DNA of 64,000 nucleotides from Phycisphaerales bacterium (lineage in GTDB: Bacteria; Planctomycetota; Phycisphaerae; Phycisphaerales; UBA1924). Each line of letters opens with the position of its first letter. Positions within the stretch are counted from its first letter, which is position 1. The notes under the pieces were generated by a model. It was given only the letters and a program-made list of their open reading frames with translations, did no database searches and was not told where the DNA came from. Positions 1-64,000 of this stretch are shown here, one piece after another. Made by a program: the position numbers and the translations under genes. The stretch spans positions 64,449 through 128,448 of the forward strand of contig JAFIFZ010000031.1 of the NCBI GenBank assembly GCA_020831775.1. Reading direction: 5' to 3'.

Positions 1-420
1 GAACTGCCGTGGCCGGAGTTTGTCGAGGATGTCTGGCGGGCACGCACCAAGTGGCGGCTGATCCCCGACGGCTTCGGGACCGGCGACGCGGGCTCACTTG
101 TCGTCGTGCGGCGCATCAGGGACCGGCAAGAGTTCGATGGCAACAGAGCACTCAGGGATCCATCGGTCAGAGACCGCGATTGGTGGGCTGTCAGCGCTGC
201 GCGAGGCCCGATGCAACTCGTCAAACCGACATCCGGCATCGAAGCCGTGCTCGAACGAGACGGCGAAGCGCTCGTCGCCGAGTGCCACCTGATCGTCCGG
301 TACCCCGAAGAGCTCGTCGGCAACTGGGTCACGAGGTGGTACTACGACCCCGAGACCGAAACATGGTCGGTCTACATCACTACGGTCTTTTCCTTGCGAT
401 CGGTCTATGTCATCCGGTGA
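1..420 (+). CDS. Hypothetical protein, 5' end outside the window
   Basis: The frame is open from base 1 and ends in TGA at 418-420, giving 139 codons with no start in view; the gene begins upstream. The residue mix reads as real protein: WPEFVEDVW near the start, then a segment rich in Trp, Asp, Tyr and Val (NWVTRWYYDPETETWSVY) near the end. I recognise no family. The first internal Met is at base 106, but the coding-like sequence before it argues against starting there. A 35-bp repeat found twice more in the window begins 8 bases after the stop. Confidence 0.55.
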   Translation, partial: ELPWPEFVEDVWRARTKWRLIPDGFGTGDAGSLVVVRRIRDRQEFDGNRALRDPSVRDRDWWAVSAARGPMQLVKPTSGIEAVLERDGEALVAECHLIVRYPEELVGNWVTRWYYDPETETWSVYITTVFSLRSVYVIR

Positions 421-427
421 TCTCACC

Positions 428-462
428 GACCCGACTCTTCGCGTTGCTCAGAGGTCGGCGTC
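428..462 (+). repeat. 35-bp dispersed repeat, copy 1
   Basis: This 35-base block starts GACCCGACTCTTCGC and ends TCGGCGTC. It matches the blocks at 15635-15669 and, inverted, 15764-15798, with only a few differences in the middle. It lies just 3' of the partial gene. Function is unknown. Confidence 0.75.
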
Positions 463-546
463 CTCCCACGCGTGATCGGGCTCTTCCCCCCGCGCCCTGC
501 GCCCGGGTCCCAGCGCCCCGCGCCCGGCCCCTCCATATCCTCGTCC

Positions 547-864
547 ATGCGCTCTCTTGCTCTCCTGCTCCTGCTGGCGTGCTGCCTCTCCGGCTGCGGC
601 CGCTCCGACTCGCTCACCCCCGAGCGCGTCTCGCGCGTCCAGACCGGCATGACCCTCGCCCAGGCCGAGGCCATCCTCGGCCCTGCCCACGAGCGCCCCG
701 AGCCCCCGCCCGGCTTCGGCGAGCACGCCCTCCCGGGCCACGCCGAACTCGTCGAGGAATCCCGCACCTTCATCTGGAACGACGGCCCCCGTCGCGTCGT
801 GCTCACCGTCGTCGACGGCAAGATCGTCGCGATCGGCCTCGTCGGCTTCGAAGACCCGCACTGA
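547..864 (+). CDS. Small lipoprotein, SmpA/BamE-like fold suspected
   Basis: A 105-residue protein. It opens with a short positive end and a hydrophobic stretch ending in the lipobox L-S-G-C (Cys17), so it is probably a lipid-anchored envelope protein. After the Cys, the segment GMTLAQAEAILG resembles the helix motif of SmpA/OmlA (BamE) and related small domains; the end forms beta-like strands (RVVLTVVDGKIVAIGLVGF). The start at 547 is chosen because the signal peptide begins there; an in-frame ATG at 472 adds only Pro/Arg-rich sequence. Family assignment rests on that short motif only. Confidence 0.7.
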   Translation: MRSLALLLLLACCLSGCGRSDSLTPERVSRVQTGMTLAQAEAILGPAHERPEPPPGFGEHALPGHAELVEESRTFIWNDGPRRVVLTVVDGKIVAIGLVGFEDPH

Positions 865-911
865 CGGGCCGAGCCGTGTCCGGGCTTTGCTGGAACAGCC
901 TCGGGCGCAAG

Positions 912-955
912 AAAAAAACCCCAGCGGCCTTACACAGGACCGCCGGGGCTGGGGG
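912..955 (-). terminator. Intrinsic terminator, minus strand
   Basis: CCCCAGC at 919-925 pairs with GCTGGGG at 949-955, with an extra GGC/GCC pairing inside. Read on the minus strand, the hairpin is followed by seven T residues (A run at 912-918). It would end transcription coming from bioY, about 200 bases downstream of its stop. Nothing coding is seen between it and bioY. Confidence 0.7.
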
Positions 956-1158
956 GGGACTTGGGGCCGCCCGGCGAGGCTTGCCTCACCGAACGGGTCG
1001 ATCCGGACTCGGGCCGACCGAGCACTGCCGTGCTGTTCGTCATACCCGACGCGTTGGATCACTCAAGTAAACAGTTCTGCCGGCGGGGCTATTTCGACGG
1101 CGGGCACAAATACGGGCAAGCCCCCATCTTCACCCACCGCTCTGCCGACAGGTCCGCA

Positions 1159-1797
1159 TCACCACACGCGACGCATCGCCCGCGGGAGCATCCATCGTCC
1201 GATCACGACCGCGAGCGTTGTCTTTGCCGCGTCCCAGGGCAAAAAGGCGACCATTCCGTAAAGAATTGCGTTCCGCCAGGTGATCGGGTCCAGGCCGGGG
1301 TCCATGTTCCGCAGGAAATAGAGCCACGGCACGCCCAGCGCGTAGATCAGCCCGTGGGCCGCGACCCCCGCCAGCACCAGCGCCAACCACCCACGCACCG
1401 ACCCGTCCCGCCGGCGCACGATCTTCGCGACCAGGGGCTGACAGAGCAAAAACCCCAGCAGATACCCGCCGGTCTGCCCGAACAGCACCGCGACCCCCGC
1501 CTCGCCCTCGGCAAACACCCCCGCCCCCAGCGTCCCCACGCCGAGGTAGATCACCAGGCTCAGCGAGCCGAGCTTCGGGCCCAGGCCGATCGCGATCAGC
1601 AGGACCGCCAGTGTCTGGAGCGATTGGGGCAGGCCGTAGGGCCAGAGCGGGATCGCGACCTGCGCCGCAAACCCGAGCATCATCGCCCCGAAGACGCTCA
1701 GCGCCAGGCGCGACAGGAGCGAGAGACGCCCGGCGTCGTCGCCCGCCCGCTCGCGGCGGGCGGATCCGGTTCCGGCGATGGCGTCGGCGCGAGCCAC
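1159..1797 (-). CDS. bioY: BioY family biotin transporter substrate-binding subunit
   Basis: A 212-residue integral membrane protein of the BioY family, the biotin-binding S component of ECF-type vitamin transporters. Features seen: a hydrophobic first helix after about 28 residues (RLALSVFGAMMLGFAAQVAIPL), the family signature P-x-x-x-Q-x-L (PYGLPQSLQTLAVLL), repeated Gly-rich helices (LGVGTLGAGVF; GQTGGYLLGFLL) and a C-terminal AILYGMVAFLPWDAAKTTLAV segment with the Asp-Lys typical of the last helix. The start is GTG at 1797; its N-terminal ~28 residues are polar and may be an overestimate. No ecfA/ecfT or bioMN genes are nearby, so it would work alone or share an energising module elsewhere. 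Confidence 0.9.
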   Translation of the reverse strand: MARADAIAGTGSARRERAGDDAGRLSLLSRLALSVFGAMMLGFAAQVAIPLWPYGLPQSLQTLAVLLIAIGLGPKLGSLSLVIYLGVGTLGAGVFAEGEAGVAVLFGQTGGYLLGFLLCQPLVAKIVRRRDGSVRGWLALVLAGVAAHGLIYALGVPWLYFLRNMDPGLDPITWRNAILYGMVAFLPWDAAKTTLAVVIGRWMLPRAMRRVW

Positions 1798-1879
1798 TGG
1801 CGTCTCCAGATGAGCACGAGAGCGGCCGGCACGCCGCCGGGCCGCGAGGACCGGAATATACGCGTGGATGTCGCCGAGA

Positions 1880-2974
1880 TCAGACCCGAGCGCGCCCTCT
1901 GGTGACGAGCTTCTCGGCGAGATCGACCGTGTCGACGGGATGCCGCTCTGAGCCGTCGGCGCCGAGGTCCTTCCAGAGCTCCGTGTCGAGCAAAAACGCC
2001 TTGCCCCCGACGATCACGGGGATGTCGTTCGTCTTCGGTTCGGTGCGGACGGCTTTGATCGTGTCGCCGACGACATCGAGGTGGACCGTCAGCATCGCAG
2101 AGAGACAGACCACATCAACCTCGAAGTCGATCATCGTCTGCACGAGGTCATCGGCGGGGATGCTCGTGCCGAGGTAGATCGACCGCCAACCCGCCAGCTC
2201 GAAGAAGTCCGAGACCATGCGGATGCCGATCTCGTGGGCGTTGCCCTCGACCGAGGCGGCCAGCACCGTCCGCCCCTCGCGCTTCGGCGCCGCGGCGATG
2301 ACAGGGTAGAGCTGGCTCATCACATGCATCGTCGAGGCGGTGCAGTAGTGCTCCTCGCCGACATGCACCTCGCCAGCCAGCCAGAGTCGCCCGATCTCGT
2401 CCTGCACCGGGCCGAGCACCTGCAGGTAGATTCGGTCCACCGGGACGCCCGAGGCGACCGCGTCGAGGATCAGGCGGCTGGCGACCTCGCGCTTGCCCTC
2501 CAGCAGCCGCGTGAGGTACCGGACGGCCAGATCCGTGTGCTCCCCGCAGCGGTCCAGCGGGCTCGGCTCGTCTTCCAGCGGCGTGCCGAAGTGGGCCAGA
2601 GCGCCCTTGAAGTACGGGCGGAGGGCGTCGGCCGCGGGGGCGGGCAGCTCCTCCTCCAGCACCTCTGCGAGGCACACCAGCCCGAGGGCGAGGTCCTTCT
2701 CCTCGACATTCCGGGCGGCGTACGCACGCCGGGCCCAGTCGGTGTTGGCGACAAAGACCGCCGGACGGTGCAGTCGGGCGGCGGAGATCAGCTGATCGAC
2801 CCGGGCGTGCAGCTCCGAGACCCACTTTTGGAAGGCCCCGGACCCCCAGCGGACCGGCAGCGACGGGTCTTTGGTGAACATGCGCTCGACGGACGCCGCA
2901 ACCAGCGCCCTGGCGCTGCCTTGGATGATCTCTGCCGCGAACTCGGAGGGTTGTTTCTTCTGCACGCCATTCAT
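1880..2974 (-). CDS. Cobalamin-binding protein with CarH-like cap, no DNA-binding domain
   Basis: A 364-residue protein. The C-terminal half is a B12-binding module: a four-helix cap (about 145-230) with W198-x9-E208-H209, the Wx9EH signature of the CarH/LitR photoreceptor cap, then a Rossmann-like domain with N245-A-H247-E-I-G250 where D-x-H-x-x-G is usual, L-S-A-M-L around 291-295 and V-G-G near 322-324. His247 would be the lower axial cobalt ligand. The first ~140 residues do not resemble a MerR helix-turn-helix, so direct DNA binding as in CarH is unlikely; I do not recognise that region. ATG at 2974 is preferred; the frame runs further upstream but is low-complexity. It lies 82 bases upstream of bioY on the same strand, so co-transcription is possible. 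Confidence 0.8.
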   Translation of the reverse strand: MNGVQKKQPSEFAAEIIQGSARALVAASVERMFTKDPSLPVRWGSGAFQKWVSELHARVDQLISAARLHRPAVFVANTDWARRAYAARNVEEKDLALGLVCLAEVLEEELPAPAADALRPYFKGALAHFGTPLEDEPSPLDRCGEHTDLAVRYLTRLLEGKREVASRLILDAVASGVPVDRIYLQVLGPVQDEIGRLWLAGEVHVGEEHYCTASTMHVMSQLYPVIAAAPKREGRTVLAASVEGNAHEIGIRMVSDFFELAGWRSIYLGTSIPADDLVQTMIDFEVDVVCLSAMLTVHLDVVGDTIKAVRTEPKTNDIPVIVGGKAFLLDTELWKDLGADGSERHPVDTVDLAEKLVTRGRARV

Positions 2975-3135
2975 CGTAAGCGGGTTCGCGGGGGCGGTCA
3001 GGGCGGATGAGCCCGCGGGGCATGGGGAGGAGGGACGGCGGGACAAGCGCAGCCCCCGATCCTTGGCAGCAGACCCGATCATCTCCAATACCCCAGGATG
3101 CTGTATGCTCTCGCGGCGGCCGGGCCCGGCCGCCG

Positions 3136-3714
3136 ATGGAGACCCAGACCATGGCCACTGACCTGCTCGCGCTCTGGCTGCCGATCGTCGTGTCGGGCGT
3201 TTTGCTGTTCATCCTCAGCTCGATCTTCTGGACGCTCGCCCCGCACCACAAGAAGGACATCGCCTGCCTGCCGCGGCAGGATGAAGTGCTCGACGCGCTG
3301 CGCAAGCTCGACATCCCGGAGGGGAGCTACATGTTCCCCAACTGCGAGGACCCGAAGGAGTACAAGACCGAGCGGTTCAAGGCCCTGTACGACACCGGCC
3401 CGTGGGGCACGCTGAACCTGTTCCCCGCCAGGCCCAGCATGGCCCGGAACATGGGGCTGACCTTCCTCTACTTCCTCGTGGTCTCGATCGTCATCGCGTA
3501 CATCGCCGGCGCGTCGCGGGCGCCCGGCGCCGAGTTCGGCGCGGTCTTCCAGCTTGTCGCGACCGGCGGCATCCTGGTGTATGTGCTCGGCGGGATGATG
3601 AACGGCCTCTGGTTCGGCAAGCGCCTGCGGTTCTTCGTAACCGACGCGATCGACGGCCTGGTGTACGCCCTCGCAACGGGCCTGATCTTCGGCCTGCTCT
3701 GGCCGGGGGCGTGA
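3136..3714 (+). CDS. Hypothetical multi-pass membrane protein
   Basis: A 192-residue protein of unknown function. A first membrane helix (about residues 10-32, LWLPIVVSGVLLFILSSIFW) is followed by a soluble loop of ~80 residues containing DEVLDALRKLDIPEGSYMFPN, then three more hydrophobic segments (NMGLTFLYFLVVSIVIAYIAG; VFQLVATGGILVYVLGG; AIDGLVYALATGLIFGLLWPG). The loop motif I-P-E-G-x-Y-x-F-P-N recurs in small membrane proteins of planctomycetes as far as I recall, but no role is known to me. Starts at 3136 and 3151 are both possible; neither has a strong Shine-Dalgarno. It is divergent from the B12-binding gene. Confidence 0.75.
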   Translation: METQTMATDLLALWLPIVVSGVLLFILSSIFWTLAPHHKKDIACLPRQDEVLDALRKLDIPEGSYMFPNCEDPKEYKTERFKALYDTGPWGTLNLFPARPSMARNMGLTFLYFLVVSIVIAYIAGASRAPGAEFGAVFQLVATGGILVYVLGGMMNGLWFGKRLRFFVTDAIDGLVYALATGLIFGLLWPGA

Positions 3715-3743
3715 GGGCGCGGGCGATCGGCGGCAGGCCGCAC

Positions 3744-4082
3744 TCAATCCGCTCCGTCCCAACCGTATCTCGGCATTCCGAAACGCCCGATCTCGAACCC
3801 GTCTTCGAGGAGGTGTGGCTCGCGCGGCTCGTACTGGTCGACGGGGCTCTCGGCATCCTTGCGGCAGCACGAGAACTCGGGGTTCGGCCACGACTCCATC
3901 AGCCGCCCTGCGTCACGATCACGCTCGAAGGCGCAGCCAACCCCGACGGGGACATCCCACTCGAACTTCAGGGATCGCCACCACCAGCAGTATCGCCGCG
4001 GGCACGACCCCCTCGGGAGTTTGCGTGCGCGTGCGATGTCGTCGGGAGAAGGCGAGTGCCCTTCAAAGATTCGGATCGTCAT
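3744..4082 (-). CDS. Hypothetical protein
   Basis: A 112-residue reading frame with protein-like composition and no low complexity. It has a Trp-rich core (CWWWRSLKFEWDVPVGVG), a basic N-terminal half and an acidic C-terminal half with EPHLLEDGFEIGRFGMPRYG. No signal peptide or membrane helix is visible, and I recognise no family. It converges with the membrane protein ending at 3714. The region 3715-4390 has less strand-specific coding bias than its neighbours, so this is a moderate call. Confidence 0.5.
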   Translation of the reverse strand: MTIRIFEGHSPSPDDIARARKLPRGSCPRRYCWWWRSLKFEWDVPVGVGCAFERDRDAGRLMESWPNPEFSCCRKDAESPVDQYEPREPHLLEDGFEIGRFGMPRYGWDGAD

Positions 4083-4389
4083 TTACCGCAAGCACGATCG
4101 GGGCCATCTGTCGGCAATCGGCGCGAAAACCACCGCGTCAAGAACCGGACCCTCGAAAAGCTCGGTCATTGTAGCGAACCAGCACGACCGAGCGGCAAGC
4201 TTACTTCCCGCGGCCCTTCGCACTCTGCGGCGGCCGATCCTTCAGCAGGCCGGCCCGCCGCAGAGTGCGAGCCGTTCTTGCACAGGACGCTTCTTATAGC
4301 GAACGAGCGCTTCAGCGCATTTGACGCTCATGGCCGACCTGGGCCGTTCCTGATTGCTGTGCAAAGCGCTCACCTTTCACGGATCGTGC
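4083..4389. other. Gene-free gap upstream of the acnA 3' end
   Basis: About 300 bases with no convincing gene. It holds one strong perfect hairpin (4219-4269) and two related short strings containing TAGCGAAC, at about 4175 and 4297. No T run follows the hairpin, so it is not a classical intrinsic terminator on either strand. Confidence 0.6.
4219..4269. repeat. Perfect 15-bp inverted repeat, 21-base loop
   Basis: CGCACTCTGCGGCGG at 4219-4233 is exactly complementary to 4255-4269. The 21-base loop itself contains a shorter GGCC-rich pairing. It lies 120 bases past the acnA stop and 137 bases upstream of the 3744-4082 gene start, so it may act at the acnA 3' end or as a repeat-family hairpin. 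Confidence 0.8.
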
Positions 4390-7248
<2,859 letters not shown>

Positions 7249-7260
7249 GGCGGTCTCCTT

Positions 7261-7295
7261 CGGGGCGTCGCCCCGGATCGGTCTGAGTTCAGACC
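7261..7295 (-). promoter_or_regulatory. Two inverted repeats in the acnA leader
   Basis: GGTCTGA at 7280-7286 and TCAGACC at 7289-7295 form a near-perfect 16-base dyad 32 bases upstream of the acnA ATG. A second, CGGGGC(GTC)GCCCCG, sits at 7261-7275 just before the ribosome site. The first could be an operator and the second could hide or expose the ribosome-binding site. No binding protein can be named. Confidence 0.5.
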
Positions 7296-7369
7296 AAGTA
7301 TCGCACTTTTGGCATGATATATCGAATCAATGAGAATACTGTATCCGATTGAATCTGCTTATGCCAGCC

Positions 7370-8011
7370 TCACGCCCCCTCCGCCGCAGGCCCGCCGATG
7401 TCCGGGCCGACCTCCACGATCCTGCCTTCCGGCCCGGCGTTGTAGACCCGTGTCGGGCCTTCGTTCGCCTCGGCGCCCCACGATTGGTGGATGTGCCCGC
7501 AGACGACGACATCGGGCGTGGCCTTGCGGATCGCTTCGAGGAGCGCCTTGCTGCCGCAGTGCTTGCCCTCGACTTCGTCGCAGAGCCCGTAGGGCGGGGA
7601 GTGGGTGACGAACATCCCGCCGGTGAGCTCTCGTTCGTGGAGTGAGTCGGTTTTCTCTCTGGCCTCATCCTCGGACATATCGAAGCTCCAGTCGCGATCG
7701 ATCGGCGGGATGCCGCAGCCGATGCCGTAGACCGGAAAGCCCGCGACATTGGTGCGCTCGGTGTGCAGGACGGTCGCGCCGAGCCAGCCCTCGCAGGCCT
7801 CGCGGAGTGCATCCTCGCGCTCGTTGTTGCCCGGAACGAGCACGGTCGGGCAGCGGATGTCGCGGATCGCGTCGATCAGTTCCTTCAGGCCCTCGTGCTG
7901 GTTGGCGAAGTCGCCCGCGATGACGACCATCTCCGCCTCGGCGGACTTGTCGACCAGGCGTCGGGCCGCCGCGATGTCGCAGTGCAGGTCGCTTGCGATC
8001 AGGATTCTCAT
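7370..8011 (-). CDS. Metallophosphoesterase, calcineurin-like
   Basis: A 213-residue phosphodiesterase/phosphatase of the calcineurin-like superfamily. All metal-binding blocks are visible: D8-L-H10, G33-D34-F, G61-N-N-E, H137-S-P-P and G172-H173-I-H175, then NAGP. The fold is complete with no extra domains, signal peptide or membrane helix, so it is a cytoplasmic single-domain enzyme. The substrate cannot be read from sequence; the YfcE/MJ0936 group is the closest I recognise. ATG at 8011 has a GAGGAGG site upstream. It lies just upstream of acnA on the same strand (121-base gap) and 33 bases downstream of the LysR gene, so it may be co-transcribed with the regulator. Confidence 0.9.
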   Translation of the reverse strand: MRILIASDLHCDIAAARRLVDKSAEAEMVVIAGDFANQHEGLKELIDAIRDIRCPTVLVPGNNEREDALREACEGWLGATVLHTERTNVAGFPVYGIGCGIPPIDRDWSFDMSEDEAREKTDSLHERELTGGMFVTHSPPYGLCDEVEGKHCGSKALLEAIRKATPDVVVCGHIHQSWGAEANEGPTRVYNAGPEGRIVEVGPDIGGPAAEGA

Positions 8012-8044
8012 CTTGCCGTCCTCCTCATGTGAATGCTGGGGAGG

Positions 8045-8923
8045 CTAGCGCCCCAGGCTCTTGAGCAGCTCCACCTCGAACGCCGCGGCGGCCGGGCTCG
8101 GCACACGCCCCTGGCGGCGCACGACCGAGAGCTGTCGCGTCAGGCGTTCGTCGCGGCAGCGCAGCCCGACGCCCTCGCCGAGCGCAAAGCGGCTGACAAA
8201 CGCGACGCCGATCCCCGCGCCGACCATCTGCTTGATCGATTCAATCGAGCGCAGCTCCATCACGACATCGAGCGCGACGCCGTGGGCGCGTGCGGCGTTG
8301 TCGATCAGCTCGCGCACCGCCGAGCCGGCCTCGAAGCCGATCACATGCTCGCCCGCAAGGTCCGTCCAGCGGAACGATTTCTTGCCCGTCAGCGTGTGCC
8401 CGCCCGGGACGATCAGCCGCAGCTCGTCGGCGACGGACCGCACTCGGAAGAGGTCGTCGCGCTGCGGGTGACGGACACCCTCGGTGACGATGCCGAGATC
8501 CAACTCCCCCGAGAGCACGCTGGAGGCGACCGACTCCGACCCCGCTTCGCGCACGAGGAATCGCAGGCCCGGATGGGCGCGTCGCACCGCCGAGATCACG
8601 CTCGGGAGGAGGTAGCCCGTTGCAGTCGCCCCGCCCCCCACGCGGATCGAGCCCCGTTCGAGGCCCGCCAGCGACCGCACCGCAGCGACCCCCGCGTCGG
8701 CCCGGCGCACCGCGTCGCGGGCGTGTTCGAGAAACACCAGCCCCGCCTCGGTCGGCTCAACACCCCTGCCCGTCCTGTGCAAGAGTTCGACGCCGACCTC
8801 CGCCTCGAGTTTGCGCAGCATCGCCGAGAGCGCCGGCTGCGTCACGCCCAGAGCGCGGGCCGCGCGGGTCATGTGCCCGTGCTCGGCGATCGCGATCAGG
8901 TACCGCAGCGGCGTCAGCTCCAT
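8045..8923 (-). CDS. LysR family transcriptional regulator
   Basis: A 292-residue LysR-type regulator. The N-terminal winged helix-turn-helix is clear (residues ~1-60: LTPLRYLIAIAEHGHMTRAA, then LGVTQPALSAMLRKLE) with a linker helix and a two-lobe periplasmic-binding-like effector domain from ~90. Its length is the family norm. The ATG at 8923 has GGAGG upstream and faces the divergent zinc-ribbon gene at 8959 with only 35 bases between, a common arrangement for LysR targets. The effector is unknown. It could control that divergent gene, itself, or the phosphoesterase downstream. Confidence 0.92.
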   Translation of the reverse strand: MELTPLRYLIAIAEHGHMTRAARALGVTQPALSAMLRKLEAEVGVELLHRTGRGVEPTEAGLVFLEHARDAVRRADAGVAAVRSLAGLERGSIRVGGGATATGYLLPSVISAVRRAHPGLRFLVREAGSESVASSVLSGELDLGIVTEGVRHPQRDDLFRVRSVADELRLIVPGGHTLTGKKSFRWTDLAGEHVIGFEAGSAVRELIDNAARAHGVALDVVMELRSIESIKQMVGAGIGVAFVSRFALGEGVGLRCRDERLTRQLSVVRRQGRVPSPAAAAFEVELLKSLGR

Positions 8924-8958
8924 CGCCGGGCCTCCTCGCTCGATCCTATCGTCGCCCG

Positions 8959-9222
8959 ATGCCCGAGCCCGTGCCCGATCCCCTCGACCGTCTCCGCGAG
9001 TTTCTCGCCGGGCGCGATGTCTATTGCCCCGCCTGCTCGGCCAACCTCCGCGACCACACCACCGACCGCTGCCCCAAGTGCGACGCCAAGCTCGATGTCT
9101 GGAACCTCAGGCGGAAGGGCCTGCAGGATCTCACGACGACGACGACGATCCTGCTCATCGCCGCGGTGCTCGTCATCGCGTTCGTCGTGCTCGTGCTCGT
9201 CTTCTTCCGCGGCGCGATCTGA
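8959..9222 (+). CDS. Zinc-ribbon protein with one C-terminal membrane helix
   Basis: An 87-residue protein with two CxxC knuckles (CPACSANL and CPKCDAKL, 13 residues apart), the pattern of a small zinc ribbon, followed by a single hydrophobic helix (about 61-83, TTILLIAAVLVIAFVVLVLVFF). It would sit in the membrane with the ribbon in the cytoplasm. No catalytic motif is visible, and the function is unknown. It is divergent from the LysR gene and ends 10 bases before the convergent ketosynthase gene. Confidence 0.8.
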   Translation: MPEPVPDPLDRLREFLAGRDVYCPACSANLRDHTTDRCPKCDAKLDVWNLRRKGLQDLTTTTTILLIAAVLVIAFVVLVLVFFRGAI

Positions 9223-9232
9223 AGCCGACGCT

Positions 9233-10513
9233 CTACGCGAACCCCTCGACCACCAGCGCGCTGTTCTTGGCGCCGAACGCCAGACAATTCACAAGCGCAA
9301 CACGGCCCGGCGCGGGTTTGGATTCCAGCGGGGTGTAGTCCAAGTTGCAACCTTCTCCGGGCTCGTGCAGGTTGATCGTCGGAGGCACAAACGGCTCATC
9401 GCCCGAGAGCGCAGCGACCGTCGCCACCATCGCCGCCATCCCGCTGGCGCCCTGCGGGTGGCCGATCATGCTCTTGCAGCTCGAACCGGCGAGTTTCGAC
9501 GCGTGATCGCCGAAGGCGAGACGCACCGCCATCGTCTCCAGCCGGTCGTTGAGCTGGGTGCCCGTCCCGTGGTAGTGCACGACGCCGATCCCGTCGGGCT
9601 CGACGCACGCGTCGCGCATCGCCAGCGTCATCGCCCGCGCGGACTCGGCCATGTCTTCGGCGGGGCGCACGCGATGATGCGCATCGCAGGTGCACCCGTA
9701 GCCCAGCACACGCGCCACCGGCCTCGCCCCCCGATCGGCCGCGACCTTCGGTCGCTCCACAACCGCCGCCCACGCCCCCTCGCCGAGCACGAAGCCGCTG
9801 CGGCTCGTGTCGAACGGGCGGCAGGCGGTCGGCGCTTCTTCGTTGCTCCATTCCTTTGTTGAGACGACGCCCAGCAGCTCCATCGCCGCGAGCGTCTCCC
9901 AGCGGATGTGGGCATCGGCCCCGACGACGACCACCGCCTCGGGCGTCCCAGGCCGGTCCGAGCGGAGCAGGTCCATCGCCAGGCCGACGGCGTCCGACGA
10001 ACTGGCGCACCCGGTCGAGACGCAGAGGCTCGGGCCCCGGAGCCCGAGGCGGATCGAGAGCTCGCCCGCGAGGTTGCCGTGGGTCGCGTTGGTGATTGTC
10101 CAGAGGCTCGCCTTGCCCCCGGCGTAGATGGACTTGGCCTGGTCGAGGGTGAAGTCGATCCCGCCGCCCCCGGTCCCGAGCACCAGCCCGACCGACCGCC
10201 CGGCCTCGACATCCAGCTCCGTGCCGAACGGGCGTCCGGCCTGGATCATCGCCTCGGTCGCCGCGGCCAGCGCCATCGGCACCAGTCTCGGCAGCCGCTT
10301 GAGGTCCGCCGAGGAAACGATATCGGACGGTTCGAACCCCTCACACGGCGCGGCGACGCCGGAGCGGATCCGATCGTCGGGCTCGATCGGCCGCACACCG
10401 GAGACGCCGGCCCGCAATGAATTCCGATAACTATCGACCCCGATTCCGATGGGCGAGACGGCCCCCAGCCCCGTGATCACCGCCGAACGAGACGCAGAAT
10501 CGGTGGTTTTCAT
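9233..10513 (-). CDS. Beta-ketoacyl-ACP synthase II-like (FabF family)
   Basis: A 426-residue condensing enzyme of the KAS I/II family, which adds malonyl-ACP units to an acyl chain. The catalytic triad is intact: Cys169 (STGCASSSD), His315 (HYHGTGTQLND) and His352 (KSMIGHPQGASG). The N-terminal AVITGLGAVSPIG is typical. The start at 10513 (MKTTDSASRS) is chosen; the frame extends 10 codons upstream without signal. No acyl carrier protein, fabD, fabG or other lipid genes are nearby, so this may be a second copy for a special lipid or polyketide and not the main FabF. It converges with the small zinc-ribbon gene. Confidence 0.9.
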   Translation of the reverse strand: MKTTDSASRSAVITGLGAVSPIGIGVDSYRNSLRAGVSGVRPIEPDDRIRSGVAAPCEGFEPSDIVSSADLKRLPRLVPMALAAATEAMIQAGRPFGTELDVEAGRSVGLVLGTGGGGIDFTLDQAKSIYAGGKASLWTITNATHGNLAGELSIRLGLRGPSLCVSTGCASSSDAVGLAMDLLRSDRPGTPEAVVVVGADAHIRWETLAAMELLGVVSTKEWSNEEAPTACRPFDTSRSGFVLGEGAWAAVVERPKVAADRGARPVARVLGYGCTCDAHHRVRPAEDMAESARAMTLAMRDACVEPDGIGVVHYHGTGTQLNDRLETMAVRLAFGDHASKLAGSSCKSMIGHPQGASGMAAMVATVAALSGDEPFVPPTINLHEPGEGCNLDYTPLESKPAPGRVALVNCLAFGAKNSALVVEGFA

Positions 10514-10767
10514 GGGCTTGAGTGTACCTGCACCCCCATCCATACCTCACGATATTCAAACATACCCGCGGCCGCTGGGGGCTGGCAGGGCCGGTGCGTC
10601 TGCGCGTTCTGTAGGTTTTCTTCCTGATTTGCTGGCCCGGGGCTCGATCCGGTGTACTTAGATAGATGGACGACGCTGCGCGACACCTTTGTTGCGTTGC
10701 GCATGAGAGAGATCCCCCGGCCCGGTCCGGGGGCCAAGCCCCGCTGGAAGCGGGGAGGGATGTTGAG

Positions 10768-11520
10768 ATGAAGATGCGTGTTTCAACCAGCACCCTCGCG
10801 GCCGCCGGCCTTGCCGGGCTCGCGACCACGGCGTATGCCCAGCCCTCCGTTGCCCCCGGCGCCACCGCCTCGCTCTCGCTTCAGGCTTGGTCGCCCTCGG
10901 CTTCCCAGCCTGTCGGGTACTTCAACAGCGGCGGCGATGTCGATGTCGAGGTCAACGCCGGGCCGCAGTCCATCGGCACCTCCCCCAGCGGGCAGGAGAT
11001 CTACGCCGAGTGGCGCGATGTCCCCAGCGGAAACGGCAGCGGCAACCCGGACATCGTCCGGCGTCGCTACGAGGTGATCTTCACCACCCGCGACCCCTCC
11101 ACACCGAACAACCAGGCCCACCAGGCCCCCTCCCTGCTCCAGTCGGGCACGGAGATCAACGGCACCCAGATCTCGTTCCTCTCGTGGAACTTCGGCATGA
11201 GCAACTCGCCCGAGTTCGGCGAGTGGGTCGTCGACCCCGAGCTCCGCGGCTCCACGGCGGTCACCTTCCTCGGCTACTTCGACGGCCGGGGCCAGACGCC
11301 CCAAACCGTCCGCAACCACACCCCGTTCTTCAACCTCGGTGTGGCCGAATTCGGGATCGATGGCGTCTCCGACCCCGGCGACATCGTCATCGACACCGCC
11401 AACAACACCTTCAACTACATCAAGATCTCCTACGAGTTCCAGTACGAGGTCGTGCCCGCCCCGGCGAGCCTGCTCGCTCTGGCCGGCCTGCCCCTGCTGA
11501 CTGGCCGCCGCCGCCGCTGA
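10768..11520 (+). CDS. Secreted PEP-CTERM-like protein
   Basis: A 250-residue exported protein. It has a signal peptide ending near AYAQ (residue 25) and a C-terminal sorting tail: VPAPASLLALAGLPLLTGRRRR, i.e. a V-P-A-P motif, a hydrophobic helix and four Arg. PEP-CTERM tails are processed by exosortase and mark proteins for the outer envelope or matrix. The middle (about 26-225) is a beta-rich domain with many Asn, Gly and Pro and no enzyme motif I recognise. ATG at 10768 is chosen for the signal peptide. It is monocistronic and closed by a very strong terminator at 11549. No exosortase gene is in the window. Confidence 0.8.
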   Translation: MKMRVSTSTLAAAGLAGLATTAYAQPSVAPGATASLSLQAWSPSASQPVGYFNSGGDVDVEVNAGPQSIGTSPSGQEIYAEWRDVPSGNGSGNPDIVRRRYEVIFTTRDPSTPNNQAHQAPSLLQSGTEINGTQISFLSWNFGMSNSPEFGEWVVDPELRGSTAVTFLGYFDGRGQTPQTVRNHTPFFNLGVAEFGIDGVSDPGDIVIDTANNTFNYIKISYEFQYEVVPAPASLLALAGLPLLTGRRRR

Positions 11521-11548
11521 TCTCGATCTCTCTCTGATTGCTCCCTCC

Positions 11549-11584
11549 AGCGACGCCCCTTCACCGGGGCGTCGCTTCTTTTTT
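11549..11584 (+). terminator. Intrinsic terminator after the PEP-CTERM gene
   Basis: AGCGACGCCCC (11549-11559) pairs perfectly with GGGGCGTCGCT (11566-11576) around a 6-base loop, followed by a T-rich run to 11584. Confidence 0.95.
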
Positions 11585-11681
11585 GCGAGCACCCTCCCAC
11601 GAACCGACAGGCGCAGGCCGTCGCGCCCGAGGATCCGCGGCTCTCCGCGACGCGGGGGCCCCGGACCAATACACTCCGCCC

Positions 11682-12686
11682 ATGGTCGTTGCGAAGACTC
11701 TGCCCCTTTGGATGGCGGCTCTGGCGGTCTGCCTGTGGACCGGCCTCGCCCACGCGCAGGCGACCACCTTCACCCTCGACGAGGAGACGGGCTGGGTCGC
11801 CGGCGAGCCGCCCGAGCCGGGCACCGACGCGGCCCTGATGGCCAACAGCCGCCGGTTCATCGCCGAGGGCAGGCCCTCGCTCGCCCGCTCGCGCCTGCGG
11901 CGGTGGATCCGCGAGCACCGCAACACCGACAATCCGTACCTGCCCACCGCCTACCTGCTCCTGGGCGACGCGGACACCGCGATAGGCAACGAGTACCGGG
12001 CGCTCTTCTCGTATGAGGCCGCGATCGGCAAGTTTCCCGAGTCGCCCGAGTATGTCATCGCCATCCAGCGCGAGCTGGAGATCGCGACGCGCTACGCCCG
12101 GGGCATGCGCCGCAAGGGCTTCATCCCGCTGCGCATTTTCGACTCAGGCCCCACCGCCCAGGAGCTCTTGGTGCTCGTGCAGCAGCGCCTGCCGGGCAGC
12201 GAGGCGGCCGAACGCGCCGCCATCGAGCTCGCCGACTTCTACTACCGCACCCGCCAGATGAAGCTCGCGGCGGAGATGTACGAGATCCTCCGCATCAACT
12301 TCCCAGACAGCCGCTACCGAAAGCGCGCCCTGCAGCGCCAGGTGCTGGCGAACCTCACGCAGTTCAAGGGCCCCCGGTACGACGCGACCCCGCTGAAGGA
12401 GGCGGCCCTGCTCATCGAAGAATTCCGCGATCGGTACCCGATCGAGGCCGACGAGGTCGGGCTGAACGAGTCCCTCCTCGCCCGCATCGACGAGTCCGCC
12501 GCCGCCCAGATGCTCGACACCGCCCGCTACTACCTCCGCACGGGCGACCCTGTCAGCGCCCGGTTCACGCTCCGCCGGCTGGTGCGCAACCACCCGAGGT
12601 CTGGCGCCGCGACGCGGGCCCGCGAGATCCTGACCGAGCGGGGCTGGTCGACGCGTCCGGCCCAAGCCGGGGAGGGTGCGGATTGA
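11682..12686 (+). CDS. BamD-like TPR outer-membrane assembly protein
   Basis: A 334-residue exported protein with a signal peptide ending AHAQ (about residue 26). It is built of helical TPR-type pairs (SLARSRLRRWIREH, YRALFSYEAAIGKFPES, AIELADFYYRTRQMKLAAEMYE, DTARYYLRTGDPVSARFTLRRLV) spaced as in BamD/YfiO lipoproteins. There is no lipobox Cys, unlike BamD. It overlaps the downstream LptE-like gene by four bases, which supports an outer-membrane biogenesis role. Another TPR periplasmic protein is the alternative. Start chosen at 11682 because the signal peptide begins there. Confidence 0.75.
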   Translation: MVVAKTLPLWMAALAVCLWTGLAHAQATTFTLDEETGWVAGEPPEPGTDAALMANSRRFIAEGRPSLARSRLRRWIREHRNTDNPYLPTAYLLLGDADTAIGNEYRALFSYEAAIGKFPESPEYVIAIQRELEIATRYARGMRRKGFIPLRIFDSGPTAQELLVLVQQRLPGSEAAERAAIELADFYYRTRQMKLAAEMYEILRINFPDSRYRKRALQRQVLANLTQFKGPRYDATPLKEAALLIEEFRDRYPIEADEVGLNESLLARIDESAAAQMLDTARYYLRTGDPVSARFTLRRLVRNHPRSGAATRAREILTERGWSTRPAQAGEGAD

Positions 12687-13207
12687 AGCACGCCGCCTGC
12701 ACGCTTCTGGCCTGCTGCCTCGCGATGCTGTGGCTTTTCGGCTGCGCCGACGGCACGGTCGCGGGCTATCGCGCCGGGCCGGTGCACGACACCCAGATCC
12801 GCTCAGTGGCGGTCCCGATCTTCGAGAACGAGACCTACGAGCCCGGCCTGGAAGCCCGCCTGACCGAGGCGGTCATCAAACAGATCCAGACCACCACCCC
12901 TTGGCGCGTCACGGCCGAGGAGTACGCCGACACCGTCCTGACCGGGTCGATCACGAATGTTTTTCGCGTGCCGCTGACCCGGCGCCCGGTGACGAACCTC
13001 CCCGAGGAGGCCGCGTACTTCACGAGGATCAGTTTCGTGTGGACAGACAGCCGCACGGGACGGGTGCTGGCCCAGCGGAGCTTTGTGACCGCCGCTTCGA
13101 CCTTCGTGCCCAGCCTGAGCGTGGGCGAGACGATCGATATCGCCCGCGACACCTCCTCGCAGGAGCTCGCCCGCCAGATCGTCCGCGAGCTCCAGGCGGA
13201 GTGGTAA
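12683..13207 (+). CDS. lptE: LptE-family LPS assembly lipoprotein
   Basis: A 174-residue lipoprotein: signal peptide with lipobox L-F-G-C (Cys21), then the LptE-type core RSVAVPIFENETYEPGLEARLTEAVIKQI and a later TLTGSI-like strand (VLTGSITNVFRVPL). LptE plugs the LptD outer-membrane translocon that inserts lipopolysaccharide. It starts with TTG at 12683 within the TGA of the gene before (overlap TTGA), preceded by GGGGAGGG, so translation is coupled. No lptD is nearby. The pairing with a BamD-like gene implies a genuine LPS-bearing outer membrane. Confidence 0.82.
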   Translation: MKHAACTLLACCLAMLWLFGCADGTVAGYRAGPVHDTQIRSVAVPIFENETYEPGLEARLTEAVIKQIQTTTPWRVTAEEYADTVLTGSITNVFRVPLTRRPVTNLPEEAAYFTRISFVWTDSRTGRVLAQRSFVTAASTFVPSLSVGETIDIARDTSSQELARQIVRELQAEW

Positions 13208-13510
13208 ATCCGCCCGGAGCCTGAGCAGCGTCCGCCACGGGAAGCATCCGCCCCGATCGGGGGTTGTTCACGGATCTGATCCGTCCGGCCTCGGGCAATC
13301 GCCGGCGCTCGCTCGGGACCGCCACCGATCCCGTCGATGAGAAAACCGATCGGCGGGCGTTGGCGAACCGGCTTAGAGCCGGGGCGGTCCGGAGCGAGGG
13401 CGCCTCACCCCCGGAGCAACCGGGCGACCCCTAGAGTCCGTGCGGGCCGCGACCGCCCCTCGGCAGACGCAGAAAACCTCGCCGCGTGACGGCGGAGCGA
13501 CCACCAAACG
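13208..13510. other. Intergenic gap upstream of ftsH
   Basis: About 300 bases with no gene. One small perfect hairpin (CCGGCT, TAG, AGCCGG at 13368-13382) lacks a T run. The ftsH promoter is presumably here, but no clear -35/-10 pair is visible. Confidence 0.5.
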
Positions 13511-15538
13511 ATGGCCAACACACCCAACACCCCCCCAGACCCGTCCAAGCGTGACAACGGGCAACGCCCGGGCGGACGCCCCCCGGCCGGGCAGCCGCCC
13601 GCGGGCCGCGGCGTGTTCGGATTCATCCTCGTCCTGCTCCTGGTCGCCCTGCTGTTCATGATGTTCCAGGGCGGGGGCGGGGGCACGCAGATCACGCTGC
13701 ACGAGTTCCGCGAGGCCTGGCAGAACAACGAGATCGTCGAGGACTCCGTCGTCGTCAGAGAGTCGCAGGTCACCGCACGCCGCCGACCCGGCCCCGACGC
13801 AGACAGCGACCGCCCGACGCTCGTGGTCGTCAACATGAACGCGGCCGACCGCATGTATGTCGCCGGGCAGATCCACGAGATCACCGGCGACCGGGCGCAG
13901 GGCCAGCGTCCCTCGGCGTTCATGCCCCTGCTTTACGCGCTTTTGCCCGTGCTGCTGATCGTGATGATCCTGGTCTTCCTCTTCGCCCGGGCCGCCAAGA
14001 GCGCCGGGGCGGGGGCGGGCATGCTCGGCAACTTCGGCAAGAGCAAGCACCGGACCCTGACCAAGGAGATGACCGGCATCACCTTCAAGGATGTCGCCGG
14101 CATCGACGAGGCCAAGGACGAGGTCGGCGAGATCATCGAGTTCCTCAAGAACCCCAAGAAGTTCACCAAGCTCGGCGGACGCATCCCCCGAGGCGTCCTG
14201 CTCACCGGCCCCCCCGGCTGCGGCAAGACGCTGCTCGCCAAGGCGATCGCCGGCGAGGCGGATGTCCCCTTCTTCTCGATCTCCGGCTCCGACTTCGTCG
14301 AGATGTTTGTCGGCGTGGGCGCAAGCCGCGTCCGCGACCTCTTCAAGCAGGCCAAGGATTCTGCGCCCTGCATCATCTTCCTCGACGAGATCGACGCGGT
14401 CGGGCGCAAGCGAGGCAGCGGCTTCTCCTCTGGCGGCAACGACGAACGCGAGCAGACACTCAACGCCATCCTCGTCGAGATGGACGGGTTCAACCCGTCC
14501 GACGGCGTGATCGTGATCGCCGCGACCAACCGCTCTGAGATCCTCGACGCGGCGCTCGTCCGCCCCGGACGCTTCGACCGCCAGATCGCCGTCCCCCTGC
14601 CCGATGTGAAGGGGCGGCTGGAGATCCTGCGCGTGCACGCCAAGAAAGTGAAGCTCGGGCCGGATGTCGACATGGAACGCGTCGCGAAGATCACGCCGAT
14701 GTTCTCCGGCGCCGACCTGGCCGCGGCGATCAACGAGGCCGCGATCGCCGCGACCATGCACGACAAGGACTACATCGAACAGGCCGACATCGAGGAGGCC
14801 CGCGACAAGATCCGGTTTGGGCGCGCCAGAAAGTCGCGCGTGCGCGAGAAGGAAGACAACCGCCTCGTCGCCTACCACGAGGCCGGGCACGCGGTGCTCC
14901 AGGTCCTCCTCCCCGACTCCGACCCGCTCCACAAGGTCACCATCATCCCGCGCGGCGACGCCGGCGGCGCCACCTTCTCGCTCCCCGACAAGGACCGCAT
15001 GGGCTACAGCCTCAAGTGGCTCAGGGCGACCATGATCATGGCCTGCGGCGGACGCATCGCCGAAGAAAAGGCCATGGGCGACATGTCCTCGGGCGCTTCA
15101 GGCGACATCGCCCAGATCACCAGGATCGCGCGCACCATGATCTCCGAGTGGGGCATGAGCGACTCGCTGGGCTTCGTCCGCTACGGCTGGAACGAAGGCG
15201 AGAGCTACATGCCCGAGCGCGAGTACTCCGATGTCACCGCCGAGCTGATCGACAAGGAAGTCCGCCGCATCGTCGAGGAGGCGTACCGCGAGGGCGAGCG
15301 CATGCTCGAAGACCACTGGGATCAGGTCGTCGCGGTCGCCGAATCGCTGCTGAAGTACGAGACGCTGAGCAGCGACGAGGTCGAGAAGCTCATGCGGGGC
15401 GAGGACCTCGGCAAGCCGACGGTCTCGGAACTGCTCGCCCGCGAGGCGAAACAGGCGGCGGCCAAGCCCGAGACAAAGAAGCCCAAGCCCGACGAAGACA
15501 CCGACATGCCCCCCAATGTCAGCCCCAGCCCGGCCTGA
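13511..15538 (+). CDS. ftsH: ATP-dependent zinc metalloprotease FtsH
   Basis: A 675-residue membrane-anchored AAA+ protease that degrades misfolded and regulatory membrane proteins. Order: disordered Pro/Gly-rich N-tail, membrane helix (~36-53), short periplasmic domain, second helix (~137-159), AAA domain with Walker A GPPGCGKT (233-240), Walker B IIFLDE (288-293), SRH with RPGRFDRQI, then the M41 protease with H456-E-A-G-H460 and a third ligand in the [11 protein letters not shown] region. All catalytic residues are intact. The C-terminal tail is Lys/Pro/Asp rich. It is followed by a T-tailed repeat hairpin 35 bases after the stop. Confidence 0.97.
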
Positions 15539-15562
15539 GCCCGAGGGCGTCGATCACAACCC

Positions 15563-15601
15563 AGACCTGTGGCACTGGCGGCTTGTCCGCCAGTGTTTTT
15601 T
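15563..15601 (+). terminator. Repeat-family hairpin serving as ftsH terminator
   Basis: CACTGGCGG (15573-15581) pairs with CCGCCAGTG (15587-15595), loop CTTGT, followed by six T. The 5' flank CAGACCTGTGG is shared with hairpins at 15841 and 21575, so this terminator belongs to a repeat family. Confidence 0.9.
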
Positions 15602-15634
15602 ATCCGGCGCGGTTTGGTCATCCATGGCTGTTCG

Positions 15635-15669
15635 GACCCGACTCTTCGCTGCGCTCAGAGATCGGCGTC
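15635..15669 (+). repeat. 35-bp dispersed repeat, copy 2
   Basis: Exact inverted partner of 15764-15798 and a near match to 428-462. Confidence 0.9.
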
Positions 15670-15763
15670 ATTCGCGCGAGCCGCTTGCATGCGATGACAG
15701 CGATCGGTCGAAGATGCAATCAGCGACAATCGATCCATCCCCAGCAGCGATGGCCGCAACCTG

Positions 15764-15798
15764 GACGCCGATCTCTGAGCGCAGCGAAGAGTCGGGTC
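15764..15798 (-). repeat. 35-bp dispersed repeat, copy 3 (inverted)
   Basis: Reverse complement of 15635-15669 over all 35 bases, forming the inner arm of the nested palindrome 3' of rmuC. Confidence 0.9.
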
Positions 15799-15840
15799 TG
15801 TTGCGTGCTTGACAGCTGCTCGCCTGAAGCACATCCAACC

Positions 15841-15870
15841 ACTGGCGGGCGAGCCGCCAGTGCCACAGTG
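15841..15870 (-). repeat. CTGTGGCACTGGCGG-family hairpin 3' of rmuC
   Basis: ACTGGCGG (15841-15848) pairs with CCGCCAGT (15854-15861). Read on the minus strand it has the same flank, CACTGTGGCACTGGCGG, as the ftsH hairpin, and begins 14 bases after the rmuC stop. No T run follows; TTGG follows instead. Confidence 0.8.
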
Positions 15871-15883
15871 ACTGCTTTCGCGC

Positions 15884-17314
15884 TCAATCCTCTTCCGCGT
15901 TTGCGTGGTTGAGCAGCTTCGGCCTGACTTCGATCTCGGCGGGGTCGGGGAGCGATTTGCCGCTGGCGGCACCCGCCTCTTCGAACTTGCGGAGCGTTGG
16001 CATCAGGCGTGTGTCCACCGAGCCCATGAACTGGTTGTACTGGCGGACCGCCCGGTCGATCGTCTGGCCGAGCTTGGCCGCGTGGTCGAGCGCGACCGAC
16101 GCCCGCTCGTGCAGCTCCGACCCGAGCTTGCGCAGCTCTCTGGCCTCCTCGGCCAGGCGCTGCTCGGCCCAGCCGACTGCGACGGCCCGCAGCAGCCCGA
16201 TCAGCGTCGCCGGGCTGGCGAGGATCACGCCCTGCTGGGCCGCGATCTCCAGGAGGTCGCTACGTCGAGCCAGCGCCGCGTCGAGGAACTGATCGCCCGG
16301 CACGAACATCACCACGAACTCGGCGCCACCCTCGTAGTCGGACCAGTAGCTCTTGGCGGCCAGCTTCTTGGCCTGATCGGCGATGCCGTGGGCGAAGCGT
16401 TCGAGGAGCTGCTCGCGTTCCTGCTCGTCGGCGGTGTCGACGGCACGGACATACGGATCGATGTTGCACTTGGCGTCGACCGCGATCACGCGCTCGTTGG
16501 GCAGCTTCACGACCATGTCCGGCCTTTTGAGCCTGCCCTCGGTGTCGCGGATGCTGGTCTGCTCGGAGAAATCGCAGTAGTTGACCATGCCCGCGAGCTC
16601 GGCGACGCGCCGGAGCTGGATCTCGCCGTAACGGCCCCGAACCTCCGGGCGTGAGAGCGCCCGGGCGAGCTTGCCCGTCTCGGCGCGGAGCTGCTCGCTG
16701 TGGCCGGCAAACACCTTGATCTGCTCGGCGAGGGTCGAGTGCTGTTCGAGGCGGGCCTTTTCCATCTCCGCCAGCTTCTCGGAGGTCTTCTTGAGCGTTT
16801 CCTCGATGGGGCGGACGAGCTGGCCCATGGCTTCGCGCTTCTTCTCGACCTCCGCGACCGTCTTCTCCCGATCAACCTCGAACCGCTGCTGGGCGAGCTT
16901 GAGGAACGACTCCGACGAGTTCTTGAGCACCTCGCCGGCCATGTGGCTGAAGCGTTCGCCCATGGTCTTGTGCATCTCGGCGATCCGCTGTTCGAGCACC
17001 TCGCGCTCGCGCTTGGTCGAGGCTTCGCGAACCGACAGGGCCTCGCTGTGCCGGCGTTCGGCCTCTTCGAGCTGGGTGGTCAGACGGGCGGCCCGTTCGC
17101 CGAGTTCTCGGGCCTTGTCGCTCAGGGCGGCGGCCTCGGCCCTCGCGGCCTCCTGCTCCGCCCGCAGGCGGTCCGCCTCCGCCTCTGAGGCCGTCAGACG
17201 CCCTCGCAGCTCCCCTGCCTCTCGGGCGGCTCTCGCCCGCTGCAGGCCGAGCCAGAGGCACCCCCCGACCGCGAGGGCGGCCACGATCCCGAGCAAGACA
17301 AGCGCGATCTCCAT
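15884..17314 (-). CDS. rmuC: DNA recombination protein RmuC
   Basis: A 476-residue RmuC-family protein, a predicted nuclease-like protein limiting sequence inversions at repeats. N-terminal membrane helix (about 4-24, LVLLGIVAALAVGGCLWLGL), long coiled coil rich in Arg/Glu/Ala (25-190), then the family core: ALSRPEVRGRYGEIQLRRV, YCDFSEQT, RPDMVVKLPNERVIAVDAK (with the restriction-endonuclease-like D-x-K), GGAEFVVMFVPGDQF and LASPATLIGLLRAVAVGW. Length and order are typical. It is convergent with ftsH and divergent from the receiver-like gene. Confidence 0.95.
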   Translation of the reverse strand: MEIALVLLGIVAALAVGGCLWLGLQRARAAREAGELRGRLTASEAEADRLRAEQEAARAEAAALSDKARELGERAARLTTQLEEAERRHSEALSVREASTKREREVLEQRIAEMHKTMGERFSHMAGEVLKNSSESFLKLAQQRFEVDREKTVAEVEKKREAMGQLVRPIEETLKKTSEKLAEMEKARLEQHSTLAEQIKVFAGHSEQLRAETGKLARALSRPEVRGRYGEIQLRRVAELAGMVNYCDFSEQTSIRDTEGRLKRPDMVVKLPNERVIAVDAKCNIDPYVRAVDTADEQEREQLLERFAHGIADQAKKLAAKSYWSDYEGGAEFVVMFVPGDQFLDAALARRSDLLEIAAQQGVILASPATLIGLLRAVAVGWAEQRLAEEARELRKLGSELHERASVALDHAAKLGQTIDRAVRQYNQFMGSVDTRLMPTLRKFEEAGAASGKSLPDPAEIEVRPKLLNHANAEED

Positions 17315-17387
17315 GGCCCGAGTCTACGGGAGGAGGCGGTCCGGACCCGCCGCCGACACCCGCCGACAGACCGGCCCCTGACAGACA

Positions 17388-17464
17388 GGTGTCACCCGCA
17401 GAGGGCTCCGGCCTGCCAAGATGACACCCCGGGGGGCCCCGCCGAGCGTCGCTGGCAGGCCCGG
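17388..17464. promoter_or_regulatory. Inverted-repeat cluster in the rmuC/receiver divergent region
   Basis: GGTGTCA (17388-17394) pairs with TGACACC (17422-17428), and GGCCTGCCA (17410-17418) pairs with TGGCAGGCC (17453-17461). The two pairings interleave, so only one can form at a time. They sit upstream of both divergent genes; an operator pair or switching RNA is possible. Confidence 0.45.
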
Positions 17465-17550
17465 GGATGGGGCGATCGGCCTAAGTGCTTGTATTACAAC
17501 GACTTAGACGATTCGACCGGATCGGCACGCGGCTTGCCTCTGTTTCGGCC

Positions 17551-18090
17551 ATGCGGTCGGTGCGCTTCCATGACGATCCAGCCAGAGCCGAGCACGGCAA
17601 GGGCGGCCCCGACGGGTCGCCCGCGGGTGGCCGCTTGAACCTGCTGCTCTCCTACGCGGGGTGGCAGGCCGAGTCGTGGGCCGACCTGCTGCCGGTGCTG
17701 CTGGAGCCGATGGGCGTGCACGCGATGCGGGCGAGCGACGGGCGCCACGCCGCCGAGGTGCTGCGATCCAGCCCGATCCACATCGCGGTGGTCGACCTGG
17801 ACCTGCCCCTGGACCCGGCCGACCCCGAGGCGATCCAGTCGGGCGGGGGCTTCCGGCTGCTGGAGCTGCTTTCGCGGCAATCGTCCAGGCCGCCGGCGGT
17901 GGTGGTGCGTCGCAGCCGCACGCACCGGGACGACACGCGGGAGATCAACCGGGCGCTGCAGGCCGGTGCGTTCGCGGTGGTCGAGAGGCCGCAGGCGACG
18001 CGGGATCTGGAAGTAATGCTCGATGTGCTGCGTCGCTGTCTGGCGCGGCACTACCAGGGTCGTTGGCCGGGGTCGGCGCCCCCGGCTTGA
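17551..18090 (+). CDS. Degenerate response-regulator receiver domain protein
   Basis: A 179-residue protein whose residues ~28-165 follow the CheY-like pattern: an N-terminal strand (LNLLLSYAG), helix with PMGVHAMRASDGRHAAEVL, and the phosphoacceptor block VVDLDLPL with Asp82 placed four before Pro86. The conserved Thr/Ser block reads VVVRRSR and the conserved Lys-Pro is Arg-Pro (ERP, 145-147). It may therefore be a pseudo-receiver that cannot be phosphorylated normally. It has no output domain. Start at ATG 17551 is preferred; the frame is open from 17485. It ends 109 bases before groES. Confidence 0.65.
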   Translation: MRSVRFHDDPARAEHGKGGPDGSPAGGRLNLLLSYAGWQAESWADLLPVLLEPMGVHAMRASDGRHAAEVLRSSPIHIAVVDLDLPLDPADPEAIQSGGGFRLLELLSRQSSRPPAVVVRRSRTHRDDTREINRALQAGAFAVVERPQATRDLEVMLDVLRRCLARHYQGRWPGSAPPA

Positions 18091-18199
18091 TTGAATTGAT
18101 GACAGTCGTGCGCGACGGCAGACCGCCCCGCGCGTTTTTCGATCGGTTGACAGAGAAGCACAGGCGCGGGACGCGAGAGTCCCAAGCGAGGAGACACCA

Positions 18200-18520
18200 A
18201 TGGCCACCAAGACCGCCAAGAAGACCAGCGTGAAAGTCCGCCCCCTGCACGACAAGGTGCTCGTCCGACGCGACGAGGCCGAGGGCAAGACCGAGAGCGG
18301 GATCTTCCTGCCCGAGTCGAGCAAGGACAAGCCCAAGACCGGGATCATCGAGGCCGTGGGCGACGGCGAGCTGAACACCGAGACGGGCGAGCGCGTTGCG
18401 CTGACGGTCAAGCCGGGCGACCGGGTGATCTTCAGTTCGTACGCGGGCACCGAGGTCAAGCTCAACGACGACGAGCTTTTGATCATGTCCGAGAGCGAGA
18501 TCCTGGCCGTCATCGCCTGA
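18200..18520 (+). CDS. groES: Co-chaperonin GroES
   Basis: A 106-residue GroES that caps the GroEL folding chamber. Typical blocks: VRPLHDKVLVRRDEAEGKTESGI, the mobile loop, IIEAVGDGEL, VKPGDRVIFSSYAGTEVKL and DELLIMSESEILAVI. It has an N-terminal extension of about 10 Lys/Thr residues. ATG at 18200 has a GAGGAG site. No CIRCE element is visible upstream; TTGACA near 18148 could be a -35 but no clear -10 follows. Three foreign-looking genes separate it from groEL. Confidence 0.97.
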   Translation: MATKTAKKTSVKVRPLHDKVLVRRDEAEGKTESGIFLPESSKDKPKTGIIEAVGDGELNTETGERVALTVKPGDRVIFSSYAGTEVKLNDDELLIMSESEILAVIA

Positions 18521-18536
18521 TCTAGAGAGGACCCCA

Positions 18537-18893
18537 GTGCAAAGCAGAGTGTTGGCCGAGTTGCTGTTTGAAGCCCTCAAGAACAGGGAGCCGATCACGC
18601 TGAATATTGATGGAAACCTTCTCCGGTTTTCCATGCTCAAGGGCGTGCATGTGACAGCAGAGCACTCATCGATGCTCGCCGCCGTCAAGCGGGACATGGA
18701 AACATGGTCTCACAGCAGCAAAATCGAGGTTGATGAGTCTAAAAGCAGCAATTTCATGGTGATTGGCGACTTTGAGCAAACGCCCGCACCAGTCTGCCGT
18801 CCGGAGAGCGACCTCGATACACTTCCTTGCTCTACAGAAGTACACTTTGAGCCGGAAGCTGTGTCAGCGATTTACTTCCCAAGCCCCTTGTAG
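18537..18893 (+). CDS. Unknown protein, first gene of the groES-groEL insert
   Basis: A 118-residue protein starting GTG at 18537, with AGAGAGGA upstream, 16 bases after the groES stop. It is mildly acidic, with no signal peptide or membrane helix. Base composition is clearly lower in GC than groES or groEL. It ends HFEPEAVSAIYFPSPL; the next protein ends similarly (TAEAVVWIQIKLPF), so the two may be distant relatives. I do not recognise a family. A small immunity- or antitoxin-type protein is one possibility, not supported by any motif. Confidence 0.75.
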   Translation: MQSRVLAELLFEALKNREPITLNIDGNLLRFSMLKGVHVTAEHSSMLAAVKRDMETWSHSSKIEVDESKSSNFMVIGDFEQTPAPVCRPESDLDTLPCSTEVHFEPEAVSAIYFPSPL

Positions 18894-18902
18894 GCTCGCA
18901 CT

Positions 18903-19127
18903 ATGAAGCCAGATCAACTCAGACAGGCGCTGAAAGAGCTCAACGGAGATCGAGACTGTATTTTTGGACTGTCGGGGATGCCTGAGAACCGCTCAATCCT
19001 TACCGTGACAAAAGCAATGCTTGTTCCTGACGAACCGGATCACCTCGTCAAAGTGACCGACGGATCGAGCATCTACATTTTGACCGCAGAAGCTGTGGTT
19101 TGGATTCAGATCAAACTGCCATTTTAG
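18903..19127 (+). CDS. Unknown protein, second gene of the groES-groEL insert
   Basis: A 74-residue protein, ATG at 18903, 9 bases after the preceding stop. It starts with an amphipathic helix (DQLRQALKELNGDRD) and continues with beta-like strands (SILTVTKAMLVPD, HLVKVTDGSSIYILTAEAVVWIQI). It is acidic and soluble, with GC content lower than the surrounding chaperonin genes. Its C-terminal EAVxxIxxxxP pattern echoes the preceding protein. No family recognised. The 9-base spacing indicates co-translation with both neighbours. Confidence 0.72.
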   Translation: MKPDQLRQALKELNGDRDCIFGLSGMPENRSILTVTKAMLVPDEPDHLVKVTDGSSIYILTAEAVVWIQIKLPF

Positions 19128-19136
19128 GAGACTCCA

Positions 19137-19397
19137 ATGCCGAGACAGCCAGGCTTCCCAGATCCAGACAAGGTGTCCCCGAATTCACCCTCGGTGATCG
19201 TTCCGGCAGAACGCGTTTTGGCGCTGTACAACAATGCAAACCCTAATGGCAAGCAGTTCCAGAAGGTCTCCAAGACGGTTCAGACTTGGTTCGAAAACAA
19301 GGCCCACGAAGCCGGCTGGCACTCCGTAGAGTTCCACGGCGATGTCACGGGCTATTCTGGTCTCGGCGCAGTACTTCGCAGGAGGTTCGGTCGATAG
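19137..19397 (+). CDS. Unknown basic protein, third gene of the groES-groEL insert
   Basis: An 86-residue protein, ATG at 19137 with TAGGAG overlapping the preceding stop, so coupled translation is likely. The Pro-rich N-terminus (RQPGFPDPDKVSPNSPSV) is followed by a helix (AERVLALYNNANPN) and an aromatic/basic end (VQTWFENKAHEAGWHSVEFH, then GLGAVLRRRFGR). It is positively charged overall. No family recognised; with its acidic neighbours it could form a complex. A gap of 101 bases separates it from groEL. Confidence 0.72.
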   Translation: MPRQPGFPDPDKVSPNSPSVIVPAERVLALYNNANPNGKQFQKVSKTVQTWFENKAHEAGWHSVEFHGDVTGYSGLGAVLRRRFGR

Positions 19398-19426
19398 CCA
19401 GTTCGCTCACGACCCGTAGATACTGA

Positions 19427-21130
<1,704 letters not shown>

Positions 21131-21140
21131 TCTCCCCGAT

Positions 21141-21161
21141 GTGATCGGCACCACCGATCAC
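21141..21161 (+). other. 8-bp hairpin just after groEL
   Basis: GTGATCGG (21141-21148) pairs perfectly with CCGATCAC (21154-21161), 10 bases after the groEL stop and ahead of the true terminator. It may protect the mRNA 3' end. Confidence 0.6.
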
Positions 21162-21175
21162 GGGCGCAACTCACA

Positions 21176-21210
21176 GGCGCGGCCGGCAACCCCCGGCCGC
21201 GCCTTTTTTT
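21176..21210 (+). terminator. Intrinsic terminator of groEL
   Basis: GGCGCGGCCGG (21176-21186) pairs with CCGGCCGCGCC (21193-21203), followed by seven T. Confidence 0.95.
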
Positions 21211-21288
21211 CGTTCCTGATCGATCCGGACCTGACCAATGGCGCCGCTCGCCGAGCCGTGACTTCCGATCGCTCCCCGTCCGGTGAAA

Positions 21289-21538
21289 GCCCCGAAGGGG
21301 CGCGGGGTTGTAGCCACGGGTGGAAGCGTGCGCAGCACGCTGGAACCCGTGGATGGCGTCGTCAATGATCGCCCGCTCCGGAGGAGCGGAGGAAGCGCGT
21401 GATCAACTCCACGACTTCCTTCGCCCTTTCAGGGCGAAGTATCTCTTGCTCCGCATTCCACGGGTTGCGCTCCGACCGACACTGCGCGTCGGCCTGCGCT
21501 TCACCCGCGGCTACAACCCATCGCTCCTTCGGAGCGAT
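21289..21538 (+). repeat. Multi-hairpin element, copy A
   Basis: A ~250-bp element related to 33504-33750. Order: left hairpin GCCCC-GAA-GGGGC, terminal inverted repeat (GGTTGTAGCC plus ACGGGT against CACCCGCGGCTACAACC at 21502-21518), 48 bases identical to copy B (21306-21353), internal hairpins, and right hairpin ATCGCTCC-TTC-GGAGCGAT (21520-21538). Confidence 0.85.
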
Positions 21539-21574
21539 GGAGGCGCAGGCGTCGGTCAGATCTCGCTTACGAGA

Positions 21575-21606
21575 CACTGGCGGGCAAGCCGCCAGTGCCA
21601 CAGATC
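21575..21606 (-). repeat. CTGTGGCACTGGCGG-family hairpin 3' of the permease
   Basis: CACTGGCGG (21575-21583) pairs with CCGCCAGTG (21589-21597). On the minus strand it reads CAGATCTGTGGCACTGGCGG, starting 8 bases after the permease stop. No T run; TCTCG follows. Confidence 0.85.
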
Positions 21607-21613
21607 TGCGACA

Positions 21614-23434
21614 TCAGCGGAGCCCCGCGAGCCTTCTGACGGTCATGTCGAAGCCGCGGCTCATCGCGCTGTGCAGCGCGTACACCAGCCCCAGGTGCAC
21701 CAGCGCCCCGATCACCACGCCGACCAGCAGCGACACCCGGGCCGAGAGCAGTGAAGAGTCTCCCTGCGCCGTGGCCTCCAGCGCGTGCGCCGGGTCGATC
21801 AGGGCGTAGACGACCGTCGCGGGGCTCATGCCCGCAAGGGCCGGGCCGAGCGCCTCGAAGTCTGTCCCGCTCTTCCACCCGCACAGCCCCGCCATCCCCG
21901 CGATCGCCGCGACGACGCCGAAGGTGCTGATCACCGCCGAGAGCGTCCCGCGGCTCTTGACCGACCAATGCAGCCCGATCATCACGCAGAACGCGATGAA
22001 GGGCAGCACCGCGACCGGCGCCGCGAACAGCGCCTCGGGCAGCACGACCGGCACCTCGACGGGCTGCTGGTTGATCATCTCGCCGACCACCGCCCCGCCG
22101 TCACGCCCGAACCCGCCGAAGCCGACATAGACCCCGGCGAGGGCCAGCGTCCCGACGGGGACCGCCGCCATCGGCAGGAGGTAGGCGACCATCCCGCGGA
22201 GCTTGCCCGAGAGGTACATCTCCGGCGTGATCGGCGTGGTCAGCAGGAGGTCGAGCGTGCCGTCCTCACGCTCGCGCGTCACGGCGGTCGCGGACATGTT
22301 GATCGCCACCAGCGTGACGACCGCCAGCTCCGTCCAGACCGCCACCAGCATGATGAACCGGAAGGTCTCGCCCTCGATCCGCTGGAGGTGGTACGCCCCG
22401 ATCAGCCCGACCGCGAACAGCCCGCCCAGCGCGATGAACGACCAGCGGGCGAGGATTCGTCCGAGCGTCGCGTTGCGTGCCGCGGCTTCTCGCCACGCGA
22501 TCGGGTTCGTCCAGACCGGCCTCGGCGGGCGGTGCTCGCCAGAGCCCAGGCCGAGGATCCGCCGGTGCAGCGGCACACCGCCGGCGGGCGTGATCATGTT
22601 CGTCAGCCCGCCCCCGCGCACAGTCAACGCCGAGAGAAATGTCAGCACAAAGCTCAGCGAGAGGCTCAGCACGCACCACGCCGTGACGGGGCTGCGCAGG
22701 AACCACGACGCCTCGGGCCCGCCGCGCGGGTAGTTCGCGGGGTTGAACACCGCGAACATGGCGAGGAAGGGGTTGATCGCCGTCATCGGCGTCACGCCCG
22801 GCGAGGTCGCCCGCCTGATCCAGACATCGATCGCGATCGTCACCGCCAGGTAGCTCACCACCGCGATGTAGAACGCAAAGACCGCCCTCCGCCCGACCAC
22901 GCGGCTGACCGAGAGCGCCACCGCGATCGCCCCCACCACCACCGCGGCGCACGCCGAGATCGCGTAGCTCGCCAGAATCGAGCTCCCCGGCACGCCCCCG
23001 AAGTACTGCGTGAGGCTGAACAGCGGCAGGCTCGCGACCAGGAGCGCCAGCACAAAGAACAGCCGCCCGAACAGATTGCCCGAGACAATCTGCAGGGGCG
23101 AGAGGGGTGTGGTCAGTAGGATGTCCCAGGTCTTGGGGTTCGACTCCTGCGCGATCGCCCCGGCCATGAAGACCGGCGCGAGCAGGCAGATCAAGACCAC
23201 CTGGAGGTAGGCGACCCAGGTGAAGCTGCGGGCGCCCGCCGCCGCGAGGTCGCGGTAGCTCAGGTCTCCCGCCTCGGTCGTCGCGACCAGCGACCACATG
23301 AGCACGACGATGAGTGCCGCGAGGTAGCCGGCGCGGATGTAGAAGTGGCGTTTCCGCCTCGACCCGTTCTGCACGAGACGGACCGCGACCGGGTTGGTCG
23401 GGCCCAGCGCCAGGATCTTGCGCACGATTCGCAC
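21614..23434 (-). CDS. ABC-2 type transporter permease, duplicated module
   Basis: A 606-residue membrane protein with about twelve hydrophobic segments. Two ABC-2 permease units are visible; each carries the motif (E/R)-x-x-G/P-K-T-x-D-x-L-L-T-T-P-(L/I): NPKTWDILLTTPLSPLQIVSG in the first and DGTLDLLLTTPITPEMYLSGK in the second. This motif is a hallmark of ABC-2 export permeases near the coupling helix. The start is GTG at 23434. No ATPase gene lies beside it, so the partner is elsewhere. The substrate is unknown. Confidence 0.85.
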   Translation of the reverse strand: MRIVRKILALGPTNPVAVRLVQNGSRRKRHFYIRAGYLAALIVVLMWSLVATTEAGDLSYRDLAAAGARSFTWVAYLQVVLICLLAPVFMAGAIAQESNPKTWDILLTTPLSPLQIVSGNLFGRLFFVLALLVASLPLFSLTQYFGGVPGSSILASYAISACAAVVVGAIAVALSVSRVVGRRAVFAFYIAVVSYLAVTIAIDVWIRRATSPGVTPMTAINPFLAMFAVFNPANYPRGGPEASWFLRSPVTAWCVLSLSLSFVLTFLSALTVRGGGLTNMITPAGGVPLHRRILGLGSGEHRPPRPVWTNPIAWREAAARNATLGRILARWSFIALGGLFAVGLIGAYHLQRIEGETFRFIMLVAVWTELAVVTLVAINMSATAVTREREDGTLDLLLTTPITPEMYLSGKLRGMVAYLLPMAAVPVGTLALAGVYVGFGGFGRDGGAVVGEMINQQPVEVPVVLPEALFAAPVAVLPFIAFCVMIGLHWSVKSRGTLSAVISTFGVVAAIAGMAGLCGWKSGTDFEALGPALAGMSPATVVYALIDPAHALEATAQGDSSLLSARVSLLVGVVIGALVHLGLVYALHSAMSRGFDMTVRRLAGLR

Positions 23435-23485
23435 GGGCCGATTGTAAGGTCCGCGTCGGGTCCGGGCCCCGCCCCGGGCACGGGC

Positions 23486-23521
23486 AAAAACAAACCCGCC
23501 GGCGGGGATGCCGCCGGCGGG
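23486..23521 (-). terminator. Intrinsic terminator, minus strand
   Basis: CCCGCCGGCGG (23495-23505) pairs with CCGCCGGCGGG (23511-23521); on the minus strand it is followed by TTTGTTTTTG. It closes the 23552-24517 gene, 30 bases after its stop. Confidence 0.9.
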
Positions 23522-23551
23522 TCTTGAAATCAGGATGCTCGCGTCAGCCGA

Positions 23552-24517
23552 TCAGCGGCGGCGACGGGCGATCGCCAGCCCGCCCAGGCCCAGGAGGGCC
23601 AGCGAACCGGGAGCGGGGATGACGAACGCGGCGCCCGGGCCGAGGGCGTTCATCGTGTACGCGCCCGCCTGGGCGGCGCCGAAGGCGGAGATGACGGCGA
23701 AGTAGGTCTCGCCGGCGACGAGCTCAAGACCGGCGGTCACCGAGCTGCCGATGCCGAGGATCGGGCCGTCGTCGTTGCCCGCCAGGAAGTTGGCGAGGGG
23801 ATCGGTCGAGTCGAAAGCGCCGGTGTAGATGTGCAGGAAGCCGTCGTGGTCGGGGGTAATCGAGGCGATGTCGTAGGTGCCCGACACGGTCACACCGAAG
23901 GGGATGACATCGAACTGCGGGGTGACGGTGCTCACCGAGGTGCCCGCGGCGTTGGGACGCGCCCAGGTGTTGCCGGTCGCGGTGGTGCCCGAAGCCCACG
24001 CCTCGGTGAATGTGCCAGCCGGGGGGGGCGGGGCGTCGAAGCCGAGGGTGACATTGACATTGCTCCATGTCGCGTCGGAGCCGGCCCATGACTGGAGGCT
24101 GAAGAAGAAGAGGTCATCGCCGCCGTTGTACGCCGCGCCGTCGGTGGTGAAGCCGGTCTCGACATTGACCGTCTGGGCGCCCATGAAGCCGTTCCAGGTC
24201 AGCGTGATGGGGTTGCCGTTATTCTGCGCGTCGGGGCTGGAGCCCGGATCGGCGTGGAAGACGGCGGTGCCGAGGTCGTTGGTGCTCGTCAGAGCCCAGA
24301 TGGCCTCGTTGGACCAGGGGCCGCCGCCGCCGGCGGTCCAGTCGAGACTGACCGAGTACGAGGTGTAGGTCCCCGCGGGGATCATCGATCCGTCGAGGCT
24401 CAGGGGGGTCGGCGTGCTGGTGACATTCAGCGTGCCGAGGTTGACGTTGTACTGCGCCGAGGCGGCGCCGGCCAAGCCCGCGACCGCGAGCACTGCAAGA
24501 ACACGGTTCCGGATCAT
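23552..24517 (-). CDS. Secreted PEP-CTERM-like protein, paralogue of the dockerin protein at 24957
   Basis: A 321-residue exported protein: signal peptide ending SAQ (~22), then a beta-rich domain (~25-290), then the tail VIPAPGSLALLGLGGLAIARRRR. The body shares block-by-block similarity with 24957-26039: PAGTYTS(Y/F), L(T/L)WNGFM, WSNVNVTLGFD versus WNNVSVTLGFD, PDHDGFLHIY versus PDHDGYLHIY, NDDGPILGI versus NDDGPLLGI. The body ends at a shared NALGPG motif before the tails differ. The ATG at 24517 begins the signal peptide; the site upstream (AGAAGAG) is weak. Function unknown; likely a pre-peptidase or jelly-roll-type binding domain, by inference only. Confidence 0.82.
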   Translation of the reverse strand: MIRNRVLAVLAVAGLAGAASAQYNVNLGTLNVTSTPTPLSLDGSMIPAGTYTSYSVSLDWTAGGGGPWSNEAIWALTSTNDLGTAVFHADPGSSPDAQNNGNPITLTWNGFMGAQTVNVETGFTTDGAAYNGGDDLFFFSLQSWAGSDATWSNVNVTLGFDAPPPPAGTFTEAWASGTTATGNTWARPNAAGTSVSTVTPQFDVIPFGVTVSGTYDIASITPDHDGFLHIYTGAFDSTDPLANFLAGNDDGPILGIGSSVTAGLELVAGETYFAVISAFGAAQAGAYTMNALGPGAAFVIPAPGSLALLGLGGLAIARRRR

Positions 24518-24956
24518 CTCTTCTTCTCTCCTTCTGTCGCGTGCGGCGTGCCTACGCCCTTGCGAGCAAACACATATACCGCTGCTCTTTACGGATGAGC
24601 ACCGGCGAGAACCCATCGCCCGATAGACGGGGACGGGGTACAAACCGACATGTCGTGGGTGAGTTCGTCTCTCTCCGAAGCCGCCCGCGACAACACAAAT
24701 ACGGACCTTCGATAAACGATCCGCGATCGATCACGATGGTACCGCCAGACGGAGGCGACGCAAGAGCGACGATACGGAATGCGAAGTTTTTGACGCAACG
24801 CGGACGAGACGGACCGCTCGTACGGCGCACGCCGCGCGCTTATAGGACGCCCGCGGGATCCGCAAACGCCTCATAAACAGAACGGGCCCGGATGTCTCCA
24901 TCCGGGCCCGAGGAATTGATTGAAGAGCGAGGGCCGGAGCCCGACGCCGGGGGGCC
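24518..24956. other. Intergenic gap between the paralogous secreted-protein genes
   Basis: 439 bases without a gene, holding the leader of the 24517 gene and the terminator of the 24957 gene. Composition falls in GC toward 24650-24800, as expected for a promoter zone; no defined -35/-10 pair is seen. Confidence 0.5.
24883..24910 (-). terminator. Terminator hairpin, minus strand
   Basis: CGGGCCCGGAT (24883-24893) pairs with ATCCGGGCCCG (24900-24910). On the minus strand it is followed by TTCTGTTTATG, a weak T tract, 47 bases after the 24957 gene stop. Confidence 0.75.
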
Positions 24957-26039
24957 TCAGCAGCCGGCCGCGAAGGCGTTGAGGAACTCGAAGAAGTCGT
25001 CGGCGTCGATCACGCCGTCGTTGTTGAAGTCGGCCCGCAGGTCGCCGGCGGCGAAAAGCTGCAGGAACAGGAAGAAGTCATCGGCATCGACCACGCCGTC
25101 GCCATTGAGGTCGGGCGGGCAGGTCGGGCCGCCGACGAGGCTGGGCTCGCCCGGGCCGAGGGCGTTGAGGGTGAACGGGCCGCTGCCCGAGCCGGCCGAC
25201 CACGCCGAGACCACGGCGATGTAGGTTGTGCCGGTGCTCATGAAGACATCGGTCACCACCGAGCTACGGATGCCCAGCAGCGGCCCGTCGTCGTTGGCGG
25301 CGATCAGGTTGGTGAACTGGTCGTTCGGGTCGAACGAACCCTCGTAGATGTGCAGGTACCCGTCGTGGTCGGGCGAGAGCTGCGCGAGGTCGTACGAACC
25401 GCTCTCGCTGACGGTGAACTCGACGGTCTCGTACTCGACGGGGCCGTTGGTCTGCAGCGTGCCCGCCATCGCGTTGGTGCGGACCCAGAAGTTGCCCGTC
25501 CCGGTGTGGCCCTGGTGCCAGCTCTCGCTGAAGATGCCGGGCGGGGGCGGGGGCGAGTCGAAGCCGAGCGTGACGGACACATTGTTCCACGACGCGTCGG
25601 AGGTGCCGAAGGTCTGGCGCGCGTTGAAGATCAGGGGATCCCCGCCCTCGTAGGGCGTCCCGTCGGTGAAGCCGACCTCGACGGTGCGGAACGCGGGGGC
25701 CATGAACCCGTTCCAGGTGAGGAAGGCCGGGTCGCCGCTGGACATGGCCCCGTCGGTCGGGGCGATCGGCGCCAGGTGGAAGACGGCGGTGGTCAGGTCG
25801 AACGAATCGGTGAAGCTCAGGCGGGTCTCCGTCGACCACGGGTTGCCGCTGCCGGCGACCCAGTCGACAGTCACGGTGAACGAGGTGTAGGTGCCCGCGG
25901 GGATGTTCGCCCCGTTCATGTCGACCTGATTCTCGGTGGTGGTGACGAACAAATCGCCCAGGTTTGTCTGGTACTGGGCGTTGGCGAGACCCGCGAACGC
26001 GACAACCGCGCCCGCAGAAACTGTCATGGTCCGACGCAT
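24957..26039 (-). CDS. Secreted protein with GC-type dockerin tail, paralogue of 23552
   Basis: A 360-residue exported protein with a signal peptide ending LANAQ (~22). The body matches the PEP-CTERM protein at 23552-24517 to the NALGPG motif. After that, in place of V-P-A-P and Arg, it has CPPDLNGDGVVDADDFF, a linker, then DFNNDGVIDADDFFEFL and the last residues AAGC. Each D-x-N-x-D-G-x-x-D-x-x-D is an EF-hand-like calcium loop as in type I dockerins. The tail starts with Cys and ends Gly-Cys. The N-terminal MRRTMTVSAGAVV marks the start at 26039. Monocistronic, with its own terminator. Confidence 0.85.
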   Translation of the reverse strand: MRRTMTVSAGAVVAFAGLANAQYQTNLGDLFVTTTENQVDMNGANIPAGTYTSFTVTVDWVAGSGNPWSTETRLSFTDSFDLTTAVFHLAPIAPTDGAMSSGDPAFLTWNGFMAPAFRTVEVGFTDGTPYEGGDPLIFNARQTFGTSDASWNNVSVTLGFDSPPPPPGIFSESWHQGHTGTGNFWVRTNAMAGTLQTNGPVEYETVEFTVSESGSYDLAQLSPDHDGYLHIYEGSFDPNDQFTNLIAANDDGPLLGIRSSVVTDVFMSTGTTYIAVVSAWSAGSGSGPFTLNALGPGEPSLVGGPTCPPDLNGDGVVDADDFFLFLQLFAAGDLRADFNNDGVIDADDFFEFLNAFAAGC

Positions 26040-26224
26040 CTTCAAATCCTCCATGAGCAATCGCTCGATGGCGTTCCGTCTCACACCATGCGAGACGGCG
26101 CAGCCTCCATCCATGTCGTGGCACACAATAGCGGTACACGGGCGCACACCCGCACCCCGCCACGACACCGCAGAATATCGGAACGCCGTCCCCGACGCAA
26201 GAACTTACGCCATGGGGTCCCGAT

Positions 26225-26246
26225 AAAAAACGCACCCGCGGGTGCG
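26225..26246 (-). terminator. Intrinsic terminator of clpC
   Basis: A 16-base palindrome, CGCACCCG/CGGGTGCG (26231-26246), followed on the minus strand by six T, 44 bases after the clpC stop. Confidence 0.85.
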
Positions 26247-26290
26247 GGTGCATCGTGGGGTGTGAAGATGGGGCGACTGGGCGAGGCGGG

Positions 26291-28849
26291 TCAGGTCGAG
26301 CGGGCGCCGGCCTTCTCGGGCTTCCCGCCGTTCTCTTCCTTCTTGTCGTTCTCGTCCTTGGCCTCGGGGTCCTCGCGATTCTCGACCTTCAAGACGAGGT
26401 TCTCTGCGCCCTCGGGGTGCGAGAGGGTGACGAGGTTCTTGCCGTGCAGCTCGCCGGCGAGCAGCATCTCGCTGAGCGGGTCCTCGATGTAGGTGCCGAT
26501 GGCCCTGCGGAGGGGTCGGGCGCCAAAGTCGGGGTTGTACCCCTTCTCGATGAGGAAGTCCTTGGCGGACTGCTCCAGCTCCAGCTTGATGCCCTGCTCG
26601 CGCAGGCGGGAGAGGACCTTGAAGACCTCGTACTCGACGATGTCGACGAGGTCGTCCTTGGTCAGGGGCTTGAAGACGATCGTATCGTCGAGGCGGTTGA
26701 TGAACTCGGGGCGGAAGAACCGCTCGATCTCCTTCATCAGCACGCTCTTGATGTTGTCGTAGTCGACATCGGCCGAACGCTTCTGGAAGCCGAAGCCGCC
26801 GCCGCCCTTGATCAGATCCGCGCCGATGTTGCTGGTCATGATCAGGATGCAGTTGCGGAAGTCGACATGGCGCCCGAACGAGTCGGTGAGGCGGCCCTCC
26901 TCCATGATCTGCAGGAGCATGTTGAAGACATCGGGGTGGGCCTTCTCGACCTCGTCGAGCAGGATCACCGCGTAGGGGCGCCGGCGGACCTGCTCGGTCA
27001 GCTGGCCGCCCTCCTCGTAGCCCACATAGCCGGGAGGCGCGCCGACGAGCCTGGAGACATTGTGCTTCTCCATGTACTCGCTCATGTCCAGATGGATCAG
27101 CGCGTCCTCGTCGCCGAACATGAACTCGGCCAGGGCCTTGCTCAGCAGCGTCTTGCCCACGCCCGAGGGGCCGACGAAGATGAACGAGCCCATCGGACGC
27201 TTCGGATCCTTCAGCCCGGCGCGGGCGCGGCGGATCGCCTTGGCGACCGCCCTGATCGCCTCGTCCTGGCTGATGACGCGCTTGTGAAGCTCCGCCTCCA
27301 GCTCGAGCAGGCGCGAAGCCTCCTCCTTCTCAAGACGCTGCAGGGGAACGCCGGTCATCTTGCTGACGACCTCGGCGATGACCTCTTCGTCGACGACGCC
27401 GTCGACCTCTTCGAGCTTCTGCTTCCAGTCCTTCTGGATCTGTTCCTTCTTCTTCTTCAACTGCTCGGACTGGTCGCGAAGCTCGGCCGCACGCTCGTAG
27501 TCGGCCGCCTTGACCGCCTCGTCCTTCTGGACATTGAGGCGCTCGATGTCGGCCTCGATGTCCGCCAGGTCCGGCGGCTTGGTCATGCTCTTGATCCGTA
27601 CACGCGCGCCGGCCTCGTCGATCACATCGATCGACTTGTCAGGCTGCACACGCCCGGTGATGTACCGGCCCGACAGCTCGACGGCCGACCGCACCGCCTC
27701 GTCGGTGATCTTGACGCGGTGGTGCTCCTCGTAGCGGTCGCGCAGACCCTTGATGATCTCGACGGTCTGCTCGTTGTTTGGCGGCTCGACCGTGATGGCC
27801 TGGAACCTGCGGGCCAGCGCCGCGTCCTTCTCGATGTACTTGCGGTACTCGTCGAAGGTGGTGGCGCCGATGCACTGGATCTCGCCTCGGGCGAGCGCCG
27901 GCTTGAGCACATTGCTCGCGTCGATCGCGCCCTCGGCCCCGCCCGCGCCGACGAGCGTGTGCAGCTCGTCGATGAACAGGATCACATTCTTCGCGCGGCG
28001 GACCTCGTTCATCACCGCCTTGATGCGCTCCTCGAACTGACCGCGGTACTTCGTGCCCGCGACCATCATCGCAAGGTCGAGCACAACGAGCCGGCGCTCG
28101 TGCAGGATGTCGGGCACTTCGCCGGAGATGATCCGCTGCGCAAGGCCCTCGACAATCGCCGTCTTGCCCACGCCCGCCTCGCCCAGCAGCACGGGGTTGT
28201 TCTTGGTGCGGCGGCAGAGGACCTGCACCACGCGCTCGATCTCGTTCTGGCGCCCGATCACCGGGTCCAGCCCGCCCTCCTTGGCCAGCTCGGTCAGATC
28301 ACGACCGAAGCTGTCCAGGGCCGGGGTCTGGCTCTTGCGCCTGCCGCGGCCTTCGGCTCCTGCGCCGCCCGAAGGCGCACCCAGTGCCGCGCCCTCTTCG
28401 CCGCCCTCGCCGCCGGCGCCGAGCAGGTTGAGGACTTCCTCGCGGACCTCTTCGAGCTTGAGGCCGAGGTTCATGAGGACCTGCGCCGCGACGCCGTCCT
28501 GCTCACGCAGGAGGCCGAGCAGCAGGTGCTCGGTGCCGACATAGTTGTGGTTGAGGTTGCGCGCCTCTTCGATGGCGTACTCGATGACCTTCTTGGCGCG
28601 AGGGGTCTGGGGCAGCTTGCCCATCGTGACCATCTCGGGCCCGGCCTTGACGAGCTTCTCGACCTCCAGGCGCACCTTGCGGAGATCGACATCGAGGTTC
28701 TTGAGCACATTGGCCCCGACCCCCGAGCCTTCCTTCACGAGCCCGAGCAGGATGTGCTCGGTCCCGATGTACTCGTGGTTGAATCGCTGCGCTTCCTGGT
28801 TGGCCAGAGCCATCACCTTGCGGGCACGGTCTGTGAATCTTTCGAACAT
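26291..28849 (-). CDS. clpC: ATP-dependent Clp protease ATP-binding subunit ClpC
   Basis: An 852-residue AAA+ unfoldase that feeds substrates to ClpP. Order: double Clp-N repeats (1-140, each with (Y/V)(I/V)GTEH(I/L)LLGL), a Gly/Glu-rich linker, first AAA domain with Walker A GEAGVGKT (223-230) and [13 protein letters not shown], a UVR-type coiled insert (about 430-475) that separates ClpC from ClpB, and second AAA domain with GPSGVGKT (560-567) and the ClpP-binding hydrophobic loop area. [11 protein letters not shown] is the family's usual start, so 28849 is chosen over an in-frame ATG at 28882. No mcsA/mcsB or ctsR is adjacent. Confidence 0.97.
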
Positions 28850-29206
28850 CGCTCTGCTCCCGGGGGCCGGCAAGGCCCTCACATGAGCCTAGCCAACCCG
28901 CGTTGTCACGCCACCAACCAACACCGGCGGGCGACCATCCTGTTCCGGCTCCGGCCGGATTCGGCTCCACGCCGCAGACCCCCTTTACAAGGGGATTCAA
29001 AACACGACGCGCCGATCCTCTTACCTGAAGCACGGCGCGTGCCAGTCGGGCCCTAGCGCTTCGGCCCTCCGAAGCCCCGGGTTCACCCACACAACCGCTT
29101 TCTCGGCTCATTGACAGGGGTCAGCCCGCCAACACGGCACGCCCGGATGACAAAACGGCAGCGGGCGCAGTTCGCGCCCCAACGAAGCACCCAAAACAAG
29201 GGAGTC
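28850..29206. other. clpC leader region
   Basis: 357 bases without a convincing gene, upstream of clpC. It contains a short perfect hairpin, CCCCTT-TAC-AAGGGG (28980-28994). No heat-shock operator of the CIRCE type is present. Confidence 0.5.
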
Positions 29207-30409
29207 TTACCTGCGTCGCCCCGAGCCCAGCAGCGACGCGTCGGCGACCAGCCGGATCGGCAGCGTCGCCTCCGCCTCAGCCCCGGTCGTCTCGTCGCGC
29301 AACCGAACTTTCAGCGTGTACGACCCGACCGTCAGCGACGAAGGCAGCTCGATCTGGTGCACGATGTAAAAGTCGCGCCGCCGGTTGCCGGAGGTGTCGA
29401 TCACCCGGGCGCGGGGCCGGTGCCACGCGAGGAGCTCGTCGGGGCCCGCGTGGTAGAGCAGCAGCTCCTGGGTGACATCCACCGCGTACCGATCGCCCCT
29501 GTCCCGCGACTCTCTCGGATCACGATCGGTGACCTCCCGATGGCCGAACCCGGCGATCTCCGTGTACACAATCACCTGCTGCGACCGCCCCGCCAGCATC
29601 CGCTGCTCCGGGATCGGGTCGATCTTGCCGAACCCCGCGACGCGGGTCGCCAGCGCCAGCTTCGAGATCCGCAGGCCCGCGTCCGCGGCGGTCAGCCTCG
29701 TCTCGGCCTGTTCGAGCACTCGGAGCACGCCCTCGGCCCGCGGGCCGTCCAGCCCCGCAGTCATCCAGCCCCGGACCGTCTCGGCCAGGATCGACGCATG
29801 TGCGGGCTCGACCCCGATGAGCATCGTCCGCAGCTCGGACTCAAACTCGGCGGGCGTGCCGGTCGCCGAAGCGTTCACGCCCGAGAGCAGGGCCAGCCTG
29901 AGGTAGTCCTCCAGCGGGTCGGGCCGGGTCATGGCCCGCTCGCGGAGCAGGTCGCCGAGCTCCGCCGTCGCGCGGGCGATCCGCTCGTCGATCGGGGGCA
30001 GGGGCTCGGGCTCGTCCTTTGCCCGCTCAGAATCGTCGGGCGTGGCCCCCCGCTCCTCGGGCGTTGCGAGCACCGAGATCGGTTGCTCGGGCGGGCGGCG
30101 GCGAGGCTGCTCGGCCTCGCGGACCGGCGTCGGCTGAGACGCGGTGTCGGTCTCCATCCCCGCCAGCGCCTGCTCAAGGCCGAACGAAAGCTCTTCGACC
30201 CAGGCCGGATCGACCCCTTCGGGCTTCTGCTCCTCGTCGGTGCTGGCGCGGCTTCGAGTCTCGGACTCGGCCTTAGCCTGCGCGGCACGGAGGCGGTCGG
30301 CCTCGGCAGCGTCGGGGTTGGCGGCGCAGCCCGAGAGCCAGCACGCCGCACAGGAAAGCGTGGCGGCGAAAAGTCCTGCGGCAAAGACATCGGCGTTGCG
30401 TCGACGCAT
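29207..30409 (-). CDS. Hypothetical lipoprotein
   Basis: A 400-residue protein with an N-terminal signal ending in the lipobox L-S-G-C (Cys28). The next ~100 residues are low-complexity, rich in Glu, Pro and Arg. Residues ~130-230 form helices, and the last ~170 residues look beta-rich: RSQQVIVYTEIAGFGHREV, LLLYHAGPDELLAWH, DFYIVHQIELPSSLTVGSYTLKVRLRDE, which resembles an immunoglobulin-like fold. Lipid-anchored and envelope-facing. I recognise no named family; similar proteins occur in Phycisphaerae as I recall. It sits between holA and clpC on the same strand. Confidence 0.75.
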   Translation of the reverse strand: MRRRNADVFAAGLFAATLSCAACWLSGCAANPDAAEADRLRAAQAKAESETRSRASTDEEQKPEGVDPAWVEELSFGLEQALAGMETDTASQPTPVREAEQPRRRPPEQPISVLATPEERGATPDDSERAKDEPEPLPPIDERIARATAELGDLLRERAMTRPDPLEDYLRLALLSGVNASATGTPAEFESELRTMLIGVEPAHASILAETVRGWMTAGLDGPRAEGVLRVLEQAETRLTAADAGLRISKLALATRVAGFGKIDPIPEQRMLAGRSQQVIVYTEIAGFGHREVTDRDPRESRDRGDRYAVDVTQELLLYHAGPDELLAWHRPRARVIDTSGNRRRDFYIVHQIELPSSLTVGSYTLKVRLRDETTGAEAEATLPIRLVADASLLGSGRRR

Positions 30410-30549
30410 GGATCGGGCCTCCTGCCCTTTGGCCCGGCCCTGAATCAGGCCGGCGGCCCGCCCTCCGGGCGGACCTTCAACCGGTGCGATCGGCGAGGTG
30501 GCGCGCCCGGCTTTGCAATTTCAGGTGACCGCGCCTTCAAGCGGTGGCG

Positions 30550-31557
30550 TCAGGAGTCGCTGATGCCGCAGAATCGCAGGGCGAGCCGCTCGATGTTGCG
30601 GCGGGGGTCGCCCCGGCCGGACTTGAGCGCCGCGTCGGTGCGCATGGCCTCGATCACCAGGGCCCGGGCCCGGGCGGGGCCGAGGCGTTTGGCCAGGCGG
30701 GCGGTGGGCTCGATGCTGTCTCGGGGCCAGATCTTCGCCTGCCCGGCGACCGAGGCGGGGGGCACGCCGCAGGCGATGCCCAGGGCGAAGGCCTCGACCC
30801 GCCTTGCGGCGTCGGTCATCGCGACGCAGACGGTGACGGGGTTCTCGCCCCCGACCTCGATCACCTCGCGGATCGCGTCGAGCGCCCGCTCGGGGTCGCC
30901 GGTCGTCAGGGCGTCGCGGACGGACCAGAAATCGTCCGAGCGGCTCTGGGCGACCAGGGCGCCGACCTGCTCCTGCCCGATCTCGCCGCCCTCGCCGACG
31001 CCCACGCTGAGCTTGGCCAGCTCGGTGTCGAGGCGGACGAGGTCGACGCCCAGGAGCTCGACGAGGAAAGCCGCGGCCTCACGCGTGATGGTCGCCCGGT
31101 GTCGCTTCTCGCAGCGTTTGACGGCCCAATTGACGGCCTGGTGGGGGAGGATGGCGTCGCACTTGTAGATGAAGCCTTTGGCCTCGATGAGCTTGTCGAG
31201 GTTGCCGCTGGTCCACTTTTCGGCCCGCAGGACGAGGGTGGCCTCGTCGCTGGGGTTCTCGGCGTAGCGCTCCATGGCCCGGCGGGCGGTGTCGCCCTTG
31301 ACGAGCTGGTCCGCCTCGTCGACCACGACGAACTTGTGGGCCGCCATCAGGCCGAAGCTGCGGCACTCCTCGATGATGTCCCCCACGCTCGCCGACTGCC
31401 CGTCGAAACGGAAGGTCTGCACCTCGCCGAAGGCGGCCTCGGCGGCCTCCTTCAGGCGGTCGGAGAACTCGGTCTTGAGGAAGGCCTCGGGCCCGTAGAG
31501 GACACAGATCCTCACCGACGCGTCGAAGACCGGGCCTTGTGCGGGCTTTCTGGCCAT
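30550..31557 (-). CDS. holA: DNA polymerase III subunit delta
   Basis: A 335-residue clamp-loader delta subunit that opens the sliding clamp. Seen: ICVLYGPEAFLKTEFSDRL (clamp-opening N-terminal domain in place of Walker A), FVVVDEADQLVKGD, the AAA-like second domain with the LVLRAEKWTSGNLDKLIEAKGFIYKC segment, and C-terminal helices of the collar (VTVCVAMTDAARRVEAFALGIA). Length fits the family. It lacks ATPase motifs as expected. ATG at 31557. Divergent from the FHA kinase gene 127 bases away. Confidence 0.88.
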   Translation of the reverse strand: MARKPAQGPVFDASVRICVLYGPEAFLKTEFSDRLKEAAEAAFGEVQTFRFDGQSASVGDIIEECRSFGLMAAHKFVVVDEADQLVKGDTARRAMERYAENPSDEATLVLRAEKWTSGNLDKLIEAKGFIYKCDAILPHQAVNWAVKRCEKRHRATITREAAAFLVELLGVDLVRLDTELAKLSVGVGEGGEIGQEQVGALVAQSRSDDFWSVRDALTTGDPERALDAIREVIEVGGENPVTVCVAMTDAARRVEAFALGIACGVPPASVAGQAKIWPRDSIEPTARLAKRLGPARARALVIEAMRTDAALKSGRGDPRRNIERLALRFCGISDS

Positions 31558-31684
31558 GGCGCAGAGGATATCCGCGATCTCAGGGGAACCCCCGACGCTG
31601 GGCGGCGAATCCGGAAGTCAGATGACGAGGCGCCCCACGGATTTCAGCATGACGCCATCCGCTCCGACCGGATATCGTCCGGCG

Positions 31685-33379
31685 ATGCTGGTGCTGACCG
31701 TTCTTCAAGGGCCTGACAAAGGGCGACGCTTCGAGCTGCCGGCCAACGAGCCGCAGCTCATCGGGCGGAGCTCTGAGGCGTTGCCGATCACCGACAACAC
31801 GGTGAGCCGCCGGCACGCGGAACTGACGCCCGACAACGGGCTCTGGTTCATCCGCGACCTGCACTCCCAGAACGGGACCTATGTCAACGGGATCAAGATC
31901 GCCGAGCGGACGGTGCTCCGCGCGGGCGACCAGATCCGGGTCGGTGCGACGCTGTTCGTGTTCGGGGCGATGGACGCCTCGGAGCGCGACCTGGTCCGCA
32001 TCCTCAAGCCCGACCAGATCGACGCCGAGTTCGAGCACACGATGCCGAGCAACGAGGATTCGATGATCCTCGCCGAGCCCGAGCCAGCGCTGGCCGCGGC
32101 ACACCACCTCAAGGTGATTTACCGCCTCGTCACGCTCACGGCCCACTCGGTCGAGCGCAACGAGTTGCTCGCGGCCGTGATGGACATGATCTTCACCGAG
32201 ATCGAGCCCGAGCGCGGCTGCATCATGCTCTACAACGACGGGCCGGACCAGAAGCTCGACCCGGCCGCGGTGCGCTACAAGGTCCGCCCCCGCGACGCCG
32301 ACGAAGCCCGCATCCATGTCTCGCGCACGATCCTCCAGCACTGCCTCAAGGCGGGCGAGGGCGTGCTGAGCTCCAACGCGATGAACGACCCGCGCTTCGC
32401 GGCCGGCGACTCGGTGCAGCGCTTCGCCATCCGCTCGGCGATCTGCGTGCCGATCCGCAACAAGGACAAGACCTACGGCGCGATCTATGTCGACAGCTCG
32501 ATGGCCAACTACACCTTCACCCAAGAGCAGCTCGCGCTGATGAACGCGATCGGACAGCACGCGGGCCTGGCGCTCGCCAACGCCGAGCTGACGGGGCAGA
32601 AGATCCACGCCGAGCGCCTCGCCGCGATGGGCGAGACCGTCGCAAGCCTCTCGCACTCGATCAAGAACATCCTCCAGGGCCTGCGCGGCGGGGCGGACCT
32701 CGTCGAGATGGGGCTGAAAAAGGACGACCTCCAGATCGCCCAGGGCGGATGGGGCATCCTCAAGCGGAACCTCGACCGCATCGTCGGGCTGACCTTGAAC
32801 ATGCTGACCTTCAGCCGCCAGCGGCAGGTCGAGATCGAGCTGAGCCAGATCAACGCGCTGATCGAGGACTGCCAGCAGCTCTTGGAAGGCGCCACGAGCA
32901 CCAAGGGCGTGGCGTTGCTGCTGGATTTAGATCCGGAGATGCCGCCGATCCCGCTGGACCACAGCCTGATGCACCAGGCGGTGATGAACCTGATGAACAA
33001 CGCCGTGGAGGCGGTCGAGCCCGGCGACGGGGCGGTGACGGTGCGCACGCAGTACCATGTGCCCGACCCCTTGCTAGGCCAGCAGGCGCCGTATGTGGAT
33101 GTGCAGATCATCGACAACGGGCCGGGCATCCCGCTGGAACGCCAGGACTGGATCTTCGAGCCGTTCCACTCGACCAAGGGGACGAAGGGGACGGGGCTCG
33201 GGCTGGCGGTGACCAAAGGCATCATCGAGGACCACCGCGGACGCATCGAGCTGCGCTCTGCGCCTGGCGAGGGCACGACCTTCCGCGTCGTGCTGCCGGC
33301 GGACTCGTCGGACCTCGTGGATCCGTCGGCGACGGCCGACAGCGGCGCAGCAGACGCGGATCCGTTGCGGGGGATTTGA
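31685..33379 (+). CDS. FHA-GAF histidine kinase
   Basis: A 564-residue soluble sensor kinase. Domains: FHA (1-~95: IGRSSEALPITDNTVSRRHA, SQNGTYVNG), which binds phosphothreonine; GAF (~150-300: GCIMLYN, AICVPI, YGAIYVD); dimerisation helix with the phospho-His at 324 (SLSHSIKN); and HATPase (N435/N439 in MNLMNNAVEAVE, D477-N-G-P-G-I-P, GTGLGLA at 502-508). It has no membrane helix or receiver domain. The tail after ~545 is low-complexity. The start at 31685 follows the FHA fold; the frame is open from 31556. The cognate regulator is not adjacent. A Ser/Thr-kinase link via the FHA is inferred. Confidence 0.93.
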   Translation: MLVLTVLQGPDKGRRFELPANEPQLIGRSSEALPITDNTVSRRHAELTPDNGLWFIRDLHSQNGTYVNGIKIAERTVLRAGDQIRVGATLFVFGAMDASERDLVRILKPDQIDAEFEHTMPSNEDSMILAEPEPALAAAHHLKVIYRLVTLTAHSVERNELLAAVMDMIFTEIEPERGCIMLYNDGPDQKLDPAAVRYKVRPRDADEARIHVSRTILQHCLKAGEGVLSSNAMNDPRFAAGDSVQRFAIRSAICVPIRNKDKTYGAIYVDSSMANYTFTQEQLALMNAIGQHAGLALANAELTGQKIHAERLAAMGETVASLSHSIKNILQGLRGGADLVEMGLKKDDLQIAQGGWGILKRNLDRIVGLTLNMLTFSRQRQVEIELSQINALIEDCQQLLEGATSTKGVALLLDLDPEMPPIPLDHSLMHQAVMNLMNNAVEAVEPGDGAVTVRTQYHVPDPLLGQQAPYVDVQIIDNGPGIPLERQDWIFEPFHSTKGTKGTGLGLAVTKGIIEDHRGRIELRSAPGEGTTFRVVLPADSSDLVDPSATADSGAADADPLRGI

Positions 33380-33380
33380 A

Positions 33381-33397
33381 GCGAGCCTCCGGCTCGC
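33381..33397 (+). other. Hairpin right after the FHA kinase
   Basis: GCGAGCC-TCC-GGCTCGC begins two bases after the stop. The following sequence is G-rich, not T-rich. Confidence 0.5.
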
Positions 33398-33470
33398 GGG
33401 GCGCGGGGTGTGGGGTGTGGGGTGTAGGGCGCGGGGAGTTGGGTGTGGGGCATGGGCGCGGGTTTTGGGG
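33398..33470 (+). repeat. G-rich low-complexity tract, possible G-quadruplex
   Basis: Eleven runs of three or four G within 73 bases, separated by GT, GC or GA-type spacers. It could form several alternative G-quadruplexes on the plus strand. Confidence 0.7.
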
Positions 33471-33503
33471 CGCGAGGAGTAGAGACAACAGCGTCTTTCG
33501 AAG

Positions 33504-33750
33504 TCGCCCCGATGGGGCGATGGGTTGTAGCCACGGGTGGAAGCGTGCGCAGCACGCTGGAACCCGTGGAAAGCGATCAAAAAGAAGAGCCGCTCTGAAG
33601 GAGCGGAGGAATCTGTCGATCAACATCGCGGACGATGGATCGGCCTCTTCCTTTGCCCATTCAGGGCGATCTGTTTCTTTGCGCTGCGACCGACGCCTTG
33701 CGTCGGCCTTCGCTCCACCCGTAGCTACAACCTTGCGCCCCTTGCGGGGC
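33504..33750 (+). repeat. Multi-hairpin element, copy B
   Basis: Same layout as 21289-21538: left hairpin TCGCCCC-GAT-GGGGCGA (33504-33520), 48 bases identical to copy A (33523-33570), terminal inverted repeat ending GTAGCTACAACC, and right hairpin GCCCC-TTGC-GGGGC (33737-33750). The right-hand hairpin differs in sequence from copy A but keeps its pairing. Confidence 0.85.
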
Positions 33751-33985
33751 TTCGAACCATGCGACACGCACCCCTCCGCCGCCCGGCGTTGGACCGTGGC
33801 CCGCACGGACGGACCAGGGGGATCGGCCGGGCCTCTCTGCGGCGAAGGCGACCCCAACGCTCACCAGTCAAAATTCAGCACATCGCTCCTGATCTGCCGA
33901 AGTCATCGCTCGCGGGCGCGATCGCTGCGCCGGCGGCTTTCGTTCTGAATCGTGAGCACAACACCCGATCGCAAAGGGGCTTGGG

Positions 33986-35680
33986 ATGAGCAGCAAGGGA
34001 ACTCCGGCGGCGCTGATGGTCGCTTCGTTGTATCTGATGGGGACAGGCGCTTCCGGCGCGCCGGTGTTCACGACGGTTGTCCTCGACGACTTCCAGACCG
34101 ACGACAGTTATCAGGAGTACTACTTCGGCTGGTCGGCACGGATCGGCCCCGAAGGGCATGTCGCGTACTTCGGCAGCCTCCAACTCCGGGTCTGGGACGG
34201 ATCCGAGACAGTCGTACTCCACCGCGTTGGCGGAGGACTCAACGGGCTCAAGCCGATCGTGAGAACCGGGATCTACCGAGGCCATTTTGGAGAGCGGCCG
34301 GATATGCAGGGGCAGATCCTCGGCATCGATCGCTACGGTGGTGTTTCGGCGGTGTTCTGGGCCGACTACGGGCCGATCCACAACGCCTGGATTCTCGCCT
34401 CCACCACCCTCGACGGGGACTTCCGTGCGATCGTTGCGCCGGAGCATTTGGCGGAAGACCCTGCCGTCATTCGTTCGAGGCCGCAATCCCTGTGGACCAA
34501 CCCGAGACGAACAGCAAGCGGCGCAACGTTCGTGTTTGACACACTGTCAACAGCGACACGATTTGTCAGTACGCTTCGTGTGTTCACGCCTGAACTCGCA
34601 CCAACGACCATCGCGGCGACGAACAGCCCTCCGGCCGGACACGACGCAGAAATCATTCTGCCCTATGCGTTTTCCTCCCTCTACCGAACACCATCTGGGG
34701 GGTCGCTCTTCGACATCGCCGACAGCGGGGGCGTTGTGTTCGGCTGCCGATTCTCAAACGACGCGTGGGCGACCGAGCAGAATGCCGTCGCCAGGCGAAT
34801 GGACGGGGATACACAGCTGATTGTGAGATCGGATGTCTCGCTCGGGGGCGTCATGATGTCCACCATGCTTCTGTTCCCGAACCATCCGGTGGTCAGGATC
34901 AACAACTCGGGCGACACGGTGCTCGCCGGGTGGTTCATCATCGACGGCTCACCCGAAACCCGAGCACTCCTGCTCTCAGAGGCGGGGAGCGAGGCGCCGC
35001 AGGTGGTCGCCGAGTTCGGCCAGCCTCTTCACCTGAGCAACTACAGCAGCGTCGTCTACGATCCTTCCGGCGCGTTCGGCAATGGGGTTTCCCATGCACT
35101 CAGCATCGCCGAAGACGGCTCGTTCATGTTCGGCGTCACCTTAGGTTATGAGCCGTACAGTCCCGCGATCGTCCTCCGAAACTCGTCCGGAGAGATGCGC
35201 ATGCTGCTCGCGCCGGACCCCGACCTTCTCAGCGTGAACGGATCGGTCCGGCACGATTGGCCGCCGCCGATTGTGTCGTTGGACGGCACATCTGCGGCGA
35301 CAGAGTATTTTGTGGATGAAGCCCTGACCGTCTTCCACGCTTCGCCCGCCTCACTCACACGCGTGCTCAGTGTCGGAGACCTTCTTGAAGTCGCCCCCGG
35401 CGATGCACGCCTCGTGACCGACACAAGGCTCCTCGATGTCTACGGCCAACGAGTGCTCGTCAGCGCCGACTTCGACGACGGGACGCGGGGCATGTTCAGC
35501 GTCTTCATCCCAGAGTGCAGGGCCGACATGAATCGGGACGGGGTCGTCGACGCTGATGACTTCTTCCTGTACCTGCAGCTCTTCGCGGCGGGCGATCCCC
35601 GCGCCGACATAAACCATGACGGCGTCATCAACGCCGATGATTTCTTCGAGTATCTCGACCTGTTCGCAGCGGGATGCTGA
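33986..35680 (+). CDS. Secreted GC-type dockerin protein, subfamily A
   Basis: A 564-residue exported protein with a signal peptide (MSSKGTPAALMVASLYLMG, cleavage near GASG-AP). The N-terminus holds the subfamily-A block (F-T-T-V-V-L-D-D-F; GHVAYFGSLQLRVWDGSETVVLHR), the middle carries N-x-x-G-x-x blocks (INNSGDTVLAGW), and the tail is CRADMNRDGVVDADDFFLYL ... DINHDGVINADDFFEYL ... AAGC. It is the only plus-strand member, the other four subfamily-A genes lying at 55-64 kb, and its first loop has Arg in place of Ala-Pro after Cys. Preceded by GGGG and element B; ends 13 bases before the convergent HD-GYP gene. Substrate unknown. Confidence 0.85.
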   Translation: MSSKGTPAALMVASLYLMGTGASGAPVFTTVVLDDFQTDDSYQEYYFGWSARIGPEGHVAYFGSLQLRVWDGSETVVLHRVGGGLNGLKPIVRTGIYRGHFGERPDMQGQILGIDRYGGVSAVFWADYGPIHNAWILASTTLDGDFRAIVAPEHLAEDPAVIRSRPQSLWTNPRRTASGATFVFDTLSTATRFVSTLRVFTPELAPTTIAATNSPPAGHDAEIILPYAFSSLYRTPSGGSLFDIADSGGVVFGCRFSNDAWATEQNAVARRMDGDTQLIVRSDVSLGGVMMSTMLLFPNHPVVRINNSGDTVLAGWFIIDGSPETRALLLSEAGSEAPQVVAEFGQPLHLSNYSSVVYDPSGAFGNGVSHALSIAEDGSFMFGVTLGYEPYSPAIVLRNSSGEMRMLLAPDPDLLSVNGSVRHDWPPPIVSLDGTSAATEYFVDEALTVFHASPASLTRVLSVGDLLEVAPGDARLVTDTRLLDVYGQRVLVSADFDDGTRGMFSVFIPECRADMNRDGVVDADDFFLYLQLFAAGDPRADINHDGVINADDFFEYLDLFAAGC

Positions 35681-35693
35681 TGGCGCGAGATCC

Positions 35694-36890
35694 CTACGCC
35701 GCAATCTGCTGGGCTCTGGGCGGGGCGTCGGGCTCGTAGTAGAGGGCCGAGACATCGCGGCCGCCCGATTTGGAGATCGAGAGTTCCGGGTGCGTGGCCA
35801 GGTCCATCGTCTCGGCGTCGGGGTTGTTTTCCAGCGGGCGGACCGCCGGCCTGCAGGGCAGCTCGCGGTTCGGCGCCACGACGACCGCCGCCCTTCCGTC
35901 CGACAGCGTCACCTTCGTTCCGACGCCGAAGGGCGGGATGATCCGCAGTACGGCGCTGCGCACGATGGGGTCGAACCACCCGTCGAAGCGGTGCGAGGCG
36001 AACTCGTGCAGCGCCTCGACGGGCAGCACGCGACCGCCGCCGTCACGCTCGGCGCTGAGCAGGGAGTCGACGGTGTTCGCCGCCGCGAGCACGCGGCTGA
36101 AGACATGGATCCGCTCGCCCTTGAACGAGGGCACGCCTTCGAGCCTCAGGGATTGCGGCGTCGGCCAGCCCTCGCCGTCCCAACGCTGGTGGTGCATGAG
36201 CACGGTGTTGCGCACCGCGGCGCCGGCGCGGCAGTGCTGGAGCATCTTGAAGCCCACGATTGTGTGCTTCTCGTAGCCCTCGGGCTCTTGGCCGTCCGGA
36301 CCGATCGAGTGCCACGCGCGCACCTCGTCGTGGGCCATGGTCTTGCCGATGTCGTGCAGCAGGCCTGCGAGGCCGAGCTCGGTCAGGTCGGCCGCGGCGC
36401 CCGGGTGCAGCTTCGGTCGCTGGGCGATCAGATAGGACTCCAGCTCCAGACCCAGCACGATGCAGAGGTAAGCGACGCCGGCGCAGTGCGTGAACATCTC
36501 CTCGCCCTTGATCTGCAGGCGGTGGGTCAGGGAGGCGTACGACCTGGCCGTGATCGCCTCGCAGACCAGCTCGGAGATGTTGCGCCGATAGCCGCTGATG
36601 CTCGCGGCCGAGATCGTCTGGCCGGCGACCCGCGCGAAGTTCTTACGCAGGTCGTCGACGAGCGCCTTCTGCGCGCGGTTCAGACCCGTGCCGATCGCCT
36701 TGTCGAGGTCTTCGGTGCCGTCGCAGTTGACCCAGACATCCGAGACTTCCAGCCGTTGGAGCTGGGTGATCATCCGCTCGGTGATCGTGGTGCCGGCGCG
36801 GACCAGCTCCACCTCCGAACGGGAGGGATGAAGGACCGACGCCCCCGCGACCATGCCGCAGGAAAGTTCATCGACTGGAACCAGGAGCAT
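35694..36890 (-). CDS. HD-GYP-type phosphodiesterase-like protein with GWP variant
   Basis: A 398-residue cytoplasmic protein. HD domain: LLH179-D180-IGK, H209 (EKHTIVGFKML), H233-H234-QRWD238-GEGWP243. The usual G-Y-P is G-W-P here. HD-GYP domains hydrolyse cyclic-di-GMP; metal-binding His and Asp residues are kept, so activity is plausible. The N-terminal ~110 residues match the region found ahead of many such domains (LRAGTTITERMITQLQRLEV-like) and hold no receiver. The C-terminal ~100 residues (IPPFGVGTKVTLSDGRAAVVV) look like the accessory domain common after HD-GYP. ATG at 36890 with GGAGGG upstream. Convergent with the dockerin gene. Confidence 0.85.
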   Translation of the reverse strand: MLLVPVDELSCGMVAGASVLHPSRSEVELVRAGTTITERMITQLQRLEVSDVWVNCDGTEDLDKAIGTGLNRAQKALVDDLRKNFARVAGQTISAASISGYRRNISELVCEAITARSYASLTHRLQIKGEEMFTHCAGVAYLCIVLGLELESYLIAQRPKLHPGAAADLTELGLAGLLHDIGKTMAHDEVRAWHSIGPDGQEPEGYEKHTIVGFKMLQHCRAGAAVRNTVLMHHQRWDGEGWPTPQSLRLEGVPSFKGERIHVFSRVLAAANTVDSLLSAERDGGGRVLPVEALHEFASHRFDGWFDPIVRSAVLRIIPPFGVGTKVTLSDGRAAVVVAPNRELPCRPAVRPLENNPDAETMDLATHPELSISKSGGRDVSALYYEPDAPPRAQQIAA

Positions 36891-37147
36891 CCATGCCCTC
36901 CGGCGACTGGCGGTTCAAATCCCCCCGCCGGGGGCTGTCGGGCCGGGTCCGGCAGATGGGGTAGATCGGCCCGCGGAGTGCTGAACTGGATCCCATCCTC
37001 CCGCAGTTGCGTGGTTGCACGCAGCGCCGACGCCCGGACCATCGGAACAGGCGGCGGGGCTTGCCCGGCTTTGCTCGTCGCACATCGGAACACCGTGCCA
37101 ACAACAGACCACCCCGCGTGCAATCGGGGCCGATACCGTTCACCGCC

Positions 37148-38326
37148 GTGCGCACGATCCTCCATGTCGATCTTGATGCGTTCTTCGCGTCTGTCGAACA
37201 GCTCGACGACCCCTCGCTGCGCGGGCGGCCCGTGCTCGTGGGCGGGACGGGGCCCCGGGGCGTTGTGGCCGCGGCCAGCTACGAGGCCAGGGTCTTCGGC
37301 TGCCATTCTGCGATGCCGACCGCGGTCGCGCGTCGGCTGTGCCCGCACGCGGTCGTGGTCAAGCCGAGGGGCGATCGGTACAGCGAACTCTCGCGCCGCG
37401 TCTTTGAGATCATGGAAAGCGCGACGCCGCTGATCCAGCCGCTCTCGATCGACGAGGCGTTTCTCGATGTCTCTGGGTCAGTGCGTCTGCTGGGCGAGGG
37501 ACGGGCGATCGCCGTGAAGCTGCGCCAGCAGATCAAGGCCGAGACGGGGCTGACCGCCTCGGTCGGTGTCGCGACCAACAAGTTTCTCGCCAAGCTCGCC
37601 AGCGATCTTGAAAAGCCCGACGGGCTGGTGGTGATCGAGCCCGAGCGCGTGCGCGAGGTGCTCGACCCGCTGCCCGTCTCGAGGATCCCGGGTGTCGGTC
37701 CTGCCGCAGAGAAACGGCTGCACGCGATCGGCGTGCGCACGATCGGCGACCTGGCGAAACTGCCTGAAACTGTCGCGTCGTCGCGTCTGGGCTCGTTCGG
37801 CTCGCATGTCTGGCGCCTGGCCCAGGGCGAGGACGACCGCCCGGTGACGCCCGACCGCGAGGCAAAGTCGATCGGCCACGAACGCACCTTCGGCGCCGAC
37901 CTGGAAGACCCCGAAGAAGTGCGGGCGGTCATGCTGCGCGAGGCGGAGGATGTCGCCCGTCGCCTGCGCAGGCACGGGCTGCACGCCAAGAGCGTGACGG
38001 TCAAGATCCGTTTCGGCGATTTCAAAACCATCACGCGAGCCGCGACGCTCGAAGAGCCGACGGAATCGACCCGCGAACTCTCGGCCGCGGCGGTCGAGCT
38101 CTTCGACGCGTGGATCGGCAAGGAAGGCTTCCGCCCGGTGCGCCTGATCGGCGTGACTGCTTCGCACCTGTCGAAAGGCTCGGGCGCGCAGCCGGGGCTG
38201 TTCGACCCGCCGGAGGCTCGCGACAAGCGGGCGGCGCTGGACAAGGCGGCCGACGCGATCGCCGAGCGGTTCGGCAAGGACGCGATCCGCAGCGCGCGGG
38301 CGTTGCGCCGGCCGCAAGACCGCTGA
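37148..38326 (+). CDS. dinB: DNA polymerase IV (Y-family)
   Basis: A 392-residue error-prone lesion-bypass polymerase. Catalytic acids: Asp8 (HVDLDAFF) and Asp102-Glu103 (SIDEAFLDV). Thumb helix-hairpin-helix (DPLPVSRIPGVGPAAEKRL), little-finger domain (HERTFGADLEDPEEV, SVTVKIRFGDFKTITRA) and the C-terminal clamp-binding end GAQPGLFDPPE, where Q-x-x-L-F fits a beta-clamp motif. It starts with GTG at 37148; no in-frame ATG is near the polymerase N-terminus. No LexA box could be confirmed upstream. Confidence 0.95.
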   Translation: MRTILHVDLDAFFASVEQLDDPSLRGRPVLVGGTGPRGVVAAASYEARVFGCHSAMPTAVARRLCPHAVVVKPRGDRYSELSRRVFEIMESATPLIQPLSIDEAFLDVSGSVRLLGEGRAIAVKLRQQIKAETGLTASVGVATNKFLAKLASDLEKPDGLVVIEPERVREVLDPLPVSRIPGVGPAAEKRLHAIGVRTIGDLAKLPETVASSRLGSFGSHVWRLAQGEDDRPVTPDREAKSIGHERTFGADLEDPEEVRAVMLREAEDVARRLRRHGLHAKSVTVKIRFGDFKTITRAATLEEPTESTRELSAAAVELFDAWIGKEGFRPVRLIGVTASHLSKGSGAQPGLFDPPEARDKRAALDKAADAIAERFGKDAIRSARALRRPQDR

Positions 38327-38343
38327 GTTGCGGCAAGATAGTC

Positions 38344-38380
38344 GGGCCGCGACGAACGCTGAAACGAATCGCCGCGGCCC
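38344..38380. terminator. Hairpin between convergent dinB and CHRD genes
   Basis: GGGCCGCG (38344-38351) pairs exactly with CGCGGCCC (38373-38380), loop 21. It lies between two convergent stops (38326, 38417) and could serve both, though no T run follows on either strand. Confidence 0.45.
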
Positions 38381-38416
38381 GTGATCCAAGAATCCTCTCC
38401 CGAAGCACTCCGACGC

Positions 38417-38923
38417 TCAGCGCCTTCGACGCAGACCGACGAGCCCCGCGAGGCCCAATGCCGCGAGGGCGCCCGGCGCGGGCACGACCTGGCCCCGGAT
38501 CTCGCCCGGCTGGTTCAGGTCGGTGTGCAGGTTGACATACCACAGGCCGGCGAGAAGGTCGTCGCGCTGCTGGGTGTTGATGGTGGCCGAGCCGATGATT
38601 GTTCCGCTGGCCGGCTGGGGCAGGTCCATGGTCAGGAAGAGCTCGACGCCCGCGGTCTGGCCGAAATCGGCCGGACCGTGGAAGTGTGCGCCGGGCGCGA
38701 CGATCGGACCGGTCAGTCCCTGGTACTCGATCTCCCATGTCAACAGATTCGAGACGGTGTCGATCGAAACGATACCGGTGCCGCTGGGGTCGAAGCCCGC
38801 GGGGATGGTCGGCGCGGGCACTTCCTGCGCAACATCGATCGGGAAGACGAAAGTCACGACATTCGCGCTGGCGACACCTGCGCAAAGCGAAAACGCGCCC
38901 GCGGCCATCAGTTGGTTCTTCAT
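38417..38923 (-). CDS. CHRD-domain protein with PEP-CTERM tail
   Basis: A 168-residue exported protein. Signal peptide ends near ASAN (~20). The body is a CHRD domain, the module first described in chordin: AHFHGPADFGQTAGVEL, DDLLAGLWYVNLHTDLNQPGEIRGQV. It ends VPAPGALAALGLAGLVGLRRRR, a PEP-CTERM-type sorting tail. CHRD domains in bacteria are extracellular and of unknown chemistry. Start at 38923 is chosen for the signal peptide; the frame is open far upstream without coding sense. AT-rich sequence at 39020-39125 likely holds the promoter, with TACAAT at 39028-39033 a candidate -10 on the minus strand. Confidence 0.88.
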   Translation of the reverse strand: MKNQLMAAGAFSLCAGVASANVVTFVFPIDVAQEVPAPTIPAGFDPSGTGIVSIDTVSNLLTWEIEYQGLTGPIVAPGAHFHGPADFGQTAGVELFLTMDLPQPASGTIIGSATINTQQRDDLLAGLWYVNLHTDLNQPGEIRGQVVPAPGALAALGLAGLVGLRRRR

Positions 38924-39125
38924 CTCTGGATTCCTCTCTAGTTCCTCAATGCTGCTTTGGCGACGCACACGCGCCGCCGCCCGGCTTTCGGAGCCGCCGA
39001 TTGAGCGGATCGCGCCGGGTACAAAAATATTGTAGATGCTGCGGTGTCGCCGCACCCGTGCAAATTGCACGCTTTGAGCGCACACCGCACTCCTAGAGAG
39101 CACTAAGTATAAATAATCCGGAATC

Positions 39126-40322
39126 TCAGTCGCCCAGCAGCAGCACCGCACGCCGAAGCACCGCCCCGGCGTGCACAGGGCCGTACCGCCCGGACTCCAC
39201 CCGAACGATCAGCTCCCGGTCCCGACCGGAAGGCAGACCGACGCTGATCCGCTGGGGCTCGGACCGCTGCGAGAGCTTCAGCCTCGCTAGGGGCATCGCT
39301 TCCTCGCCCCGCCCACGCGTCGCGAGGATGACGACCTCGCTGTCGGCCCAGGCCCGAGCCTCGGGCGGGGTTTCGATGGTCGCGCCGAAGCGCCTGGCGC
39401 CGTTGGGCAGGGGCCAGCGGGCCTCGACGGGGCCCGAGAGCGTCACGCTCGCCAGATCGCCGAAGGCGCCGTCGCGGTCGGGGCTCTGTGGCGCCGGGGC
39501 CCAGCGCCGATCGCCCAGCGGGCGGACGCTGACGCCTTCCAGCCTCGCCAGAGACACGACCCGGCCCGGGTCGGGCAGCAGCGCCAGCACCTCGTCGCGC
39601 TGCACTCGGAGCGTGCCCGCCGCCGAAGCCTCTTGCGAGGCGGTGCTCGGATCGATGCCCCGGAGGGTGATCGTCAGCTCCGTCGGTGATTCGGATTCGA
39701 GCGTCGCGGCAGACAGCACGCTGCCATCGCTGAGCCAGAGCATCGGGCCCCGGCGATCCGCTTGCGGCGTGCTCAGCACGACCCACGCGATCTCCGAGAG
39801 CGACACGGACCGGACACCCGTCTCGGCCTCGATGCGCAGCGTCTCGCCATCGATGCCGAGCACGAAGCCGCGGAGTGTGTCGTTGTTGGCGAGGACGACC
39901 GTGTCGTCAAAGGGGTCGGTCTCGGGCGGGGCGGCGCTGGCGGGAAGGTCCCCGGCGCCGGGCAGACGCATCCATCCGACCGACTCCAGCGGGACAATCA
40001 CCTCGGCCCTGGACCGCAAGAGCACTCGGATCGACTCGCCCCGTCCGAGCGGCGCGCCCTCGCTGACCAGCCGCTGCCCGTCGGCGAGTTGCACGACGCC
40101 GCCGACCGCCCGCGAATCGCCCGGCACGTCGCGGAGGATCGCGACAAATCGTTCCATCGGAACACGCCTGGAGGACTCGTCACGGACCAGAAGCCCCGAG
40201 TCGCGCACCTGCACCAGCTCGACAGCGGACTCGTTCAGGTCGGTATCGACGAGGATGTACGGCCCGCCCGGGCAGACCCCGGCCAGCACGCACAGCACAA
40301 AGATCTGGAGCAGGTGTCGCAT
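39126..40322 (-). CDS. Secreted hypothetical protein, last gene of the DUF58 operon
   Basis: A 398-residue exported protein: signal peptide (MRHLLQIFVLCVLAGVCPG), then repeats in which a Glu/Leu/Val-rich strand is followed by a charged loop. The end (residues ~290-398) has ATIETPPEARAWADSEVVILATRGRGEEAMPL, ISVGLPSGRDRELIVRVE and RAVLLLGD, a jelly-roll-like pattern resembling NPCBM-type carbohydrate-binding modules; that is inference. It starts at 40322 with ATGA overlapping the stop of the preceding gene, so it is translationally coupled. No catalytic motif seen. Confidence 0.75.
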   Translation of the reverse strand: MRHLLQIFVLCVLAGVCPGGPYILVDTDLNESAVELVQVRDSGLLVRDESSRRVPMERFVAILRDVPGDSRAVGGVVQLADGQRLVSEGAPLGRGESIRVLLRSRAEVIVPLESVGWMRLPGAGDLPASAAPPETDPFDDTVVLANNDTLRGFVLGIDGETLRIEAETGVRSVSLSEIAWVVLSTPQADRRGPMLWLSDGSVLSAATLESESPTELTITLRGIDPSTASQEASAAGTLRVQRDEVLALLPDPGRVVSLARLEGVSVRPLGDRRWAPAPQSPDRDGAFGDLASVTLSGPVEARWPLPNGARRFGATIETPPEARAWADSEVVILATRGRGEEAMPLARLKLSQRSEPQRISVGLPSGRDRELIVRVESGRYGPVHAGAVLRRAVLLLGD

Positions 40323-41395
40323 CACTTCTGGAAGATCGGCAGATAGCGGTTGGGCATCTGGAGAATGATGAGCGACATCGCCGTCCCATAGGCGGAACCG
40401 ACGGAACGATCCTCCCAACTTCCGTCGCCGGACTGGTTGGTGATCAGCTCATCGCGGATCGCGGGCCACCACGACGCCCAGCGGTCGCCACCGGCCAAAA
40501 ACATGCACTGCACTGCGTAGTAATGCCCGTAGTGGTAGTGCGGCCGATGGACGGGCATCCCGCCCGGGCGGGCCCTCTCTTCGAGATAGCGCAGCCCCTT
40601 CTCCAAGGCGTCGTCCTCGTAGATGCCCGCGTAATAGAGGCTCGCGACACCCGCGGCCGACCGGGGCCACGCGCTGCCGCCCATCTCCGCCTGGTAACGG
40701 AAGCCGCCGTCGGGGTTCTGGCAACGCCGGACATACTCGACCGCTTTGTCGATCACCTCGCTGCTGACCTCCAGCCCCGCGTTTCGGGCCGAGCGCAGCG
40801 CCATGACCAGGCAGATCGTCACCGAGACATCCGCATCGAAGGGGACGGGGTTGTACCGCCAGCCGCCCTCCTCGTTCTGGGTCTGCTCAATCAGGCGGAC
40901 GGCTTTGAAGAGCGCCTCGTGCGTGCGCTCTGCAAGGCGTGTGTCGCCCCCGCCGGCGGTCATGCCGTAGACCTCGCCGAGGAAGAGCGTCGCGAAGCCA
41001 TGCCCGTACATGGGCCCGTGGGAGGCCTCAGCGGAAATGAGCCCGCTGTCTGCGGAGTGTTCGAGGATGAATTCGAGCCCGCGCCGGACATGCTCGCCGT
41101 AGCGACCGCGTCCGGGCATGCTGCCCTCGCTCATGAACGCGAGAGAGGCGAGGGAGACGACCGCGACATTGCGCCCGTAGCGCCCGCCGGGGAAGGAGCC
41201 GTCTTCGAGCTGCTGCGACGCGAGCCACTCAAGGCCACGATCGATCGATCGTGCCGACTCGGGCGTGATCTCGCGTTCCAGCGGCTGATTGGCGGCGCTG
41301 CGTGTGCCGTCGGGGCGGGCGTCGGGGTCCGGCTCGGCTGCGCCGACAAAGCCGGCCGCCAACGCGACGCAGAGGAGTGTTCGTATCGTTCGCAT
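40322..41395 (-). CDS. Exported terpene-cyclase-repeat protein
   Basis: A 357-residue exported protein with a signal peptide (LLCVALAAGFVGAAE). The body has prenyltransferase/squalene-oxidase-type repeats with Gln-Gly/Asp-Gly-Trp pattern: LEDGSFPGG, QNEEGGWRY, QNPDGGFRY, QSGDGSWEDR. The alpha-toroid fold is known from squalene-hopene cyclase and prenyltransferases, but the D-x-D-D catalytic motif is absent here (FDADVS only), so a binding or structural role is likelier. It starts at 41395 on ATGA overlapping the previous stop. The family is common in planctomycetes next to DUF58/VWA operons. Confidence 0.82.
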   Translation of the reverse strand: MRTIRTLLCVALAAGFVGAAEPDPDARPDGTRSAANQPLEREITPESARSIDRGLEWLASQQLEDGSFPGGRYGRNVAVVSLASLAFMSEGSMPGRGRYGEHVRRGLEFILEHSADSGLISAEASHGPMYGHGFATLFLGEVYGMTAGGGDTRLAERTHEALFKAVRLIEQTQNEEGGWRYNPVPFDADVSVTICLVMALRSARNAGLEVSSEVIDKAVEYVRRCQNPDGGFRYQAEMGGSAWPRSAAGVASLYYAGIYEDDALEKGLRYLEERARPGGMPVHRPHYHYGHYYAVQCMFLAGGDRWASWWPAIRDELITNQSGDGSWEDRSVGSAYGTAMSLIILQMPNRYLPIFQK

Positions 41396-42027
41396 CAATC
41401 CCTGCCGTCTTCTGCGAGGCGCTTGTAGTACGCCTCTGTCATCGATCTGTACATGGTGCTGAAGGGGTCGCTGGTGCCCTGGCTGATCGCCTCGCGGACG
41501 CGTTCGGGCAGGGCGCCCCACGCGGCCTCGCCCGTCGCCGCCAGCGGGTTGAGCACCTCGTCGGTCGAGGAGGGGGGCGTCGCCTCCTGGTCGCCGTCGG
41601 CGCCCTCACCGGCCGCCTGTTGCTGCTGTTGCGACTGCTGCTCGGCCCCCTCCGCGTCGTCGGACGAAGACGACGAACTCGACGAGGACTGCTGCTGCTG
41701 ACGCCCCGCGGCTTCGATCAACTGGTCGAGCTTCTCCAACACCTCGCGCTGCATGCGCTGCGTTGGCAGGCCGGTGTCGCGGTTGGTGCGCATGCGTTCT
41801 GCGGTCTCGCCCATCAGGCGCGTCACCTGCTCGAAGAGATCGCGTACGCCACCTTCGAGCTGCTCGGCCAGGCGCCGGTCCACATCGTCGGGCGTGGTCT
41901 CTCGCTCTTCGATCTGCTCACGCGTCTCCAGCCCGAGCAGTTCGTCGAGGGTCGGCGTGCGGTCGGCGAGCGCCGCGCTGCAGCCGATCGCCAGACCCAT
42001 GATCCATGCTGTCGTCGTTGTACGCAT
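41395..42027 (-). CDS. Gln/Ser-rich exported protein of the DUF58 operon
   Basis: A 210-residue protein with a signal peptide (WIMGLAIGCSAALAD), a helical segment (LLGLETREQIEERETTP, then LEGGVRDLFEQVTRLMGETAERMR), and a low-complexity stretch near 109-150 made of Gln runs, nine Ser in a row and acidic residues. The C-terminal ~50 residues return to ordered sequence (LPERVREAISQG, YRSMTEAYYKRLAE). Its ATG overlaps the preceding stop (ATGA, 42027). No family recognised; probably a partner of the DUF4175 protein. Confidence 0.75.
   Translation of the reverse strand: MRTTTTAWIMGLAIGCSAALADRTPTLDELLGLETREQIEERETTPDDVDRRLAEQLEGGVRDLFEQVTRLMGETAERMRTNRDTGLPTQRMQREVLEKLDQLIEAAGRQQQQSSSSSSSSSDDAEGAEQQSQQQQQAAGEGADGDQEATPPSSTDEVLNPLAATGEAAWGALPERVREAISQGTSDPFSTMYRSMTEAYYKRLAEDGRD
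41631..41710. repeat. Trinucleotide-rich tract encoding poly-Gln/Ser
   Basis: Short runs of CTG, GAC and GAA-type triplets inside the 41395-42027 gene give Gln and Ser runs. All runs are multiples of three, so length change would keep the frame. Confidence 0.7.
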
Positions 42028-45000
42028 CAGCCGCCGCCTCCCTGCTGCTCCCTGAGTTCTTCCAGAAGTCTGTTCGCGATCGAGGAGAGGTCGGTTTGCA
42101 GTTCGATGATTTCGTCGACCTCGTCAGCCTCTGCGCCCTGGGCGTCCGCGGCTTCGGTCCGCTCCATCGCCTCGATCTGCATCGACCGCAGCAGCCTGAG
42201 CTGCGCGACCGGCGGGAGCGCCTGCGGCTGGCCCTCGCCATCGCCGCCCCCTTCGCCACCGGCCTCGTCGCCGAACTCGGGCTGGTCCTGGTCGTCGGCG
42301 AGCGCTTCGAGGATCGAGCGCAGCACGCGGACCATCGTGTTCTGACGTCGATCCAGCTCCGGCCCCGTCGGCGGGCGGCGCATGAGATCGGTGCTCGAAC
42401 CCGCGTCGCGGTCGAGTCTGTCGTGCGCCAGCGAGAACGCGGGCGGATCGCCCTGCTGCATCACGAGTGAGCGCAGTTGTTCGAGCTCTTCTCGCTGCGC
42501 CTCCTGGCGCTGGGCGAGGTTGAGCAGCTCTCGCCGTTCGCGCCGGTCCAGCGGGCGCCCCGCGTACTCGGCCAGCTCGTCGCGGATCGCGATCTGCCGC
42601 TCCAGCGCCTCGGCGTACGCCTGGCGGAGCTGCTGACGCTCGCGTCTGGCCTCATCCATCTCCGCCTGCCGCTGCAGGCGTTCGGCCTCTTCGCGCGCCT
42701 CGGTCAGTCGACGCAGGCTGATCCGCTGCTGGCGGAGGGATTCCTCGTCGTCTGCGGGGTTGGCCCGCAACGCCCCGATCGCCCGCCCCTGCGCGCCCGC
42801 GGCCTGATCGACCAGACGGGCGACGCTGTCGAGATCGCTCCCACCGCTCTCGATCTGTTCGAGCACGCCGAAGGTGTTGCCCTGCAGGCGGAAGAGCGGC
42901 TCGGCGAGCGGGGCGAAGGGCCCGGCCGGACGCGCCCGATCGAGCTGCGCGATCTCCCGTTCCTGCGCACGGATCAGCGCATCGAGCGACTCGATGACGC
43001 TCGCAAGCACCCGCCGCAGCACATCGCGCCTGCGGTCCTCTGCGCCGTCGAGCTCGTCGAGCATGTCGCGCATCGCTTCGGCGGCTTGTTGCTGGTTCTG
43101 GTCGGCGCTGGAGGTCTGGTTCTGGCGGAGCTGCTCTGCCGCTTCCTCCATCATCTGCTCGGCGCGCGAGGTTCTGGCCGCATCAGCCGCCCGTTCGAGG
43201 CTCATCGCCCGGCCCGGGTCGGACTCCTGCGCTTCCTGCGCTCGGTTCATCAACTCGTCGACCAACTCGGCGAGGCGCGACGCCTGTTCTTCCTGTCTCC
43301 GAGCGAGCTCTTCCAGCGACCGGCGCTGCTGATCGGTCAGCTCCTCGGGGCGACGGCCGACCGTCTCTTCCCCGATCTCGCCCGCGCGCTGGCGGAGCTC
43401 GTCCTGCTGGGCGATCAATCGCTCCAGGTCGCGGCGCATCAGCCAGTCGTCCTGCTGCTGGTCGAGCCTGCGGATGAGGTCGCCGAGGCGGTTGCGGACC
43501 TCCTCCTGCGCCTCGCCCGCCTCGCGCTGGGCCTCGGCGTCGCCCGGCGCCTCCTCGATCGAGGCCGAGGCGCGGTCCGATGCCGCCGAGGCGCCCGCGA
43601 GCGATCGTTCTGCGGACTCAAGCAAGCCGCGGAGCGACTCGTCTTCGAGTCTGTTTCTTGACGCGCGATCGCGGAGCTCGGAAACCACGCTCTCCTGCGC
43701 TCTGAGCCTTTGGGAGATCGCGCTCTGCTCGGCGGCGGTGCGCTCGGCGCGACGCGTCCGCTCCATCACCGAGGCCTGCGTCTCATCGAGGCGCATCGCG
43801 GCACGGCGAAGCGATTCGAGCTCACGCCGGATCTGCGCCCCGAGCGTTTCTTCGTCGATGATGCGCAGGACGCGGCGGGCCGAGACCACCGGCTCTCGCT
43901 CTCCGGGCGCGATGTCCACGCCCAGCGCGTTGATCCAGAGTTCGTCACCCGGACGCAGATTCAATGTCGAGAGGTCGAGCCGGTGCTCGACGACGAGCGT
44001 CGCGGGGGGCGCGCCCGCGTCGGCACGAAGCTCGGTCAGCATTTGCGGATCGCCGATCGCCTCCGGCGGCGCGCCGGCCGAGCCGCCGGGCGGGACGGCC
44101 CGCTGCGCCTTCAGCCATACGCGGTCCATCGCGACATCGTCGCGGGCCTCTGCGCCCAGCCGCACGACCGCGCTGGGCAGCACAGCCTCGTCGCGAGCGG
44201 GCCTCGTCACCGTCACGGCAGGCGGCATGTCGGGCAGCACATCGACACCGAGCACCACCTCGCCGGTGCTCTTCAGGCCGTCATCGTCAGACAGCAAGAG
44301 CCCCGTGCGGACCGATCGCTCCAGCACGCCGGAGACGACGACGCCCGAGGCAGTTTCTTCGATCTGCAGGTCGGTCGCGCCCTCGCGGATGGGCGCGAGC
44401 CACGCTTCGCCGCCCTCGCCCCCCTGGCCCAGTGGCGTCGCGGGCTTGTTGAACGAGAGTTCGAAGCGCACGCGCGAACCCGCGAGCACGGGCGAAACCG
44501 TCAGCCGGTCCGGGCGGGCGCCCGCGCTGCGCTCACCGGCGAAGAACGAGCCGGCGCTCGCGATCGCTTGTGCGGCGTACGCCGGCGGCTCGACCGCGAT
44601 CCGCAGGGCCGTGATTTCCGGTCTGGGCGAGACCCGCAGCCTGACGGGGCGCGTCTCGTCGTCGCCCGAGGCGAGGCGGTATTCGATCTCGACACGCTCG
44701 GCCCCCGCGACCACGGGCGAATCGGAGGCGGGGAGCGTGACGGGGAGCACATACCGCTCCGCGTCGTCGCCCTGGACGAACGCGAGCAAGCCGCGCCGTT
44801 CCTCGCCCGGTCGCCCGTCGACGATGAGCCTGTGCCTGGCCTCGACCCTGGCGCCGCCCCGCGAACGCGGGGAACGCTCGATCTCGGCGATCAGCTCCGC
44901 CTCGGCGCCCATCGCCAGCACTCGTTGCGGCGTCGCGTCGGCGATCACCGTCCGCTTGGGCCACGACGCGCCGGACCAAGGAGCAAACATCCGCTGCGCC

Positions 45001-45548
45001 GCGATCGAGGCGAAGCCCGGCGCCGCGGCGATCATCGCGCAGAGCGCCATGGTCGCCGCCGCCGTCCCGAAGCCGAGGCGGACCGCCGGCCGCGTGCGCA
45101 CGAGCCGTTCGAGTTTGACCGCTTTGACCGCGTCGGAGGCCCGCTCGGTGAGCCTGCGTCCGACCTCGCCCTCGGCCCCGCCCTTGCGCGAGAGCTCCAG
45201 GCCCGAGACCAGCGTGTCGCGCAGGCCGACGCCGGTGGGCGAGGCCTTCTCGATCCGGATCGCGACATCCTCGATGCTCGGGCGGAACCTCCACGCCGGG
45301 GCGACCCGGCGGGCGATGAGCACCGCGACGATCGCGACGCCGATCAGCAGCTGGGCGATCCGGACGAAGGCCGGGGGCCTGAGGAAGTAGTCCGCCAACG
45401 CGATGATCACGACGACGCCGAGGATCCCCAGCAGGATCGGCGCCGCCCCGCGGACGAGCAGCACCAGCCGGGCCCGAGACCGGACACCCCGCAGGCGGGC
45501 CTCCAGACGGCGGACCGCCTTGGCCGGTTTGTCGTCGCGTTCGTGCAT
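42027..45548 (-). CDS. DUF4175-type large membrane protein with long coiled coil
   Basis: An 1173-residue protein. Membrane helices at about 29-52, 62-80 and 158-178, then a long extracytoplasmic region of beta-rich domains (to ~560), then a helical, Arg/Glu/Gln-rich coiled coil (570-1100, e.g. LEELARRQEEQASRLAELVDELM) and a Glu/Gln-rich end. This layout matches the DUF4175 family. Its function is unknown; the gene cluster suggests a role with VWA/DUF58 proteins in cell-envelope assembly or stress. It ends overlapping the next ATG by four bases; ATG at 45548. Confidence 0.8.
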   Translation of the reverse strand: MHERDDKPAKAVRRLEARLRGVRSRARLVLLVRGAAPILLGILGVVVIIALADYFLRPPAFVRIAQLLIGVAIVAVLIARRVAPAWRFRPSIEDVAIRIEKASPTGVGLRDTLVSGLELSRKGGAEGEVGRRLTERASDAVKAVKLERLVRTRPAVRLGFGTAAATMALCAMIAAAPGFASIAAQRMFAPWSGASWPKRTVIADATPQRVLAMGAEAELIAEIERSPRSRGGARVEARHRLIVDGRPGEERRGLLAFVQGDDAERYVLPVTLPASDSPVVAGAERVEIEYRLASGDDETRPVRLRVSPRPEITALRIAVEPPAYAAQAIASAGSFFAGERSAGARPDRLTVSPVLAGSRVRFELSFNKPATPLGQGGEGGEAWLAPIREGATDLQIEETASGVVVSGVLERSVRTGLLLSDDDGLKSTGEVVLGVDVLPDMPPAVTVTRPARDEAVLPSAVVRLGAEARDDVAMDRVWLKAQRAVPPGGSAGAPPEAIGDPQMLTELRADAGAPPATLVVEHRLDLSTLNLRPGDELWINALGVDIAPGEREPVVSARRVLRIIDEETLGAQIRRELESLRRAAMRLDETQASVMERTRRAERTAAEQSAISQRLRAQESVVSELRDRASRNRLEDESLRGLLESAERSLAGASAASDRASASIEEAPGDAEAQREAGEAQEEVRNRLGDLIRRLDQQQDDWLMRRDLERLIAQQDELRQRAGEIGEETVGRRPEELTDQQRRSLEELARRQEEQASRLAELVDELMNRAQEAQESDPGRAMSLERAADAARTSRAEQMMEEAAEQLRQNQTSSADQNQQQAAEAMRDMLDELDGAEDRRRDVLRRVLASVIESLDALIRAQEREIAQLDRARPAGPFAPLAEPLFRLQGNTFGVLEQIESGGSDLDSVARLVDQAAGAQGRAIGALRANPADDEESLRQQRISLRRLTEAREEAERLQRQAEMDEARRERQQLRQAYAEALERQIAIRDELAEYAGRPLDRRERRELLNLAQRQEAQREELEQLRSLVMQQGDPPAFSLAHDRLDRDAGSSTDLMRRPPTGPELDRRQNTMVRVLRSILEALADDQDQPEFGDEAGGEGGGDGEGQPQALPPVAQLRLLRSMQIEAMERTEAADAQGAEADEVDEIIELQTDLSSIANRLLEELREQQGGGG

Positions 45549-45700
45549 CGGGGCTCCTTGAGCAACCTACCGGCGAGGGCGCGGATTTCTTCGCCCCGGG
45601 GTCCGATCGGAGGCAAGTTTTCGGCCCTTGGGCCCGGACGCCCTCGGGCGCGGCCCGACCTCTATACGAGATCGGGCGGGCGAAGGTGCTGGAACTTCTT

Positions 45701-48040
45701 TTACGAGAGAGAGAGCAGCCGTCGGCCCACCCACTCCAGCGTCAGCAGGGCCAGCAGGAGGAAGAGGGCGGCCGGGCGGTCCCATAACGACGCCGTGTCA
45801 GGCGCCAGCTCGACCCGCAGCGTCCGGGCCGGGGCCAGCTCGGGCAGACGCCCCAGCTCCGACGGGTCCAGCACAGCCCCGTGCTCGCCGAGTTGGTCGG
45901 CCAGGGAGGCGAGGAATGCGTGGTCGGCGTCGGGGCGGCGGAGTTCGTCGTCTTCTGTTGCAACATCGACTGTTGCCGAGAGCTCCAGCCCGTCGAGCAG
46001 GCCGGGGCCGGGCTCGATGAGGTACCGGCCCGGGCGGGCGGGGGACCAGACGCCGGTGTACGCCGGGACCGCCGAGGCGGGGTCGCCCTCGGGCAACAGC
46101 TCGATTTCGGCCTCGAAATCTCTGGCGGCTCGCTGGTCGCCCTCGGGGGTCACCCGGACGCGGATGCGCTCGGGGCGGCGGTCGATCAGGCTCTGCTCCA
46201 GCAGACGCACACGGACGCGGACGGGTTGGTCGACCAGCGGGGTGGCGGGCTGGGCATCGAGTGAGGCGCGCCTGCCGCCGCGGCCGAGGCTGTCGCGCCC
46301 GAGCAGGCGGACGAGGGGGATCCAGAACTGTTCTGTCAGGCCCTCGCCCCGGGCGTAGCGCCAGCGCCAACTCTCGTCGGTGCCGACGAAGAGGACGCGT
46401 CCGGCGCCGTAGCGCATGGTGACGACCAGCGGCGAGGGGTCGCCGATGCCGTCGGCGGGGCGGGCCTCTGCGAGGACCTCGGCGGCGGGCTTGAGGCGGT
46501 CGCGGTCGATCCGCTGGGCCCAGCGGAGGCGGGACCAGCCCGCGTCTGGATCGGCGATGGCCAGGGGGAGGTCGAGCACGCCGAGGCGTGCGGCGCCGGG
46601 TGTGGGGCGGAGGGTGACATCCGTCTCCCACGCGCGCAGGCCCGCGTCGATGGTGAAGGGGAGGAGCTCGCCGAGTGGCGAGGCGCCCCATGTGCGGGGC
46701 GTGGCGCCCGGGCCTGCGAGCCAGACGAGGCCGGCGCCGCGCTGCGACACCTGCTCGCGGATGTGCTCCATCTGGCGGTCGCCAAGGAGCTGGGCGCGCA
46801 TGTCGCCGATCACGATGACATCGAACTCGGCCCATTCCTCGGGCGAGACGGGCAGGCGCCGGATCGGTGTGTCGCCCTCGGCGATGTAGCGCCGGTCGGA
46901 GGCGACGAGCAGACTCGATGAATCGATCGAGCGCTCGCGGAGGAGCAGGTTTTTGAAGTATCGCTGCTCCCAGCGCGGATACCCGTCGAGGTAGAGCACG
47001 CGGAGCGGGCGGTCGACGAGGCGGATGGCGAGCTGCGCGAGGTTGTTTTCTTCGGAGAGATCCGGCTGGTCGGGGATGATGCGCACGCCCCAGGAGCGGT
47101 CGCCGGGAGTCTCGGGACGGTGCTCGAGGACGAGCTCGGTCGAGTCTTCCTCGTCGGGGCCCGCGGGTCCGAGCTCGCGCCGGTCGAGCACGACGCCCGT
47201 GGCCTGGTCGAAGAGCTCGACCGTTCCCGTCGCGCGCGCGGCGCCTTCGCCAAGACGGTCGATCACGACGCGCACGGGGACCGCGTCGTCGATGAACGCC
47301 TCGGTCGGCGCTTCGACCGAGCGGACGGCCAGGTCGGTCAGCGGGTCGCCCGAGCCCATCGGAACCGCGATGAGGCGGATGTTGCGGTCGGCGAGTGTCC
47401 GCAGCGTCTCACGCGAGACGGCGTCGGCCGAGCGCCCGTCGGTCATCAGCACGATCGCGCTGACGCGCCTGCCGGCGGTGCGTCGGAGGGTGTCGGCGAG
47501 CGAAGCGCCGATCGCGGTCCGCATCGCGTCGGCGTCGCCGATGGACGGCAAAACGCTTTCGGAGCGGGGTTCGAGGTCGAACGCTCCGGCGCCGAAACCG
47601 AGCCAGAGCAGTCGACGCCGCTCGGCCATGTCTTCGAAGGTCTCTGTCGCGTCCGCGATCGATCGGCGGAGCTGCTCGTCGCGGGGCTGGCGTTGATCGG
47701 GCGTTACGGTCGGCGCATCGGCGACGCGCATTGAAGCGCTGCGGTCGAGGAGCATCACGACCCAGTCGCGTTCCTCGCGTTCGTTGGGGCGGACGAGCTG
47801 AGGGCCCATCGCCAGCACGATCAGGAGCACGAGCGTCGCCCAGCGGACCGCCGCGAGCGATCGGCGCGCCCACAGCGGCCCGTCAACACGCCGGTAGCAC
47901 CACCACGCGATCCCGCCCGCGAGGGCCACCACGCCCAGCATCGCCCAACCCGCCAGCGGGCGGACGAAGGAGAGTTCGACGCCGTCATCGCCGAAGCCGA
48001 GCTCGCCGAGCCCGAAGAGGGTGTCGAGCAGTTGGTTCAA
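45701..48040 (-). CDS. VWA-domain membrane protein of the DUF58 operon
   Basis: A 779-residue protein. N-terminal membrane helices (about 28-46 and 66-80), then a von Willebrand A domain with an intact metal site D99-R-S-A-S103 and LMTDGRSAD, a long beta-rich region and a C-terminal helix (about 757-773, LFLLLALLTLEWVGRRLL). A GATase-like segment (DVIVIGDMRAQLL, GLVWLAGPG) in the middle matches the type-1 glutamine-amidotransferase-like domain often fused to these VWA proteins. It starts with TTG at 48040, overlapping the previous stop (TTGA). A 152-base gap separates it from the DUF4175 gene. Confidence 0.85.
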   Translation of the reverse strand: MNQLLDTLFGLGELGFGDDGVELSFVRPLAGWAMLGVVALAGGIAWWCYRRVDGPLWARRSLAAVRWATLVLLIVLAMGPQLVRPNEREERDWVVMLLDRSASMRVADAPTVTPDQRQPRDEQLRRSIADATETFEDMAERRRLLWLGFGAGAFDLEPRSESVLPSIGDADAMRTAIGASLADTLRRTAGRRVSAIVLMTDGRSADAVSRETLRTLADRNIRLIAVPMGSGDPLTDLAVRSVEAPTEAFIDDAVPVRVVIDRLGEGAARATGTVELFDQATGVVLDRRELGPAGPDEEDSTELVLEHRPETPGDRSWGVRIIPDQPDLSEENNLAQLAIRLVDRPLRVLYLDGYPRWEQRYFKNLLLRERSIDSSSLLVASDRRYIAEGDTPIRRLPVSPEEWAEFDVIVIGDMRAQLLGDRQMEHIREQVSQRGAGLVWLAGPGATPRTWGASPLGELLPFTIDAGLRAWETDVTLRPTPGAARLGVLDLPLAIADPDAGWSRLRWAQRIDRDRLKPAAEVLAEARPADGIGDPSPLVVTMRYGAGRVLFVGTDESWRWRYARGEGLTEQFWIPLVRLLGRDSLGRGGRRASLDAQPATPLVDQPVRVRVRLLEQSLIDRRPERIRVRVTPEGDQRAARDFEAEIELLPEGDPASAVPAYTGVWSPARPGRYLIEPGPGLLDGLELSATVDVATEDDELRRPDADHAFLASLADQLGEHGAVLDPSELGRLPELAPARTLRVELAPDTASLWDRPAALFLLLALLTLEWVGRRLLSLS

Positions 48041-50229
48041 GCGCCACCCCCCGGGCGGGCGAAGCTCGTGCGCCTGTTGAGCACCAACTCGGAAAGCAGC
48101 AGCGCGATCGCGCCGAGCAGGAGGTTCAGCGAGAGCAGGCCGGCGCGTTCGCGCCGATCGTCAGCGTCGGGCCTCGCCTCGACCTCGACGGCCTCGGGCC
48201 CGACGAACGAGACGGGCACGCCAGCGGTCTGCAGCCACGAGCGCACGGCCTCGATCTCGCGCGGCTCGCTCCGCCCCGCCTCGGGGTCGGCGTTGACAGC
48301 CACCAGCCCGGCCGCCCCGCCCCGCTCGGCGCGGACCGACCAGAGCCCGGGATGACGCATCGGGGATCGGGGCCGACGCTCGTCGACCGCGATCGGGCCG
48401 CCGAACGCGTCCAGCGGGGTCAGCTCGACCGAGCCCGCGGGCAGCACGGGGCGCTCGCCAGCGATCGCTTCGATCACCTCGTCGCCAGCGCCGACGCCCT
48501 GGCGGACGGTCTCCTGCATCAGCGCGACCATCAGCGGCTTGACGGGGAGCGTCGACCAGCGCGGGTCGATCGCCGTCGTCAGCAGCACGACCGTCCCGCC
48601 CCGCTCCAGCGAGGTCGAGAGGAGCAGCGGCTCGCCGGTGCGAAGGGTGAGGACTTCCATCGCCGCCTCGGCCTCGGGCGAGCCGGAGGGCTCGACCCCG
48701 AGCAGCCTCAGCACCTCGACGGGCTGGGCGAGCGCCTCGATCTCCGGGCGGAGCAGCCCGAGGATGCCCGCGCCCGGTGTCGAGGGCTCGATGCGACCCG
48801 TCGAGGGGAGCTCGATCGATTGGCGCGACAGACGCAGCGGGAGCGCGAGGGCTTCTGCGGCGTGCTCTGTCCAGAGCTGGGCTTCCTGCGGGTCGGGGCC
48901 GGGCGCGATGAAGACGACGCCGCCCCGGTCGGTGACGGCTCGCATGCGCCGCCACGCCTCGGGCGGGATGAGCGAGGCGTCGGGCACGACGAGGGCGTCG
49001 AAGGCTTCCAGTCGCGTCGGGTCGATCGCGCCGGGCTCGACGAGTTCGATCTCAAGGCGAGCGCCCTCGTCGATCTCCGGGCGCAGGGCGGCCAGCGCCC
49101 AATCGGCGGGGGTAAACCCCGCGACGCCGACGCGCGAAGCGCCGACCACAAGCGGCGCCGCGACCCCGACGCGGATCGAGCGCCGGAACCTGACGACGGC
49201 TCTGCGCGTCGCGCTGACGCTCGCGCCCGCGTCGTCGAGCGTCGCGACGATCGAGGCGTCGCCCCGCAGATCGCCCGCGGGCGAGGAGGCGAGCACGGCA
49301 CGCCCTTCGGCATCGCCGGGCTCGAAGCGCACCGAGGTCCGGCCGAGCGTGGTCTCCGAACCGGGCGCGACGAGCGAAAGCGTGACACCGACTTCTTCTG
49401 CGCGGTCGGCCGCGGCGCCCGAGCGCCGGGCGGTGATCGTGACGCCCGCGAGCCCCTCGGGCCCGACGCCCCCGCCGACAGCGACGCGACGCCCGGGGCG
49501 GAGGTCGGTCAGCGCGATGTTTCGCGCCGGATCGGTCGCGGGGGCGGTCGTCACGATCTCGACGGGGCGGCCGAGGTCGGCGAGCCTGGGCAGGGGTTCG
49601 TCGAGCCGCGCCGAGCCGGTCCGCCAGTCGCTGAGGATGAACACACGGATGGGGCCGGCGTCGGGTTCGTCGGCCGCCGCACGCGCGACGAGATCGAGCC
49701 CGCCGCGCAGGTCCATCTGTCCGCCCGCGTGCCTCAGGCCCCGCGCTTCGCGTGCGACGGCTTCGGGCTCGGACGACGGGGGCATGACGATAGGGAACGC
49801 CGATGCGCCCAGGGCGACGAGGGCGGCACGATCGCCCCGGTAGCCGTCGAGCGAGCGGACGGCCTCGTCGGCCCGCTGGGCGTGGCGTTCAAGGACGGTC
49901 CGCCCGTCGGCCTCGCGGAGCGATGCGAGGGGGCCGTCGTCGATCAGCACGAAGAGCGTGGTCGGGCCCCGGGCCCCCGCGTCCTCGCGCGAGCATGTCG
50001 CGCCGGCGACGCCCATCGCGATCAGGGCGACCGCGAGGCACCGAAGCAGGAGCAGCAGCCACTGTTCCAGCAGCAGGCGCCGGCGCTGGCGCCGGTAGGC
50101 CTCCATCACAAAGCGCATCGCCCCCCAGCGGACGGGCCTGCGCCGACGCCGCAGGATGATGTGGATCAGGATCGGGATCGCGACGCACGCGAGACCGACG
50201 ATCGCGAGGATGGGGCTGGAAAAACTCAC
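48037..50229 (-). CDS. BatA-domain membrane protein
   Basis: A 730-residue protein whose N-terminus is the BatA-type module: a first helix (ILAIVGLACVAIPILIHI), basic loop RRRRRPVRWGAMRFV, then a second hydrophobic segment (~55-77). A VWA-like region follows (LFVLIDDGPLASL), where the usual D-x-S-x-S is D-D-G-P-L, so the metal site is lost. Long beta-rich central portion; C-terminal helix near 700. It starts with GTG at 50229 in a GTGA overlap with the DUF58 gene and ends in a TTGA overlap with the VWA gene. Function in a complex with both is inferred. Confidence 0.85.
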   Translation of the reverse strand: MSFSSPILAIVGLACVAIPILIHIILRRRRRPVRWGAMRFVMEAYRRQRRRLLLEQWLLLLLRCLAVALIAMGVAGATCSREDAGARGPTTLFVLIDDGPLASLREADGRTVLERHAQRADEAVRSLDGYRGDRAALVALGASAFPIVMPPSSEPEAVAREARGLRHAGGQMDLRGGLDLVARAAADEPDAGPIRVFILSDWRTGSARLDEPLPRLADLGRPVEIVTTAPATDPARNIALTDLRPGRRVAVGGGVGPEGLAGVTITARRSGAAADRAEEVGVTLSLVAPGSETTLGRTSVRFEPGDAEGRAVLASSPAGDLRGDASIVATLDDAGASVSATRRAVVRFRRSIRVGVAAPLVVGASRVGVAGFTPADWALAALRPEIDEGARLEIELVEPGAIDPTRLEAFDALVVPDASLIPPEAWRRMRAVTDRGGVVFIAPGPDPQEAQLWTEHAAEALALPLRLSRQSIELPSTGRIEPSTPGAGILGLLRPEIEALAQPVEVLRLLGVEPSGSPEAEAAMEVLTLRTGEPLLLSTSLERGGTVVLLTTAIDPRWSTLPVKPLMVALMQETVRQGVGAGDEVIEAIAGERPVLPAGSVELTPLDAFGGPIAVDERRPRSPMRHPGLWSVRAERGGAAGLVAVNADPEAGRSEPREIEAVRSWLQTAGVPVSFVGPEAVEVEARPDADDRRERAGLLSLNLLLGAIALLLSELVLNRRTSFARPGGGA

Positions 50230-51230
50230 CCGAACTTGCTCTTCTTGATCCTTGCGTTCCGCCTCGCGAGATACGACGCCAGCGGCGGGCCCAGCCAGTC
50301 ACTCGTCAGCACGCGCGAGAAGTCGTAGCCGAACCGCAGCACGCTCCGCTGCACGCGTTGCTCGTGCTCGCGGAAGGCTTCGAGGTAGCCCTCGCGGATC
50401 GCTCGCGGGTCGACGCGGACCAGCGGCTCGTCTTCCAGACCCTCGAACGGAACGGGGCTCTTGAAGTCGAACTCGACCTCGTCGCGGTCGAGCACCTGGA
50501 AGAGCATCAGGTCGTGCCCCCGGTGGCGGGCGCGGGCCATGGCCGCGTCGAGCGAGGCGGGGTCGAACAGCGCGTCGGTGATCAGCGCGATCAGGCAGCG
50601 GGCGCCGACCTTCGCGAGCGTCTGGTCGACCGCCCGCCCGATGTCGGTCTCCGCCTCGACCGGGTGCGTCGAGAGGGCGCTGACGATCCGGCGCCACTGC
50701 CCCTGGCTGCTCGAACGGCTCACCATCGCCCGGACCGTGTCGGCGAAGACCACCAGCCCGACCCGGTCGCGCTGGCGGAGGGTGATGTAGCTCAGGGCCG
50801 CGGCGAGGGCCGTCGCGTGGTCGAACTTCGACCAGAACAGCCGCCCGTCGGGGCTCTTGTCACTCCCCAGGCCCGAGGCCTCGGCGAATGTCCGCGAGCC
50901 GTAGGACATCGAGCCGGACGCGTCGACCATGACCACCAGGTCCAGATTGGTCTCCTGCTGGTACTGCTTGAGGTGGAGCTTGTCGGTGCGGCCGTAGACC
51001 TTCCAGTCGAGGTGTCGGGTGTCGTCTCCGGCGACATACGGCCGGTGCTGGGCGAACTCGACGGAGAAGCCCTGGTACGGGGAGCGGTGGGCCCCGCTCA
51101 TGACGCCCTCGACGATCATCTTGGCCCGCAGCTCCATCGAGCCGAGCTTGGCGAGGGTCTGCGGGTGCAGATAGACAGAGGCGTCGCTGGCGCCGGAGGA
51201 CTCGGCGGGGCTTTGGCGGTCGGGGACCAT
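50226..51230 (-). CDS. DUF58-domain protein with VWA-type metal site
   Basis: A 334-residue soluble protein of the DUF58 family. Signature seen: RHLDWKVYGRTDKLHLKQY (72-90) and VVMVDASGSM with the metal-site Asp103-x-Ser105-x-Ser107. The C-terminal half keeps the Rossmann-like order (CLIALITDALFDP, GHDLMLFQVLD). DUF58 proteins usually work with a MoxR AAA+ ATPase; none is in the window. The start at 51230 is preferred because the family begins there; the frame runs 47 codons further upstream in low-complexity sequence. It is the first gene of the operon running to 39126. Confidence 0.9.
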   Translation of the reverse strand: MVPDRQSPAESSGASDASVYLHPQTLAKLGSMELRAKMIVEGVMSGAHRSPYQGFSVEFAQHRPYVAGDDTRHLDWKVYGRTDKLHLKQYQQETNLDLVVMVDASGSMSYGSRTFAEASGLGSDKSPDGRLFWSKFDHATALAAALSYITLRQRDRVGLVVFADTVRAMVSRSSSQGQWRRIVSALSTHPVEAETDIGRAVDQTLAKVGARCLIALITDALFDPASLDAAMARARHRGHDLMLFQVLDRDEVEFDFKSPVPFEGLEDEPLVRVDPRAIREGYLEAFREHEQRVQRSVLRFGYDFSRVLTSDWLGPPLASYLARRNARIKKSKFG

Positions 51231-51274
51231 ACGGGCATGGTATCGGGGCGCGGGGCGGGGGCTCGTGAGGGGAC

Positions 51275-51305
51275 GCCCGCCTTTGGCGGGCAAGCGGGTG
51301 GCACA
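51275..51305 (-). repeat. Variant hairpin of the GTGGCA family
   Basis: GCCCGCC-TTT-GGCGGGC (51275-51291) followed on the minus strand side by CTGTGCCACCCGCTTGCCCG. It resembles the CTGTGGCACTGGCGG hairpins in flank and Gly-rich arm but not in exact bases. Confidence 0.5.
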
Positions 51306-51330
51306 GGCGAGGGGCAGATAGAAAGAAAGT

Positions 51331-51356
51331 GGGCCTTCGGCGATCGCCGGAGGCCC
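51331..51356 (-). terminator. Intrinsic terminator, minus strand
   Basis: GGGCCTTCGGC-GATC-GCCGGAGGCCC, with one wobble pair; on the minus strand it is followed by ACTTTCTTTC. It closes the 51421 gene. Confidence 0.85.
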
Positions 51357-51420
51357 GAGAGAGCTCGTCAAAATTGCGTACGGCCCGCTCTGAGGGGCGG
51401 AGCGGCGTGGGCCGAGGCTG

Positions 51421-53049
51421 TCAGCAGCCCTGCGCGAAGAGATCGAGATATTCGTAGAAATCGGCGGCGTCGATCACGCCGTCGCCGTTGATGTCGGCGC
51501 GGGGATCGGCGTCGGCGAACCATTGGAGGAAGAGGAAAAAGTCGTCGGCGTCGACAACGCCGTCGTTGTTGAGGTCGGGGCGGCAGGGTGTGACCTTGTG
51601 AACGAAGAGGGCGCGCGAGTAGTCGATGAAGTCTGCTCGAAAGAGCGTGTACCCGCCGGCGCCGTGGTCGAGCAACTGCATGGATTGGACCTCGCGGTAC
51701 TCGTCCGGACCGACTTTGAGGAGGTCGCCGGTTCGGACAACCTCGACCACGCCATGATCCACGGTGCCGACGACAATCGTGGCGTAGCTCACATGAACTC
51801 CGTTGTCCCTGTTGACTCGCACAATAGCCCCGACCGATCTCGCGTCCGGTGCGATTGCAACCCAAGTGCCCAATCCACGATTGTATTCCCGGACCGCAAA
51901 GGGCATTTCAGAGAAGTCCAGCAACGATCTGTTGACTCCGTCGGCGCCCGAGAACACGAAGACCTTTGGGAAATGGCCTGGATCGGCATCCCGCACACCG
52001 CCGAAGGCGATATCGCCGTTGTCGGCCATGACGAAGTCACAGCGAAAAACTGTCGGCGCCATCGACCCGTTGTTGGTTTGGACGCGGTAGGTTCCCCCGG
52101 CCGATGTCATCTGAAACTCTTCGAGGTGACCGATACGCAGTGTCGCTTCGCCTGACGGATCGATCGACCAGATCCCGCTCTCCGTCCCGGAAGGGCCGCT
52201 CAACTCGGCGAGCAGCGCGACATGGCCTTCCGCGTTGACGCGGACCGCATTGTGCGGCCGCGTGAGGCGATACCCTCGGGCGTTGGTGGCGTCGTCTCTG
52301 AGCAGCAGCCGATCGGCCCCTGGCTCTTCTACGAAGATCCCCAGCACTTCCGGCCCGCCGTCTTCTGAGAACATCGCCATGTAGGCGACCTGGCCTCCGG
52401 AACTGATGTCGTAGTCCAGCGCGAATTGGGGCTTCCGCGTCCGTTCGCGCCCCGGCGAGAGGAACGGGGGCGTCACGCCGAACACGGCGTTCAGGCCGGG
52501 CGTGGGCGTACCCGGGACTCTGTGGAGCCTTGGCTCGATCTCTGGGCCGTATGTCGCGATGCTTCCCACCCCGGCCTCCACAATCGCGTTGCCGGCCGTG
52601 TTCATCGACCGTGGAAACTCAAGGTCGTCCACGACGAGCGGAACACCGGGGCCCGCCAAATCGATCGGGGCGAGCTCGGCACGGAAACCGCTGGCGTCAA
52701 GCACGCCGCCAGCTGTATAGGAAGTCGATGGGAACTGATACCTGGTTGTTGAGGCGTTCCCGGGCCCGACCCCGACGATCCAGACCTCCCTCGGTCCGTA
52801 AGGGTAGTTGACGCCGACGACCTGTGATGGCAACGGGATGTTTGTGACGCCGTCGGGTCCAAACCGGATGATCTCATTTCCAGAAGAGGTAAAGTGCTCA
52901 ACCACCCCGTACCCATCAGGCCCCAGTCTGCCCGCAAGGCGGTTGTTCGAGCCGTCGAGCATGGTGATCAATTCGGGCGCGTGCCCAGCGACGCAGTGCG
53001 TACAAAACCCAGCCGCGAGAAGCGGCACGACAGCCTTCGAGATGTTCAT
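51421..53049 (-). CDS. Secreted GC-type dockerin protein, subfamily B
   Basis: A 542-residue exported protein (signal peptide ends near CVAG). The body carries N-x-x-G-x-(A/V) blocks, e.g. MNTAGNAIVEA, VRVNAEGHVALLAEL, MADNGDIAFGG, a pattern of propeller-like repeats; GIWSIDPSGEATLRIG recurs in the other subfamily-B members. The tail is CRPDLNNDGVVDADDFFLFL ... DINGDGVIDAADFYEYL ... AQGC; one loop has A-A-D in place of A-D-D. First gene of the dockerin array; start at 53049 chosen for the signal peptide. No enzyme motif. Confidence 0.85.
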   Translation of the reverse strand: MNISKAVVPLLAAGFCTHCVAGHAPELITMLDGSNNRLAGRLGPDGYGVVEHFTSSGNEIIRFGPDGVTNIPLPSQVVGVNYPYGPREVWIVGVGPGNASTTRYQFPSTSYTAGGVLDASGFRAELAPIDLAGPGVPLVVDDLEFPRSMNTAGNAIVEAGVGSIATYGPEIEPRLHRVPGTPTPGLNAVFGVTPPFLSPGRERTRKPQFALDYDISSGGQVAYMAMFSEDGGPEVLGIFVEEPGADRLLLRDDATNARGYRLTRPHNAVRVNAEGHVALLAELSGPSGTESGIWSIDPSGEATLRIGHLEEFQMTSAGGTYRVQTNNGSMAPTVFRCDFVMADNGDIAFGGVRDADPGHFPKVFVFSGADGVNRSLLDFSEMPFAVREYNRGLGTWVAIAPDARSVGAIVRVNRDNGVHVSYATIVVGTVDHGVVEVVRTGDLLKVGPDEYREVQSMQLLDHGAGGYTLFRADFIDYSRALFVHKVTPCRPDLNNDGVVDADDFFLFLQWFADADPRADINGDGVIDAADFYEYLDLFAQGC

Positions 53050-53296
53050 GACTACCGACTCCTGCCCTGAGGGCCAAATTGTTGCTGGCGCCGGTACGAA
53101 TGGATAATAGATACGACGCCAAGTCTCGGTCCGCAAACTATTCAGGACCGGTTGCGGCGGTTCGCGCAGATCTCGGGATTTCATCGAATCCTTGATTGGC
53201 CCTTTGTCGCCGAACCCGGGCCGGGGCTGGAGCGGCCCCCTTAGTTTGCGCAGCGATACCCGCTGAGGCCACAGCCAGGCTCAAGACCCCGCCGAT
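53050..53296. other. Leader of the 51421 gene and 3' region of the 53297 gene
   Basis: 247 bases without a gene. AT-rich stretches at 53085-53110 suggest a promoter zone; no hairpin with T run is visible downstream of the 53297 stop. Confidence 0.4.
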
Positions 53297-55042
53297 TCAG
53301 CAGCCCTGAGCGAAGAGATCGAGATACTCGAAGAAATCGTCGGTATCGATGACGCCGTCGCCGTTGATGTCGGCCCTCGGATCCCCCGCGGCGAAGAACT
53401 GCAGGAAGAGGAAGAAGTCGTCGGCGTCGACGACGCCGTCTTTATTGAGATCGGCGGGGCAGGCGGGGGCTGTGGCTGTGGTGTAGAAAACGCCGCTGCT
53501 GCCGTCGGTGAAGCGCAGGCGGAACAGGGACTTGGCGCCGGCCTGGTGTTCGAGTGCTTCGATCTGATTGACTTCGCGGAGATCGCCCGGCGCGACCTCG
53601 AACATGTCGTAGCGGCGGACGATCTCGTGGATGCCGTGGTCGGCGTGCGCGACGATCAGGGCCGGCGTGTTCACTGCAGTGCCGTGGTCGCGGACTACGG
53701 CGACCATGAGGGCGGACAGCGCGTCCGGAGCCATGATGTGTCCGAAGAGCAGATCGAACTGGAACACGCTGTAAGGCGTCAGCCCTGCCGGCATCCCCGA
53801 GTATTCCTGCAGAACGACGCTCCGGCTTCCGTCTGCTTTCACGGAGATCAGGTTGACCCCCATCGCTGTGCCTGGCGCGGGCGGGCCGAAATAGGAGCCG
53901 GCGCCTATGAACAGGGTGTCGCCGCTCTCGCTGGTCATGATCGCCTGTTTCGAAGAGGAGATCCCGCTCGCCGTGATCCTCAGATCGCGATCGCCCTGCT
54001 CCCAGTAGATGTATTCACCGTCGAGCACAATCGGGGTGATGTCGCCAGCCGGATCGATGTTCCAGAGCCCGAACAGTTCATCGGGTTCACCGGCCGGGAT
54101 GACACTGCCGGAGAAGACGATCCGCCCGCTGTCGGTCGCTCTGAGCCCGCGCGCCCGGTAGAACTGGTCGATTGATGGATCGAGGATGTCGTTGCGTGCG
54201 ACAACGCGGAGCCCTTGCGGCCCGTCCCAGAAGATGCCGCCGCCGCGAGAGTCTCCCGACTGCTCGACGATGCTGGAGAAGTACACGACATCGCCGGACG
54301 GCGTGATGTCGTATGTGGCCGTGAAAGCGCCGCGTCGCTGCCAGCCGCCGGATCGGTCTGCATTGGTCATGTCGCCGAGCATGCCGATCCCGCCCGGGAC
54401 CGGCGTTCCGGGCGTGCGGTGCAGCCGTGCGCCCCGGCCGGGAACGATCGAGATCAGTTCATTGATCTCCTGCTGCTCGCTCTGAGTGTACTCGTACAGC
54501 CGACCGAGATGAAACCCGTGCCTGTGAACAAACACCTGCAACGGCACATAGCGGTTCGATGTGTCGACACTCAGCACGCCCGGACCGACCGCCATCGGGC
54601 CGGTCGCGGCGGCAGCGCTGAGCACATCGCCCGCCAGTTCGGCAAAGATGAAACCGACGCCGCCGTCGGGCCTCACCCCGCGATCGACGATCACCGCGTC
54701 GCCCGAAGCGTTCACCGCGGTCACGCCGGGCCAGGCCCCGACGCCGGACACGCCGTCGTACTGCGGGGGCACCGGGCCGATCGGCGAAGCCTGCGTGCCG
54801 GGCGACCAACGCCACAGGGTGGATGCGGCATCGCCCTGACGCCGGGTGGTGAAGACCGCGTCGCTGTTTGCGCCCAGACGGATGCTCAGGTCGGTCGGCG
54901 CCGGACCAGGACCACGGTCGATCGCGTCGATGCCGTCGAGATAGACCAGTTCCGTGGTGACCTGGGCGTGCGATGCCGCTGCGGCAATCGCGCACGCCAG
55001 ACCAGCCGCCATCGACGGTGCAACTCGCTGTGTTGAGCCCAT
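53297..55042 (-). CDS. Secreted GC-type dockerin protein, subfamily B
   Basis: A 581-residue exported protein with a signal peptide ending SHAQ (~27). The body shares with 51421 the YDI(T/S)(P/S)(S/G)G(D/Q)V block, P-G-T-P near mid-protein, and the LWNIDPAGDITP strand. It also has VNASGDAVIV and ITASGISSSKQAIM. The tail is CPADLNKDGVVDADDFFLFL ... DINGDGVIDTDDFFEYL ... AQGC. The ATG at 55042 begins the signal peptide; the frame is open upstream but without a signal. Function unknown. Confidence 0.85.
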   Translation of the reverse strand: MGSTQRVAPSMAAGLACAIAAAASHAQVTTELVYLDGIDAIDRGPGPAPTDLSIRLGANSDAVFTTRRQGDAASTLWRWSPGTQASPIGPVPPQYDGVSGVGAWPGVTAVNASGDAVIVDRGVRPDGGVGFIFAELAGDVLSAAAATGPMAVGPGVLSVDTSNRYVPLQVFVHRHGFHLGRLYEYTQSEQQEINELISIVPGRGARLHRTPGTPVPGGIGMLGDMTNADRSGGWQRRGAFTATYDITPSGDVVYFSSIVEQSGDSRGGGIFWDGPQGLRVVARNDILDPSIDQFYRARGLRATDSGRIVFSGSVIPAGEPDELFGLWNIDPAGDITPIVLDGEYIYWEQGDRDLRITASGISSSKQAIMTSESGDTLFIGAGSYFGPPAPGTAMGVNLISVKADGSRSVVLQEYSGMPAGLTPYSVFQFDLLFGHIMAPDALSALMVAVVRDHGTAVNTPALIVAHADHGIHEIVRRYDMFEVAPGDLREVNQIEALEHQAGAKSLFRLRFTDGSSGVFYTTATAPACPADLNKDGVVDADDFFLFLQFFAAGDPRADINGDGVIDTDDFFEYLDLFAQGC

Positions 55043-55281
55043 CTGAAAACTCCCGTCCCACGCCGAGCCTACGCCGCACAGGCCGCCAGCCCGAACGACG
55101 CTCAAACACCGCGGCGGCACACCGCCGCGATCCCGGGGCAGAACGCCCCAAACCACTCCGCACGCCAGAACGACTGCGGCCTGCACAGCAGAACAGAACG
55201 GGGGCCTGCTGTCAAGCCTCGGGCGGCGGTTTGTCGTGCGATTGGTGTCGATGCCGCTCCCAGCCGGTGACTGAGCGTCTC

Positions 55282-55313
55282 TAAAGAAAACGGCCCCGCT
55301 GAAACGGGGCCGT
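55282..55313 (-). terminator. Intrinsic terminator, minus strand
   Basis: ACGGCCCCG (55290-55298) pairs with CGGGGCCGT (55305-55313); on the minus strand it is followed by TTTTCTTTAG. It closes the 55338 gene, 25 bases after its stop. Confidence 0.9.
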
Positions 55314-55337
55314 CGTGCTCTGGGAGCGTCGCTCGCC

Positions 55338-56990
55338 TCAGCAGCCCTGCGCGAAGAGATTGAGATAGTCGAAGAAATCGTCCGCGTCGATCACGCCGTC
55401 GTTATTGATGTCCGCTCTCGGATCCCCCGCCGCGAAGAAATGCAGGAAGAGGAAGAAGTCGTCGGCGTCGACCACGCCGTCGTTGTTCAGGTCGGCGGGG
55501 CATGTCGGGACGGTGGCCGCAATCATGGCTCTGCCGCCCGCGAAGGTCATGTTGAACAGCAGATGCTCGGCGTTGACATCGAGGAGATACACACTGAGGA
55601 CGGTTTGGAACACGCCGGGCGCGACCTCGACCTCGTCGCCTGCGCCGACGATCCTCGTGACCCCCGCCGGCGTGGCGTGGAAGACGGTGTCGACGCCGTC
55701 GACCCTGTACACCCCCGCCGCAGAAGTCGCGTCGAGCGAGACGATCGGCCTGATGTCCGTGCCGACGGTCGCTCCGGGGACGCCGAGCAATTCCGCATTC
55801 CTCGCCAGCAGCATGGTGTACACGCCCGACGGGCTGCGGTGGGCGATCTCGTCTGATCCGCCCGTGATGTCGAAGATCGCCGACCCGTCGTTGCCGAGGG
55901 CGATCCGTCTATGGATTCGATCACTCCACGGCGGGTTGTACGGGCGGGGTTGGAAATTCGCGAACGAGATGCTCTCGTTGCGCTGCAGCAGCCGTTCGGG
56001 CTCGCCGGTTTCGCCGTACAGCAAGAGCGGCTCGAAGATGAGCGTTCCGAGATCAGGGTCGAACACGCGTTCGATCGCCACGAGCGTCTGGCCCGCCTCG
56101 TTCACTCGGACGAGCGGCCTTCCCCCGGGGGCCAGTTGCAGGCCGTTGATCGTCGCGCCGCTGCGGAGGAGCATCTCGGCGCCGGTGCCGCGCGTCCGCA
56201 GCACGCCGTTGTCGAAGGTTTGCCCGCCGTCGGCGGTGAAGTGCACCAGATCTGCGGCAGAGCCGGAGCCGGCGTGGTCGTAGTGGCCGGCGATGCCGAA
56301 ACTGAAATCGCCGAGCAAGAATGTCAGACCGGCCGCCGTCGTGCCGCCGGGGATCTGGTCGCCCCTGCTCCAGAGCACGCTCTGGCTCAGATCTGGCGAG
56401 AAGACGCTGTGCGAAAAGACGCCGTCTTCATCGGTGCCGCTCGCCCGTGTGTACCCCGCGTCGGAGCGGCGCATACCGAAGAATGGCGGCCAGACGACGG
56501 AGCGGACAACGCCGGTCTGGGCCGCGAACTCGGGCGGGACCATGATCGCCCGGAACCCCCCGCCGAGGACCGTTGAGGCGAGGACGCTGGTCGACTCCGA
56601 GGGCTCGGGCCCGGCGTAGAGCAGAACGCTCACGCCACCCTCGCGGTCGACGCCGAGGATGCGGCCGTGGTGCCGCGAGCCGAAGGTACTGGGCGTGAGC
56701 GAGTCGGTCGTCACCCCAGGGGCGAGGCCTTCAAGGTGCGTGCCAATCTCGTGAAGGACCTCGGTCGCCGTGCCGTCCCAGAGCCGGAGCTGGGCGTCCG
56801 ATCGTGTGAGGTAGGCGACATGGCCGCCCGAGCCGATCTGCGCCGTCCATCGCTGGTCGCGCTCGAACCCCGAGAAATCATCGAGCACGACGGTGTGGAA
56901 CTCCGGCGAGCCCAACGCGACGCCGCACGAAACCGCCCCCAGCAGCCCCATGGCCGCCGCTCGAAGCACGCTGATCCGCTCTGTACGCAT
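55338..56990 (-). CDS. Secreted GC-type dockerin protein, subfamily A
   Basis: A 550-residue exported protein. Signal peptide ends VALG (~27). Subfamily-A blocks: PEFHTVVLDDFSG, RWTAQIGSGGHVAYL, LWDGTATEVLHEIGTHLEG, GVDREGGVSV, GGGFRAIMVPPEFAAQTGVVRS, LLGVPGATV, and VEVAPGVFQTVLSV ahead of the tail CPADLNNDGVVDADDFFLFL ... DINNDGVIDADDFFDYL ... AQGC. Very similar along its length to 57197-58846, so a recent duplicate. The ATG at 56990 is preferred; the frame extends 71 codons upstream. Confidence 0.87.
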   Translation of the reverse strand: MRTERISVLRAAAMGLLGAVSCGVALGSPEFHTVVLDDFSGFERDQRWTAQIGSGGHVAYLTRSDAQLRLWDGTATEVLHEIGTHLEGLAPGVTTDSLTPSTFGSRHHGRILGVDREGGVSVLLYAGPEPSESTSVLASTVLGGGFRAIMVPPEFAAQTGVVRSVVWPPFFGMRRSDAGYTRASGTDEDGVFSHSVFSPDLSQSVLWSRGDQIPGGTTAAGLTFLLGDFSFGIAGHYDHAGSGSAADLVHFTADGGQTFDNGVLRTRGTGAEMLLRSGATINGLQLAPGGRPLVRVNEAGQTLVAIERVFDPDLGTLIFEPLLLYGETGEPERLLQRNESISFANFQPRPYNPPWSDRIHRRIALGNDGSAIFDITGGSDEIAHRSPSGVYTMLLARNAELLGVPGATVGTDIRPIVSLDATSAAGVYRVDGVDTVFHATPAGVTRIVGAGDEVEVAPGVFQTVLSVYLLDVNAEHLLFNMTFAGGRAMIAATVPTCPADLNNDGVVDADDFFLFLHFFAAGDPRADINNDGVIDADDFFDYLNLFAQGC

Positions 56991-57196
56991 GGCAAAGACT
57001 CCTCGCTGCACCCGCCGGGCGCACGACCCAAACATTACACAATCACAGCCGCTGAACACACGCTCTGAACCGGCGCGGCGGCGAAGCTCCAGCCCGTTTG
57101 GATGCGCAATGCCGCAGAAAGTTCCCAAGCTTCGCCGCGGATCGAGATTTTCACTCGGAACGATCGGCGCGGCCTCGGGCCCGAACGACGCGGTCC

Positions 57197-58846
57197 TCAG
57201 CACCCCTGGGCGAAGAGGCCGAGGTACTCGAAGAAGTCATCGGCGTCGATGACGCCGTCGCCGTTGATGTCGGCGCGGGGATCGCCGGCCGCGAAGAAGT
57301 TCAGGAAAAGGAAGAAGTCGTCGGCGTCGACCACGCCGTCGTTGTTGAGGTCTGCCGGACATGTCGGGACGGTCGCGGCGAGCATGGCCCGGCCTCCCCA
57401 GAATCTGATGTTCAGCAGCACATGTTCGGCGTTGACATCGAGGAGATGCACACTCAGGACGGTTTGGAACACGCCGGGAGAAACCTCGACCTCGTCGCCT
57501 GCGCCCAGGACCCTTGTGATTCCCGTCGGCGAAGCGTGGTAGATCGAGTCGACGCCGTCGACCGTGTACATGGCCGCCGCGGAAGTCGCGTCGAGCGAGA
57601 GGATCGGCTTGTCGTTCGTGTTGACTGTCGCCCCGGGGACGCCGAGCAGGTCCGCGTCCGGCGCGAGCAGCATCGTGTACTCGCCGCACGGGCTGCGCCG
57701 GGCGATCTCCAACGAATTGGGCCTGATGTCGAAGATCACCGACCCGTCTTCGCCCAAGGCCATGCGCCTGCGGATCCGATCGCTTTGCGGCGGATCATAC
57801 AGGCGAGGCTCGGCGTTCGCGAACGGGATGCTGTCGTTGCGTTGCAGCAACAACTCAGGGTCACCGGATTCAGAATACAGCAGTAGCGGCTGGGTCAGGA
57901 CCACTCCGAGATCGGCGTCGAACACCCAGACATTCGCGAGGAGCACCTGGCCCGCTGTGTTGACGCGGACGAGCGGTGTGGGAGTCTGCAGACTCAAACC
58001 GTTGATCGTCAGTCTGGAGCGCACGAGCACCACCGCCCCCGCATTGTGCGTTCGCACCACGCCGACATAGCGTGGTTCTGTGCCATCGGCGGAGAAGACA
58101 ATCAGATCGACGGCGGCGGGACCGGCGTGGTCGTGGTGGGTGGTGATTCCGAAGCTGGGATCAGTGCGGAAGTATTCCAAACCGGTCGCCGCCGTGCCTC
58201 CGGCGACCTGGCCGCCCACACTCCAGATCACCCGCTGGCTGAGGTCGGGGGAGAAGATGCGGTGCGAATAGATGTCGTCCTGGTCGAACCCGCTCGCTCG
58301 CGTATACCCGGCGTCGCAGCGGCGCATACCCGAGAAAAGCCAGCTGAGCCGGGATCGGACAACGCCGGTCTGTGCCGCGAACTCGGGCGGGACCATGATG
58401 GCCCTGAACCCGCCGCCCGGAACCGTCGAGGCGAGGAAGCTGGTTGACTCCGAAGGCTCGGGGCCGGCGTAGAGCCGGGCGCTCACGCCTCCCTCCCGGT
58501 CGACGCCGAGGATCCGACCATGGTGGATCGAGCCGTTGTGCGTGATGGGCGTATGCGAGGCGGTCGTCACCCCCGGGGCGAGCCCTTCCAGGTGCGTGCC
58601 GATCTCGTGGAGGACCTCTGTCGCCTCGCCGTCCCAGAGCAGGAGCCGGGGGTTGTTGCGCGCGAGATACGCGACATGCCCGCCCGAGCCGATCTGCGCC
58701 GTCCAGCGCTGGTCGTACTCCTGTCTTGAGAAATCATCGAGCACGACGGTGCGGAACTCCGGCGAGCCGGAAGCAACCCCGCACACACCCGCCGCGAATA
58801 CCACCGCCGCGACCGAGCCAGACGCCCCCTTGAATCCGCTCTGCAT
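57197..58846 (-). CDS. Secreted GC-type dockerin protein, subfamily A
   Basis: A 549-residue exported protein with a signal peptide ending near VASG. It is the closest paralogue of 55338-56990: long stretches are shared, including GTHLEGLAPGVTT and LYAGPEPSESTS. Differences cluster in the middle (residues ~195-330). Tail: CPADLNNDGVVDADDFFLFL ... DINGDGVIDADDFFEYL ... AQGC. The ATG at 58846 opens the signal peptide (MQSGFKGASGSVAAVVFAAG). A separate promoter is likely, since 206 bases separate it from the downstream gene start. Confidence 0.87.
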   Translation of the reverse strand: MQSGFKGASGSVAAVVFAAGVCGVASGSPEFRTVVLDDFSRQEYDQRWTAQIGSGGHVAYLARNNPRLLLWDGEATEVLHEIGTHLEGLAPGVTTASHTPITHNGSIHHGRILGVDREGGVSARLYAGPEPSESTSFLASTVPGGGFRAIMVPPEFAAQTGVVRSRLSWLFSGMRRCDAGYTRASGFDQDDIYSHRIFSPDLSQRVIWSVGGQVAGGTAATGLEYFRTDPSFGITTHHDHAGPAAVDLIVFSADGTEPRYVGVVRTHNAGAVVLVRSRLTINGLSLQTPTPLVRVNTAGQVLLANVWVFDADLGVVLTQPLLLYSESGDPELLLQRNDSIPFANAEPRLYDPPQSDRIRRRMALGEDGSVIFDIRPNSLEIARRSPCGEYTMLLAPDADLLGVPGATVNTNDKPILSLDATSAAAMYTVDGVDSIYHASPTGITRVLGAGDEVEVSPGVFQTVLSVHLLDVNAEHVLLNIRFWGGRAMLAATVPTCPADLNNDGVVDADDFFLFLNFFAAGDPRADINGDGVIDADDFFEYLGLFAQGC

Positions 58847-59071
58847 GCCGTACTCCTCGAATTTCGCGCCCGTCGCCCCGTCACGCCCTACCGGTACAAA
58901 CTACCGCACCAAGCCCCACGGCCGCAAGCCCAAACTCCGCAGAGGCGGCGATCAGGCCGCTCCACGACCGATTCAGACGCGGCCGGCCGCGGACAGGTGC
59001 CGAGCTTCGCTCCGGACCGAGATCTTCTTTCGGGGCGATGGGCGCGGCCTCGGCCCTGGTCTACGCGGACC

Positions 59072-60718
59072 TCAGCACCCCTGCGCGAAGAGATCGAGGA
59101 AGTCGTAAAAGTCGTCGGTATCGATGACGCCATCGCCGTTGATGTCGGCTCGGGGGTCGTCGTTTGCGAAGAAGTTCAGGAAGAGGAAGAAGTCGTCGGC
59201 GTCGACGACGCCGTCGCCAGTGAGGTCGGCGGGGCATGTCGGGACGGTCGTGGCGAGCATGGCCCGGCCTCCCCCGTAGGACATGCTCACCAGCACATGC
59301 TCGGCGTTCACATCGAGGAGAAGAACACTGCTCGCGGTCCGGAACACGCCCGGCGCGACCTCGACCTCATCGCCGACGCCCAGAATCCTCGTGACCCCAG
59401 ACGGCCCGGCGTAGACAACCGTGTCGGTTCCGTTAATTCTGTACACCGAACCCGCGGAAGTGCCGTCGAGCGACAGTGTTACCTTGGCGACCCGGCCGTC
59501 CGTGCCGATCGTCGCTCCGGGGACGCCGAGCAGTTCCGCGTCGGGCGCGATCAGCATGGTGTACTCGCCCGATGGGCTGCGCCGGGCGATCTCCCGCGAC
59601 TCGGGCGAGATATCGAAAGTCACCGAGCCGTCGTCGCCCAGCATCATCCGCCGGAAGATCCAATCGCTCCTCGGCGGGTTGTACGGGCGGGGTTGGAAGT
59701 TTGTGAACGGGATGATGTCGTCGCGCTGTAGGAGCAGATGCGGTTCTCCGGATTCGGAATAGAGCAAGAGCGGCTCGGAGATCTGCGTTCCGAGAGCGGT
59801 ATCAAGCACGCGGTCGACCGCCACAAGCGTCTGACCCGCGCTGTTCGCGCTGACAAGCGGCCTCGCCCGGCTGATCATTTGCAGATCATTGATCGGCGAG
59901 CCGCTGCGGAGCAGCATCTCGGCGCTTGTTTCGCGCGTCCGCATCACGCCGTGTTCGACTGCCTGCGTGCTGAAGGAAAGGAACGGCACGAGATCGGCGG
60001 CCTCGAAACCGGCGTGGTCGGAATTGCGCGCGATGCCGAAATCGGAACTCGATACCATGAACATCAACCCTGTGCGCGCCGTGCCGCCGGGGACGGGCTC
60101 GTCGCTGCGCCAGATGACTCGTCGGGTCAGATCCGGCGAGAAGATGCTGTACGATTGGTCGACAACGGCGTCGAAACCGATCGCCCGCGTGTACCCCATG
60201 TTGCAGCGGCGCAAGCCGATAACTGGCTGTGCGACATTCTTACGAACGACGCCGGTTTCTGCCGCAAACTCCGGCGGGGCCATGATCGCCCGGAAGCCGC
60301 CGCCGGGGACCGTCGATGCGAGCAGCATGGTCCATATCGACGGATCCGGCCCGGCGTAGAGCGCGACGCTCACACCGCCTTCGCGGTCGACACCGAGGAT
60401 GCTGCCCGTGCGGAACCCGCCTTGCGTGTTGGGCGGGAGCATGTTTGTGGTCACCCCCGGTGCGAGCCCTTCGAGATGCGTGCCGACCCGATGGAGCACT
60501 TCGGTCGTCGTGCCGTCCCAGAGCCGGACTTGGGCGTCATCGATCGTGAGATACGCGACATGTCCGCCCGAACCGATCTGCGCCACCCAACGACCGCTCC
60601 GCTCGTAGTCGGGAAAATCGTCGAGCACCACGGTGCGGAAGACCGGTGTCGCCGATGCGGCGCCGCACAGCACGGCGAGGCCCGCTGCGGCCAGACTGTT
60701 TGCTTTCAGTTCTTTCAT
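59072..60718 (-). CDS. Secreted GC-type dockerin protein, subfamily A
   Basis: A 548-residue exported protein (signal peptide ends near ASAT, MKELKANSLAAAGLAVL start). The order of blocks matches 55338 and 57197 (VFRTVVLDDFPDYERSGRW, AQIGSGGHVAYL, LWDGTTTEVLHRVGTHLEG), but it is more diverged in the centre, e.g. RKNVAQPVIGLRRCNMGYTR. Tail: CPADLTGDGVVDADDFFLFL ... DINGDGVIDTDDFYDFL ... AQGC, with Thr in place of Asn in the first loop. The ATG at 60718 is chosen for the signal peptide. Confidence 0.86.
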   Translation of the reverse strand: MKELKANSLAAAGLAVLCGAASATPVFRTVVLDDFPDYERSGRWVAQIGSGGHVAYLTIDDAQVRLWDGTTTEVLHRVGTHLEGLAPGVTTNMLPPNTQGGFRTGSILGVDREGGVSVALYAGPDPSIWTMLLASTVPGGGFRAIMAPPEFAAETGVVRKNVAQPVIGLRRCNMGYTRAIGFDAVVDQSYSIFSPDLTRRVIWRSDEPVPGGTARTGLMFMVSSSDFGIARNSDHAGFEAADLVPFLSFSTQAVEHGVMRTRETSAEMLLRSGSPINDLQMISRARPLVSANSAGQTLVAVDRVLDTALGTQISEPLLLYSESGEPHLLLQRDDIIPFTNFQPRPYNPPRSDWIFRRMMLGDDGSVTFDISPESREIARRSPSGEYTMLIAPDAELLGVPGATIGTDGRVAKVTLSLDGTSAGSVYRINGTDTVVYAGPSGVTRILGVGDEVEVAPGVFRTASSVLLLDVNAEHVLVSMSYGGGRAMLATTVPTCPADLTGDGVVDADDFFLFLNFFANDDPRADINGDGVIDTDDFYDFLDLFAQGC

Positions 60719-60813
60719 CTTTTCAATCCTTACCGTTGTCCGGCGTGAACGCCGGCAGACATTGCAAAGCATGGACCGCACGCCCGGCGATGCGCCGCGG
60801 CGCGGTCCCCTCA

Positions 60814-62502
60814 TCAGCACCCCTGGGCGAACAGATTGAGATACTCGAAGAAATCGTCCGCGTCGATGACGCCGTCACCGTTGATGTCGGCTCGGGGATC
60901 GCCCGTTGCGAAGAAGTTCAGGAAGAGAAAGAAGTCGTCGGCATCGACCACGCCGTCGCTGTTCAGGTCGGCGGGGCAAGCGGGCGCCGGAGCGATGTAG
61001 GAGAAGATACCCGAACTGCCGTCGGTGAAATCCGCATGGAATGTGGTAGTCCGGCCGTTGTGGTCAAGCAGGACAATCCAGCGTACCTCTCGTGAATCCC
61101 CAGGCGCGACTTCGAACATCTCCCTATGCGTGATGATTTCCTGCAGCCCGTGGTCAAGGCTGGCCACAAAAATCGCTGTAAACAAGGTCGACCCCGGGCC
61201 TCTGCTCCCTTCCAAGCGGACGGCCACCGAACGCGCGTCGGCCGAGAGCAGCGGAGGGTGCTCCATGCCCCACCTCACATACTGCGCGTCGATCTCGTCC
61301 AGATCGAGAATCGTAGCGCGGGCCCCGCCGGCGCCGTCGAAAAGGATGACCGGCGTGTTGCTGCCGAACTTTCTTGACTCAAACGCGATATCGCCCAGAT
61401 CGTTCTGAACAAACGCAGCGCCCAATCGATTCGGGTAACCCCCCGAAGCGGCGCCGATGTACAGGTGCTCCAGCTTGATGTTGAACCCGACGCCGCCGCT
61501 ACGCCTGGGGAATGTATCGCCGTGCCGAACCCGGTTTGTCACATGGCCGCCGGACGAGATCGACCAGATCCCGTAAGCCGACTCCTGCCCGTCGTGGACA
61601 CCACCCACCATGGCGACATCGCCGGCGCTGTTGATGCGGAGCGTGTCTGATCCTTGCTCCAACCGGTACCCCTGCGCATTGGGCAGATCGCTCCTGAGCA
61701 GCGGCGCGGCGAAACCGGGCTCATCAACGAATATCCCCAGCGACGGTATCGGATCGCCCTGGATCTGGTAGCTGCCGTAGTACACGGCCCTCCCGTCCGC
61801 GTTGATGTCGTACTGCACCACAGCCTGCGGCAGCGGCGCGGATCGATCCGGCAAGTTCGGGGGCGCGGGTTCTGGCAGAAACACCGCATCGATACCCGGT
61901 GTCGGGGCACCGAGCTCGCGGAAGCTGCGCGGTTGAACCCCCGGCCCGAAGGCAATGAGCGAAGGGTTGTTCCCCTCCAGCGGGCGTAAAATGCTGACGC
62001 CCGCGCTGTTCATCGATCGAGGGATCAAGGCCCAGTCGAGCGCCACACCGCCCTGGAGCTGCAACGGAACCGCGGGGGTTGAGATGCTCTCGTGCGCGAT
62101 GTCGACCCGAACGCCGTCCTCGCTCAGAACGACATAGGCGCGATGATCCCGCACTGAGGGCGGGCCGAAGGCCATAATGACGGAAGCGGATCCGTCCGCG
62201 CCGGTACCGCCGTGGAAGATAAGGCGAGGAGCATCGGTGACCGCAAGGCCATCAATGTTGCTCGGGAAAGGATGCTCGGTAAGAGTATCTGGTGTGATGT
62301 GGATGACTCGCTTCGGAGTGGCGTTGATCAACGCTACGCCTCGGCCGTTGTCGTGCATCCGAACCGATGCGTCCGCAACGAACTGACTCGGAGCGAGGTA
62401 GATCGGCCGGATCCGACCCTCTGCCATTGCAGATGCACATCCGCCCGACACCGCTAAAACCGCAATACTCGTCCTGATTCGCACTTTGAACCTTCCTTTC
62501 AT
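60814..62502 (-). CDS. Secreted GC-type dockerin protein, subfamily B
   Basis: A 562-residue exported protein; signal peptide from ATG 62502 (MKGRFKVRIRTSIAVLAVSGG, ends near AMAEG). Shared with 51421: GVxLxRSMN(T/S)AG, F-G-P-(G/E), PGIDAVF versus PGLNAVF, FVDEPGFAAPLLRSDLPNAQGYRL versus the matching block there, RINSAGDVAMVGG and GIWSISSGG. Tail: CPADLNSDGVVDADDFFLFL ... DINGDGVIDADDFFEYL ... AQGC. It sits between two subfamily-A genes, so the subfamilies are interleaved in the array. Confidence 0.86.
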   Translation of the reverse strand: MKGRFKVRIRTSIAVLAVSGGCASAMAEGRIRPIYLAPSQFVADASVRMHDNGRGVALINATPKRVIHITPDTLTEHPFPSNIDGLAVTDAPRLIFHGGTGADGSASVIMAFGPPSVRDHRAYVVLSEDGVRVDIAHESISTPAVPLQLQGGVALDWALIPRSMNSAGVSILRPLEGNNPSLIAFGPGVQPRSFRELGAPTPGIDAVFLPEPAPPNLPDRSAPLPQAVVQYDINADGRAVYYGSYQIQGDPIPSLGIFVDEPGFAAPLLRSDLPNAQGYRLEQGSDTLRINSAGDVAMVGGVHDGQESAYGIWSISSGGHVTNRVRHGDTFPRRSGGVGFNIKLEHLYIGAASGGYPNRLGAAFVQNDLGDIAFESRKFGSNTPVILFDGAGGARATILDLDEIDAQYVRWGMEHPPLLSADARSVAVRLEGSRGPGSTLFTAIFVASLDHGLQEIITHREMFEVAPGDSREVRWIVLLDHNGRTTTFHADFTDGSSGIFSYIAPAPACPADLNSDGVVDADDFFLFLNFFATGDPRADINGDGVIDADDFFEYLNLFAQGC

Positions 62503-62622
62503 CTGGGCCGAAACGACCAGTCACGCTCTCGTTTGGCATCACTCGACGACTGCAAACGCCGCCGTCACCAAAGACGGCACGCCCTTTCGCCATCCCAAGA
62601 GATGCCCGCTACGAACCCAGCA

Positions 62623-64000
62623 TCAGCACCCCTGTGCGAAGAGAGTAAGGTACTCAAAGAAGTCGTCCGCATCGATCACGCCGTCGCCGTTGATGTCGGC
62701 TCGGGGATCGCCGTCGGCGAACCACTGGAGAAAGAGGAAGAAGTCGTCGGCGTCGACCACGCCGTTGTTGTTCAGGTCGGCGGGGCAGGCGGGGGCCGCG
62801 TTCATCACGAACATGCCTTTGCTGTTGTCTGCAAAGTCGGCTCTGAAGAGCACGCGCGGCCCGTTCACATCCAGCAGTTCGAGGCCGCTGATCTGGCGGA
62901 CATCGCCCGGAGCGACTTCGAGAGTTTCGCCGACCGCCGCGACCTTCGTCAACTCACCCGGTGTTGCGTAGAAGATCGTCGGTGTTGAATTCACATTGTA
63001 AAGACCCGCCGCGGACGAGGCGTCGAGGGACCCGATCAGCACCGTTTCCGATGGCCACACGGTTGAGACCGTTGCGCCGGGCGAGCCGAGAAAGGCCGCG
63101 TCGGGCGCGAGCAGCATGGTGAGCACTCCCGACGGGTCGCGGTGGAACATACCAGTCTTCTCGCTCGAGTTGGGTTCTCTGTACTCGGCTTCGAACAGCA
63201 CCGAACCGTCGTCGCCGAAGTGGATCTGGTAATTGAGCGTTCTGTGGCCACGAGAGAGATTGATGCGAATCTCTGGGAAGTTCTGCGGCTGGTAGTACCG
63301 GCTCGATTCCACAATCACATCGGGCCCGCCACCATCGGCCGGAATGATCGTGAACCTCAACTCAATGCTGGGCCAGTTCGGATCCATGATGTACAGCCGC
63401 GAGTAGACCAGCGTGTCTCCCGAAGCATTGATCCGGATCTTGGGTCTGTTCAACGAATCCTGGATGCTGATGAAGGGGCCCGGAGCGGGCAGGGGAACAA
63501 CCGGCTCGATCCCGGACCCCAGATCGCGCACAACACCGAAGTTAAGAGCCTGGCTGCCGTCTCGGATGTAATGGATGTAGCTCGTGTTCATCCCTCCCGG
63601 CGCAACATCCTGATGCATCGCAGAACCGAACCGACGGTCGAGACCGAGCGGGTATCCGAAAGGCGAATTGCCGAGTTGGATCACGCCGTCGTCGAGCGGT
63701 GTTCGATCGCCATCGGTGAACAACTCCCGGCTCTGCAGGTCCGGCGTGAAGACCCGCCGCACGGGGACACCGTCTACTCTCCCGCTCGCGATCGAGTACC
63801 CGTCGTCGCTGCGCAACAAGCCCAAGTACGGGGTGCTGACGCCAGAGCGGATCACGCCCGTCGACGCCGCGACATCGTCTCGCGCCATCACCGCCCTGAA
63901 CCCGCCGCCCGGCGTGGTCGAGGCCAGCAGCCCCGCGGGAGCGTGCTGCCCGGCGTCCGCTTCGGTGAACAGGTACACCGAAACGCCGCCGTCACGGTCA
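62623..64000 (-). CDS. Secreted GC-type dockerin protein, subfamily A, 5' end beyond the window
   Basis: The frame is open to base 64000 and the first visible residues (DRDGGVSVYLF) match the GVDREGGVSV block of the neighbours, so the true start and signal peptide are outside. At least 458 residues are visible. Blocks: GGGFRAVMARDDVAASTGVIRS, LLGSPGATV-type LLAPDAAFLGSPGATV, and LEVAPGDVRQISG before the tail CPADLNNNGVVDADDFFLFL ... DINGDGVIDADDFFEYL ... AQGC; the first loop has Asn in place of Asp at position 5. Confidence 0.85.
   Translation of the reverse strand, partial: DRDGGVSVYLFTEADAGQHAPAGLLASTTPGGGFRAVMARDDVAASTGVIRSGVSTPYLGLLRSDDGYSIASGRVDGVPVRRVFTPDLQSRELFTDGDRTPLDDGVIQLGNSPFGYPLGLDRRFGSAMHQDVAPGGMNTSYIHYIRDGSQALNFGVVRDLGSGIEPVVPLPAPGPFISIQDSLNRPKIRINASGDTLVYSRLYIMDPNWPSIELRFTIIPADGGGPDVIVESSRYYQPQNFPEIRINLSRGHRTLNYQIHFGDDGSVLFEAEYREPNSSEKTGMFHRDPSGVLTMLLAPDAAFLGSPGATVSTVWPSETVLIGSLDASSAAGLYNVNSTPTIFYATPGELTKVAAVGETLEVAPGDVRQISGLELLDVNGPRVLFRADFADNSKGMFVMNAAPACPADLNNNGVVDADDFFLFLQWFADGDPRADINGDGVIDADDFFEYLTLFAQGC

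Follow-up and report, generated by a model that had tools for sequence, protein, structure and literature searches.

Few bacterial operons are better known than groES-groEL, which is usually regarded as consisting of two genes. In the DNA analysed here, a 64-kb stretch of a planctomycete contig referred to below as the window, three small genes are found between groES and groEL, and the locus raises the question of whether these genes are intruders in a chaperonin operon or belong to it. A first-pass annotation had regarded them as low-GC genes of no recognised family lodged in a gap that would otherwise be empty, and had suggested that they encode a protein complex or a small toxin/immunity-like module.

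Layout and composition of the locus

The two chaperonin genes, groES (Cpn10; positions 18200 to 18520; PF00166, E 1.1e-32) and groEL (Cpn60, 543 aa; 19499 to 21130; PF00118, E 8.4e-81), follow one another on the forward strand in the order that is kept across the family, and a strong intrinsic-terminator-like site lies on the same strand 3' of groEL (21175 to 21204). Between them, also on the forward strand, are ORF1 (118 aa, GTG start; 18537 to 18893), which occupies what we call the upstream slot, ORF2 (74 aa; 18903 to 19127), and ORF3 (86 aa; 19137 to 19397), in the downstream slot. The gaps that precede the three genes measure 16, 9 and 9 bases, and the ribosome site of ORF3, TAGGAG, overlaps the stop codon of ORF2; coordinates, gaps, starts and overlap are all as the first-pass annotation gave them. 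The third protein had been described as basic, which agrees with its predicted pI of 9.9, and ORF1 and ORF2 are acidic (predicted pI 4.9 and 5.1). No terminator-like site was found on the forward strand between groES and groEL, no CIRCE element within the 64-kb window, no Rfam family at gathering score in the region, and no sigma-70-type promoter-like site. Since the genes run in one direction and no forward terminator-like site precedes the end of groEL, the gap genes are probably carried on the chaperonin transcript.

The three genes had also been described as poorer in GC than both chaperonin genes. This is borne out by their GC content (ORF1 0.528, ORF2 0.491 and ORF3 0.570, against 0.648 for groES and 0.674 for groEL) and by their GC3 (0.64, 0.54 and 0.66, against 0.95 and 0.97). 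Moreover, no other stretch of equal length in the window, the mean of which is 67.5% GC, is as poor in GC as the 978 bp from 18521 to 19498 (52.8%).

A third gene in the primary groESL operon

We took as primary the operon whose GroEL is 78-100% identical to the GroEL of the window; nearly all of the operons compared come from environmental assemblies. Within the same family, the groES-groEL gap of this operon is mostly 280-650 bp long, and nearly all gaps hold a frame of 67-90 aa with the consensus M..DQLRQAL.ELNGERD......AMLIPDEPDHLVKVTDG..YIIDAERVAWIRIG. ORF2 is present in the primary operon of 25 of the 31 family genomes in which the site is readable. A genome-wide profile search of the six others found no convincing copy elsewhere, and in two of them the gap holds only a small protein of the upstream-slot type instead; ORF2 is dispensable, as these six genomes do without it. 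A blind scan of 84,980 species genomes with a sequence pattern returned 80 loci, every one of which has groES upstream, and groEL was seen downstream in 79, the contig of the remaining locus ending too soon. Eleven positions are invariant among 69 sequences of the ORF2 family. In a phylum-wide sample, convincing matches were confined to three families of the order, and in two other families the gaps of the primary operon measure 84-152 bp and carry no ORF2-type gene.

Across much of this planctomycete order, ORF2 is a third gene of the primary groESL operon. The picture of three genes lodged in an otherwise empty gap is not supported, as relatives of ORF2 occupy the site across the family. Because these relatives hold the same place with native GC, ORF2 is a resident gene, of which this genome now has a diverged version in place of the original, and not an intruder; what stands of the supposed foreign origin is that the cassette is foreign as a block. 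The locus resembles an ordinary bicistronic groES-groEL operon in gene order, in strand and in its single terminator-like site after groEL, and differs from it in having a resident extra gene and two variable slots within the primary operon.

The slots on either side of ORF2 are filled only sporadically, and with genes that differ between genera; in nearly all genomes ORF2 stands without ORF1 and ORF3. The upstream slot is occupied in about ten of the 80 loci by extremely divergent proteins of 79-127 aa, all of which end in ..V..[I/V/L]. ORF1 has one clear relative, found in the same slot of a genome from another genus (G036) that has no ORF3. ORF3 occurs in three of 301 genomes of the order (that of the window, G011 and G200), always between ORF2 and groEL, and its relatives are not accompanied by ORF1. 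At locus L128 (4218-4523), a different protein of 102 aa lies between ORF2 and groEL and ends in PDDILEVI, a barrel-like pattern; it is possibly another small barrel.

Two or three groES matches were found in almost every genome of the order, and ORF2 accompanies the primary operon alone. The second operon of five relatives (L015, L016, L024, L046 and L059), with a GroEL about 54-58% identical to that of the window, has in its gap a gene for a protein of 119-134 aa, HRDLVAWQ..FGLVSQLRRAAVSIPSNIAEGYGRG, which we take to resemble the four-helix 23S rRNA-intervening-sequence proteins. In further groESL operons of L021 and L027, a gap of about 1 kb between groES and a divergent groEL holds a gene of 299 aa, the product of which presumably resembles a sulfotransferase.

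Replacement of the stretch between groES and groEL

Two genomes of the same genus (G001 and G002) permit the edges of the foreign block to be placed closely. Their sequences are 92-97% identical to the window as far as the end of the groES stop codon, and identity resumes just before the groEL ribosome site, AAGGAG, at 19485 to 19490 on the forward strand, the first clearly native bases past the cassette. The cassette accordingly spans 18521 to 19484 on the forward strand, its right edge falling between 19475 and 19485. Between the same points the sister genomes have 343-353 bp with ORF2 alone, and the cassette cannot be aligned with them as DNA except for part of ORF2 (66-69%). With junctions this sharp against both genomes, the proposal of a foreign origin is upheld for the three genes taken as a block.

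The one gene that can be compared has diverged out of proportion to its neighbors. Between the window and its genus, protein identity is 69% for ORF2 and 99% for GroEL, and in codons that specify the same residue on both sides, a comparison from which some misaligned non-window pairs with indels were left out, third bases differ at 65-67% of positions in ORF2 against 4-7% in groES and groEL (6% in groEL). The GC3 of ORF2 is 0.96 in the sisters and 0.56 in the window. In other pairs of close genomes ORF2 is 93-100% identical, with one further outlier, L105 and L117, of which L117 has a mosaic ORF2 and a relative of ORF3 and L105 has no such relative; the pair L086 and L079 differs by the gain or loss of an upstream-slot gene. 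Mutation alone is implausible as the source of such divergence in ORF2 over the same time, and the block was therefore replaced: the whole groES-groEL stretch of the window has given way to a lower-GC cassette made up of a diverged ORF2 with ORF1 upstream and ORF3 downstream.

In the tree of ORF2 sequences, the copy in the window groups with those of the same genus (support 99/93), on a long branch. Derivation of ORF2 from another genus was rejected on this placement, and the likely donor is a relative of lower GC outside the sampled genomes, and not a member of a distant genus.

As to the means of exchange, no recombinase was found among the three genes with Pfam and no repeat pair at the cassette junctions, so that both the recombinase gene and the terminal repeats of an autonomous mobile element are missing. 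No relatives of ORF1, of the ORF2 family or of the ORF3 family were confirmed in viral contigs, and neither plasmid records searched with ORF1 and ORF2 nor phage records searched with ORF3 gave a match. The simplest route would be recombination between the conserved groES and groEL flanks. Short palindromic or tandem repeats lie beside ORF2 in some genomes, in the gap after it in L086 and in the gap before it in L058 (ACCACAGAGGCACAGAG...; GTGCCCAGTGCCCAGTGCC), and intergenic repeats of this kind might aid recombination.

Predicted folds and possible roles

Scans of the three proteins against Pfam, NCBIfam, PHROGs and PADLOC gave matches at chance level only, and the profile of ORF3 found nothing usable in the PDB or Pfam. 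The observation that the genes belong to no recognised family holds to the extent that no library names ORF1, ORF2 or ORF3. The AlphaFold2 model of ORF2, which is of high confidence, consists of a helix and five strands (pLDDT 94.5). That of ORF1, built on 11 very divergent slot sequences whose alignment is uncertain, has a pLDDT of 75.6, with a core near 90, and follows the same order of elements with a low-confidence insert. The best PDB matches of ORF2 are Gemin6/7, Hfq and other Sm-type barrels (Foldseek E from 0.07; VIA Z up to 5.7), and the core of ORF1 matches SmD2 with a Z of 7.1 at 2.2 A, and SmD2, other Sm proteins and Hfq in general with a Z of about 6-7 at an rmsd of about 2 A over 60-68 residues; these Hfq-type matches are middling (Foldseek E 0.07 or worse, Z below 8), in a range that the tool calls common for shared arrangements and too low for a shared fold to be taken as a sign of kinship. 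On these models, both ORF2 and ORF1 are predicted to be Sm/Hfq-like small beta-barrels. The C-terminal pattern that ORF1 and ORF2 had been noted to share, EAV..I, is real and corresponds, in both models, to a short helical turn that leads into the last strand. The earlier hint of a complex appears plausible, given that both proteins are predicted to be such barrels.

The likeness to Hfq (PF17209) and to Sm and LSm proteins lies in this predicted helix and five-strand barrel, in which a short turn precedes the last strand. ORF2 differs from them in being acidic, in being encoded in a chaperonin operon, and in lacking both a profile match and the Sm2 signature. Among the 69 sequences of the ORF2 family and 11 of the upstream slot, none matched an Hfq or LSM profile at E up to 1. 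The Sm2 signature precedes the last strand and reads YKHA in Hfq; in the ORF2 family the corresponding place reads D-A-E-R-V, and for these two reasons we do not file ORF1 and ORF2 as Hfq or LSm proteins. Profile comparison detected no significant homology between the ORF1-type and ORF2 families, nor between ORF3 and ORF2. DUF3107 (PF11305; TB9.4 in PDB 7rur and SRB in PDB 9nip) is the most frequent weak Pfam match, with 13 of the 69 ORF2 members, and supplies the top PDB profile matches. The two are alike in their last third (L.K.TDG...I....VAWI.IG against LLTLTDE...MIHTARIAYVEIG), whereas the position of the helix, judged from sequence, appears to differ. DUF3107/SRB was rejected as the home of the ORF2 family, as its E-values are not significant and the cut-off was not reached (best per-member E 0.012-0.02; PDB relatives E 0.75-1.4). 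The entry 9nip, deposited as Small RNA-Binding protein, is a weak match to the ORF2 profile (E 0.75-1.1) and is absent among the structural matches listed.

The explanation that we find best for the locus as a whole, and to which we give about an even chance, is that of an exchanged cassette of Sm/Hfq-like barrels with a chaperonin-accessory role, made together with GroES and GroEL. The barrel protein ORF2 would be produced from the groES-groEL transcript and would work with GroES and GroEL; its most likely role is that of an acidic accessory that forms oligomers and binds proteins, serving the chaperonin or its clients as an adaptor or modulator. Where the upstream slot holds a barrel such as ORF1, this barrel and ORF2 would probably assemble into mixed oligomers, and in genomes that lack ORF2 the upstream-slot barrel may stand in for it. 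Recombination would exchange the contents of the slots, with the highly conserved groES and groEL genes on either side as its probable sites. A bolder and less likely reading is that of a dedicated third chaperonin component, an Sm-like barrel made from the operon's transcript that assembles with GroEL, GroES or clients and whose exchangeable partner barrels are swapped by recombination. An accessory to the chaperonin is favored over an RNA regulator because of the acidity of the ORF2 family (median pI 5.5 and a negative net charge throughout), which mildly suggests a somewhat better fit to protein binding than to RNA binding. The invariant residues of the family include R7, R17 and K50, which could also serve nucleic acid binding. 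No obvious difference was seen in GroEL tails or GroES mobile loops between operons with and without ORF2.

An RNA regulator ranks next, and we consider it doubtful. As an Hfq-like binder of the groESL transcript, or of small RNAs, ORF2 would set the GroES:GroEL ratio or the stress response, with the variable genes as its partners or as spacers. Such a role would suit the predicted fold, the three invariant residues just named and the appearance of 9nip among the weak nearest profile matches, and it may be vacant, as no Hfq was found above the cut-off in 41 related genomes of the order in which controls were positive. That absence, however, is common to relatives that also have no ORF2, and the acidity of the family, the D-A-E-R-V at the Sm2 place and the missing Hfq or LSm profile match argue against RNA binding. 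It is unlikely, and slightly less probable than the RNA regulator, that the gap is a mere permissive landing site where highly expressed neighbors shelter passengers unrelated to the chaperonin. The sporadic slot genes that differ between genera, and the quite different gap genes in the secondary groESL operons of some relatives, are what such a site would be expected to hold, yet ORF2 is kept at one place across many genera with its 11 invariant positions, is missing from the genome whenever it is missing from the site, and has beside it an upstream slot in which proteins ending in the same pattern recur.

We consider it very improbable that the assembly is at fault and has put a cassette from another organism into the contig. 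The junctions do fall at the ends of conserved genes, places at which an assembler might change from one sequence to another, but the order of upstream slot, ORF2 and downstream slot that characterizes the family is kept in frame with the native groES and groEL, the ORF2 of the cassette groups with those of its genus, and analogous differences separate other pairs of close genomes. Least probable of all is the toxin/immunity or defense module within the chaperonin operon at which the first-pass annotation had hinted. Small adjacent genes of foreign composition with a basic and an acidic product invite the idea; it fails because the three genes do not occur as a set, ORF2 being mostly alone and relatives of ORF1 and ORF3 never being found together elsewhere, and PADLOC, PHROG and Pfam gave no usable match.

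In the literature, where subscription papers were thinly covered, we found nothing on planctomycetes that describes a gene conserved between groES and groEL, which is weak evidence of novelty. The locus can be described as a groESL operon that has a resident and exchangeable cassette of predicted small barrels. The near-exact swap between two conserved genes is a clean natural cassette exchange without a visible mobile element, and a third gene that many genera of a single order have retained, with a predicted Sm/Hfq-like product and variable neighbors exchanged as a cassette, suggests that the chaperonin has an accessory, or an RNA regulator, that had gone unrecognised.
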